IMG/VR virus record: IMGVR_UViG_3300009304_000002
Location: 1-41,759 of that record
Direction: 5' to 3' (one strand)
Source of the DNA: a virus
DNA: 41,759 bases
Shown piece by piece: positions 1-41,759 of the stretch. How positions within the stretch are numbered: the first letter of the stretch is position 1; each line of letters begins with the position of its first letter. The translations under genes were made by a program, and so were the position numbers. The notes under the pieces are model-generated. The model was given only the letters and a program-made list of their open reading frames with translations, was not told the DNA's origin and did no database searches.

Positions 1-669
1 GTTGAAGCAAATAAGTATACAAATAATTACTTGAAGAACGGCTTACATTCCCGCGGAGTCGTTAAATACATTGGAGATTTAAGCGAACAAAGTCAAAAAG
101 ATTTGCAAGCAAGAATGACGCGTGTGTCTGGTGGAATTGAAAAAGCCGGGCAACTGCTGCCACTGCCAATCGGGTTTGATTATCAATCGATTTCAACGAG
201 TATGGCAGATTCACAATTTGTTGAGTTACAAGCATTAAGCGAACGACAGATTGCTAGTGCACTTGGGATTAAAATGCACCAACTGAATTCGTTAGAGCGT
301 TCCACTAATTCAAATATTGAGCATCAACAACAAGAGTTCTATGTGGACACGCTACAGCCTACTCTGACGTCTTACGAGCAAGAAATGACCTATGAGTTGC
401 TGACAGAAGAAGAAATCGCAGAAGGCTACTTTATACGATTCAACATCGATGCAATTTTACGTTCTCAATCAAAAGAGCGTGCCGAATATTTATCTACATT
501 GGTAAATAACAGCATCATGATGGCGTCCGAAGCGAGAAATATTATTGACCTTCCATTTGTTAAGGGGTCGGATAGGTTAATTGTTAACGGGTCCTACTTA
601 GATTTGAACGACGTTGGCAAGCATTACACCAAAATACCGAAGGGCGGTGAAAAAGATGGACAAGACTGA
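1..669 (+). CDS. Portal protein, C-terminal part (5' end outside window)
   Basis: This is the C-terminal ~222 residues of an HK97-type portal protein, the dodecameric ring at the capsid vertex through which DNA is packaged and to which the tail joins. The frame is open from base 1, so the start lies outside the window. The stretch around residues 85-115 (ASALGIKMHQLN, then EHQQQEFYVDTLQP) is typical of the family, followed by a helical C-terminus. The N-terminal 128 residues of the same kind of protein lie at 41375-41759, so the gene is cut by the window boundary. It overlaps the protease gene by 14 bases. Confidence is high for the family and for partiality. Confidence 0.9.
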   Translation, partial: VEANKYTNNYLKNGLHSRGVVKYIGDLSEQSQKDLQARMTRVSGGIEKAGQLLPLPIGFDYQSISTSMADSQFVELQALSERQIASALGIKMHQLNSLERSTNSNIEHQQQEFYVDTLQPTLTSYEQEMTYELLTEEEIAEGYFIRFNIDAILRSQSKERAEYLSTLVNNSIMMASEARNIIDLPFVKGSDRLIVNGSYLDLNDVGKHYTKIPKGGEKDGQD

Positions 670-1258
670 ACTAAGGGAATTAACCACAAACGAAATTGAA
701 ATTCGTGAGGATGAAGAAGGTAATCGTACTATTTCCGGCTATGCAGTTAAGTGGGAAATGAAATCGCAGGTATTAGGTTATTTCCGCAAGTTTCGCGAGC
801 AATTTAAAAACGGTGCATTCACTGAAACTCTTAAAAATGATGATCAACGTTTTTTGTGGTCCCACGATAATTCGAAAGTGTTGGGGCGTATAAGAAATAA
901 AACATTGCGATTGAAGGAAGATTCTACTGGACTACATTTTGAATTGGATTTACCAAAAACAACGCTCGGAAATGATACTTATGAATCTATTAAACGTGGC
1001 GATGTGGACGGCGTCAGTTTCGGTTTCAAAATGGAATCCGAAGAAATCGCGGAACCTGATGACGATTTAATGTTACGCACGGTTACTAAAGCAAGATTGT
1101 TTGAAGTTTCGGCAGTCGCTTTTCCGGCTTATCCCGATAGCGAAGTAAGCGCACGCGGTTACGACCCAATGAAGCAACGTGACAATGATTTAAAAGTATA
1201 TAACGAAGAACAGGCAGCAAAAATAAAAACTTTAATCGAAATGGGAGGAAATTATTAA
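656..1258 (+). CDS. Prohead (capsid maturation) protease, HK97/U35 family
   Basis: A 200-residue caudoviral prohead protease that cleaves the capsid protein delta domain and then itself during procapsid maturation. Family motifs are visible: FLWSHD with candidate catalytic His70, GDVDGVSFGF with candidate nucleophile Ser121, and RLFEVSAVAFPAYP near residues 147-160. The start at 656 (MDKTELREL) is preferred over an upstream in-frame ATG at 614 because it has a GGTGA ribosome site and because family members begin near this point. It overlaps the portal gene by 14 bases and the capsid gene by one base (TAATG), which indicates translational coupling. Confidence 0.93.
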   Translation: MDKTELRELTTNEIEIREDEEGNRTISGYAVKWEMKSQVLGYFRKFREQFKNGAFTETLKNDDQRFLWSHDNSKVLGRIRNKTLRLKEDSTGLHFELDLPKTTLGNDTYESIKRGDVDGVSFGFKMESEEIAEPDDDLMLRTVTKARLFEVSAVAFPAYPDSEVSARGYDPMKQRDNDLKVYNEEQAAKIKTLIEMGGNY

Positions 1259-2406
1259 TGAAAACACTTAAAGAAATTGCAGACCGTTTATTAGAACTTC
1301 GAGCAATGGTAGATGATGAAGAAAAGCGCGGTGACACTAAGTTTTCGGACATTGAAAAAGAAGTTCGTGAACTTATCGAGAAACAAGAGGAACTGGAAGC
1401 CGAAGAACGTATGAAGGTAGATAATAAAAAGGATCCTGAAGGTAAAAAAGACGATAAAGAAGATCGTAAACTTGATCCGTCCAATTACCGAAAAGTTGGT
1501 GACGAAGAAAAGACACCGGAAGATGAAGAGCGTGAAGCGTTTGAAACGTATCTCGAAACACGCGATATTACTACAGACGGGTTAAAAACAGATGAAGGTT
1601 ATGTAATCATTCCAGAAGACGAAAAGAAAACAATTATCGAACTAGCAGACGATATTGTTAGTTTGAAAAAATTCGTTACAGTGAAGCCTGTTTCTACTCC
1701 AAGTGGAACACAACCAGTTCGTACGACAGCAAAAGCTAAATTAAGCACGGTTGCAGAATTGGCTGAAAGCCCTGCTATCGGCGTAACGCCATTCACGGAA
1801 GTTGATTATAAAGTAACGACAAAGCGTGGTTACATCCCTTATTCGGAGGAATATAAGCAAGATGGAATCAATCTTGTGTCTGATTTAAAGCAGTTTATCG
1901 GTGAAGTTGTTACAAACACTGAAAACGACGATATTCTAACCGCACTAGCTACAGTTCGCGGGAAAACAGTCGATTCAATCGACAGCCTAAAGACGTTGTT
2001 CAATACAGGTTTTTCAGCAGGTAAAAAGAACCGAATTAAAATTCTTGCTAGTCAATCCGTATTTGACAATTTAGACCGTATTAAAGACAAAAACGGACGT
2101 TACCTATTACAAGAATCTGTTACATCTTCAACAGGATTCAGATTGCTAGGGAAAGAAATTGAAGTTCTTGATGATGAGTATTTCCCGAATAAAACAACAA
2201 TGTTTGTTGGTGACTTGAAAGAAATTGTTTACTTCGACCGCTCGCAAGTACAAGTTCAGTGGACAAATTACATGCATTTTGGTGAGTGTCTAGGTGTAGC
2301 AATTCGTAATGATGTTGGAAAAGTAGAGGACGCTACAACTAAAGTAAATATTTATAAAGTAACCGTCAGCATCCCGACTGAACCAGTTGAAGAACCGGCG
2401 GTATAA
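1258..2406 (+). CDS. Major capsid protein, HK97 fold
   Basis: 382 residues. The first ~100 residues are highly charged, Glu/Lys-rich and coiled-coil-like, as expected of the HK97 delta domain that acts as an internal scaffold and is removed by the upstream protease. The mature shell protein probably begins near residue 105-110. The remainder resembles HK97-fold capsid proteins, including PYSEEYKQDGINLVSDL near residue 200 and a C-terminal FGECLGVAIRNDVG segment. The start codon overlaps the protease stop. A short terminator-like hairpin follows at once, fitting the need for more capsid mRNA than downstream mRNA. Confidence 0.93.
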   Translation: MKTLKEIADRLLELRAMVDDEEKRGDTKFSDIEKEVRELIEKQEELEAEERMKVDNKKDPEGKKDDKEDRKLDPSNYRKVGDEEKTPEDEEREAFETYLETRDITTDGLKTDEGYVIIPEDEKKTIIELADDIVSLKKFVTVKPVSTPSGTQPVRTTAKAKLSTVAELAESPAIGVTPFTEVDYKVTTKRGYIPYSEEYKQDGINLVSDLKQFIGEVVTNTENDDILTALATVRGKTVDSIDSLKTLFNTGFSAGKKNRIKILASQSVFDNLDRIKDKNGRYLLQESVTSSTGFRLLGKEIEVLDDEYFPNKTTMFVGDLKEIVYFDRSQVQVQWTNYMHFGECLGVAIRNDVGKVEDATTKVNIYKVTVSIPTEPVEEPAV

Positions 2407-2416
2407 ATCATGAAGG

Positions 2417-2443
2417 CTAGGAGTTAATTCTCCTGGTCTTTTT
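2417..2443 (+). terminator. Terminator-like hairpin after capsid gene
   Basis: A 7-bp stem (CTAGGAG with CTCCTGG, one G-U pair) around a TTAATT loop, followed by TCTTTTTATTTT. It sits inside the head operon, so it probably works as a leaky terminator or mRNA 3'-end stabiliser rather than a full stop. Confidence 0.6.
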
Positions 2444-2466
2444 ATTTTGATTGGAGGAGTTGATGG

Positions 2467-2733
2467 ATGTTATCACTCACGAAACAAAACTTACGAATCG
2501 ATGAACACTACACGCATGAAGACGAATTGATTACTCATTACATCGAAACGGCGGAAGAATATTTAAAGAATGCGACTGGCCAAGATTTTAACAAAGAAAT
2601 AAATGTGCATAAAAACATAATCTTGATACTCGCTACTGGTTGGTATGAGAACAGGAATACGGCCATTGCACAAGAGTTAGACCGCACATTAACAAGCATG
2701 TTGCTACAAGCGGGGTTGATTACAGATGTTTAG
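2467..2733 (+). CDS. Head-tail connector protein (gp6-like/DNA packaging)
   Basis: 88 residues. The N-terminal KQNLRIDEHYTHEDELITHYIETAEEY pattern is characteristic of the phage gp6-like adaptor family that stacks under the portal in HK97-like and SPP1-like phages. A strong TTGGAGGAG ribosome site precedes the start, and a second out-of-frame ATG at 2463 is unlikely to be used. It overlaps the next gene by 8 bases. Position directly after the capsid gene supports the call. Confidence 0.82.
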   Translation: MLSLTKQNLRIDEHYTHEDELITHYIETAEEYLKNATGQDFNKEINVHKNIILILATGWYENRNTAIAQELDRTLTSMLLQAGLITDV

Positions 2734-3112
2734 TAATAAGTCGCTTAAAAGTACAATCAATCAACTGTCTAATCCAGCTAAATATAACAGTCTGGTGTTA
2801 TTCGAAGAACTTGAAAAATATCAGAACGACGAGGGTCACTGGATTGAAGGTTGGGCAACTAGCAGCCTTGGCTCAACATATTCGCAAATACGTAATATTC
2901 GTGGCAATGAGTACATTATGGCCGGTGCAGAACAAGTTAAAATGTCAGGCCGAATAAATAGCCGTTATCGAAAAGATGTTGAGGAAAAGTACGAGCAATT
3001 AGGTGAAAAGTTAAGGCTCAATTTTAATGGCCGCATTTTTGAAATTGTCTATATCAATAATCTTGAAGAAAGAAACATTGAACTAGAATTCATCGTGAAT
3101 GAGGTGCGCTAA
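2726..3112 (+). CDS. Head closure / head-tail joining protein
   Basis: 128 residues. The sequence is mainly beta-rich in the middle and ends in a strand-rich segment (FEIVYINNLEERNIELEFIV) typical of the SPP1 gp16 / HK97 head-tail joining family. That family forms the stopper ring closing the capsid after packaging. It overlaps its neighbours on both sides (8 bases upstream, one base downstream), part of a tightly coupled connector block. The family call rests on sequence style plus position. Confidence 0.75.
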   Translation: MFSNKSLKSTINQLSNPAKYNSLVLFEELEKYQNDEGHWIEGWATSSLGSTYSQIRNIRGNEYIMAGAEQVKMSGRINSRYRKDVEEKYEQLGEKLRLNFNGRIFEIVYINNLEERNIELEFIVNEVR

Positions 3113-3492
3113 TGAAATTAGACGTTTCGGGTTTTGAAGAACTAGCTGCTGAATTTGAACAGATGGCAAGTGGTGAAATAGATCGCTTGGAAAAAGATGC
3201 GGTAAAAGCAGGTGCGGAATCCGTCAGAAGTGCACAACAAGCAAACTGGAATCGCTCAAATGCGGATGGAGACCACGTTCAAGATGCTATAAGTATTGGC
3301 CGTCCATTTGAAACTGAAGAGGGTACGGGTATCAATATTGGCCCACGAATGAACTTAAGATGGCGTGCCAAGTTTGTTGAGTACGGTACAAGTTATCAAG
3401 CACCACAGGCACCCGTTGAAAGGTCGTTATCACAATCAGAAGGTTCGGCATCACGGGCAATGATGAACGTGCTAGAAAGAGTGATTAAATGA
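3112..3492 (+). CDS. HK97 gp10-like neck / tail completion protein
   Basis: 126 residues. It starts LDVSGFEELAAEFEQMA, the usual opening of the HK97 gp10 family, and contains a central FVEYGTSYQAPQAPVERSL segment. The conserved VE-G-TS and P-RP/PV-SL pattern places it in that family of neck or tail-completion proteins linking head and tail. Start and stop overlap the adjacent genes. Confidence 0.85.
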   Translation: MKLDVSGFEELAAEFEQMASGEIDRLEKDAVKAGAESVRSAQQANWNRSNADGDHVQDAISIGRPFETEEGTGINIGPRMNLRWRAKFVEYGTSYQAPQAPVERSLSQSEGSASRAMMNVLERVIK

Positions 3493-3872
3493 GCAAAGAC
3501 TTAGGTAACTATGACGCAGGTTCGGAATTATTCAAGGCGTTGCGGACTGATTCAGAACTATTATCTATAACAACAGGCGGCTTCCACAACTTAGTGGCTG
3601 ATTCAGATGCGAAGTTTCCCCGTGTCGTTTATAGCGAATTAAATAATAGACCAACAGCCCATGCAGATAATAATGAATCTAAAGCTACTGTTAATTTCCA
3701 AGTTAGTATTTTTACAGATTCGCAAACTGTCATGCATGAAAAAGCAATGACGAAAGCAATTGATCGAATCATGAAAGCGTTGGAATATAGCAAGTATGAT
3801 TCCCAACCACTCTATGAAACTGATACAAAGCTTTACCACAAAGCACTACGGTACGAAAAAAACTTTTATTGA
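3489..3872 (+). CDS. Tail terminator / tail completion protein (DUF3168-like)
   Basis: 127 residues. The central FPRVVYSELNNRPTAHADN and VNFQVSIFTDS segments are typical of the tail-terminator fold (lambda gpU / DUF3168-like proteins), which caps the tail tube at the head end. It lies at the expected place, between the gp10-like gene and the major tail protein, and overlaps the upstream gene by 4 bases. Exact Pfam membership was not testable. Confidence 0.72.
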   Translation: MSKDLGNYDAGSELFKALRTDSELLSITTGGFHNLVADSDAKFPRVVYSELNNRPTAHADNNESKATVNFQVSIFTDSQTVMHEKAMTKAIDRIMKALEYSKYDSQPLYETDTKLYHKALRYEKNFY

Positions 3873-3888
3873 ATAGGAGAATGTAAAA

Positions 3889-4491
3889 ATGGATCCAAAA
3901 CCAAAAGCAAGATTAATTCACGGCCTATCTGATTTCCACATGGCTACATTACAAACAGACAACGCTACAGGAGTAACATATGGCGTAATCGTGCCTGTTG
4001 AGGGTGCAATTAGCGTAAACGGTACACCCAACGCAGACCAAAATATCAAGTATGCCGACAATGGCCCATTCGCTATTTTAGATAGCTTTGAAAGCTTCGA
4101 TGTGGACATGGCGGCCATTGACATCCCAGAGGATATGCAAGCCGACATGTACGGTGAAAAAGTTGTTAACGGGGTTACGTTTAGTAATAAAAACGATATC
4201 AAGAAAGAAATTGCGCTAGGCTTCAAGGCTCAAATTCGAGGTGGCGGTTACCGCTTTTATTGGTTGCTAAAAGGAACGCCGGAAGTTATGGGAATTGAGC
4301 ATGAAACGGATGAAGGAACAATCGAAGCAAAAGACGCTACCCTTTCAATTAAATTCATCCCGCTACTATTTAATGGTGAATGGCGCGCGAAATTAAGTTC
4401 AGATGTTGTTACATCGGACGATTGGTTTGAAAGTGTTGTTTACGATGAGGTAACAGCGGCATTGCTGCCAACTGGAACGCCAGAAGTTTAA
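3889..4491 (+). CDS. Major tail (tube) protein
   Basis: 200 residues with a clear AGGAGA ribosome site. Features such as TYGVIVPVEGAISVNGTPN near the start and a DIKKEIALGFKAQIRGGGYRFYWLLKG core match the phi13-type major tail proteins that polymerise into the tail tube. Position immediately before the chaperone pair and tape measure gene is diagnostic. A terminator-like hairpin follows within six bases, as after the capsid gene. Confidence 0.88.
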   Translation: MDPKPKARLIHGLSDFHMATLQTDNATGVTYGVIVPVEGAISVNGTPNADQNIKYADNGPFAILDSFESFDVDMAAIDIPEDMQADMYGEKVVNGVTFSNKNDIKKEIALGFKAQIRGGGYRFYWLLKGTPEVMGIEHETDEGTIEAKDATLSIKFIPLLFNGEWRAKLSSDVVTSDDWFESVVYDEVTAALLPTGTPEV

Positions 4492-4496
4492 GTAAG

Positions 4497-4521
4497 GAGT
4501 GGGCAATTGCTCACTCTTTTT
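4497..4521 (+). terminator. Terminator-like hairpin after major tail gene
   Basis: A nearly perfect 20-base inverted repeat (GAGTGGGCAATTGCTCACTC; one G-U pair) is followed by five T residues. Since tail genes downstream must still be expressed, it is probably partial and serves to lower downstream expression relative to the abundant tube protein. Confidence 0.7.
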
Positions 4522-4548
4522 AATTTGTTTAAATAAGGAGTGATTTTA

Positions 4549-4914
4549 TTGGGCGAAAAAGTACAAGCGGAACATAAATCGATTACTTTAATTATTGAAA
4601 TCAACGATAAAGAAAAGCGGTTTGTTTCACCTAAGAAAATCCGAGGTGGATTGTGGAGAGAAGCATCGGTCGTCGCAACGGAAATTGAAGATGGCGAAGT
4701 TTTGCTTGCCGATTTAGATTCCCATTTGCAATTTGTTTGTGAAGTCTTTGACAATCAATTTTCCATCGATGAATTAGAAAACGGTGTCGATTCGCGAGAT
4801 TTAATGAAAATTGTTTATGCGGTCACTATTTTCGTTATGGGTCAAGTATCCGTAGCGGCTGAAATGCTTGTAAGCAATGTGGATTTATCCAAACTTGACG
4901 AAAAAAAAACTTAA
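4549..4914 (+). CDS. Tail assembly chaperone, short form (gpG-like)
   Basis: 121 residues. It is the unshifted product of the two-protein tail chaperone system that loads the tape measure protein. The start is TTG at 4549, 8 bases after AAGGAG at 4535-4540; a GTG at 4540 overlaps the ribosome site itself and is unlikely. The last codons run through nine consecutive A residues (4901-4909) before the stop at 4912-4914. Placement between major tail and tape measure genes matches the lambda G/GT arrangement. Confidence 0.85.
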   Translation: MGEKVQAEHKSITLIIEINDKEKRFVSPKKIRGGLWREASVVATEIEDGEVLLADLDSHLQFVCEVFDNQFSIDELENGVDSRDLMKIVYAVTIFVMGQVSVAAEMLVSNVDLSKLDEKKT

Positions 4915-5081
4915 GTGAAACGGTTTTAGATACCTACAATCAACTGATTGATTTGGGCCATACACAAAATGAAATCGACAATATGGACATTTTATATCAC
5001 CTAAGATTGATGGGTAGAAAAAAGCAGGAAAAAGAAACGAATGACGATGACGTACTTTACATCGATGATCTAGGAATTTAA
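4549..5081 (+). CDS. Tail assembly chaperone, frameshifted long form (gpGT-like)
   Basis: A -1 slip on the run of nine A at 4901-4909 moves ribosomes past the gpG stop into a 57-codon open frame (NLSETVLDTYNQL ... YIDDLGI) ending at TAA 5079-5081. This gives a ~177-residue fusion. The extension has no ribosome site or start of its own, is acidic at the end and fills the gap exactly up to the tape measure ribosome site. In characterised phages the long form binds the tape measure protein at a small ratio to the short form. The shift and frame are seen in sequence; its use is inferred. Confidence 0.82.
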
Positions 5082-5100
5082 AAGGGAAGGCGGTGAAACT

Positions 5101-8100
5101 ATGACAGGAAGAAGTTTAAAAGTAAATTTGGTTGCGAATACATCACAATTTAAGTCCGCTATGTCGGAAACAAGTAATCAAATGAAGCTTATAAACTCAG
5201 AGTTTAAGAGTGCAGCCGCAGAAACGGACAAGTACGGTAATAAACTAGATCAGACCGGTGCGAAAAAGAAACAATTAAATGGCACCATCCAGCAATATAC
5301 GCAACGTATTAAAGCCATTAAAAATGAACAAAAACATTGGACGGCTGAACTGAAAAAAGGAAACATCACTGAAACCGAACATGCTCAGAAACAACAAGAA
5401 TTAGCGCGTCGTTTAAATAATACAGAAGCCGAAATGAAAAAGTACGAGGGCCAACTTAAAAAGTTGAACGCAGAAGGTAAAAATACGACTAGAACGTATG
5501 CAGACTTCGACAAAAAGTTTCGTGAAGTTGGAACTACAATGCGAAATGTCGGTGCTCAAGTCGGCATAACGGCAGGCGTAGGATTTATGGCCATGAAACG
5601 GGTATTAGGTGATGTGGTTAAAGAAGCAAGTACATTTCATGCCGGTATGTCAGAGGTGCAGGCCATTTCTGGTGCTACTGGTGATGAATTAGGCAAGCTT
5701 ACTAATCAAGCCAAAGACTTAGGAAAGGCAACTATGTTCACGTCACAACAAGCCAGTGAATCGATGGCTAATCTTGCACGCGCAGGATTTTCTGTTTCAG
5801 AAATTTACGATACAATGCCAGGTCTATTAGATTTAGCGGCTTCATCTAAAATGGAGTTAGGAGCGGCGGCTGATGTAACAGCGAACATTTTGCGGACCTT
5901 TAATTTTGATGCAAAAGAATCTGGTCGGGTTGCCGATATACTTGCAAAAGGGGCGGCTACAGCAAATCAAGATGTCGCTGGATTAGCCAAATCTATGGAG
6001 ATTGCAGGTCCAGTTGCTAACTCACTAAACTTAACCTTCGAATCAGTCGCTGCGGCTACTGGTATGATGGCTGATGCAGGTGTGGATGGAAGTACGGCGG
6101 GGAGAATGTTGCGCCAAGGTATGTTACGCCTTGCAAAACCGACTGGTGATGCGGGTAAACTACTTAAAAAAATGGGCGTTGAAGCATTTGATGCCGATGG
6201 AAATATGAAGTCGCTTGATAAAGTTGTGGCTGAACTTGAAAAAGGTTTGAAGGGTCAAACTAAGCAACAAAAAGCGGCAGCATTAGCAACTATTTTCGGT
6301 TCAGAAAGTACCGCAGGTTGGACTGTCTTATTAGATAAGGGTGCGGACGAACTCGAAGCATATACAAAAGAACTAGAAAACTCGGAAGGCGCAGCCAAAA
6401 AAATGGCTGACGTTATGCAAGATAATGCCGAGGGTGCAATTATTCGTATGCAGTCTGCTTTATCTGGTTTGAAAATTGAACTAGGTGAAAAACTATTGCC
6501 TATTCTTGCAAAAGGTGCAGACTTTATTGGTGATTTAGCCAATGAAATGTCCGAATGGGACGAGGAAACAATCACTACGATTGCACAAACTGCATTGTTG
6601 GTTACAGCGGTGTTGGGAGTAACTACAGTCGTTGCTGGGTTAGTCGCAGGTTTAGGCGCCTTTATGATGGTAGCGGGTCCAATTGGATTGGCTGTTGCCG
6701 CAGGAACATTGTTATTGGGTGGATTGGCAGCGGCCGCATATAAGTCTTCCCTTGAAACTAAGAATCTAGCAGAAAAACAAGAGCAAGGCGCCATAGATGC
6801 AGTCCGATATGGTGAAGGATTGTCCGAAGGTACTAAAAAAGGCGTTAAGGGTTATAGGGATCTGTACGAAGGCGCGAAAGTTAAAATGCTTGAGCTTAAA
6901 ACCATGTCGGGTGATGAAGCGAAAGCAACATCTGCTGAAATCGTAAAGTCATTTAGTGAAATGGCTGATGCGGTCATAGCAGAGTTGGAAACGCAGAAAG
7001 AAAAACTGTCGGCTGCAATAAATGAGGTTTATGCAGTTGCGGGTAAAGCGGGCGAAAAAGCGGCGGGTGAAATGTCCGACAAAGTTTTAGAAGCGTTTGA
7101 TGCTGACATAGCCGCATATAAGAAAGCCTTGGATGTAGTCAAGAAAGTACAAGAAGAATTTGGTGGCGATGTTAGTAAAGCCCCGAAAGCCTTGCAAAAA
7201 GCATATGCCGAATCCCTGGAAATCATGGATGGTGGAGCAAGGGAATTCGCAAAAAATCAAGATGAATTACGTATCATTCAGAAAAATATTGCCGAAACAC
7301 AAGGCGGCATTATGTTCGAAGAAGTATCGGGTTACACCAAGAAAATCAATGAGACGTATGATGAATCTATTAAATCGGCTCTTGGCTGGAATGCTGAGAA
7401 AAAAGAAGTGTTTGAACAAGGTTTAGCGCAAGGCGTTATAAGCACTGAAGAATATGCCAGTCTTATGGCGGCAACAGAAGCCACCACGACTCAAATGATG
7501 GCAGAGTCGGCTAGTGAACAAGAAAAATCGTTAAGCACATTAAGCGCCAATTTAAATGAACGCGGAAAATTAATTGATTTGTCTACTGGTGAAGAGTTTG
7601 AACGTAAAAAGTGGCTACAAACAAGTTCCACAGGTATTCAAACACAAGTGGAGGAAAGTGAACTTGCGTATCTAGAGCGATGGCGCAAACATAAAAACGA
7701 ACACTTAGAATCGACTTCTGAATTTGCAACAGCAACTCTCGAGCAACAAAAAAACACACTCGTTGCAACCCTTGAAGGATTGGGCATGACTAGCGAAGCG
7801 GCTGTAAAAGAAGCCGAAAAACTCATGAAAGGCACACTCGAAGAACTTGATAAAGGCGAGCCAGAAGCTAAAGAATCCGGTAAGAAGAAGGGCAAGGCTC
7901 ATAAAGATGGACTTGAAGAGACTAAAGGTGAAAACGAAAAAGCAGGAGACAACGTTTCCAAGGTTTCTACCGACTATCTCGATTTAGAAAAATGGAATGA
8001 AAAGTCTAAGAAGTCCGGTAAGAAAAAAGGAGATGCGCATAAGGATGGGCTAAACTCCACTAAAGGCGCAAACGAAAACTCTGGTGCAGGCGTTTCAGAT

Positions 8101-8985
8101 GGAACAAGTAAAAAGTTAGACACAAATGCAGACAAAGCGAAAAAAGCAGGTAAAGGTAAAGGTGATGCTCACAAATCCGGTTTAGATGGTACGAAGTCAG
8201 CCAATACAGGTGCAGGAAGCCTTTTAAGTGCAGGCGTGTCTCTTATATTATCCAAGACTACTGATGGTGGTGGAGGACGTACAGCAGGTAGTTTATTCGC
8301 TACTGGCATTAGAAGTCAATCGGGTAGCGCTTCAACTGCAGGAACAGGCGTGGCAACTAGCGGCAAGAGAGGGCTTGGAAGTGTTAGCACGTCTAGTACA
8401 GGTACTGATTTCGTTTCTGGATTTAGAAGAAGTATAAGCAGTGGTAGTGGGAGCGTGTGGACAACTGCTTGGTCGCTTGGTAAATCAGCATTAAGCGCAT
8501 TGAAGAAATCTATTAAATCAGCGTCTCCGTCAAAAGAAACTGGTGAGTTAGGAATTGACTTTACGGATGGTTTTTCATTAGCTATCGATAAAGGGAAAAA
8601 GAAATCTATTAAATCGGCAATGATGGTTGGTAAAGAAACAACTCAATCCCTGAGTGATGAAATAGACAAATACAAGCAATCCTTTGGTGCTATTGCTTTA
8701 GCTGTGGAAGGTAATAAACAGACGTTGAAAGTTGAGCACACCTTGGATAAAAAGTTTGATGAATTTGCTTCGATGTTTAAATCTATTAATAGCAAAAAAG
8801 ATAACGACGAATCGTTTGGGGAATTGTTGAAAGCTACATTGCAACAGAATCAGTTGTTGATGCAGTTGTTACAAAAAGATAATAATGTCTATCTAGGAAC
8901 CAAGCGCTTAGCACGCGAATTAACTCCAGACATCAGTAGACTGCAAGGAGATAGAGAAAAGGACTATGGAGTATATAACGGTTAG
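5101..8985 (+). CDS. Tape measure protein (TP901 core family)
   Basis: 1294 residues, the longest gene. The length of this protein sets tail length. The N-terminus (SLKVNLVANTSQFKSAMSETSNQ) and the long alpha-helical part are typical. Residues ~160-440 match the TP901 tape-measure core with repeated ASESMANLARAG and GPVANSLNLTFESVAAATGMMADAG patterns. A hydrophobic stretch at about residues 490-555 may insert in the membrane during DNA ejection. Residues ~925-1045 carry three degenerate Lys/Gly-rich repeats. The C-terminal SALKKSIKSASPSK motif is common in these proteins. GGAAGGCGG precedes the ATG. Confidence 0.93.
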   Translation: MTGRSLKVNLVANTSQFKSAMSETSNQMKLINSEFKSAAAETDKYGNKLDQTGAKKKQLNGTIQQYTQRIKAIKNEQKHWTAELKKGNITETEHAQKQQELARRLNNTEAEMKKYEGQLKKLNAEGKNTTRTYADFDKKFREVGTTMRNVGAQVGITAGVGFMAMKRVLGDVVKEASTFHAGMSEVQAISGATGDELGKLTNQAKDLGKATMFTSQQASESMANLARAGFSVSEIYDTMPGLLDLAASSKMELGAAADVTANILRTFNFDAKESGRVADILAKGAATANQDVAGLAKSMEIAGPVANSLNLTFESVAAATGMMADAGVDGSTAGRMLRQGMLRLAKPTGDAGKLLKKMGVEAFDADGNMKSLDKVVAELEKGLKGQTKQQKAAALATIFGSESTAGWTVLLDKGADELEAYTKELENSEGAAKKMADVMQDNAEGAIIRMQSALSGLKIELGEKLLPILAKGADFIGDLANEMSEWDEETITTIAQTALLVTAVLGVTTVVAGLVAGLGAFMMVAGPIGLAVAAGTLLLGGLAAAAYKSSLETKNLAEKQEQGAIDAVRYGEGLSEGTKKGVKGYRDLYEGAKVKMLELKTMSGDEAKATSAEIVKSFSEMADAVIAELETQKEKLSAAINEVYAVAGKAGEKAAGEMSDKVLEAFDADIAAYKKALDVVKKVQEEFGGDVSKAPKALQKAYAESLEIMDGGAREFAKNQDELRIIQKNIAETQGGIMFEEVSGYTKKINETYDESIKSALGWNAEKKEVFEQGLAQGVISTEEYASLMAATEATTTQMMAESASEQEKSLSTLSANLNERGKLIDLSTGEEFERKKWLQTSSTGIQTQVEESELAYLERWRKHKNEHLESTSEFATATLEQQKNTLVATLEGLGMTSEAAVKEAEKLMKGTLEELDKGEPEAKESGKKKGKAHKDGLEETKGENEKAGDNVSKVSTDYLDLEKWNEKSKKSGKKKGDAHKDGLNSTKGANENSGAGVSDGTSKKLDTNADKAKKAGKGKGDAHKSGLDGTKSANTGAGSLLSAGVSLILSKTTDGGGGRTAGSLFATGIRSQSGSASTAGTGVATSGKRGLGSVSTSSTGTDFVSGFRRSISSGSGSVWTTAWSLGKSALSALKKSIKSASPSKETGELGIDFTDGFSLAIDKGKKKSIKSAMMVGKETTQSLSDEIDKYKQSFGAIALAVEGNKQTLKVEHTLDKKFDEFASMFKSINSKKDNDESFGELLKATLQQNQLLMQLLQKDNNVYLGTKRLARELTPDISRLQGDREKDYGVYNG
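7876..8230 (+). repeat. Three imperfect in-frame repeats within tape measure gene
   Basis: Units begin at 7876, 8014 and 8146 (138- and 132-base periods, 46 and 44 codons). Each encodes a version of SGKKKGDAHKDGL followed by a KG-N-G-GVS-like linker; the third is the most diverged. DNA-level similarity is lower than protein similarity, so this is an old duplication. Confidence 0.8.
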
Positions 8986-8996
8986 GAGTGATGGAT

Positions 8997-9812
8997 ATGT
9001 TAATTGTCGAAAGAAAAGATGGTACTAGATATGACTTGGAAAAGTTGGATATTCATGTATTAAAATTTTATCCATCTTCTCCCGAACCCGACACTGAAAA
9101 AAGAACTATACCAGGCATGGACGGGCACATCGATTTAGGAACCACATATGCGGGAAGAAAACTACATGCAGAAATATCTATAATGCCACAAGATTACCTT
9201 GAATATTCCCTTCTCCGTAATGAAGTATTTCGGATATTTGATAGCAGAGAAAGTTTTTATATAATTCACCACTCAGAACCAAGAAAGAGGTGGTTAGTTA
9301 AATACAGTTCTCCATTCTCCATACCGCATGAACAACCCAAGTTAGGTAGCTTTGACATTGAATTCGAATCATCATCTGCATATTCTCAATCAATCGGTTC
9401 ATTATTAGACCCCTTTACTTTTGATGTAGAAATGTGGCAATTTGGGATGAATATACCACTTGTGGATTTCAGCTATACCCACCACAATACAAGAAACTTC
9501 TCGATTTGGAATCTAGGGGATAAAGTAGTTGACCCGCGTCACGACATGCTCCAGATATTTTATAAGGGTGCGAGTAACGCTTTAACAATTAAAAATCATA
9601 CAACAGGCGATACATGGCACCATAAAAAAACAACGCAAATGACAGACACCGTCACCTTAGATGGTGTTTTTTCACGTAAAAATGGAGTAAGTATTTTTGG
9701 TGATACGAACAGGAAATTAATCTCGTTGGCGCCTGGTGAGAATAAATTCACATTAACAAATACGAACGGACCATTTGAAATAGCATTTGATTTCAGATTT
9801 TTATATCTATAG
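8997..9812 (+). CDS. Distal tail protein (Dit), siphovirus tail component
   Basis: 271 residues. Dit proteins form the hub ring at the tail tip on which the tape measure ends and receptor-binding parts assemble. Evidence: the IPGMDGHIDLGTTYAGRKL motif near residues 35-55, the usual Dit family signature, plus EVFRIFDSRESFYI and the GSFDIEFES segment that ends the N-terminal domain. The ATG at 8997 lies 8 bases after AGGAG (8984-8988); GTG 8988 and ATG 8991 overlap or crowd this site. The second half (residues 130-271) is the Dit C-terminal galectin-like region. Confidence 0.87.
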   Translation: MLIVERKDGTRYDLEKLDIHVLKFYPSSPEPDTEKRTIPGMDGHIDLGTTYAGRKLHAEISIMPQDYLEYSLLRNEVFRIFDSRESFYIIHHSEPRKRWLVKYSSPFSIPHEQPKLGSFDIEFESSSAYSQSIGSLLDPFTFDVEMWQFGMNIPLVDFSYTHHNTRNFSIWNLGDKVVDPRHDMLQIFYKGASNALTIKNHTTGDTWHHKKTTQMTDTVTLDGVFSRKNGVSIFGDTNRKLISLAPGENKFTLTNTNGPFEIAFDFRFLYL

Positions 9813-9825
9813 AAAGGGGGATTTC

Positions 9826-11739
9826 ATGGTTACTAATAACGTAATAGGTATTGATATTAAGCGACGACTGCAAGATATAACAGATATAAAAGAAGAATCT
9901 GGTGAGTCAGTAAAGCGTTCACTCGAAGCGAAAAGCAACGCTGATGAATCAGTTCATCGTTCAGATATAACGAAAAAACAACTTGATGAAGCTTTAAAAG
10001 AGGGCGACCAAGTTGTCGAGGTGCAAACGTTGCGCGTGGATCCTGTTACAGGTGATATTTACCCGACTGCTCCTGATCGGTTTGAAGCGAATCAACGAGA
10101 CCTTACTCAGCAGTTGTCGGATATAGCGATAGACGTGTCGAGGTATTGTGGCGATTTAAATGTATCAGTTGATAATACACAAGGAATATTGAATGCCATT
10201 AGTGCAGTTAAAAATACAAAACAAAAGAAACTTGTTTTTTCAGGTGGTGTATACGCTTATTCGTCCCACTTGTTAATTGATAATCTGGATAAAATTACGA
10301 TTGAATTGAGTCCCGATGCTAAGTTATATGATTTAGGCAAGGACGTTCAAACCGATCAAGGGCTAAAGAAAGCTCCCGTAGGATTAAAAATTCTGAATTG
10401 TAAAGAGGTGAATATCCATAATATTAATCATGATAGTGCTGTAACTTTTGAAACTAGAGTGGTGACAACTATATCTGATCGAGTTCCACACATCGATATC
10501 GACAAAGCTGAAATAGTAGTAATTAATGGAGGTTTACTAGAGGGGTACACAGGTTTAAGGATTGGATCGGTGGAAGTGTATACAGACACAAACATTATGA
10601 GTGATTATTATCTAAGAATAAGAAAAACAAATAAAGTAAACGTAATCGGAGTAGATTTGGCTTCAGACTCTGCAAACGGAGAAGTGTTTGGTTTTTACGA
10701 TTGTGAATCCGTTGAATGGGAAAGTTGTTCACATATTCAAATAGGCTCAGAAAGAACTTTTTGGAGTTTTGGGAAAGTCATTCAATGCGGTGATGTTAAG
10801 ATAGGCAACCATAATATTAAATCAAGTTCTCCAGGGTCACTCATTGATGTAATAGCAACAAGAACTTTATTTTATAGCATGGATGTTGATTACATTAACG
10901 GGAAATTTGCTGACATAAGTAATGAATGGAATCAATTTACGATGGAGCAAGAAGAGGCAGTATTTAAAGATTGTTTCAGTAATGGTTTTGGCGTACAGGC
11001 TACTTTCTCAGGGGATGCATCTTATGATAAGAAAATCAAACATTTAACCATAGATAACTGCATGTTTGGCAAAAATCTTGCACAAGGTAGATTGATGAGT
11101 CTAACCATGTTTGAAAATGTTGATATTAAAAATTGTGATATAGAAAACATTAGATACTTAATAGATGCTCGCTTAACAGCGGGAAGTGCAGACTTTAAAA
11201 GGAATATCAGAGTGAGGAGATGTGATTTTAAGCAAACTTATACCCCAGTTTATATGAACACTATAGGAATTCTAGGAGAAGCCAAGATATCTGACACCAA
11301 CTTCGAATTTACTGGTTCTGCATCACTAGAGATAGTAGACGCTAAATTGAGAATGAACAGTGAAACAGATCTGGCCAAAGTAACAGATCCTTCAACTGTG
11401 ATATTTGAAAACTGTAACTTTGAAGGTGTTAAGTTTCAGATATCTTGTAATACAAAGTTCGTGAATTGTGAATTCGGACACGTATTATCATCAACATATA
11501 CACAATTCAATGTTACAAACAATGCAACTGTAACTGTCGTTAACTCCGAAGGACATAAATACAGCATCCCGACAGAAAGTTATTTTCCAAGAGGCGTGTT
11601 CATTAGAAGTACGGATAGTAATGAGAGAGGAGCACCTTCAAGCAAATATGTTGTTATAGGATGGCAACGCTTGACGAATGGATCGGGACACGCCTTAAAC
11701 ACAGATTGGCGAGAAATGAGAGCTTTGACAGGTAATTAA
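9826..11739 (+). CDS. Beta-helix tail fibre / tailspike-like protein
   Basis: 637 residues. The first ~60 residues are helical and resemble the attachment region of Bacillus-type tail proteins. A GDQVVEV ... GDIYPTAPDRFEANQ segment (about residues 60-95) is a linker known from many such proteins. From residue ~110 on the sequence has repeated short strands with Asn/Asp turns (INCKEVNIHNIN, VTVINGGLLEG, VIFENCNFEGVKF, FVNCEF), the hallmark of a right-handed parallel beta-helix. That fold is common in receptor-binding or polysaccharide-degrading tailspikes. No catalytic residues can be assigned. The ATG at 9826 follows AAAGGGGG. Its site between Dit and Tal is unusual. Confidence 0.75.
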   Translation: MVTNNVIGIDIKRRLQDITDIKEESGESVKRSLEAKSNADESVHRSDITKKQLDEALKEGDQVVEVQTLRVDPVTGDIYPTAPDRFEANQRDLTQQLSDIAIDVSRYCGDLNVSVDNTQGILNAISAVKNTKQKKLVFSGGVYAYSSHLLIDNLDKITIELSPDAKLYDLGKDVQTDQGLKKAPVGLKILNCKEVNIHNINHDSAVTFETRVVTTISDRVPHIDIDKAEIVVINGGLLEGYTGLRIGSVEVYTDTNIMSDYYLRIRKTNKVNVIGVDLASDSANGEVFGFYDCESVEWESCSHIQIGSERTFWSFGKVIQCGDVKIGNHNIKSSSPGSLIDVIATRTLFYSMDVDYINGKFADISNEWNQFTMEQEEAVFKDCFSNGFGVQATFSGDASYDKKIKHLTIDNCMFGKNLAQGRLMSLTMFENVDIKNCDIENIRYLIDARLTAGSADFKRNIRVRRCDFKQTYTPVYMNTIGILGEAKISDTNFEFTGSASLEIVDAKLRMNSETDLAKVTDPSTVIFENCNFEGVKFQISCNTKFVNCEFGHVLSSTYTQFNVTNNATVTVVNSEGHKYSIPTESYFPRGVFIRSTDSNERGAPSSKYVVIGWQRLTNGSGHALNTDWREMRALTGN

Positions 11740-11782
11740 TTATCAGTAAGAACCGACTAAACAGTAACAAGGAGGTTATATT

Positions 11783-13180
11783 TTGCCCGACTTACCCGCA
11801 CTAAACACGATGTCTGGCGCTATCGAACCACTAACCGATTTCAGTGAATTTAAATACAACGAATCCACGGAGGGCGAGAAATCGCTCTCTTTTTATATTC
11901 ATAAAACCGAAAACAATGAGCCTGTTTTTGACTTAATTGTAAATAAAGAAAAGATTGAGTTTGATGACGATAAATACACGATTGATGTGTGCGACCGTGA
12001 ACCGATTGGAACGACAATTGAAAAGTATATCGAGGCCAGGCACGAAATGTTTGACCGACTTAAAGGTGAATTTATTGAAGAGGAATACACCGGTGCACTT
12101 CGCATTGAACGTTGTTTGGATATCGCCTTAAAAGGTACTGGGTTGACGTATGAAGTCATCGGTACATTCACATCAAGGGATTTCGAGAACTTCGGACGCG
12201 CCAAAGGATTGGCTCTATTCCAGACAATAATTAACCGTTTCGGTGTCGAGTATCGTGTTCACGGCACCCACTTAATTATCGCAACCGCAATCGGTAATGT
12301 GACAGACGCTCAATTTAGGCACGCCCACAACTTAAAGAGCATCAGTGAGCATATCGATACGACAGACTTGGCTACGTTTATCAAAGGTTATTCTTATAAC
12401 GACGAGACGGGTGAGCTCCTTGCCTATGCAGAATATGAGTCGCCTTACAGTCATTTGTACAAAGATGAGCACGGAAATAAACGCTTGATACATGCAGATT
12501 ACGTTTATGACAATCGATTCCGTCACAATTCAGAAATGTTAACTGAGATAAAAAGTAGGTTAAAAGATGCGCCAGAATATAATTTGCAAATAACTTATGA
12601 AGAGTTAAAAAATAACGGATTCAAATTGCATCATTACCAACTGGGTGACTATGTTTGGTCCATCTATGAGCCGCTAGGTTTAGATATTCAAGCACGAATA
12701 ATTTCTATAGAAAGTTACCCATACGATCCACATCTCAGCCCCGTTATTCAATTGGGCTCTTTTAGGCGCGACATAACGAAGACAGTATCGGGATTACAAG
12801 GTACAGCAAAGCGTGTGGATGCGGCAGAGGGTGAGATTGTACGAGCCATTTCGACAGCATCTAGGGCGCAAGTCACAGCAGATGAAGCTAAGCAAGCTGT
12901 TGATAATAGCGGCACTACATTAACTCAGCACATTAACGATTATGTACGACATGTTACTGAACTAGAGCGTTCAAATTGGAATAATAAAGCAGGATCAGGT
13001 GACGTTCAATCTGTTTTGCAATTGGCTAACTCATATACAGATGGACAAGTCGAGCAATTAGAAGGTGTGGTTAATACCTATACAGATGAGCAGGTAGCGC
13101 CTTTATTTGTATTAATAGATACGATGCAGATACAAATCATGGAATTAACTCAACGTGTTTCAAACTTAGAAGGAGGGTAG
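11783..13180 (+). CDS. Tail-associated protein (Tal) / prophage endopeptidase tail protein
   Basis: 465 residues starting at TTG 11783, 7 bases after AGGAGG (11770-11775). It has the fold pattern of the prophage tail endopeptidase family: an early CDREPIGT segment, TGALRIERCLDIALKGTGLTYEVIG, then a hub-like DLATFIKGYSYN domain and YQLGDYVWSIYEPLGLDIQARIISIESYPYDP. Residues ~335-465 become helical and coiled-coil-like. It forms the tail tip plug or hub; whether it is a true peptidase is not visible. Confidence 0.85.
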   Translation: MPDLPALNTMSGAIEPLTDFSEFKYNESTEGEKSLSFYIHKTENNEPVFDLIVNKEKIEFDDDKYTIDVCDREPIGTTIEKYIEARHEMFDRLKGEFIEEEYTGALRIERCLDIALKGTGLTYEVIGTFTSRDFENFGRAKGLALFQTIINRFGVEYRVHGTHLIIATAIGNVTDAQFRHAHNLKSISEHIDTTDLATFIKGYSYNDETGELLAYAEYESPYSHLYKDEHGNKRLIHADYVYDNRFRHNSEMLTEIKSRLKDAPEYNLQITYEELKNNGFKLHHYQLGDYVWSIYEPLGLDIQARIISIESYPYDPHLSPVIQLGSFRRDITKTVSGLQGTAKRVDAAEGEIVRAISTASRAQVTADEAKQAVDNSGTTLTQHINDYVRHVTELERSNWNNKAGSGDVQSVLQLANSYTDGQVEQLEGVVNTYTDEQVAPLFVLIDTMQIQIMELTQRVSNLEGG

Positions 13181-13232
13181 AGGTTTTGATGGACGTAAAA
13201 AATATCACACAAAAAACTAGGAGGAGTATATA

Positions 13233-13550
13233 ATGAATGAAATGACAAGCAATATGAGACCAAAAAGAATGTTTATGGGGACGCCGCAGGTGGATAAGAT
13301 ACAGGTTTACAAAGTGCCATCGGGAAGAAGTGCGGTACTTACACAAGTAATCTTGTCGAATACAGATGCTGAAGAATCGAAGTTGACAATTACGATTAAC
13401 ACGATTGATATTATGCGTGATTATGTTGTTAGTGCAGGGGAAACGAAGGTTATTGATTTGTATGTTGTCTTGAACGAAGATGATACCGTCTCATTGCAGC
13501 AGGAAAAAACTAATGCGATTAATGTTACTTTGAATGGTTCGGCGGGTTAA
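13233..13550 (+). CDS. Small tail/baseplate-associated structural protein (hypothetical)
   Basis: 105 residues, beta-strand rich throughout (AVLTQVILSNTDAEESKLTITIN, TKVIDLYVVLNEDDTVSLQQ), suggesting a compact beta-sandwich. Similar ~100-residue proteins occur after Tal in many Bacillales phages and probably are minor tail-tip or host-binding parts; the function is not known. The ATG is preceded by AGGAGG. Only a 14-codon mini-frame (13189-13233) lies between it and Tal. Confidence 0.6.
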   Translation: MNEMTSNMRPKRMFMGTPQVDKIQVYKVPSGRSAVLTQVILSNTDAEESKLTITINTIDIMRDYVVSAGETKVIDLYVVLNEDDTVSLQQEKTNAINVTLNGSAG

Positions 13551-13607
13551 CATAAAGAAGGATTCCATCCCCTTTTGTCGAAAGGTGACTAAAGGGAGGG
13601 GATTCAA

Positions 13608-14579
13608 ATGAATTTATCTATTGTAGGAACGATACCAAATTTAGTAATTGAATCTGATGTTAATAATATTCAATTTTCAGCATTAAATATAGAGAAAGCA
13701 GGGTCTAATATTAGTTTGCTTCATGATATTCGGATAGCACAAGAGCTAGGAATTGCTGAACATAAAGGAGCATTTTTTGCGCCATGTTTTTATTCATACA
13801 CTAATGAATTTCCTGATACTGAGGAAGTTGCAGATGTACTTGCATCAATGAGAGGAATTTTCGAAAGGGTCTTGTTTTCTTTTTGGCTGGTTAAAGACAA
13901 TTCATTACATTCCAATTTAATTTTCGGGGTAACAGAAAGTGACATTATAATAAGTAGGTCACCAAGAACATTTACTAACTCAGAAGGATTATATAATGAA
14001 AATTTCTTTACGTGCGAGGAAATTAAAGAGGCGGAATCTTGGTTTGAAAAGATGCGAGATACGAATAATAATAAGAAACCCTTGGAATTTGAGAAGCCAA
14101 ATTCTAAAATAGGCAACTTCATAACCTATACAGAAAAAAGTCTAATTCTTAATACGAGACTCGATCGAGCACTTAGGTTTATATTAGAGGCAAGAGGTCA
14201 ATCTTTTCTGCCTGCAAAAATCACGTTTTACATTTCTGCATTGGAATCTTTTTTATCGAATTCTAATACTAAACTGAGAAAGCAAGTTGCTGATAGAGGG
14301 TCGGAGATTTTAGGTCAGACAATTGAAGAAAGAGTTAGGATAAATGAAGTAATTAGTAAGGCGTATTCTTTAAGGTCAACATACATTCATGGAGCAGCTA
14401 GAACTGAAAAAAGTATAAGACAGGTCATAAAACCCCATAGTAATGTAGAGGAATTATTAATCGAATTAGATGATATTTTGAGAAGGATTTCAAAAAGATT
14501 CCTTACGGATTTAAATTACGTTGTAAAAATGGATAATAAAGAATTTTCATCATGGATAAAAGAGCTTCTCAATAATTAA
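13608..14579 (+). CDS. HEPN-domain protein (ApeA-like), accessory gene
   Basis: 323 residues. The C-terminal ~140 residues look like an ApeA-type HEPN domain: an all-helical region with FYISALESFLS (residues 207-216) and YSLRSTYIHG (residues 253-262), giving the RxxxxH ribonuclease motif Arg256...His261. The N-terminal half is mixed alpha/beta and not recognised. HEPN proteins with this motif are usually RNases, and ApeA is a known anti-phage protein; the role here is inferred. The gene is AT-richer than the tail genes, interrupts the tail-lysis order, has a strong GGGAGGGG ribosome site that can pair with ATCCCC 30 bases upstream, and overlaps its own terminator. It is a likely moron. Confidence 0.72.
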   Translation: MNLSIVGTIPNLVIESDVNNIQFSALNIEKAGSNISLLHDIRIAQELGIAEHKGAFFAPCFYSYTNEFPDTEEVADVLASMRGIFERVLFSFWLVKDNSLHSNLIFGVTESDIIISRSPRTFTNSEGLYNENFFTCEEIKEAESWFEKMRDTNNNKKPLEFEKPNSKIGNFITYTEKSLILNTRLDRALRFILEARGQSFLPAKITFYISALESFLSNSNTKLRKQVADRGSEILGQTIEERVRINEVISKAYSLRSTYIHGAARTEKSIRQVIKPHSNVEELLIELDDILRRISKRFLTDLNYVVKMDNKEFSSWIKELLNN

Positions 14580-14594
14580 GTAGGAGTTCTTTTT
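14558..14594 (+). terminator. Terminator overlapping the HEPN gene end
   Basis: A 12-bp stem (14558-14569 with 14582-14593, two G-U pairs) ends in a T run. The HEPN stop codon (14577-14579) lies in its loop. It makes the HEPN gene a separately terminated unit. Confidence 0.62.
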
Positions 14595-14595
14595 A

Positions 14596-14663
14596 AATGC
14601 TCAACTATCTGCTGTCTTTAGTCGAGTAAGTAAAGCCACCATAGGAACATAATGTTGAGTATT
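14596..14663 (+). other. Possible structured RNA between HEPN gene and lysis genes
   Basis: AATGCTCAAC (14596-14605) pairs with GTTGAGTATT (14654-14663) in a 10-bp stem with one G-U pair. It encloses a 48-base region that holds a smaller CTTTA/TAAAG stem. No open frame with a ribosome site is present. It could be a small RNA, a processing site or just a leader element. Confidence 0.3.
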
Positions 14664-14693
14664 GCACTTTGCAAGTAATTAAATGTTGTAATT

Positions 14694-14719
14694 AGAGCGC
14701 CCTAATCGGCGTTCTTTTT
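14694..14719 (+). terminator. Terminator before lysis genes
   Basis: An 8-bp stem (AGAGCGCC with GGCGTTCT, one G-U pair) with a CTAATC loop, followed by five T. It is 26 bases upstream of the XhlA-like gene, so it probably separates or moderates tail and lysis expression. Confidence 0.68.
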
Positions 14720-14745
14720 GTTTTCAATAAATAAGGAGGTGCGGG

Positions 14746-15174
14746 ATGCCGTCAATAGAAGAACGCCTAGATTCTCACGATGAGCGATTCAAACAACATA
14801 GCGACAGGCTCGAACGCCATGACAAACTATTCGAGACAAACCAGAAAGAAATTAAAATACTAAATGAGCGCGATAAAGATAAGCATGAGCGGCTTTTAGA
14901 TGTCGAAAAAAATTACGAGAAACTCGAAAATGCGGTCACGAAAGAAAATAAAGAAACGCGCGCAACAATGATAGAACAAACAGGAAAGTTGTTTGAAATT
15001 GTTGAACAGGCCATGGGCTATCAGGAGACACGGACTACTCAATCACACGAACTGCGAATGGCCAAACTTAATACTTGGTCCACTGTATTTTTAAAAGTCA
15101 GTGCGGGGCTTGTCGGATTATTAAGTTCCGGTGGCGCTATTTATTACATTATCGTCGAGCAGATTATTAAATAA
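14746..15174 (+). CDS. XhlA-like holin-associated protein
   Basis: 142 residues. Residues 1-~105 are a charged coiled coil (repeated RxxxHDExxxxH-type heptads). A single hydrophobic membrane span lies at about residues 112-135, followed by a short polar tail. This is the architecture of XhlA (haemolysin XhlA family), which works with the holin and amidase in PBSX-type lysis cassettes. AAGGAGG precedes the ATG. The holin and amidase follow directly. Confidence 0.78.
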   Translation: MPSIEERLDSHDERFKQHSDRLERHDKLFETNQKEIKILNERDKDKHERLLDVEKNYEKLENAVTKENKETRATMIEQTGKLFEIVEQAMGYQETRTTQSHELRMAKLNTWSTVFLKVSAGLVGLLSSGGAIYYIIVEQIIK

Positions 15175-15188
15175 AAGGAGTGATTTTA

Positions 15189-15455
15189 ATGGGTGAATTA
15201 TTAAACGAATATGTCGTACAGCAAGCACTGATTGTTATTCCAGTGCTTTTAATTTTGGGTAAAATCATTAAGGAGACGCCAACCGTTAAAGATTGGTTAA
15301 TCCCGTATATATTGTTAATTTTCGGGGTTGTCTTTGCTATTGCGTTGATTGGATTTAATGCAGACGCGATTATACAGGGGGTTTTGGTATCTGGTGCAGC
15401 GGTGTTTGGTAATCAACTTTTTAAACAAGCGGTAGAGCAAAAGAGTGACGAGTAA
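15189..15455 (+). CDS. Holin
   Basis: 88 residues with three predicted membrane segments (about residues 8-26, 35-56 and 60-77). The intervening segment KETPTVKDWLIPYIL and a short charged C-terminus (EQKSDE) are typical of small Gram-positive phage holins, which form the membrane lesion that lets the amidase reach the wall. The ATG at 15189 lies 8 bases after AAGGAG; a GTG at 15180 overlaps the ribosome site. Position between the XhlA-like protein and the amidase supports the call. Confidence 0.83.
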   Translation: MGELLNEYVVQQALIVIPVLLILGKIIKETPTVKDWLIPYILLIFGVVFAIALIGFNADAIIQGVLVSGAAVFGNQLFKQAVEQKSDE

Positions 15456-15496
15456 ATCGTTGCTCTTTTTTAATATAAAAAAATAGAGGGAGATTG

Positions 15497-16600
15497 ATGG
15501 ATATGGTTAAAATTGCAATCGATGCAGGACATGGTATCAACACGGCAGGAAAACGTACACCAGACGGAGAACGTGAATGGTCATTTAATAACAAAGTTGT
15601 GGTTGCGGCAATCGCGAAGCTAAAAGCATTCAAGGGTGTGGAAATATTACGCCTTGACGATCCGACTGGAAGGATTGACGTGCCATTAAGAACACGCACA
15701 ACTAAGGCTAACCAGTGGGGCGCGGATGTATTAGTTTCAGTTCATCATAACGCCATGACAGGTAGATGGGGGTCACACGGCGGCGTCGAAACTTTCACGA
15801 TGGATCACCCGAACGCGAACAAGAAATCAGTGGAAATAGCTAACGTTATTAACCCGCAAATCGTGCGGACAATGGGATTGAGAAATCGCGGCGTTAAAAA
15901 AATGAACCTTCACATGTTGCGTGAATCGAACATGCCGGCTATCTTAACAGAGGGTGGATTTATGGACTCGACAACAGACATCCACGTTATGCGTAACGAT
16001 AGCAAGCTAAGGGCGCAAGGCGTGGCAATTGCTGAAGGGTTAGCGAAGTATTACGGATTGAAGTCTGGCGGGGTTGTAGAGCAACCTAGCGAGTCTGTTG
16101 CAACTGTTAAACCTGAGCCGGCACCTGAACCAGCACCGAGCAAACCAAAGGGTAAGTCTGTATCCCAATTGGCTAGTGAGGTAATCTCCGGTAATCACGG
16201 CAGTGGTCACGAAAACCGTAGAAAGTCGTTGGGTATCAGTCAAGCGAAATATGAAAAAGTCCGTGCCGAAGTGAATAAAAGGGCAGGGGCAACAACCAAA
16301 CCGGCAACCAAGAAGTCCGTTGCTCAAATGGTGCAAGAGGTCTTGGAGGGTAAGCACGGTAATGGTCACGACGCAAGGCGGAAGTCTTTAGGTATTGGCA
16401 CAGTGGAATATGGAAAGGTAAGTTTAGAGGTTAACAGGCGGTTAAGCGGCGGAGCTAGTAACACTAAGTCGATTAACCAAATGGCGACCGAAGTAATTAA
16501 AGGTAACCACGGTTCCGGTCATGCTAACAGGCGAAAATCTTTAAACATCAGTCAATCTCAGTATGATAAAGTTAGAGCCGAAGTAAATAAGAGGTTGTAA
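15497..16600 (+). CDS. N-acetylmuramoyl-L-alanine amidase endolysin with three Cpl-7 repeats
   Basis: 367 residues. Residues 1-~185 are an Amidase_3 zinc hydrolase: AIDAGHG (His12), Glu25/Glu27, VSVHHNA (His83/84) and the catalytic LTEGGF (Glu152). It cuts the bond between MurNAc and L-alanine in peptidoglycan. After a Pro/Glu linker (about 197-220), three repeats starting at residues ~222, 276 and 325 have the SVxQxAxEVIxGxHGxGxxRRKSL ... YxKVRAEVNKR pattern of Cpl-7 (CW_7) wall-binding modules. Start choice: ATG 15497 or ATG 15503 both fit the GAGGGAGA site; the first is listed. A strong terminator follows. Confidence 0.93.
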   Translation: MDMVKIAIDAGHGINTAGKRTPDGEREWSFNNKVVVAAIAKLKAFKGVEILRLDDPTGRIDVPLRTRTTKANQWGADVLVSVHHNAMTGRWGSHGGVETFTMDHPNANKKSVEIANVINPQIVRTMGLRNRGVKKMNLHMLRESNMPAILTEGGFMDSTTDIHVMRNDSKLRAQGVAIAEGLAKYYGLKSGGVVEQPSESVATVKPEPAPEPAPSKPKGKSVSQLASEVISGNHGSGHENRRKSLGISQAKYEKVRAEVNKRAGATTKPATKKSVAQMVQEVLEGKHGNGHDARRKSLGIGTVEYGKVSLEVNRRLSGGASNTKSINQMATEVIKGNHGSGHANRRKSLNISQSQYDKVRAEVNKRL

Positions 16601-16621
16601 AATATTGATTAAATAAGATGT

Positions 16622-16659
16622 AAAAGGCGGCTACTCTTAATTGAGTGGTCGCCTTTTTT
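16622..16659 (+). terminator. Strong terminator of late operon
   Basis: A 14-bp stem (AAAGGCGGCTACTC with GAGTGGTCGCCTTT, two G-U pairs) around TTAATT, with a six-T tract. Closely related hairpins occur at 18371-18404 and 18648-18682, and a shorter relative at 21471-21497. Confidence 0.9.
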
Positions 16660-17078
16660 ATTTGTCTTCAATTAAAAGGGAATTTAGTAATGATGTCGAA
16701 GATTGTAGTACAGGAGTAATGTTACATTTTCAGATATTGAAGTAGCGGCAGAAAGGTACAAGTGTGGTAGTTGATACAAATTGTAATGCGCGTGATAGTA
16801 AATCTGCGTTGATGTTAAATGAGTAAACGATTAGGAAATACTAAGAAGCTGGGTAAATTCTGTATTTATGTCGAATTGATGGCGGGTCTATATCGTAAAG
16901 TGGTAATTAAGTTTTCGCTCACTACAATATCAGCAGTTAGTTTTTACAAAGTGGTTATATTAATGTATTCTAAAGAAAGAAGGTATTTGTAACTATTTAT
17001 AGAAGTATACATTAAGATTGATATGATGCCCGAGGGCATTACCTCTAACGCGAATGAATATAAGTGAGAGTGATTAAA
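16660..17078 (+). other. Non-coding stretch before accessory module
   Basis: About 420 bases without a gene that can be supported; all frames carry frequent stops. It contains one good promoter (16943-16971) and, in the leader of the next gene, a tight ATGCCC-GA-GGGCAT hairpin at 17026-17039. The part at 16700-16900 could be a decayed gene, but no family is recognisable. Confidence 0.6.
16943..16971 (+). promoter_or_regulatory. Sigma-A-like promoter for accessory two-gene module
   Basis: TTTACA, 17 bases, TATTCT. It would give a leader of about 100 bases containing the 17026-17039 hairpin before the gene at 17079. This would let the module be transcribed independently of late phage transcription, for instance from the prophage. 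Confidence 0.55.
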
Positions 17079-17489
17079 ATGAGACCAGTACAAGTCAAAT
17101 ATATGTTGACCAGTAAAGAAGCGATTCAAAATGAAGATAATACAGTTAGCTTTATTGAGGTTTTTGATGTTAAAGGCCTAAAAAAAATTCCTGCGAAAAT
17201 CGACTTTTCCCTAATAATTTCACTTGCACATAAACTGAAAAAGGAAGACTCGAAGAAAATTATAGTTAAAATTATTCTTCCAAAGGAAAAAACGAAAATA
17301 GAGGACCTGGTTATCGACCTAGTCGAACAAGACGAAGAGGCGGATAATAAGGATGCAGCGGCTTTGAATATTATTAAACTGTCAAACTTTCCAGTAGATA
17401 AAGAGGGGGTTTATAGTTTCTTATTGTTTTATGACGACGAAGTTTTGTTTAATCATGAAGTTGTATTCAGAAAGGAGGGGGGAAGATGA
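17079..17489 (+). CDS. Hypothetical protein, DUF6941-like beta-rich protein
   Basis: 136 residues. The order of strands (VKYMLTSKEAIQNEDNTVSFIEVFDVKGLKKIPAKIDFSL split around polar loops, then KKIIVKIILP and a late GVYSFLLFYDDEVLFNHEVVF) resembles the DUF6941 family of small beta-rich proteins; this is recognition by pattern and not confirmed. No membrane segment or catalytic motif is seen. ATG 17079 is chosen; a GTG 15 bases upstream lacks a better ribosome site. Its stop overlaps the start of the next gene (ATGA), so the two are translated together. Confidence 0.5.
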   Translation: MRPVQVKYMLTSKEAIQNEDNTVSFIEVFDVKGLKKIPAKIDFSLIISLAHKLKKEDSKKIIVKIILPKEKTKIEDLVIDLVEQDEEADNKDAAALNIIKLSNFPVDKEGVYSFLLFYDDEVLFNHEVVFRKEGGR

Positions 17490-18304
17490 TTCAAAATGTT
17501 ATCGAACTTGATGTAACGAAAATCAGTTCCGAAAAAGTAGAATTATCACCTTCTCCATCTGCCATAGAAAAAGAAGTTTCTCGAATTATCAGCGATGGCT
17601 TTGAGGAAGAACACGGCGAAAAAGTTAACCAACTTGGATACAAGAGAGTGAATTTTGATGTCGCTATCAAAAGAGATATAATCATTATCAATAAAGCTTT
17701 CGCTATTTGTGAAAATGGATCCGTGGAAGTAATCGGAATTAAGCATAAACACCGTATGGGTGGGCATAGTATAAGTACTTCACTAAGGAAAAGGGTGAGT
17801 AATAAAGCTATGACGATTAACTTACCTACACCATTTATTATATTTCAAAATGAATTCATATCTACATTTAAAGAAGCCACATTATTAAAGATAACTGCGG
17901 CCACTTTAATGGCGACTATATTGGCGACCGCAGGAGTTAGCGCAGAGCAACTAATTATGGGGGCGGGGGCGTTTGTATTAATAGCCATATTAGATGCTAT
18001 ATTGGGTGTTATGCCTAACACAAAAAGTGATGAGGAGTATTTAAAAGATCATAAAATTCAAGCCAAGTTCTGGAAATTTACCGCGAACATAGTTGCGATG
18101 ACAGCATTATTATTCGTTCATTTATTTGCAGTGAACTTAGTACCTAATCCAAATCTATTGCAATATATTCCTGTGAATATTCACTATCTTGGGATTGGTT
18201 ATTTTATATCCTCTTATGTTTACAGCATCTTTAAGTATATTTCTGTAGCGAATAATTCCAAGATACCGATTCCTAATGAAATAACTAAGCATTTCAAGAA
18301 ATAG
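17486..18304 (+). CDS. Membrane protein with soluble N-domain and holin-like C-terminal domain
   Basis: 272 residues. Residues 1-~128 form a soluble mixed domain that is not recognised. Residues ~132-252 hold four predicted membrane spans (about 132-150, 155-175, 198-219, 228-250), and the tail has NNSKIPIPNEITKHFKK. The membrane half recalls the TcdE/phiCD119 (phage_holin_4) holin family in its DAILGVMPNTKS loop and its end pattern. The gene is not in the lysis cassette and carries an extra domain, so an effector role (exclusion or cell suicide) is a reasonable inference. A strong AAGGAGGGG ribosome site and a 4-base overlap with the upstream gene indicate coupling. A terminator follows. Confidence 0.5.
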   Translation: MIQNVIELDVTKISSEKVELSPSPSAIEKEVSRIISDGFEEEHGEKVNQLGYKRVNFDVAIKRDIIIINKAFAICENGSVEVIGIKHKHRMGGHSISTSLRKRVSNKAMTINLPTPFIIFQNEFISTFKEATLLKITAATLMATILATAGVSAEQLIMGAGAFVLIAILDAILGVMPNTKSDEEYLKDHKIQAKFWKFTANIVAMTALLFVHLFAVNLVPNPNLLQYIPVNIHYLGIGYFISSYVYSIFKYISVANNSKIPIPNEITKHFKK

Positions 18305-18370
18305 GAATAACTATAAGGGTCGAAAAAGCATCTCATATACTTTTTTATTTACTTGCAAACCGAACAATTA

Positions 18371-18404
18371 AAAGGCGACTACTCCATTACGGGGTGTCGC
18401 CTTT
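18371..18404 (+). terminator. Terminator closing the two-gene module
   Basis: A 9-bp stem (AAAGGCGAC with GTCGCCTTT) topped by ACTCC/GGGGT, then TTTATTTATTT. It is very similar to the hairpins at 16622 and 18648. Confidence 0.85.
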
Positions 18405-18417
18405 ATTTATTTGAGTG

Positions 18418-18446
18418 TTGAAGGGTATTTAGACCTCATGTATAAT
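18418..18446 (+). promoter_or_regulatory. Strong sigma-A promoter of zinc-ribbon gene
   Basis: TTGAAG, 17 bases, TATAAT, located 22 bases before the start codon of the 57-residue gene. It is close to consensus and lies between two terminators, so the small gene is an independent transcription unit. Confidence 0.8.
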
Positions 18447-18468
18447 CAGATAAATAGGAGGGGGTAAA

Positions 18469-18642
18469 ATGCATACAAATTTCGAAACCGAAATTAAAGA
18501 TTACTTATTTAACGCGCCGTGCGCCGTGTGCAATGATTTTTTATTTTTATTACATATGGAAAAGGTGGATGAAAAGAGAGCGAAGGGAACTGTATATTGT
18601 CCTAATTGTGAGCGTAAGAGTGAGACATACTTTTACAGATAG
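18469..18642 (+). CDS. Zinc-ribbon microprotein (hypothetical)
   Basis: 57 residues starting at ATG after a strong AGGAGGGGG site. Two CxxC pairs (Cys18/Cys21 in PCAVC and Cys44/Cys47 in CPNC) would bind zinc in a ribbon of the kind seen in many small DNA/RNA-associated phage proteins. There is no membrane segment. The function is unknown. It has its own near-consensus promoter and lies between two related terminators, in the presumed lysogenic-conversion region. Confidence 0.72.
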   Translation: MHTNFETEIKDYLFNAPCAVCNDFLFLLHMEKVDEKRAKGTVYCPNCERKSETYFYR

Positions 18643-18647
18643 ACCCG

Positions 18648-18682
18648 AAAGGCGACTACTCCATTATGGGGTAATCGCCTTT
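18648..18682. terminator. Shared hairpin between convergent genes
   Basis: AAAGGCGA (18648-18655) pairs with TCGCCTTT (18675-18682), topped by ACTCC/GGGGT. It follows the zinc-ribbon gene and contains the last codons and stop of the leftward gene 18656-19372. It could end transcription from both sides, although the T tract is poor (TTCTTT). Confidence 0.6.
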
Positions 18683-19372
18683 CTTTGCATCTTCTAGTAC
18701 TGCATAAGCCCAATTCAGTTTATCATTTTGGATGCCATTACTAAGTTTATATAAAAAAGATCTTTTCCATAATACTTTTGATAATATAAACTTCTTAAAT
18801 CGCAACTTAATCCCGGTGTGAGATTCCAGTTTTAGAGGAGTATTATTTATTTTTCTTATTAAAACCTTATCAAAGGAAACATGCCATTTTTGTATATCAT
18901 GGATAAATACAGTACCTATTTTCGGTAAATCTTCTATCTCGTTTTCAACGACAAACGTCAATAAATTCACGAAGTATTCTTCTGCATGTAATAAATATGC
19001 AGCAACATCCTGATCTATACTTTCCCTGTACTCACTTCTTACATACATGATTTCTCCAAAAAAACTTGAGTAAGTATCCCTATCTTGCATTATTGATGGG
19101 AACTGTTGAGCCTTTTTCATGTCAAATCTACTTCCTTGTTTATCTAATTCATTTGCTACGTTATACACTTCGACGGCCAACGTTTCGCTCGCTATTTTTC
19201 TGATTTCTAGTAAAGCGTTTACTACCTCATCCCCAATAGTATTTTGAAACCTTATTTTTTGTTCTATCTTTAATTTTAGTCTATAAAAAATATGCGTTAT
19301 TATTCCCCCAACAACAGCACTTCCTATTAATAAAGCCCATTCATTTGATAACCACTCCCAGATAAAATCCAC
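18656..19372 (-). CDS. Membrane-anchored helical protein (hypothetical)
   Basis: 238 residues. One N-terminal membrane span (about residues 11-31, WALLIGSAVVGGIITHIFY) is followed by ~205 mainly helical cytosolic residues. No family is recognised with confidence. The start is GTG at 19372 with AAAGG close upstream. The gene is 31 bases after the leftward XRE gene and probably shares its transcript. Its final codons lie inside the 18648-18682 hairpin. Its place in the conversion region and its membrane anchor are compatible with a superinfection-exclusion role, which is only inference. Confidence 0.55.
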   Translation of the reverse strand: MDFIWEWLSNEWALLIGSAVVGGIITHIFYRLKLKIEQKIRFQNTIGDEVVNALLEIRKIASETLAVEVYNVANELDKQGSRFDMKKAQQFPSIMQDRDTYSSFFGEIMYVRSEYRESIDQDVAAYLLHAEEYFVNLLTFVVENEIEDLPKIGTVFIHDIQKWHVSFDKVLIRKINNTPLKLESHTGIKLRFKKFILSKVLWKRSFLYKLSNGIQNDKLNWAYAVLEDAKKGDYPIME

Positions 19373-19403
19373 ACACCTTTCAAGAGACGTATTTGTATTT
19401 TAA

Positions 19404-19613
19404 TTATATCTTCGTGCCATCTTCATATTTAAAATTCGCTTCATACTTTACTTCCATTGCATCAGCAATCTCCACTAATTCTTTTTCACTAAAATTATCA
19501 CGTTTCATTTTCTTCCAAAGATTTGGTTGTGATGTACCCAATAGATCCGCTAGTTCAGTTAAATTTTTATTCTCTTTCGCTAACAACATGCGAATCTTTT
19601 CTGCCATTCCCAT
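19404..19613 (-). CDS. XRE-family HTH regulator
   Basis: 69 residues, essentially one Cro/C1-type helix-turn-helix: KNLTELADLLGTSQPNLWKKMKRDNFSEKELVEIADAME (split around residues 16-55) with the recognition helix at about residues 27-37. The start at 19613 follows GGAGGTG at 7 bases. It is divergent from the rightward gene at 19782. The intervening 168 bases carry repeated ATAGGTTAT half-sites that are the obvious operator candidates, so it probably controls itself, the membrane protein behind it and the divergent operon. Confidence 0.82.
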   Translation of the reverse strand: MGMAEKIRMLLAKENKNLTELADLLGTSQPNLWKKMKRDNFSEKELVEIADAMEVKYEANFKYEDGTKI

Positions 19614-19683
19614 ATAAATTCACCTCCATTGCATACTCTTACTATCTCTATTGTATATGAAACCAGCCTAAAAGGAAATGATA

Positions 19684-19753
19684 AATAACCTATAAGTTAT
19701 TAAATAGGTTGCTTTTATTATCATTAGGGTTTATATTATAACTAATAGGTTAT
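19684..19753. promoter_or_regulatory. Divergent operator/promoter region of XRE switch
   Basis: The palindrome AATAAC-CTATAA-GTTATT is at 19684-19701. Copies of ATAGGTT(AT) are at 19704-19710 and 19745-19753, and the inverse ATAACCTAT is at 19685-19693. A rightward promoter TTGCTT-N17-TATATT (19709-19737) is embedded, its -35 touching the second half-site. Such spacing is that of repressor operators over a divergent promoter pair. Confidence 0.6.
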
Positions 19754-19781
19754 TAAGTATGAGCGAAAAGGAGGTGGCAAC

Positions 19782-20600
19782 ATGTCCACACTATTAAATA
19801 CAATAGATACATACACATCATTACAACCATTCGTCCATATAGACGAACTCAACAAAAATACGATAGCAGTACGCGAATTATATGCGGATCAACTAACTCC
19901 ATCCACAAAAGAAGTGCTGGACGTGTTGCACCGTTATTCGTGTAAGTATCCTGGTGTCTGCTATCTATCCAAAAACAAGATTGCAGATATGGTAGGGGTT
20001 TCTAGACGTACTGTTGTGCGCGCCTGCAACTTACTGGAATCACTAGGCATCATTAAACAACATGAACTTAATCGTCATAATGGAGACAAGCGTCAATCAT
20101 CGAATGCCATCGTATTTGTAACGGTGGAAAACGCTGTTGACAAGCAAGATGTCACACCGAAATGTCACACCAAAGAAGCTCTTTCTAATACTCATTTAAA
20201 TTCAAGTACTACATACGTTACAGACGCACCTGTTAAAAAAGAATCTAGGAATGTAGTCAAGGAGAATAAAACCGACAACAAAGAACTCCTAAAGGAATCG
20301 TTACCCGTTGGATGGTACCAGCAAGCCTTTGCGTATACGTCAGACTACAACGATTTGTACCGCATTACAGGCGAGTTGTTCAAAGCTAAGGTTAATACGT
20401 CTATCCGAATCGAAACGCATGTAGAAGAATTTGGTGCAGTTCTACGTAGCGCTTATGTGAGGTTGAAGAATGGACGTATCAATCCGGAAAAATGGTACGC
20501 TTATTTATTCCACGCATTTAGGAGAAAAGCGCACGCATTGGAAAGAGCTGAAACGGTTAATCCGATGCTTAGCGAGATTGCGGCAATGTTCGACGCTTGA
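19782..20600 (+). CDS. HTH-domain protein, replication-initiator-like (HTH_36 type)
   Basis: 272 residues. Residues ~45-110 form a winged helix-turn-helix (CYLSKNKIADMVGVSRRTVVRACNLLESLGIIKQ split over residues 60-95), typical of HTH_36 proteins in phages and plasmids of Bacillales. A polar, low-complexity linker (about 125-170) leads to a C-terminal domain (WYAYLFHAFRRKA) found in some plasmid/phage initiator or regulatory proteins. Whether it starts replication or regulates is not decidable. It has AAGGAGGTGG before the ATG and the 19709-19737 promoter, and is divergent from the XRE gene. Confidence 0.6.
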   Translation: MSTLLNTIDTYTSLQPFVHIDELNKNTIAVRELYADQLTPSTKEVLDVLHRYSCKYPGVCYLSKNKIADMVGVSRRTVVRACNLLESLGIIKQHELNRHNGDKRQSSNAIVFVTVENAVDKQDVTPKCHTKEALSNTHLNSSTTYVTDAPVKKESRNVVKENKTDNKELLKESLPVGWYQQAFAYTSDYNDLYRITGELFKAKVNTSIRIETHVEEFGAVLRSAYVRLKNGRINPEKWYAYLFHAFRRKAHALERAETVNPMLSEIAAMFDA

Positions 20601-20627
20601 TAATTACAATACATCTAGAAAATTCTA

Positions 20628-20656
20628 TTGCTTTACGAACGTTCATTCGGTATACT
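20628..20656 (+). promoter_or_regulatory. Promoter with LexA-box-like spacer
   Basis: TTGCTT, 17 bases, TATACT. The spacer holds CGAACGTTCATTCG (20636-20649), which resembles the Bacillus LexA (DinR) box CGAAC-N4-GTTCG with one half slightly degenerate. It drives the WYL / hypothetical / LexA-domain operon. Confidence 0.6.
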
Positions 20657-20678
20657 AATTAAAAGGGAGGGAACGAGT

Positions 20679-20900
20679 GTGCGTAACAAATTAACGAAAT
20701 CGATTAGATACAACGAATCCTTAGTTATGATGTACATGGCCAACGATGGTGCAATCAGTAAGCGAAGAATCAGGGTGCTGCAAGTCAATGAGGATTCATT
20801 CCAGGCCTATTGCTTCCTTCGCGGATCTAAACGCACCTTTCGGATTGATAACGTGCTGGCACTTTTTCCCGTAGTACAAAGAGAAAGCATGGTGATCTAA
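20679..20900 (+). CDS. Small WYL-domain protein
   Basis: 73 residues starting at GTG 20679 after AAAGGGAGGG. The pattern MxYMANDGAISKRRIRVLQV ... FRIDNVLALFPV (residues ~18-62) matches a single WYL domain, a ligand- or nucleic-acid-sensing beta-barrel used in regulators. There is no HTH in this protein. It is the first gene of a three-gene operon; its stop overlaps the next start by one base. Confidence 0.62.
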   Translation: MRNKLTKSIRYNESLVMMYMANDGAISKRRIRVLQVNEDSFQAYCFLRGSKRTFRIDNVLALFPVVQRESMVI

Positions 20901-21268
20901 TGTCGTCAATACCATCCGAAGCAATAGCATATTTCGAAAACGCTATATATTTACCGATGTTAATAAAAATATTAGAAAAAGATTTATCTACTATAGAAGT
21001 AAGTCCGTTTAAATTAAAGCGGCCATACACAAATATGATTGACCAGGCGATTAAAAACGCACAGGCTGAATTAAAAAAGTCGAACATTTATTTGAAGCGT
21101 AATAACATGAAGTTAATCAAGAAGGGTATGGACAAAGATTTTACCGAGTACGTTTTTTACAGCGGGGGATATGAGGACCTTCGACGTTATCTTAATATTA
21201 GATTACGCAACAGGACTGAGGAATTAATGAGTGAGTATTTTTCAATGACGGGAGTCGAAGTTAAATGA
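20900..21268 (+). CDS. Hypothetical phage protein
   Basis: 122 residues, alpha-helical, with the opening IPSEAIAYFENAIYLPMLI and a C-terminal YSGGYEDLRRYLNIRLRNRTEELM. Proteins with this pattern recur next to early regulators in phages of Bacillales; no function is known to me. It is coupled to both neighbours by overlapping start and stop codons (one base upstream, ATGA downstream). Confidence 0.6.
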   Translation: MSSIPSEAIAYFENAIYLPMLIKILEKDLSTIEVSPFKLKRPYTNMIDQAIKNAQAELKKSNIYLKRNNMKLIKKGMDKDFTEYVFYSGGYEDLRRYLNIRLRNRTEELMSEYFSMTGVEVK

Positions 21269-21468
21269 GTGAGCGACAACAACAGATTTATGACTATATA
21301 AAAAACCACATTAACGAAAAGCAATATCCGCCGACCATGAGGGAAATATCGGCAGCTACAGGATTTAAATCTGTATCCACTGTTCACGGGCATTTGGTCA
21401 ATATGAGAAAAAAGAAGTATATTAATTTCATGGATTCGTTGCCAAGAACTATTAGCATTGTGGATTAA
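21265..21468 (+). CDS. LexA DNA-binding domain-only protein
   Basis: 67 residues that match the N-terminal winged-helix domain of Gram-positive LexA: SERQQQIYDYIKNHI, then YPPTMREISAATGF and SVSTVHGHLVNM (residues ~20-50), ending IVD. Full LexA is ~200 residues and has a C-terminal S24 autocleavage/dimerisation domain, which is absent here; the stop is followed at once by a terminator. It may occupy SOS boxes without being cleaved, or compete with host LexA. It is the last gene of an operon whose promoter holds a LexA-box-like element. Identity of the domain is solid, role inferred. Confidence 0.85.
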   Translation: MSERQQQIYDYIKNHINEKQYPPTMREISAATGFKSVSTVHGHLVNMRKKKYINFMDSLPRTISIVD

Positions 21469-21470
21469 TT

Positions 21471-21497
21471 GACTACTCTTATGAGTGGTCTTTTTTT
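21471..21497 (+). terminator. Terminator of WYL/LexA-domain operon
   Basis: An 8-bp stem (GACTACTC with GAGTGGTC, one G-U pair) with a TTAT loop and seven T. The stem resembles the tip of the hairpins at 16622, 18371 and 18648. Confidence 0.88.
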
Positions 21498-21504
21498 GTG
21501 CATT

Positions 21505-21529
21505 AAAAAAGAGAGCGGTTAGGCTCTCT
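21505..21529 (-). terminator. Terminator of leftward integrase transcript
   Basis: On the minus strand, AGAGAGC and GCTCTCT form a 7-bp stem followed by six T. It faces the rightward terminator at 21471-21497, as between convergent units. Confidence 0.78.
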
Positions 21530-21686
21530 ATAATTTCGCATTCCTACTATACACTTGTCGCCTCACTTTCCAACTGGAGAATCTAAAGTTTTGACGTTGC
21601 TTTATGACAGTCTTTACTGTAGTAAGTCTTGCTATAAAGGCAAGTAATAACATTGCTTTCTCCACAAGGGCATAAAACCACCCACA
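21530..21686. other. Candidate attP region
   Basis: 157 bases without a gene between the integrase end and the opposing terminators. It has short inverted repeats (ACAGT/ACTGT near 21608; CTTGC/GCAAG near 21630). The location beside a large serine integrase and at the boundary of accessory and immunity genes fits an attachment site, but the crossover core cannot be identified without attL/attR or a bacterial attB. Confidence 0.4.
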
Positions 21687-23540
21687 TCAAGGTTTTAGGC
21701 CTTCTTCTGCTATCAATCTTCGTATCATCTTACGGTATATCCCCGTAGATTCAGCTAACTTTCTTCCGCTTGCTTGGGGGTCCAGAGCCAATTCTTTTTT
21801 AATCGCATCAACTCTTTCCTGTCTCAGATTAGGACAAGACCAATGCGGCGCTAAATGTTTAAATGGACCAAACCTTTCCTGGTCTCGCCTTAAAGTGTTC
21901 GGCATGGCTCCTACAGCTAATCCTAGCGCTTTCATAGTCATTCCCTTATGCTTATTCAATTTTTTTTGTGCGCGGTCATATCTAACCCTAGCCAGTTCTA
22001 ATGTTTCCCGATTCCTTGTTTCTTCAGTTGATTCAATTTCAATTTTAATATCTATTGTCACGCCTTGTGGTAGGTAAGTGTGTAAGGTGAATTCGTTTAG
22101 CTCAATATCTAAAGTTGCTGACGGGAACAGGCTACCCAGCATGTCCTGTTGTTCCTGCACGTCTAGCATATCCTCGAAACGTTCCGCTACGGACATATAT
22201 TCCAGAACAGAATCATAATTAATTTGGTTTCGCTGGATTAAATTCCGTTTCCGCTGCAACTCTTCCAAATCTTTATCCAAAATAGAAAACTGACTGTCTA
22301 ATTTAACACGGTTAATATCGAGTCTTTCTTTCGGCCAGGTTCCGTCAAGGTACAAATCTAGCAAACGGTCTATTTTCTCTTGGACGTTTTGCTTTTGTGC
22401 TTCGAGTTGTTTGATCTCTTTTCCCAATTTAGTAACTTCATCTTCATCAAATCCGGAATCAATATACTGTTTTGCTTTTTCGGGGTCAGTGAGAATACTT
22501 TTAACTACTTCAATCAGTCGGTGTTGGATACGCTTGACGTTAATATACGGCTTACTACTGCATTTCTCTTTAAGTTTCTTACTTGAGTGTGCCATAGAAT
22601 AGGTATAATATTCTTGTCCTTCTCTTCTACCGGGTGTGGCAGACTTTTCAATGACTAAAGGGTTCCCGCAGCTTGCACAAGTCGAAACTATACCCCGCAA
22701 CATATGCGGTTCAGAAGGCTTCCAGTTGTACCTTCTCTCCATTTCGGCTTGTATCTGATTATAAGCTCCTTCAGTTCGGAGTTTCGGGTACACGTTAGGA
22801 GTGGTGATCGTTTCGCTTTTAAATTTCCGCTCAAAAACGCCGTGATAAGATTTACGCTTTAATTTATCGACTACCTGGGATGCTGTCCATTCCTTGCCTT
22901 CAGCCGTTTTACACCGTTTACTTAATTCAACGGAAATCTCAGTAGGACTCTTTTTCTCTTTTAGGTATTTACTGTCTATGAAGGGGATCAACCAGGCTCT
23001 ATCTTCATTAATCGTCAATATCTCAGTGACACGGTCGTAATGATATTCCTCTGGCTGAGGTCCCCAAACTTTACCTTCACGCGTTCTCTGGCGTAAACCG
23101 CGACCCATTTTCCGCAACATATCTTTTCTCGAACGTTGCGCGAGAAGGTTTTTTAGGTCAGACATGAACTCATCATCAATATTCGATAAATCTACAATGT
23201 TGCCTGGCTCGGCTATTTTAACCTTGTTATCTCGCAGTATGCCTTTTAAAAACTCCCATTTCACTGTATCTAAGCGAGAAAGGCGGTCTTGCTCGATACA
23301 TAGCACTACGTCAACCAGACCTTCTTCTATGGTATCCAGCATAGCTTCCAGTCCATCTTTTTTTAATTTGGTCCCACTGTCTACGTCCTTAAAAGTATCG
23401 ACTATTTCCCAGCCCTGGGCGTTCGCATATTTGTTCAATTCATATATTTGTGCGCTAAGGCTATATTTATCTTCTTGCATTTTAGTAGATACTCTAATGT
23501 AAATTGCTACTCTCATTATAGTAACTATTTTAGCGACCAT
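21687..23540 (-). CDS. int: Large serine recombinase (phage integrase)
   Basis: 617 residues. The N-terminal resolvase domain has AIYIRVST with catalytic Ser18 and the IEQDRLSRL arginine motif (Arg86, Arg89). A recombinase domain follows at ~155-275, then a zinc ribbon (Cys288, Cys291, Cys327 with a possible His ligand) and a long coiled coil at ~345-440, the part that controls integration versus excision. The last ~90 residues add helix-turn-helix-like segments (GMTMKALGLAVGAMPNTLRR; ASGRKLAESTGIYRKMIRRL). The start at 23540 has AAGGAG upstream. It catalyses attP x attB integration; no excisionase-type recombination directionality factor was recognised. Confidence 0.94.
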   Translation of the reverse strand: MVAKIVTIMRVAIYIRVSTKMQEDKYSLSAQIYELNKYANAQGWEIVDTFKDVDSGTKLKKDGLEAMLDTIEEGLVDVVLCIEQDRLSRLDTVKWEFLKGILRDNKVKIAEPGNIVDLSNIDDEFMSDLKNLLAQRSRKDMLRKMGRGLRQRTREGKVWGPQPEEYHYDRVTEILTINEDRAWLIPFIDSKYLKEKKSPTEISVELSKRCKTAEGKEWTASQVVDKLKRKSYHGVFERKFKSETITTPNVYPKLRTEGAYNQIQAEMERRYNWKPSEPHMLRGIVSTCASCGNPLVIEKSATPGRREGQEYYTYSMAHSSKKLKEKCSSKPYINVKRIQHRLIEVVKSILTDPEKAKQYIDSGFDEDEVTKLGKEIKQLEAQKQNVQEKIDRLLDLYLDGTWPKERLDINRVKLDSQFSILDKDLEELQRKRNLIQRNQINYDSVLEYMSVAERFEDMLDVQEQQDMLGSLFPSATLDIELNEFTLHTYLPQGVTIDIKIEIESTEETRNRETLELARVRYDRAQKKLNKHKGMTMKALGLAVGAMPNTLRRDQERFGPFKHLAPHWSCPNLRQERVDAIKKELALDPQASGRKLAESTGIYRKMIRRLIAEEGLKP

Positions 23541-23569
23541 TCTAGTAAACTCCTTTCTTATAGTAGGTA

Positions 23570-23607
23570 AAAAAATAGAGCGACATATGAGCCGCTCGTA
23601 TTTTTAT
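23570..23607. terminator. Bidirectional terminator between CI and integrase
   Basis: GAGCG (23578-23582) pairs with CGCTC (23593-23597), flanked by an A-rich tract on the left and ATTTTTATTT on the right. For the leftward repressor transcript the A tract reads as T, so it probably ends the CI mRNA before the integrase. Confidence 0.6.
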
Positions 23608-23627
23608 TTAATTGCAACCGGTTGGAA

Positions 23628-24242
23628 TTAATGTTTTCGTTCGGAACGCATGACCTTCCCAATTATTTGTGCTGGGTTGTCTTTGGTGACGAATATTGGT
23701 TCATAATCCGAGTTTTCCGGCATCAATATTATCATGTCGCCTTGTTTTTTTACGCGTTTCAATGTAGCTTCTGTATTTCCGTTTACCATGACTGCGGCAA
23801 TTTCACCGTTTTCCACATCGTGCTGCTCTCGTAACAGAACCATTGATCCATCTGTTATCTCTGGATGCATAGAGTCTCCTTTTGCTTCTAGGTAAAATAA
23901 TTTACCTGTTGGCAACCGCTCCTCTAATTCTGTACGGTAATCTTCGTAGTTTTCTTCCACAAGGATTGGATCACCACAAGCTATAACTCCTAATACTGGG
24001 ATTCTGACTGTTCGTTGGGATACTTCTATAACGTTTGTAGGCTTTTCTTCGAATTGATAAAAAGTTGATATTGGTACTTCGAAGAGTTCCGACATTATAG
24101 AGAGTTTATCCATCATAGGCTTATTCGTATTTAGCTCCCAAGCTGAAACAGCAGTTGGTGATAACTCTAAAACCTTTGCCAGTTCCTTTTGTGTAAATCC
24201 ATTCTTTTTTCTTAGTGTTTTTATTAATTTACCTAAACTCAT
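23628..24242 (-). CDS. CI-like repressor with S24 autocleavage domain
   Basis: 204 residues. Residues 1-~62 are an XRE helix-turn-helix (FTQKELAKVLELSPTAVSAWE at ~16-36). Residues ~80-204 are a LexA/CI-type S24 peptidase with a Cys89-Gly90 bond at the expected cleavage site (VIACGDP), catalytic Ser124 (KGDSMHPEI) and Lys162 (ATLKRVKK). It keeps the prophage silent and is inactivated by RecA-stimulated self-cleavage. GGAGGTG precedes the ATG. It is leftward and divergent from the Cro-like gene across the 24265-24378 operators. Confidence 0.93.
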   Translation of the reverse strand: MSLGKLIKTLRKKNGFTQKELAKVLELSPTAVSAWELNTNKPMMDKLSIMSELFEVPISTFYQFEEKPTNVIEVSQRTVRIPVLGVIACGDPILVEENYEDYRTELEERLPTGKLFYLEAKGDSMHPEITDGSMVLLREQHDVENGEIAAVMVNGNTEATLKRVKKQGDMIILMPENSDYEPIFVTKDNPAQIIGKVMRSERKH

Positions 24243-24264
24243 GTTGTCTTACTCACCTCCTGCA

Positions 24265-24378
24265 TACATTATATATGTACTTAACTACATAAAGAATAGG
24301 TCCTTGTGTTCAATTGTGATGAAAACTACATTATTATTGTATTTTAGACTTGTAACTACATTATTCGTGTAGTAATGT
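24265..24378. promoter_or_regulatory. CI/Cro operator region with divergent promoters
   Basis: Palindromes: TACATTATATATGTA (24265-24279), ACTACATTATTATTGTATT (24326-24344, imperfect) and ACTACA-N7-TGTAGT (24355-24373). A further ACTACAT copy is at 24284-24290. Rightward promoter: TTGTAA-N17-TAATGT (24350-24378), covered by the third operator. Leftward: TATAAT at 24273-24268 (minus) with a weak -35, covered by the first. This is the lysis-lysogeny switch. Confidence 0.72.
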
Positions 24379-24401
24379 ATTAATCAAGGAGGTGCTAGAC
24401 G

Positions 24402-24608
24402 TTGAAATACACACTGGAGCAAGCAAGACTGCTATCCGATTTAACGCAAGAACAAATGGCCAAGAGGATGAGAATGACGGCAAAGACGTACATCCAATAT
24501 GAAAAGTACCGACGGATATTCCGAATGGACCAAGGCTACAACTTTGCAGAAAATGTAAACGTCCCATTCGACAGCATAATTTTTTTTGCTGGTCAAGTAC
24601 ACAATTAA
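24402..24608 (+). CDS. Cro-like XRE regulator
   Basis: 68 residues, start TTG 24402, 9 bases after AGGAGG. The helix-turn-helix is at ~12-36 (LTQEQMAKRMRMTAKTYIQYE). It is divergent from CI and first in the rightward early transcript, the usual place of Cro. It probably represses the CI promoter at the 24.26-24.38 kb operators. Confidence 0.82.
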   Translation: MKYTLEQARLLSDLTQEQMAKRMRMTAKTYIQYEKYRRIFRMDQGYNFAENVNVPFDSIIFFAGQVHN

Positions 24609-24691
24609 TGTAGTGTAATGATACGCCAATCAGGAGTCGGCTAAGAAATGGACAAGAAATGCCTAGCACGAATAAAAAGGAGGGACAGGCA

Positions 24692-24868
24692 ATGATTCCA
24701 CCAGAGTTAGTTAAGATGCACGCATATCTACCGGTTAAATTAGCTGAACTAGCTAAAGACGAACCAGAAGTTGCGCTTACTATTTTACAGGCCTGGGGCG
24801 AAGGCACAAAAACGCTTCGAGCTCTATGGGCGGAAGTGTGCGGGGCTTTGGAAGCTTTAAGCGCTTAA
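24692..24868 (+). CDS. Small early protein (hypothetical)
   Basis: 58 residues, helical, MIPPELVKMHAYLPVKLAEL ... LRALWAEVCGALEALSA. The ATG at 24692 follows AGGAGG. No family is recognised. It is early in the rightward transcript just after the Cro-like gene. Confidence 0.6.
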   Translation: MIPPELVKMHAYLPVKLAELAKDEPEVALTILQAWGEGTKTLRALWAEVCGALEALSA

Positions 24869-24889
24869 TTAAAAAAGGAGGCTACCTAT

Positions 24890-24979
24890 ATGAAAATCGA
24901 TCCAAAAGTATGGCTGAAAATGCCAGTCATGCAAAAGCACAAGTTGATCTTTGCAGCAATCGTAAATAACAAGCACTAA
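24890..24979 (+). CDS. Very small early protein
   Basis: 29 residues (MKIDPKVWLKMPVMQKHKL...NNKH) after AAAAAGGAGG. It is basic, with no recognised family. The call rests on the strong ribosome site and the tight packing with its neighbours. Confidence 0.45.
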   Translation: MKIDPKVWLKMPVMQKHKLIFAAIVNNKH

Positions 24980-24998
24980 TAAAAAGCGAGGTGTAAAC

Positions 24999-25094
24999 AT
25001 GAATACGCAACAGCATGGGTTACTAGTCGGATCATTAATCGGGGCTTTTTATATCACCTTGATAATCATGGCAGCAGTCGATTTATTCTTTTGA
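24999..25094 (+). CDS. Small single-span membrane protein
   Basis: 31 residues with one membrane span (LLVGSLIGAFYITLIIMAAV, residues ~8-27). Ribosome site GCGAGGTG. The function is unknown. It belongs to a run of four tiny early genes. Confidence 0.5.
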   Translation: MNTQQHGLLVGSLIGAFYITLIIMAAVDLFF

Positions 25095-25109
25095 AGGGAG
25101 GTGAAGTAA

Positions 25110-25274
25110 TTGATTCCAATTGAGTTGAAAGTATGGAAAAACAAAGAAGGGCTTTGGTTAATTAATGTGGATGGGATAAGCGTAGCAAGTTCACATTTTG
25201 AAGTAGCCGTTAGGGGTTTGGTAGAACGGGTTGTGGAAATGAACCCGGACGTTGAGTTTGTTGTTATTGGATAG
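25110..25274 (+). CDS. Small early protein (hypothetical)
   Basis: 54 residues starting at TTG 25110 after GGGAGGTGAAG. It has a beta-hairpin-like pattern (IELKVWKNKEGLWLINVDG) followed by a helix. No family is recognised. Confidence 0.55.
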   Translation: MIPIELKVWKNKEGLWLINVDGISVASSHFEVAVRGLVERVVEMNPDVEFVVIG

Positions 25275-25291
25275 AGGGGTGGTGAAATCAA

Positions 25292-25528
25292 ATGAAAAGT
25301 CTACATTGTCCATATTGCAAGCAAGAACCACAGGAAGTCAGTGAGTATGTCGAACAAGGGGAACGGTACGGAATTACCCCAGAGGAATTTGTAAGAACTG
25401 AAGAAGGCACTTATTCACACGCACACAACGTATTCACTTGTACCAGCTGTTATATCAAAGTTGGTATGCCGTTGAACAGCGATTTGTTTTATGCGTACAC
25501 ACAGTATCGGGAGTTGTACCCACAATAA
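25292..25528 (+). CDS. Zinc-ribbon protein (hypothetical)
   Basis: 78 residues with CPYC (Cys6, Cys9) and CTSC (Cys50, Cys53) pairs, a zinc ribbon. A ribosome site (GAGGGGTGGTG) precedes the ATG. Unknown role, perhaps nucleic-acid binding, in the early operon. Confidence 0.65.
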   Translation: MKSLHCPYCKQEPQEVSEYVEQGERYGITPEEFVRTEEGTYSHAHNVFTCTSCYIKVGMPLNSDLFYAYTQYRELYPQ

Positions 25529-25602
25529 AAAACGACCCTTTGCAGAGGGCCGCTTAAGTAAATAACTTACAACAACTATATCACAAAAGGAGAGAATTAT
25601 TC

Positions 25603-26022
25603 ATGGACGTCACAATAAAAGTCGGCATGAAACAATCTGAGATCAATGGCCTGTTCAACGAAATTGAAGAGTTTAAGCGTCAAAGATCTCATTTGAAGGC
25701 CGGGATGGACAAGAAGACAGAAACGATTATCGACCACATATTAAATAACGGGAACGTTCTTGCCTATAAAGACAACGAAGCGCACGTATTAACGGTAGCG
25801 AATAGTAGTTCACGTAAGTTCGACAAGTCAAAACTAGCGGATGATGTAGCCCGTACCCAAAAAGAATTGGATGTTGTCGGTATCGCCGAACTTGTGGAAA
25901 CTGACAAACTATCTTCCGAGAAGTTGAGTGAATACTTTTATGATGAACCAACTCAGAAGTTAAAAGCACGTAAAGCAAAGAAATCCGATATTGAGCTACT
26001 TACTGGTGGCGGTCGAGGGTGA
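25603..26022 (+). CDS. Hypothetical early protein
   Basis: 139 residues, helical N-terminus (QSEINGLFNEIEEFKRQRSHLKAGMDKK) and a basic C-terminus (LKARKAKKSDIELL). The family is not recognised. It is always possible that it assists the nuclease and helicase directly downstream, with which it is translationally coupled (stop TGA overlaps the GTG start of the nuclease gene). Confidence 0.6.
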   Translation: MDVTIKVGMKQSEINGLFNEIEEFKRQRSHLKAGMDKKTETIIDHILNNGNVLAYKDNEAHVLTVANSSSRKFDKSKLADDVARTQKELDVVGIAELVETDKLSSEKLSEYFYDEPTQKLKARKAKKSDIELLTGGGRG

Positions 26023-26327
26023 CTCGTAAACAGTCTGAAAAGACGATTGAAAACCAGATTAAACGTTACCTGGACAACCTTGAAAGTAACGGTAAAGCAT
26101 GGCACATGAAAGTTCACGGATCCATGTATCAAAAAGCAGGAGTACCGGATATTATCGCATGCATCAATGGACGTTTCGTAGGCATTGAAGTGAAGCGTCC
26201 TGGTGGGGTAGTAAGCGAACTGCAAAAGTACCACATCGGACAAATCAATAAATCGGGAGGTGCTGCATTTGTCGCTTACAGCGTCGACGACGTCAAGGAC
26301 AAGCTTAGACAATTCTATGTTATATGA
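26019..26327 (+). CDS. VRR-NUC nuclease
   Basis: 102 residues, start GTG 26019. Compact PD-(D/E)XK nuclease of the VRR-NUC family: GVPDII (Asp44) and GIEVKR (Glu57, Lys59), then a Gln-containing helix (SELQKYHIGQINKSGG). In phages it commonly precedes a SNF2-type helicase, as here, and probably acts on branched or replicating DNA. It overlaps the genes on both sides. Confidence 0.9.
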   Translation: MTRKQSEKTIENQIKRYLDNLESNGKAWHMKVHGSMYQKAGVPDIIACINGRFVGIEVKRPGGVVSELQKYHIGQINKSGGAAFVAYSVDDVKDKLRQFYVI

Positions 26328-27534
26328 CTTTCAAAAAGAAGTACTAGACAATGCAATGCCTTCCTATCTGTACGCATTGGATACGGGGACGGGAAAAACA
26401 ATTCTTTCAATCCATCATTATTTAAAACATTCAAACGGTGAACCGCTACTGATCGTAGCCCCTCCACAAAAGATAAAAGAGGGCGGTTGGGATAGAGATA
26501 TTCAGATGGTTTGCAATTACTACGATATTGAAATCACATACGATGCGCTTTCATACGGCACGATTGCAAAGCACTGGAAGACCTATGCTGGATGGTTCGT
26601 CATTTACGACGAGTGCCACATGGTGAAGAATCCAACATCCCAACGAGGGAAGGCTGCGACAAATCTAACACAAACAAGTACGGAATTTGTTTTACTGTCT
26701 GCAACCCCTTCAAGTAACGGATGGGTGGACACGTCAAATTACTTTATCATGTTTGGATTCTATAAAAACAAAACTCAATTCGAAAAACAAAATGCAGTGT
26801 TCGGAAATTTATATCTTGGAAGCCGAGTAGTGAAAAAGGTTGAGAGTTGGAAAAATGAAGGACTGTTAAAACAACAATACCAATCATTTTCAGTGAAGTT
26901 AGCGAAAGAAGATTGTTTGGATTTGCCTCCATTGGTAGTTGAAGATGTTTCGTTTAAGAGAAGTACTGAATATCTCAAAATCAAGAAGGACCGTATTTTC
27001 CAACCAAAAGGGGCAGACGAGCCACTTGTATATGATACGTACCCGAGATTGGCCCATGGTTTACGCTACTACGCAAATCAAAAGGACAAGCTGAAATATG
27101 TAGAAATGTTGGCAGAAGGAACGTCGGAAAATATCATCATCTTCTATTACTACCAACAAGAAAAGAATGACTTAATTGATCTACTGAAAAAGACTAAAAA
27201 AATCTATGAAGTGAGTGGTCAACGTTCTGAATTGCCACAGCGTGATGTGTGGGACGACTTAAAAGATTCCGTAACACTTGTTCAGTACATGGCAGGCTCA
27301 GCAGGTATCGAATTGCAGTATGCAAATTTGGTTGTTTTCTATACACCTACGTATTCGTTGCAAGATTACGAGCAAGCGTTGGGAAGAGCGTACCGAAACG
27401 GACAAACGAAGAAAGTGACCGTCTATCAATTTATTACAAAACATTCAATCGAAGACCAAATATATGCAGCACTGAAAGAAAAGAAGGATTTCACGGACGA
27501 GTTGTTTGTGAAGTTTGTGGAGGAGGATGACTGA
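26317..27534 (+). CDS. SNF2-type superfamily 2 helicase
   Basis: 405 residues. Walker A DTGTGKT (residues 22-28), DEAH-like box YDECH (98-101), SATPSSN motif III, and a C-terminal helicase domain with QALGRAYRNGQTKKV (motif VI). This is the short DEAD/SNF2 helicase paired with VRR-NUC in many siphoviruses. The ATG at 26317 overlaps the nuclease gene; the ribosome site is weak, so translational coupling is likely. Its stop overlaps the next start by one base. Confidence 0.9.
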   Translation: MLYDFQKEVLDNAMPSYLYALDTGTGKTILSIHHYLKHSNGEPLLIVAPPQKIKEGGWDRDIQMVCNYYDIEITYDALSYGTIAKHWKTYAGWFVIYDECHMVKNPTSQRGKAATNLTQTSTEFVLLSATPSSNGWVDTSNYFIMFGFYKNKTQFEKQNAVFGNLYLGSRVVKKVESWKNEGLLKQQYQSFSVKLAKEDCLDLPPLVVEDVSFKRSTEYLKIKKDRIFQPKGADEPLVYDTYPRLAHGLRYYANQKDKLKYVEMLAEGTSENIIIFYYYQQEKNDLIDLLKKTKKIYEVSGQRSELPQRDVWDDLKDSVTLVQYMAGSAGIELQYANLVVFYTPTYSLQDYEQALGRAYRNGQTKKVTVYQFITKHSIEDQIYAALKEKKDFTDELFVKFVEEDD

Positions 27535-29039
27535 TGTTCACCAACAATGACACAAACGTCACCAAGAACCGCAACTTGTACATTGGTGGTTCAGACGTTC
27601 CAACGATATTAGGCCTTAATAAATACAGAACAGCCTATCAACTGGCAAGAGAGAAGGTAGGTATCGATAAATCAGATTTTGTCGGAAACATGTACACCGA
27701 ATTCGGAAACATCTTGGAGCCGCAGATTCGGGATTATATAAATGCGGTAAATCAAACAGAGTTTTTCCCGGACACGATTATCAATAAAGAAATCATGGCT
27801 CGAGGAAATTGTGATGGAATGGATCGCGGGCAAAACTTGCTACTGGAAATCAAGACGCATGGAAAGACGTTGAGCACCAAAACGTATATCCCACAAATGC
27901 AGTTGTATATGTATCTGTTTGATTTAAGTTCGTCTTGGCTTGCACTTTATGAACGACCAGCTGACTTCGATGTTGAGTTTGATGTTGAGCGTTTGGAGAT
28001 TCGAACCGTCGAGAGGGACGAAGTGTTTATAGACAGGATACTCAAAGCAATTGACGCATTTCAGAAGCGTTGTGAGTGGTTAAAAGATAACCCTGGAGCA
28101 AGTGAGCATGATTTTAGTGGAAAGACACCAACTAAAAATACAGGAGGTAACAACTTGAATGAATTAGCAGTAAAAACAATCGAATTTGAACCGGCAAAAG
28201 TTGAATTCAATTATGCGGAACTTGAAGCAATTCTTGATGAAAACCTTAAAAAGTATAGCGGCCTTACTTTTACCGAGAAAGACGCTACGGAATGCAGAAA
28301 GACAATTACTGAATTACGAAAAGGTAAACGCACGCTTGACGACTATCGCAAAAGCACAAAAAAACAACTTACTGAATCAGTTACTGTTTTTGAAAATCAG
28401 TGTAAGGAACTAAACAAAAAGTTTGATGAAGTTATTAGTCCACTCGTTGAACAAAATGATGCATTTGAAGAAAAGCGCAAAGAAGAAAAGAAAGTGAAAG
28501 TCCAGGAGATTTCGGAAAAAATTATTGAAGAGTTTGGGCTTGATGAAAAGCATTCTACTGAACTAGTCATTGAAGATAGTTACCTAACAAAAAGTAAAAC
28601 ATTCAAATCAATCGAAGAGGAATTTTCTGTTACTGCTGAACACTTGAAAATGAAACAAGACAAACTTGCTTCAGATAAAGAAATCATTAAAAGTCACGTT
28701 GAATTGATGAATGAAAGGCACGAACTTGATTTGATTGAATCCACTTATATTAATCTGTTGGATTATCAAGAGTTTCAAGAAGTACGTGATCGCATAGAAA
28801 GTGATGTTGAACAAGTGTTGAAGGAAAGAAAGTATGTTGCGGAACAAGCATTGGCGGAGGAAGCAGTAGCAATCCCACCCGTTGTTGAACCAGTCATCGA
28901 AGTGACAGTGCCTGTTGCTCCAGTAGCAAAAGAAGAAGTGTTCTTGGATGTATATGAGGTGATAGGCACTGAATCCCAACTGGATGCACTTGAAGAGTAT
29001 ATGAGTAGCCAAGGCATCGAGTTTAAAGTCTTGGATTGA
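27534..29039 (+). CDS. YqaJ-type exonuclease fused to DUF1351-like protein
   Basis: 501 residues. Residues 1-~195 are a YqaJ/lambda-exonuclease fold: IGGSDVPTILGLNKYRTAYQL, then active-site Asp94, Glu105 and Lys107 (GNCDG ... LLEIKTH). Residues 208-501 look like the DUF1351 proteins normally encoded by the next separate gene: a Lys/Glu-rich coiled coil with RKTITELRKGKRTLDDYRK and a C-terminal QLDALEEYMSSQGIEFKVL. At the junction an AGGAGG (28142-28147) stands 7 bases before an in-frame TTG (28155), so a separate 294-residue product is likely also made. It is a 5'-3' exonuclease for recombination with its partner. Confidence 0.85.
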   Translation: MFTNNDTNVTKNRNLYIGGSDVPTILGLNKYRTAYQLAREKVGIDKSDFVGNMYTEFGNILEPQIRDYINAVNQTEFFPDTIINKEIMARGNCDGMDRGQNLLLEIKTHGKTLSTKTYIPQMQLYMYLFDLSSSWLALYERPADFDVEFDVERLEIRTVERDEVFIDRILKAIDAFQKRCEWLKDNPGASEHDFSGKTPTKNTGGNNLNELAVKTIEFEPAKVEFNYAELEAILDENLKKYSGLTFTEKDATECRKTITELRKGKRTLDDYRKSTKKQLTESVTVFENQCKELNKKFDEVISPLVEQNDAFEEKRKEEKKVKVQEISEKIIEEFGLDEKHSTELVIEDSYLTKSKTFKSIEEEFSVTAEHLKMKQDKLASDKEIIKSHVELMNERHELDLIESTYINLLDYQEFQEVRDRIESDVEQVLKERKYVAEQALAEEAVAIPPVVEPVIEVTVPVAPVAKEEVFLDVYEVIGTESQLDALEEYMSSQGIEFKVLD

Positions 29040-29153
29040 AGGTGGATAAACATGTCCCAGGCTGATTTTGAATATATGCAAAATGAAGCAGATCATTCAC
29101 TTGAAAAAAATGTGCTTGATAGGAAAGTAATGAAAAAAATAGGAGGAAACACA

Positions 29154-30182
29154 ATGAATCTACTACCAAAAAACGAAAAGAAAGTTCCGAAGGAAACACC
29201 ACGAAATTACGTAATTTATGGCGGCACGATGCATGGAAAAACTTATTTTGCAGATGAATTCCCGAACCCGTTAAATCTGAATACGGATGGAAATGCGGAA
29301 ATGATTGAAACTCCTTCTATCAGTATTTCAAACGAACGTGGCTCGGATGGACAAATTGCAAGAACCGCGTTTGCAATGCTTGGTTCAGTCATTAACGAAC
29401 TGGGAACAAAGAACCACACGTTTGAAACCATCGTGGTTGACGTTATTGACGATATTGTATCGCTCTTTGAACAGGACGTGACAGAATCAGCCGGTGTTGA
29501 TTATATCGGTGACATTGGATGGGGTAAGGGTCACGGAATGTTAGAAAGTATGGTCCGTGCATTTGTGATGAAAATGAAAGGTTTATCAATGAAGAAGAAA
29601 ATCAATGTCATTTATGTTTCTCGATTAAACACGATTGAAGATAACAATGTTATGAAACATGTCCCTTCGTTAAAACAAAAGTGGATGAACATCGTAAATG
29701 GAAACTCAGACTATACAATTCTGTGCCAAAAGATTGGAAAGAACTATATTCGTAGAGTTGAATCCAAACGAAAAAACTATTCACGGGACATGGTTGATGA
29801 CGAAAATATTAAGACATTGCTTGACTCAGTTGTTGGTGCTTATGATCGTTCACAAAAAACGACAGTAGTTGAAGCGAAGAAGATTTTTGAACAGCAAGAA
29901 TTAGCGGCTGATCAAGTAGCCGAAGAAGTGGCTACACCAGAACCAGTTGCTCCTGTTGTGCCGGAAGCGGTCGCACCAGTAGTAGAAACAGCCGCTCCGG
30001 AACCAACAGAAACAGTAAAAGAACCAATAAAAGAAGCAATTACAGAAGCACCACCGGTAGTAACGCCACCAAGGACAGCACCAACTCAACCCGCATTGGC
30101 GGTAGAAACACCAACAACCAGAACGGCGCGACCTGCAGCAACCGCACCAAGGCCTGCCCGTCCACCACGACGTGCTAGGTAG
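29154..30182 (+). CDS. Phage nucleotide-binding AAA ATPase (recombination/replication)
   Basis: 342 residues. It starts NLLPKNEKKV, usual for the family, then YGGTMHGKTY (Walker A, Lys29, Thr30) and TIVVDVIDD (Walker B). The AAA_24-type ATPase is found between YqaJ/DUF1351 and DUF669 genes and is thought to load or assist recombination proteins. The last ~95 residues are Pro/Ala/Val-rich low complexity with an Arg-rich end. ATG 29154 has AGGAGG 7 bases upstream. The frame is open back to ATG 29052 with its own GGTGG site, giving a 34-residue longer form. Confidence 0.85.
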   Translation: MNLLPKNEKKVPKETPRNYVIYGGTMHGKTYFADEFPNPLNLNTDGNAEMIETPSISISNERGSDGQIARTAFAMLGSVINELGTKNHTFETIVVDVIDDIVSLFEQDVTESAGVDYIGDIGWGKGHGMLESMVRAFVMKMKGLSMKKKINVIYVSRLNTIEDNNVMKHVPSLKQKWMNIVNGNSDYTILCQKIGKNYIRRVESKRKNYSRDMVDDENIKTLLDSVVGAYDRSQKTTVVEAKKIFEQQELAADQVAEEVATPEPVAPVVPEAVAPVVETAAPEPTETVKEPIKEAITEAPPVVTPPRTAPTQPALAVETPTTRTARPAATAPRPARPPRRAR

Positions 30183-30210
30183 GCGGTAGGCATTGGAAGG
30201 AGTGAATTCT

Positions 30211-30390
30211 TTGACTAACAACTTAGGAATTACTGAAAAAGGTAAAATAGGTCAGTTTTTCTGTAAACACAAAAATGCTAATTGGTTTCAGAAGAAAGAA
30301 CGTTTCTTTAATCTCAGCGGCGACAAACACTATAAGGTTTGTACTGATTGCGGAAAAACAGTAGACGCAAGATTTGTAAGGCATGATTAA
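30211..30390 (+). CDS. Small zinc-binding protein (hypothetical)
   Basis: 59 residues from TTG 30211, 8 bases after AAGGAG. It holds a CKH ... CTDCG arrangement consistent with a small zinc site. No recognised family; it sits between the ATPase and DUF669 genes. Confidence 0.55.
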   Translation: MTNNLGITEKGKIGQFFCKHKNANWFQKKERFFNLSGDKHYKVCTDCGKTVDARFVRHD

Positions 30391-30482
30391 CGTCACATTT
30401 CGACCAAACAACAACACAGTAACAATCGAACCAAAACTATAAAAAAACAACCCCGACGAGGGATAAAAGGATGGTAATTATA

Positions 30483-30938
30483 ATGGCAATGGACTTAAAA
30501 GCAATGGCAGCACAACTACTAGCAGACGGATTTGACCCAGCAACTTCACCGGTGAGCGACTTTGAAAATCTTCCGGACGGTGTGTACGATGCAATTTTCA
30601 CTACAGCTGAATGGCGCACAAGTGATAGCGGATGGGAATGGTTGTCTGTGCAATTCGAAATTTTGAACGAAGGTTTTGAAGGGCGTAAATATTTCGGAAT
30701 GATTTCATTCATTACTGAAAGCATGATTGCTATGAATATGAAACTAGCAATGAAAACAGCACATGCGGTAGATGTTGTATTGTCACCAGAAGATTTCATC
30801 CAACCAGAAACAGATCTTGTTGCAGCCTTCCAAGACGGATTAGGCAAAGAGGTTGGACTTAAATTGACAAGTTGGAAAAATAAAGCGGGGAAATCGGGTC
30901 AGAACTTCGAAGTTTCTGAACCTCTACCATTTAATTAA
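30483..30938 (+). CDS. DUF669 family protein (ssDNA-binding-like)
   Basis: 151 residues. The opening MDLKAMAAQLLADGFDP, the LPDGVYDAIFTTAEWR strand and WLSVQFEILNEGFEGRKYFG are typical of DUF669, associated with phage recombination/replication modules and thought to bind single-stranded DNA. It lies between the AAA ATPase and the polymerase. ATG 30483 is chosen; ATG 30471 is too close to the AAAAGG site. Confidence 0.8.
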   Translation: MAMDLKAMAAQLLADGFDPATSPVSDFENLPDGVYDAIFTTAEWRTSDSGWEWLSVQFEILNEGFEGRKYFGMISFITESMIAMNMKLAMKTAHAVDVVLSPEDFIQPETDLVAAFQDGLGKEVGLKLTSWKNKAGKSGQNFEVSEPLPFN

Positions 30939-30958
30939 TAAGAGGGACGTGTTGAATC

Positions 30959-32677
30959 ATGTTCACAATTTATGATATCGAAGTTTTTCCGAACGATTGG
31001 ATGATAGTTTTTCTTAACACTGATACAGGTGAAATTGAACGAATTCACAACAATAAGGAGCGGTTAAAAGCCGCTCTTTCTTCTAAACAAATATTAGTAG
31101 GATATAACAACTATCGATATAACGATTTAATTTTAGCTGGATTGTTAACGGATGTAGATCCCTATGAATTAACAAAACGAATATTTGAAGGCCAACGAAT
31201 TAGTTTACGACTAAATTTAGTCACGCTCGATGTTATGCAAGAAGCTAGGCAAGGATTGTCACTAAAAGAAGCACAGGCAAATTTAGGGTTAAGTATTATT
31301 GAATCGCCTGTTGATTTTAACAAAACAAAATTAATTGCAGCAGAAATTGAACAAGTATTTGCTTATTGTGAAAACGATGTGAAAGTGACAGCTGAATTAT
31401 TTGATAAACGTGAAGCGTATTTTGCTTCAAAGTTTGAACTGGTACAGACATTTGAGTTGCAGCCGACCGAACTTAAAAAGACCAGGGCTAATCTATCGGC
31501 TTCTGTTTTAAAAGCAAGAACGACAGATTCCAAGAATGACAGACTGCTATTGTCGTATGACAAAAGATTGAAAGTAAACGAGATTCCAAAAGAACTTGTT
31601 TCATTTTATAAGGACATAGAAACAGAATATAAAAATACTAAAAGCCACGAATTGCTAGAGAAGAAATCACTCAATTTAAAATTAGCAGGATTGGATCACG
31701 TTTATGGTTTTGGTGGATTACACGGCGCAAAAGAAAATTACATCGGTGAGGGTAACTTTTTACAGATTGACGTTTCATCTTTTTACCCGTCACTCATGAT
31801 TAACAATGATTTTATTAGCCGGGCATCGACAGCTCCGGAACTGTTTAAAAAAATCTATGATCAACGAGCAAAATTGAAGGCGAAAAAGGACCCGAAAGAA
31901 GAAGCATACAAGATTGTGCTCAGCAGTACCTACGGGGCATCAAAGAGTATTTACAACACTTTATATGATCCGATGCAAGCAAATAATATTGTTGTGAACG
32001 GTCAATTGATTTGGACACATTTAATTCTACTCTTAGAACCATTTTGTGAATTGATTCAATCAAATACGGATGCAATCATCATTAAGTACGATGACGGAAT
32101 GGAACAAATGATAAAGAATGTTCTGGACCAGTTTAGCAAGCAGTATAAGTTAAGTTTTGACGTTGATAAAATAACCAAGATTGCACAACGGGACGTGAAT
32201 AATTACTGCATTACGTATGCGGACGGTTCGATTAAAGCCATAGGACGTATGAGTAATCATCATGGTGGGGATTGGGAACGTAACAGTCTGTCCGTCATTG
32301 ATATGGCACTTGTGGCTTACTACATGCACGGCGTGCCCATCCAAACAACAGTAATCGATACATGGAAACGGAATGAATTGCTACCCTTCCAATTGGTAGC
32401 CAAGGCAGGGAGTTATGACGGCATGGTCCACGAACGATTAGTAAACGGACGTATTGGAATGGTTGATCTACAAAAGGTGAATCGTATTTTCGCAACAAAA
32501 GATAAAAAGTTAGGGACCGTCTATAAAGTACGTGATGAAAAAGGAACGAACAAACATCATAAATTTGCGAATTGTCCAGAGTCGGCCATGGTTTTTAACG
32601 GTTCGATTGATGGGATGGACAAGCGACTAATTGATTTGAATTGGTACGTGAAGATGGTAAATCGGCAGTTGTTTTAG
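30959..32677 (+). CDS. Compact family B-like DNA polymerase
   Basis: 572 residues. The exonuclease motifs are YDIEVF (Asp6, Glu8), NYRYND (Asp56) and YCENDVKVT (Asp140). Polymerase motif A is IDVSSFYPSLM (Asp271), motif B KIVLSSTYGASKS (Lys318...Gly326) and motif C SNTDAIII (Asp371). So it keeps both proofreading and polymerising centres but is shorter than ordinary B-family enzymes (about 750 or more). It should copy phage DNA from primers made by the primase-helicase at 34382. GAGGGACGTG precedes the ATG. Confidence 0.85.
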   Translation: MFTIYDIEVFPNDWMIVFLNTDTGEIERIHNNKERLKAALSSKQILVGYNNYRYNDLILAGLLTDVDPYELTKRIFEGQRISLRLNLVTLDVMQEARQGLSLKEAQANLGLSIIESPVDFNKTKLIAAEIEQVFAYCENDVKVTAELFDKREAYFASKFELVQTFELQPTELKKTRANLSASVLKARTTDSKNDRLLLSYDKRLKVNEIPKELVSFYKDIETEYKNTKSHELLEKKSLNLKLAGLDHVYGFGGLHGAKENYIGEGNFLQIDVSSFYPSLMINNDFISRASTAPELFKKIYDQRAKLKAKKDPKEEAYKIVLSSTYGASKSIYNTLYDPMQANNIVVNGQLIWTHLILLLEPFCELIQSNTDAIIIKYDDGMEQMIKNVLDQFSKQYKLSFDVDKITKIAQRDVNNYCITYADGSIKAIGRMSNHHGGDWERNSLSVIDMALVAYYMHGVPIQTTVIDTWKRNELLPFQLVAKAGSYDGMVHERLVNGRIGMVDLQKVNRIFATKDKKLGTVYKVRDEKGTNKHHKFANCPESAMVFNGSIDGMDKRLIDLNWYVKMVNRQLF

Positions 32678-32701
32678 AAATATGAAGGGGAGTGTTGAAA
32701 A

Positions 32702-33094
32702 ATGTTAAAACGTGACGCAAGTAAAAGGCTGGTTGCACAATACAAATCTTTCGAAAGAAGAAATTACAAGCGCAACATTAGGGTTTCTCACAAATTTGAA
32801 ACGATCGAAGAGGTTGAGTATTGTTTCATAAAGTATTTGGATGAAAAATACCCGGGAGATATTGTCAAAGATATGTATATCGGCAGAAATTTCATATTTG
32901 GTGAAGCGCCAAATCATCAAGCGAATATTATAGCGTTTTACCGTCATCCAAGCAGAAAATACAAAGATGTGTTTCTTATGTCTATGAAATATAAAATTAA
33001 CAGCGCTAATAGCACGAGGGCATTTGTTGGTGGGCAAGTAGAATTCTTTATTCAAGATAATGAATTGCGTAGGAGGGGGATGCCAAATGACTAA
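32702..33094 (+). CDS. Hypothetical protein
   Basis: 130 residues, basic N-terminus (SKRLVAQYKSFERRNYKRN) then a mixed alpha/beta domain (EEVEYCFIKYLDEKYPGD, VFLMSMKYKI, VEFFIQDNELRRRG). Unrecognised. AAGGGGAG upstream. It overlaps the next gene by 8 bases. Confidence 0.6.
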   Translation: MLKRDASKRLVAQYKSFERRNYKRNIRVSHKFETIEEVEYCFIKYLDEKYPGDIVKDMYIGRNFIFGEAPNHQANIIAFYRHPSRKYKDVFLMSMKYKINSANSTRAFVGGQVEFFIQDNELRRRGMPND

Positions 33095-33296
33095 AACAAT
33101 CCATAAAATGGATGAACTAAGCATTGCGATATTCGCTTTTCACAAAGGCGAAACACATTTGATCGCAATGGAAAAAGAAAAACTTGTAGCGGTTGAATCA
33201 TTTGCGAAAATGGCTACAAAGAATATCGTTCCAACAGGTAGAAGTCGCGCGGAATTGTTGGAGTTTCTGAATTACAAGGAAGAGCCATCAACATGA
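33087..33296 (+). CDS. Hypothetical protein
   Basis: 69 residues. ATG 33087 follows GGAGGGGGATG. Contains strands LSIAIFAFHKGETHLIAM; no known family. The gene overlaps its neighbours on both sides and is part of a tightly packed replication-region operon. Confidence 0.55.
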   Translation: MTKTIHKMDELSIAIFAFHKGETHLIAMEKEKLVAVESFAKMATKNIVPTGRSRAELLEFLNYKEEPST

Positions 33297-33478
33297 AATC
33301 ACCAAACAGCAAAAACACAATCAACTGGCAGCGATCAATCGAGAAACGTAATCAACTTATCGATAAAGCAAAATCGTTAAATATTAAACTTGATGATCCG
33401 CATTCGATGAAAATAAAACATCTTGAAGACCTTGTAAATAATCATCTTGTAAATAAACATTTGGAGGTAAAGAAATGA
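33293..33478 (+). CDS. Hypothetical small helical protein
   Basis: 61 residues, basic and helical (WQRSIEKRNQLIDKAKSLNI). Its start overlaps the upstream stop and its stop overlaps the MazG-like gene start. No family is recognised. Confidence 0.5.
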   Translation: MKSPNSKNTINWQRSIEKRNQLIDKAKSLNIKLDDPHSMKIKHLEDLVNNHLVNKHLEVKK

Positions 33479-33813
33479 AGTTAAATGAGTATCAAAAACT
33501 AAGTAAAAGAACATTGCCGGTACGAAATGATTTCCAAGAAAAGAAATGGGCCCTAGCAAACTATGGCTTGGGATTAGTTGAAGAATCCGGGGAGTGTGGG
33601 GGTCATATCAAAAAACACGCATTTCACGGACACGAACTAAATCAAGAAGAAATTAAGAACGAATTGGGGGACGTGCTTCATTACGCGGCAGGGCTTGCGA
33701 CGATGTGCGGTTTATCGCTCGAAAGTATTGCTACTGGCAACATTGAAAAACTTCGTAAAAGATATCCGAAAGGGTTTTCATCAAAGGACAGCATTAATCG
33801 AATCGAAAACTAG
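33475..33813 (+). CDS. MazG-like nucleotide pyrophosphohydrolase
   Basis: 112 residues with the all-helical MazG/dUTPase-like pattern: LVEESGECGGHIKKHAFHG (an EExxE-type metal site near residues 37-41) and NELGDVLHYAAGLATMCG (ExxD near residues 62-66). Such phage enzymes trim the nucleotide pool. GGAGG precedes the ATG. Confidence 0.82.
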   Translation: MKLNEYQKLSKRTLPVRNDFQEKKWALANYGLGLVEESGECGGHIKKHAFHGHELNQEEIKNELGDVLHYAAGLATMCGLSLESIATGNIEKLRKRYPKGFSSKDSINRIEN

Positions 33814-33823
33814 GAGGGTAGCT

Positions 33824-33937
33824 ATGCAGCCAAAAGTATGCACTGAATGCAAAACTAATCCAGTTAGGCAACGTGGTAAATATTTATGCTATGTCTGTTT
33901 CGAAAAAGCACTTAGGGATTTGTTGAGGAAAGATTAA
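33824..33937 (+). CDS. Zinc-finger microprotein
   Basis: 37 residues with CTEC and CYVC pairs (Cys6/Cys9 and Cys23/Cys26), thus a short zinc finger, ending in a basic helix. AGGAGGG precedes the ATG. It ends the operon before a convergent gene. Confidence 0.6.
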   Translation: MQPKVCTECKTNPVRQRGKYLCYVCFEKALRDLLRKD

Positions 33938-33942
33938 GCGAG

Positions 33943-33965
33943 GAGCCGGGTAGCTATCCCGGCTC
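33943..33965. terminator. Hairpin between convergent genes
   Basis: An 8-bp perfect stem (GAGCCGGG with CCCGGCTC) around a TAGCTAT loop. No strong T tract follows on either strand, so it may be a weak or factor-aided bidirectional terminator. Confidence 0.45.
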
Positions 33966-33970
33966 GATTA

Positions 33971-34237
33971 TCATTTGAATAGATTGTTAATAGTTTCCCA
34001 ACTAGTTTTTGGTAACCATCCATATTTGTTGTTTTTTACCTCAATCACCAAAACCCAATCATTTGTATCAATGAATGGTTTTAACAATTCGTAGATACCT
34101 TGAGCGGTCAGTGAGGATTTGACTATCCAAGCTGACTGTTGATACTTATGAGATGTCATTGATTCGAGCTTTTCAATCAACCCTTTGTAGTCTTGTCCTT
34201 CTTTTCTTAAATCGTAAGTAACTGAATAAACTGCCAT
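33971..34237 (-). CDS. Cas2-like ferredoxin-fold protein (often named SinR family)
   Basis: 88 residues. Opening AVYSVTYDLRKEGQDYKGL (Asp9 where Cas2 has its conserved Asp), a central SAWIVKSSLTAQGIYELL helix-strand and WVLVIEVKNNKYGWLP. This is the pattern of small stand-alone Cas2-like proteins of phages and plasmids, often annotated as SinR family. ATG 34237 lies 8 bases after AGGAGG (minus); a GTG at 34246 overlaps that site. It is the only leftward gene of the replication region, with its own promoter at 34290-34261. No CRISPR array or cas genes are nearby. Confidence 0.78.
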   Translation of the reverse strand: MAVYSVTYDLRKEGQDYKGLIEKLESMTSHKYQQSAWIVKSSLTAQGIYELLKPFIDTNDWVLVIEVKNNKYGWLPKTSWETINNLFK

Positions 34238-34260
34238 TCTATTCACCTCCTAATATTCCT

Positions 34261-34290
34261 ATTATAGGGTGTGAATTAGGATTAAAGCAA
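34261..34290 (-). promoter_or_regulatory. Promoter of Cas2-like gene
   Basis: On the minus strand TTGCTT, 18 bases, TATAAT, 24 bases before the start codon. It is a good sigma-A match and probably active from the prophage. Confidence 0.72.
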
Positions 34291-34381
34291 CACTATGTAC
34301 AATAGATACTGAATAACTCGTATACTTCGACAATTACTATTAACAACAGCTACCAAAAGAGAAGGGAGGGCGTTCACTCTC

Positions 34382-36247
34382 ATGTATGTAAAATATATTG
34401 AACTAGAGGGTAAGGTCCCCAAACATAAATTCGACATCTTTAGTACGGATCATACCAATTATAAAGATGCAGGCGTCATCTTAAATAAAGATATTGTTGT
34501 CGTAGATTTTGACGAAAAATCACAAGCTGCAGACAAATTATTTGAAACATATCCAACCCTTAAAGTTCACACAAACAGGGGTTTTCATCTTTGGTACAGG
34601 CGACCAACAACCGAACAGATTAATACACCTATCCGAAATTACACCGACAAAACAACGGTCGCCGGTATTAAAGTAGATTACAAGACGGGTAATAAGGCGC
34701 AAGCAACAATCAAACAAAATGGCGAATTTAGGCGAATGAACAATGAACACTATTTGGACAATCTAAATGAATTGCCAGAGTTGCCTACGCTCTTGTACCC
34801 ATCCAAATTAAAACATGACCTGTTACACCTTAAAGATGGTCAAGGTCGAAACAGTGCCATATACAGTCATTTGCTGACGACATTAGAACAATACTCACTC
34901 GATACGGAAACGATGGCAACATTGGCGGTCTATCTTAATACGTACGTGTTCGCAACGCCTTTACCGGACGAAGAACTAAAGAACACGTTGCAATCCGTTA
35001 TGGAAAAGAAACCGCAAGAAAAGAAAGCGGAAATTAACCCGAAAGATATGATTGTTACGAGTGAAGCGCTCGTTGAAAAACTAGACATTCATTATTATAA
35101 CCAAAGATTGTTTTTTAGATCACAAGCCGGACCACATAGTGGTGGCACCAACAAATACGTTACGGATAATAATTTGTTACTTCGTGAAATTGATAAAATT
35201 GTACGATTGAATCCAGCACAACATAAACAATTGATGCAGCTCTTTGAAATTAAATCTTATTTGGCAGATGAAGACGAGTATCCAATTGCTTTAAGTGAAG
35301 GCCATATCATCGATGACGGCGAGATAATTAAAATTGATTACGGATTCACGCCGTTTTATTTGGATGTTAAATACGATGAAGACGCTTATGACGAACACGT
35401 CGATAATTTCCTTAACTTCTTAACGGTGGATAGACCAGATCTAAGACAAGTGGTTGAAGAAATATTAGGTCACGTTTTAATGACGAAATCATTTCCTCAT
35501 AAGGTGTTTTTCTTCCAAGGTGCATCGGGTGAAAACGGAAAATCCACCTTCCTTGATATGGTAAAGAACTTTACAAATGGCATGTATGCAGGTGTCGCGC
35601 TTGATAAATTTGATGATGACACGTCCGTACATACATTAGTTGGAAAGTTAGTAAACATTGGTGACGATATCAACGCAAGTTACCTGGACAAGTCGGCCAA
35701 CTTTAAAACATTAGCGTCTGGCGACTTCATTACAGTTCGTCCCATCTACTCGGCTCCCATGACGCTTGAAAACAAGGCGACACTCATATTTACATGCAAT
35801 GAGATGCCAACGTTCAAAGATAAGTCAGGGGGGATTGTGAGGCGTTTAACAGTCATACCGTGTGACGGTCGAGTTACGACGATTGACCACGAAATAAGAA
35901 ATAAGTTGTCTACTGATAATGCAAAGTCTTATATTTTGAAACTAGCACTTGACGGCATCGAACGGATCCGTGCTAACGGTGGAAAAATTAGTGATTCAGA
36001 AACGATTGAAGCCAAAACGAAAGAGTATTTTGTAGAGTCGGATAGTGTTCTGTCTTATTTGGATGAATACGCGGTTGTGGATAAACAGACGAAAGGCGTC
36101 TATATGCAATACAATGCGTTTTGCGTGGAAGGTGGTTTGAATCCCGTTGGAAGTACCGAATTCGGTCGTCGTCTGAAAGCGGCTGGGTTTGAATCGGTCG
36201 CAAAATGGATTGACGGGAAAACAAGGCGTGTTTATTCGAAAGAATAG
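34382..36247 (+). CDS. Primase-helicase (prim-pol domain plus SF3/D5 helicase)
   Basis: 621 residues. The N-terminal part has VVVDFDE (Asp42, Asp44), the metal site of a bifunctional primase-polymerase, and GFHLWYRRP. The C-terminal part is a superfamily 3 helicase of the D5/P4 type: Walker A GASGENGKST (380-389), NIGDDINASYL (Walker B region), TLIFTCNEMP (motif C) and an arginine finger region GGIVRRLTVIP. It primes and unwinds at the origin, which is most probably the iteron block that follows at once. GGGAGGGCG precedes the ATG. Confidence 0.9.
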   Translation: MYVKYIELEGKVPKHKFDIFSTDHTNYKDAGVILNKDIVVVDFDEKSQAADKLFETYPTLKVHTNRGFHLWYRRPTTEQINTPIRNYTDKTTVAGIKVDYKTGNKAQATIKQNGEFRRMNNEHYLDNLNELPELPTLLYPSKLKHDLLHLKDGQGRNSAIYSHLLTTLEQYSLDTETMATLAVYLNTYVFATPLPDEELKNTLQSVMEKKPQEKKAEINPKDMIVTSEALVEKLDIHYYNQRLFFRSQAGPHSGGTNKYVTDNNLLLREIDKIVRLNPAQHKQLMQLFEIKSYLADEDEYPIALSEGHIIDDGEIIKIDYGFTPFYLDVKYDEDAYDEHVDNFLNFLTVDRPDLRQVVEEILGHVLMTKSFPHKVFFFQGASGENGKSTFLDMVKNFTNGMYAGVALDKFDDDTSVHTLVGKLVNIGDDINASYLDKSANFKTLASGDFITVRPIYSAPMTLENKATLIFTCNEMPTFKDKSGGIVRRLTVIPCDGRVTTIDHEIRNKLSTDNAKSYILKLALDGIERIRANGGKISDSETIEAKTKEYFVESDSVLSYLDEYAVVDKQTKGVYMQYNAFCVEGGLNPVGSTEFGRRLKAAGFESVAKWIDGKTRRVYSKE

Positions 36248-36250
36248 ATT

Positions 36251-36608
36251 CCTTACAGATAACCTTACAAATCTAGCAGGTACATCTGTAAGGAATATGT
36301 AAGGCTTGTAAAGTTAATGAACATAAGGGTTCTTGTCGTGTTTGAGAAAAAGAATTCCTTACAGATGAAAAAGACATCTGTAATGCTTACAAATCCCTAT
36401 ATATATACCTTTATAGTATTATATATTCTTTCCTTACAGATAGAAGTAGTAGTAATAGAAAGAAATAAATAAAGAAGGAAAAGGGATAGATAATATAAAT
36501 ATATAAAAGAGTAAAGTTTGCATCTGTAAGGATAAAATAAAGTGGCTTCAAACGTTGGTGTGTTTGGGATTGAGTGCCTTACAGATGATTTGTAAGGAAT
36601 CTGTAAGG
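36251..36608. repeat. Iteron array: probable phage replication origin
   Basis: Seven exact copies of CCTTACAGAT / ATCTGTAAGG: 36251, 36284(-), 36357, 36432, 36522(-), 36577 and 36599(-). At least five one- or two-mismatch copies: 36263, 36295(-), 36376(-), 36385 and 36588(-). Between 36400 and 36510 the DNA is extremely AT-rich with TATATATA runs, a likely unwinding element. The block follows the primase-helicase gene, the usual site of such an origin. There is no gene in it. Confidence 0.75.
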
Positions 36609-36609
36609 A

Positions 36610-37032
36610 ATGAGGGAGGTGCGTTGTCAATTGTATGAATGGCTGCTTGATTATCAACGATTAACCGATGAAATTGTATATTTAGAGTTCAATTTAGATC
36701 GTAACGAAAGAGAATTGGGGCGCTGGACACTCGGTGATTTATCCAAAGTGAAATTAACCGAAGGATCAATTGCTTCAGGGCTAGAAGAATATATAGAAGC
36801 AATTGAATATGAATTGGCACACAAAATGAATGACGCATTTAATGCCAAGAAGTTAATCAGTACATTTAAAGGGTTAGAGAATCAAATTCTTTATGGTAGG
36901 TATATAGAAGGGAAGATGTTAAGTGAGGTTGCGTTTGATCTAGGGTATACAATCGGACATGTTTATAATAAACACGCACAAATAATGAGGATGATTGATT
37001 TTGCCGATAAGATAAAGAGCTCTTCATTTTGA
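36610..37032 (+). CDS. ArpU/RinA-like late transcription regulator
   Basis: 140 residues. A helical N-terminal half and a C-terminal sigma region 4-like helix-turn-helix (QILYGRYIEGKMLSEVAFDLGYTIGHVYNKH, near residues 97-127). This is the ArpU family pattern: activators of late phage genes placed upstream of terminase. The ATG at 36610 has AAGGA very close; TTG 36631, after GGGAGG, is an alternative start. Confidence 0.8.
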   Translation: MREVRCQLYEWLLDYQRLTDEIVYLEFNLDRNERELGRWTLGDLSKVKLTEGSIASGLEEYIEAIEYELAHKMNDAFNAKKLISTFKGLENQILYGRYIEGKMLSEVAFDLGYTIGHVYNKHAQIMRMIDFADKIKSSSF

Positions 37033-37058
37033 TTTCACTTTAATTTAACTTAAAAATG

Positions 37059-37092
37059 TGCGATACCAACCATTGTTTATCTGCGATATAGT
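37059..37092 (+). promoter_or_regulatory. Candidate late promoter/activator site
   Basis: Direct repeats TGCGATA at 37059 and 37082 (23 bases apart, about two helical turns), with a -10-like TATAGT at 37087-37092 and no good -35. This is the expected look of an activator-dependent promoter immediately after the ArpU-like gene. A 15-codon mini-frame (TTG 37129) lies in the leader. Confidence 0.35.
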
Positions 37093-37254
37093 AAGAACAT
37101 AAAGAACTGACGAAAGGTGGTGGTCACTTGCTTAACGGATATAACCAAGAAAACTATATAACGGGAAGGAAGTGATCCACACATCTCGCAAAGACTGATG
37201 CGTTATTCAGTCGGCTCCTGTATCATTGAATCAAAAGATATGGGAGTGAATTTT

Positions 37255-37824
37255 ATGAAACGGTTATTAATTATATTTATGGGTGCAATGCTTTTAGTCG
37301 GTTGTGGAAGCAAGGATGCAAAAGATGTTAAAGCAGAAGTCGAGACAGAAGTTGTACCCGTTGTTAGTGAAGATGTTGAAACTGACAGTCTAGATGAACA
37401 AGAACAGAATGAAGACGAGAGCATTCACAGAGTAACCAATATCGATTTAGATGCTTTTATTGAGATGTATAACGGTCTAGTAAAAAGTGCGGACAAAGAA
37501 TTGTTTGTGCGTAATGGAAACGAAAGCATTGTAGCAGACGGATTACTAATCAGTATGAATGACGATGGAACTGTTTGGGGAATTGTTCAACCAATACAAC
37601 CAACTCCTTTATCAGTTGTATCTACATTGTTAGCAATCAAGAGTCAATCCAATGACGAGGACTCTGAAAAGATTGATACTCTTTTGGAAGACTTTACAAA
37701 TGCAATGGATGACAACGAGGAACTCTTTATCGAGACGATAAACATTGAGAGCATGGAGATAAGTATATCTACAATAAATGGTGATGTCTTCATGTTCAAT
37801 GTTCTTGGTGACGAGCAACCTTAA
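37255..37824 (+). CDS. Phage lipoprotein
   Basis: 189 residues. The signal peptide MKRLLIIFMGAMLLVGC has a clear lipobox (LVGC, Cys17). The mature part has an acidic stretch (Glu/Asp-rich, residues ~25-60) and a compact domain (DLDAFIEMYNGLVKSADKEL ... STINGDVFMFNVLG). ATG 37255 is chosen over an upstream in-frame start because of the GGGAGTG site. Phage lipoproteins often block superinfecting phage DNA entry; function here is inferred only. Confidence 0.75.
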   Translation: MKRLLIIFMGAMLLVGCGSKDAKDVKAEVETEVVPVVSEDVETDSLDEQEQNEDESIHRVTNIDLDAFIEMYNGLVKSADKELFVRNGNESIVADGLLISMNDDGTVWGIVQPIQPTPLSVVSTLLAIKSQSNDEDSEKIDTLLEDFTNAMDDNEELFIETINIESMEISISTINGDVFMFNVLGDEQP

Positions 37825-37843
37825 TTGATTGGAGTGATTAACG

Positions 37844-38158
37844 ATTGAGAAAAATATAGAGTGTTCGAACTGTAATGAACTAATCTCGATGCAAAAACCA
37901 AAGAGAAAAGTATTAGAAGGTTTGGCATATGAGTTCTACTGGAACTGTCCCGAGTGTGAATACAAACACATTGCTTACTATACAGACCAACGCATACGCA
38001 GAGACATCAAGCGACAAGAGAAGCGCTGGGCAAGGTATAGGATAGCAGGGACAGAAGAGTCTGAACGTAAGTTGTCGGCTCAGATTAATATGCAAGATAA
38101 ATTGATTAAGAAAGATATGGATAATCTAAAAGAGAAGATGTTGAAGACACTTACTTAA
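37844..38158 (+). CDS. Zinc-ribbon phage protein, apparent ATT start
   Basis: The frame beginning at ATT 37844 encodes EKNIECSNCNELIS and then Met16 (ATG 37889). The two pairs Cys7/Cys10 (CSNC) and the CPEC at residues ~35-38 make a zinc ribbon, so the upstream codons are real. GGAGTG (37831-37836) is 7 bases from ATT, and no ATG, GTG or TTG in this frame lies between the preceding stop (37835-37837) and 37889. The second half is helical and charged. Unknown role; related proteins recur before HNH/terminase in Bacillales phages. Length 104 residues from ATT or 89 from ATG. Confidence 0.72.
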   Translation: MEKNIECSNCNELISMQKPKRKVLEGLAYEFYWNCPECEYKHIAYYTDQRIRRDIKRQEKRWARYRIAGTEESERKLSAQINMQDKLIKKDMDNLKEKMLKTLT

Positions 38159-38176
38159 ATTAGTAGGTGTCTTTTT
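38145..38176 (+). terminator. Terminator overlapping end of zinc-ribbon gene
   Basis: An 11-bp stem (AGACACTTACT with AGTAGGTGTCT, one G-U pair) and a T tract. The stop codon 38156-38158 lies in its loop. Confidence 0.85.
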
Positions 38177-38195
38177 ATTATGAGGAGGGATTAAA

Positions 38196-38516
38196 TTGAA
38201 CTTAGAAAAAAGCGTGGGAAGATTAAAAGGCATCGAAGATATACCTGAAAGTGACTTGGATAACCTTAAACCAGAATCGATTAAACCTTTACTTGTAATC
38301 GAACTGCATGATGAAACAGCAGTGCCGAAAGTATTCTATCAAGGTGAAGAGATTACGAATAAGGTAAGAGTTTCATTTGAATGGGAGACAAGGACTGATG
38401 AGTTAGGTGGTACGGCATACAACATTGACTACGTTGAAGTGGTCAACAAAGAACCTATTCATAAGGGCGTAGGACTTGCGCGTGGTAAGTATGGAGTTGC
38501 CTTGTTTGATCAGTAA
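38196..38516 (+). CDS. Hypothetical phage protein
   Basis: 106 residues, beta-rich (VRVSFEWETRTDELGGTAYNIDYVEV). The family is not recognised. AGGAGGG ribosome site before an ATTGAA-type TTG/ATG region. The HNH gene overlaps its 3' end. Confidence 0.55.
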   Translation: MNLEKSVGRLKGIEDIPESDLDNLKPESIKPLLVIELHDETAVPKVFYQGEEITNKVRVSFEWETRTDELGGTAYNIDYVEVVNKEPIHKGVGLARGKYGVALFDQ

Positions 38517-38898
38517 CAAACCCTTCAAGATCTGTAGGTCATTCAGTTGCAACAAACTTACCAAAGAATCTTACTGCGATGAACACAAACATATCCAACG
38601 TGAGAAGGAAACCAAACGTCACAAGGAATACAATGCGCAACGTGATCCAGTCATGGTTAAGTTCTACAACAGTAAAGAGTGGCGTGCGCTTCGTGATTAC
38701 ATCATGGGTATCAATCATTTCTTATGCATCCAATGTTCAGTGCCTGGTGTGACGCCAGTCGTTGCTAATGTTGTGGATCACATCATACCTACTAGCATTG
38801 ATTGGTCGTTACGCTTGGACCATAACAACTGCCAACCATTGTGTCATGACTGTCATAACAAAAAGACAGCTGAAGATAAAAGGATATATAAAATGTAA
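38503..38898 (+). CDS. HNH endonuclease (packaging-associated)
   Basis: 131 residues. An N-terminal zinc site CRSFSC ... CDEH, then a EWRALRDYI helix, CIQC, VDHIIPTS, LDHNNCQPLCHDCHNKKT, which is the full HNH core. Phage HNH proteins immediately upstream of the small terminase are required for cos cleavage in HK97-like and related phages. TTG 38503 is chosen (6 bases after GGAG); ATG 38491 in the same frame is an alternative start. Confidence 0.88.
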   Translation, partial: CLISNKPFKICRSFSCNKLTKESYCDEHKHIQREKETKRHKEYNAQRDPVMVKFYNSKEWRALRDYIMGINHFLCIQCSVPGVTPVVANVVDHIIPTSIDWSLRLDHNNCQPLCHDCHNKKTAEDKRIYKM

Positions 38899-38900
38899 AA

Positions 38901-38931
38901 GGATTTCCAAAAAGGAGATTCTTTTTTATTT
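38901..38931 (+). terminator. Terminator after HNH gene
   Basis: An 8-bp stem with G-U pairs (GGATTTCC with GGAGATTC) around AAAAA, then TTTTTTATTTT. Confidence 0.65.
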
Positions 38932-38939
38932 TGGAGAAT

Positions 38940-39085
38940 ATATTTTAATAAATAAGGGAGGGGGTGGTCAGAAATTTAAATTTTATTTATTTTTTTAACC
39001 CACGCCAGGCAACCGTGCAACTTTATGAGTTTTTTTAGGGTGTACGGGGTCTAAAAAACCAGAAATAGGAGGGGGAGGGGGTAGC
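38940..39085. other. Probable cos (packaging) region
   Basis: Non-coding ~145 bases between HNH endonuclease and small terminase. It has two G-rich tracts (GGGAGGGGGTGG near 38955 and GGAGGGGGAGGGGG near 39068) around an AT-rich middle. The second also serves as ribosome site of the terminase gene. Position next to HNH and terminase genes is the basis; exact nick sites cannot be seen. Confidence 0.5.
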
Positions 39086-39091
39086 TATGAT

Positions 39092-39505
39092 ATGAGTGGT
39101 AAAAAAATAAGTTTTAGAGTTCCTTCGTGGATGGATAATATGGCGAAAACTGAATGGAAAAGAGTTAGGGATTTAGTAGACCATGATCGATTTAATGAAA
39201 TGGATTTAGCTGCCCTTGAAGCGTATTGCCAGGCATATGCAAAATGGAAAAGGTGCGAAATCATATTAAATAAAGAAGGTTTGACTTTCGAAACTCCTAA
39301 CGGTCATATACAGCAAAGGCCCGAAGTTTCAATATCAAATACATCGTTCACTAACATGCAGTCTATCGCGAAGGAATTAGGATTTACACCAGCTTCACGG
39401 ATTCGAATGGATAAAAACAAAGGCGATGGTTCCGGTTCTGATTCCAGCGGTCCGACAAAAGGAACTGTACACGATCCAGATATGGAAAATATGATTAGTA
39501 GATAA
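39092..39505 (+). CDS. terS: Terminase small subunit (P27 family)
   Basis: 137 residues. FRVPSWMDNMAKTEWKRVRDLV, AALEAYCQAYAKWKRCE and the RPEVSISNTSFTNMQSIAKELGFTPASRIRM end are characteristic of P27-family small terminases, which recognise the cos site. The C-terminus is Ser/Gly/Asp-rich. The ATG follows the G-rich tract at 39068-39082. Confidence 0.92.
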   Translation: MSGKKISFRVPSWMDNMAKTEWKRVRDLVDHDRFNEMDLAALEAYCQAYAKWKRCEIILNKEGLTFETPNGHIQQRPEVSISNTSFTNMQSIAKELGFTPASRIRMDKNKGDGSGSDSSGPTKGTVHDPDMENMISR

Positions 39506-39519
39506 AAGGGCTGAGAGGT

Positions 39520-41130
39520 GTGTCGAATGAATTAAAGGATTTAATCAATCAAGATTACTTAACGGATGAATATTATTTTGATGAGGCAGAAGCGAAGAAA
39601 TTCAAAAGTTTTGCAGGGAAATTAAAACTACCTGATGATAACAAACTTGGTTTTATTCAGCTGATGCTGTTTCAACTAATAATAGCAATCGAGATATTGG
39701 CCATTAAAAGAGTGAGAGACAATACGAGGCGTTTTCGTGAAGTATTTATTACTATGCCACGAAAAAACGCGAAATCCTTCTTGGTTGCTTTAATAATGGT
39801 TTATCTGTTTTTCACCGATGAAGAGCAAGGACAACAAAACATCATTGTGGCCAACAGTCGGGATCAAGCAACCAACGTTTACAAGATGATTAAATATATG
39901 GTTGAAAATAATCCGGATTTAATGCGGCACTGTCGAATTGTGGACAGCAGACGTGAAATCATTCGGCATAACGGTTCTTATATTAAAGTCATGTCATCTG
40001 ATGCTGGTAGGCTCGATTCATTTAACCCATTCGTTGCAATGGTAGACGAAACGCACGAGGACACAACAAATGGCCAATCATTTACAAAGTTAGAAACAGG
40101 TATGGGTCAACGTGATGCTCCATTAATATTTTCAGTAACAACAGCTTCAGATGGACAAGACAAACATAATTTAGAGTATGAAAAATATCAATATGCTAGA
40201 AAAGTTGAATCGGGCGAAATTGAAGACGATGCTTTTTACAGTGCTATTTATCGTGCTGATGATGAGTGCGATTTATTGGATGAAGAACAATGGATTAAAG
40301 CCAATCCAGGAATCGATTCGTTGCCTGGTGGGTTTAGAAAATCAGAAGAGATTGAAAGGTTCGCTAAACAAGCGGTTATTAATCCAGTAAAAGAACCTTC
40401 ATTCAGACGTTACTATTTAAATCAACATGTTGTATTGGTTAACGAACGTGCAATTAACATGGAATATTGGAATAAGAGCACTGCTGACGATTTGGAGTTT
40501 TTAAAAGGGCGTGCTTGTTACGCCGGACTGGATTTATCAATCAAGAAAGACTTCTCAGCGTTCGTTCTAGTGTTCCCAGTCGATGAAGTGTACTATGTGA
40601 TACCTTTCCTGTTCAAACCCGCAGAAACACTTGTGGACGATGGTAAAACGGATGAATTCCCATATGATGCTTATGCAAGACAGGGACACATCGAAGCTAC
40701 CAAAGGTGATTACGTTAACTTTCGCCATGTAAGACAGAAAATAAATGAGCTTGCTAGAATTTACGACATTAAAGAAATCGCATTCGATATGTTCGCATCA
40801 GCTGGTATTGCATCGGACTTACAAAATGATGGCTTTACGATGGTGGATCATATACAAGGTTTTGGGCTTTCCCCAACAATATCCGATTTTTACGATTTGT
40901 TATTTGACGACAAATTAAGGCACTCAAACAATCCGGTTATGAACTGGATGGCAGAAAAAACAATGGCCAAAGAGAATCCGAATGGCAAGATAATGTTTGA
41001 TAAAAGGCAAGGCAAGATTGACGGTATTGTAGCTATGATAATGGGATTGACCAGGGCGATTGCAAACAATAAAAAAGAAGAATATGACCCTAACCAAGCG
41101 GTTGATGATTGGTTGAAGGCCAATAGTTGA
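39520..41130 (+). CDS. terL: Terminase large subunit
   Basis: 536 residues. ATPase: Walker A-type PRKNAKS (80-86) and Walker B FVAMVDETHED (Asp176, Glu177). Nuclease: GLDLSIKKDFSAFV and EIAFDMFASAG, with acidic metal ligands. It pumps DNA into the procapsid through the portal and cuts at cos. Start GTG 39520; ribosome site (AAAAGGG) is weak, so coupling with terS is likely. Confidence 0.93.
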   Translation: MSNELKDLINQDYLTDEYYFDEAEAKKFKSFAGKLKLPDDNKLGFIQLMLFQLIIAIEILAIKRVRDNTRRFREVFITMPRKNAKSFLVALIMVYLFFTDEEQGQQNIIVANSRDQATNVYKMIKYMVENNPDLMRHCRIVDSRREIIRHNGSYIKVMSSDAGRLDSFNPFVAMVDETHEDTTNGQSFTKLETGMGQRDAPLIFSVTTASDGQDKHNLEYEKYQYARKVESGEIEDDAFYSAIYRADDECDLLDEEQWIKANPGIDSLPGGFRKSEEIERFAKQAVINPVKEPSFRRYYLNQHVVLVNERAINMEYWNKSTADDLEFLKGRACYAGLDLSIKKDFSAFVLVFPVDEVYYVIPFLFKPAETLVDDGKTDEFPYDAYARQGHIEATKGDYVNFRHVRQKINELARIYDIKEIAFDMFASAGIASDLQNDGFTMVDHIQGFGLSPTISDFYDLLFDDKLRHSNNPVMNWMAEKTMAKENPNGKIMFDKRQGKIDGIVAMIMGLTRAIANNKKEEYDPNQAVDDWLKANS

Positions 41131-41139
41131 GGTGACTGA

Positions 41140-41370
41140 ATGAAAAAGCTCAAAAGTGTACTAAAAGCGATTAAAATCGTACCAAAAACACTCAATAAAG
41201 TAATAAAAAGCACAATAGAAGAAATCTTCATCCTTATAGGATTGTCCTTAATCGTATATGCGACCTACTTAATAAATGTAGTCGCTGCATTATACGTAGC
41301 GGGAACGGTCCTATTTTTATTTGGTTTATTTTTAGCTATGACGAAGACGGTTTCGAAAAGAGGTGACTAA
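41140..41370 (+). CDS. Small membrane protein (DUF1056-like)
   Basis: 76 residues, a basic N-terminus (KKLKSVLKAIKIVPKTLNKVIK) then two membrane spans (about residues 29-46 and 50-68). Short proteins of this type lie between terL and portal in many Gram-positive siphoviruses; the role is unknown. Ribosome site GAGGTG. Confidence 0.65.
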   Translation: MKKLKSVLKAIKIVPKTLNKVIKSTIEEIFILIGLSLIVYATYLINVVAALYVAGTVLFLFGLFLAMTKTVSKRGD

Positions 41371-41374
41371 ATAA

Positions 41375-41759
41375 ATGGCTAAACTTTTTGGTCGAGAAAT
41401 TAAAGCGGAAGATATTGACGTAGATAAATTGTTAGGAAGTCCCGCCTTTCAAAATTTGTTCGGCGTGAATATGGATAAAAAAGATCACAAGGAAGCTACG
41501 TTGATGACGTGCCTACGAATACTGTCTGAAAACGTTGGTAAATTGCCGATCAAAGTGCATAAAGGCAGAGATGTAGCGGATGACCATCGCTTGAACACCA
41601 TTTTAAGACTAAGACCAAACAAATTAATGACCGCTTCAACATTGTGGAAAACAATCGAATATCAGCGCAATTGGTACGGGTATTCAGTCGTTGTAAAAGG
41701 AAAGAACAAAAAAGGCGAAGTTATATCACTGATTCCGTTGAAAATGGATGACGTGACTA
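41375..41759 (+). CDS. Portal protein, N-terminal part (3' end outside window)
   Basis: 128 residues plus one base, open to the window end. EATLMTCLRILSENVGKLPIKVHKG and NKLMTASTLWKTIEYQRNWYGYSVV are typical of the N-terminal domain of HK97-family portals. It pairs with the C-terminal part at 1-669. Direct joining of end to start is out of frame, so a piece is missing (length 3n+2). Confidence 0.9.
   Translation, partial: MAKLFGREIKAEDIDVDKLLGSPAFQNLFGVNMDKKDHKEATLMTCLRILSENVGKLPIKVHKGRDVADDHRLNTILRLRPNKLMTASTLWKTIEYQRNWYGYSVVVKGKNKKGEVISLIPLKMDDVT

Follow-up and report, generated by a model that had tools for sequence, protein, structure and literature searches.

What is an AT-rich gene doing between the tail genes and the lysis genes of a phage, and what might its product be? 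The question is raised by the viral record IMGVR_UViG_3300009304_000002, whose 41,759 nucleotides were analysed as a whole (the window). An intact open reading frame on the plus strand (13,608–14,579) encodes a HEPN-like protein of 323 amino acids. The tail module upstream of it includes the tape measure (5101–8985), Dit (8988–9812) and tail endopeptidase (11,783–13,180) genes, and ends with a gene for a 105-residue protein of unknown function (13,233–13,550, plus strand; weak match to PHROG 1276). Downstream, on the same strand, are a gene for an XhlA-like protein of 142 residues (14,746–15,174), named by reading its sequence and adjoining holin or endolysin genes in other prophages, then the holin (15,180–15,455; PHROG 1129, E = 8e–26) and the endolysin (15,494–16,600; PHROG 435, E = 1e–52). 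The gene therefore breaks the tail-lysis order, as a sequence-only reading of this DNA had stated, and that reading was equally right to call it AT-rich: its GC content of 32.0% is the lowest among the tabulated open reading frames, against a window mean of 38.8%. The minus strand carries an integrase related to DNA invertases (21,687–23,540; PHROG 95, E = 3e–73) and a CI-like repressor (23,628–24,242; PHROG 4, E = 2e–40), and, judging from these two predicted genes, the window phage is temperate. Two further low-GC genes lie downstream of the lysis genes (17,486–18,304, plus strand, 35%; 18,656–19,372, minus strand, 33%); both products appear to have membrane helices and match no PHROG, and the genes may be additional cargo.

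The sequence family and its invariant residues

Direct scans of the window protein against Pfam, PHROGs, PADLOC and NCBIfam gave no match, and a direct tblastn search of phages gave none even at E ≤ 10. A tblastn search of plasmids returned three relatives, two of them annotated as "HEPN domain-containing protein", and an alignment built on these led to 12 viral contigs, of which one is a duplicate, and to 20 genome contigs. Single-sequence scans of the viral and genome collections had found no relatives; the alignment-based scans did retrieve them. The family comprises about 35 diverged relatives, found on phages, plasmids and genomic islands in several phyla, and its alignment holds 33 sequences, with relatives 18–52% identical to the window protein. 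All 33 were scanned against PADLOC and NCBIfam with nothing relevant found, and no published name for the family was encountered in the open-access literature. The family is sparse: within the bacterial family to which a Planococcus relative belongs, 18 of the 261 genomes have it, some of these matches being partial or weak. Its profile also retrieves proteins of other architecture that share the C-terminal domain only (L050–L054). One family copy (L048/L056; G221:C1:3114799-3115742) is interrupted by several in-frame stop codons; the gene therefore decays in chromosomes too.

Ten residues are invariant in the 33-sequence alignment (G48, W93, K96, D97, E213, Y253, R256, H261, G262, and R292), and a further seven are nearly so (N98, F134, R184, R187, R196, S257, and D288). 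W93, K96, D97, and N98 belong to a W-L-V-K-D-N motif (codons 93–98; 13,884–13,901, plus strand). R256 and H261 delimit the predicted catalytic RxxxxH motif (14,373–14,390, plus strand), which reads R256-S-T-Y-I-H261 within YSLRSTYIHG and has the polar S257 directly after the arginine. By itself an RxxxxH pattern is weak evidence, as it occurs in 26% of residue shuffles of the window protein. Across five related pairs with measurable divergence, however, dN/dS is 0.12–0.28, which indicates purifying selection, and this, together with the invariance in 33 sequences, argues that the motif has been kept by selection. The sequence-only reading had picked out this arginine and histidine as a HEPN motif; both are indeed present, and the assignment is now backed by the invariance in the deep alignment, by a domain predicted to be helical, and by the HEPN annotation that the two plasmid homologs carry. 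By its sequence, then, the window protein is a member of a real, diverged family with a HEPN-type motif.

Predicted structure and relation to named HEPN families

According to an AlphaFold2 model made with the family alignment (full-length mean pLDDT 85.8, pTM 0.86), the protein has two domains: (i) an N-terminal alpha/beta domain (residues 1–180; 13,608–14,147, plus strand), a putative sensor unlike ApeA_NTD1, in which residues 155–179 form a poorly modelled loop; and (ii) a C-terminal all-helical HEPN-like domain (residues 181–323; 14,148–14,576, plus strand), which contains the RxxxxH motif. No Pfam match to the N-terminal domain was found in any of the 33 members scanned. The C-terminal 143 residues modelled alone reach a pLDDT of 92.2. 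R256 is placed in a helix spanning residues 239–260, and H261 directly after it, as in HEPN ribonucleases. Foldseek comparison of the models with the PDB and with viral models gave no match at E ≤ 0.001. Across the two PDB lists the match of highest probability was the HEPN protein 2q00 (0.60 for the C-terminal domain, E > 0.1), which a survey of the superfamily places under a HEPN-T family (PMC3710099), and two other HEPN proteins, Ire1 and HepT, were among the weak full-length matches. These results agree with a HEPN fold in the model and fall short of proof. Profile evidence was thus positive within the family itself; matches to named HEPN families were weak, and none to a structure was significant.

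The likeness to ApeA that had been proposed for the C-terminus did not stand. ApeA_NTD1 matched neither the window protein nor any of the 33 members, the window protein did not reach the curated cut-off of HEPN_Apea, and just 3 of the 33 members matched that profile weakly (best E = 0.0049). For comparison, an authentic ApeA encoded in the same family of bacteria gave E-values of 2.1e–32 with ApeA_NTD1 and 8.1e–32 with HEPN_Apea and carries an RNxxTHF-type motif. In a profile comparison with ApeA, both RxxxxH motifs and an LE helix align in order (P = 0.02–0.11), an alignment that was equalled by 3 of 100 column shuffles. The window protein and ApeA share an N-terminal domain followed by a C-terminal HEPN domain, with the RxxxxH motif and LE helix in the same order. 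However, the window family is without ApeA_NTD1, its motif is R-S-x3-H-G rather than R-N-x3-H-F/Y, and the window protein has 323 residues, as compared with about 480 in ApeA. Membership in ApeA was therefore rejected, on account of the different N-terminal domain and of a HEPN part that falls under the HEPN_Apea cut-off; the window protein may act like ApeA, yet is not a member by these sequence tests. Comparison of the family profile with DUF4145 gave nothing. A link to Abi_C, whose score beat all 100 column shuffles, was set aside because the aligned stretch leaves out the RxxxxH motif.

One relative, on a genomic island, lies next to a genuine ApeA gene. In L071, the family member (9136–10,104) is followed after a 50 bp gap by an ApeA gene with both ApeA_NTD1 and HEPN_Apea on the same strand (10,154–11,590), and a recombinase-like gene is found some kilobases upstream of the family member. 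The two genes are a possible two-HEPN defence pair.

Location, mobility and regulatory signals

The family gene occupies the tail-lysis module in eight phages or prophages, the window included. In L005, whose protein is 52% identical to that of the window, it lies between a 739-residue fibre-like gene and the holin; in L006 it is ahead of a holin-like gene and an endolysin, in L007 between a tail spike gene and the holin, in L008 between two endolysin genes, and in L012 between two tail genes. In L017, from Planococcus, it precedes a holin that shares 71% identity with the L005 holin, and in L074, a baseplate-type prophage whose gene names were taken from reading translations, it precedes the lysis genes. 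In the family tree these eight members and four others form one branch of 12 rows (support 91/84), and the starred branches require at least four changes of location. The tree rejected a single clade containing every tail-lysis member (AU p = 3e–112), a test that is descriptive since the group was defined with the loci in view.

Comparison of related phages bears on how the gene came to be there. L006 and L012 have flanking genes in common (48–86% protein identity), but the position of the HEPN gene differs between them, and the two HEPN proteins are just 35% identical. The tail gene of L012 was found in 31 contigs, with a detectable family member only in L012's own record (refetched as L102). 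One of these contigs, L111, is 95.6% identical to L012 across the 4 kb upstream and has an esterase-like gene in place of the HEPN segment; others have acyltransferase-, recombinase-, or protease-like genes in the slots, functions that were read from sequence. Among prophages with the XhlA-like gene of the window, the slot is empty in L093 and L098 and holds other genes in L090, L092, L096, and L097. Since relatives have the slot empty or filled with other cargo, and positions differ, the gene is exchangeable mobile cargo, and the slot between the tail genes and the XhlA-like gene is a candidate accessory-gene hotspot. Searches of viral contigs with the neighbouring tail and XhlA-like genes found no kin of the window phage itself. 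The slot genes of L090, L092, L096, and L097, all Planococcaceae prophages, are unassigned, and several begin with membrane helices. The acyltransferase- and esterase-like genes at the HEPN position of L012 (in L105, L107, L123, and L111) are as expected of surface-modification or superinfection-exclusion cargo.

A survey of 43 loci found a tyrosine recombinase within 4 kb in eight, and holins, endolysins, and a transposase in three each. Among their 390 neighbouring open reading frames of at least 60 residues, named partly by reading sequence, no other accessory or partner gene recurred. Near two non-sister members of the family, similar-looking PIN-like genes ("IFVVDTN.L..FY"; L070, 12,815–14,224; L074, 12,823–14,181) were named by reading.

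Of the regulatory signals proposed for the window gene, the terminator over its own stop codon fared best. This hairpin with a T-run (14,558–14,594, plus strand; –11.0 kcal/mol, z = –3.6) was matched in stability by 0 of 200 shuffles. A second terminator-like hairpin precedes the lysis genes (14,694–14,723, plus strand; z = –4.3), and such hairpins lie downstream of the family gene in L006, L007, and L074 also. The proposed promoter (TTGAAT-N17-TAAAGA, 13,530–13,558) is present, but scores 7 of 12, a level met about 70 times per kb in the window, and is not supported: the 150 bp upstream of the gene hold no promoter-like site that is better than what shuffles give, and no upstream promoter better than chance was found at any of the eight phage loci. 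The pairing of ATCCCC with GGGGAT, which had been read as masking the ribosome site, exists, but the stability of the hairpin that it forms (13,561–13,604, plus strand) does not significantly exceed that of shuffles (z = –1.3, 21 of 200 equally stable; in a second test z = –1.5, 14 of 200 as good), and the 5' hairpin of L005, the nearest relative, is unrelated to it.

Proposed function and known counterparts

A reasonably probable explanation, and the best that we can offer, is a single-gene, two-domain, prophage-borne anti-phage ribonuclease with an abortive outcome. In a healthy lysogen, the C-terminal HEPN domain (R256/H261) would be held quiet. Upon infection by a rival phage, the N-terminal domain with its W-K-D motif would sense either a phage product or some cellular change, after which the HEPN domains would work in dimeric form, and general cleavage of RNA would halt both growth and phage production. 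For the ribonuclease and defence steps we draw on Tha and other HEPN effectors as analogs; dimerization, N-terminal sensing, and the abortive outcome are likewise put forward conditionally, and so is expression in the lysogen, no promoter having exceeded chance at the eight phage loci. An abortive-infection role is plausible, being the best fit by context and by analogy with Tha. The defence reading is favoured by the mobile nature of the cargo, the temperate phage, and the one relative beside an ApeA gene; counting against it, no named HEPN family or solved structure was matched significantly.

The main doubt is that the gene lies among late genes and shows no visible promoter, which would also allow a role in the lytic phase. 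The protein could be a late-lytic ribonuclease that serves the phage's own cycle: transcribed with the tail operon once the prophage is induced, it would cut host or early RNAs or harm co-infecting phages around lysis. The gene shares strand and place with late genes in eight phages or prophages and has no recognizable promoter of its own, yet close relatives lack it and have other cargo at the same place, and many members are on plasmids or islands with no phage late genes nearby, so that we consider this reading unlikely. It is distinctly unlikely that the family, with a W-x2-K-D sensor domain of its own, has a phage-specialized branch that keeps landing in the tail-lysis module and is expressed from the late operon, as a ribonuclease for use against competing phages in the lytic cycle with an inbuilt way of sparing its own phage.

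A role as HEPN toxin within a toxin-antitoxin or addiction module, stabilizing prophage or plasmid, would suit the presence of members on plasmids and islands, and HEPN domains are common as toxins (PMC3710099); an antitoxin might be a small RNA, as in phage-encoded AbiF (PMC12373285). This is nonetheless very unlikely, as no partner gene of at least 60 residues recurs in the 43-locus survey and L005 lacks the antisense frame that lies within the window gene. Least probable of all is a non-catalytic HEPN-fold protein that binds RNA or protein in a structural or regulatory role. Catalysis is predicted from sequence and Foldseek gave no significant structural match, but R256 and H261 are invariant together with E213 and G262, and in HEPN families that are not catalytic the motif tends to be lost (PMC3710099).

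Taken as a probable anti-phage ribonuclease, the window protein represents, by sequence, a new and unnamed branch within an effector type that is already known; its N-terminal domain is new, and its location in phages is a recurrent one. Phage-borne HEPN effectors thereby gain a family missed by the Pfam, NCBIfam, PHROGs, and PADLOC libraries, and the tail-lysis region of these phages is suggested as an accessory site in which to look for defence genes. A further question is how a phage carries a potentially self-harming ribonuclease among its own late genes unharmed.

The best analog of the window gene is Tha-1/Tha-2. Tha is a proven single-gene HEPN abortive-infection ribonuclease of Staphylococcus aureus prophages (PMC11087260). 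Tha-1 of phage 80alpha has 301 residues, no recognizable N-terminal domain, and a C-terminal HEPN domain with R265-NSIM-H270; it is a non-specific ribonuclease that has a minor tail protein as its trigger and no longer protects once H270A is introduced (PMC11087260). Like Tha, the window gene is a single prophage gene of about 300 codons, with an uncharacterized N-terminal half and a C-terminal HEPN domain with RxxxxHG; Tha needs no protein partner for activity, and the window gene has no conserved partner gene. In the profile comparison, 21 columns around the motif align with Tha-1 (P = 0.07) and no homology was detected beyond them, so that the two share a layout rather than any demonstrated descent beyond a possible HEPN fold. 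On the other hand, Tha lies in the lysogeny region with an antisense inhibitor gene, ith, whereas the window gene lies in the tail-lysis module, and its antisense frame (13,790–14,122) has no counterpart of at least 60 residues in L005. Closer in sequence are WP_238240166.1 and WP_127661039.1, annotated "HEPN domain-containing protein" on plasmids of Exiguobacterium and Sinorhizobium, which are homologous over most of their length and keep every invariant residue at 18–27% identity, in a plasmid rather than a phage context. As for the slot, the defence hotspots of P2/P4-like prophages and satellites (PMC9122126) are likewise variable sites with interchangeable accessory cargo, whereas the slot described here, most of whose contents have no assigned function, belongs to the tail-lysis region in phages that infect Planococcaceae and related hosts.
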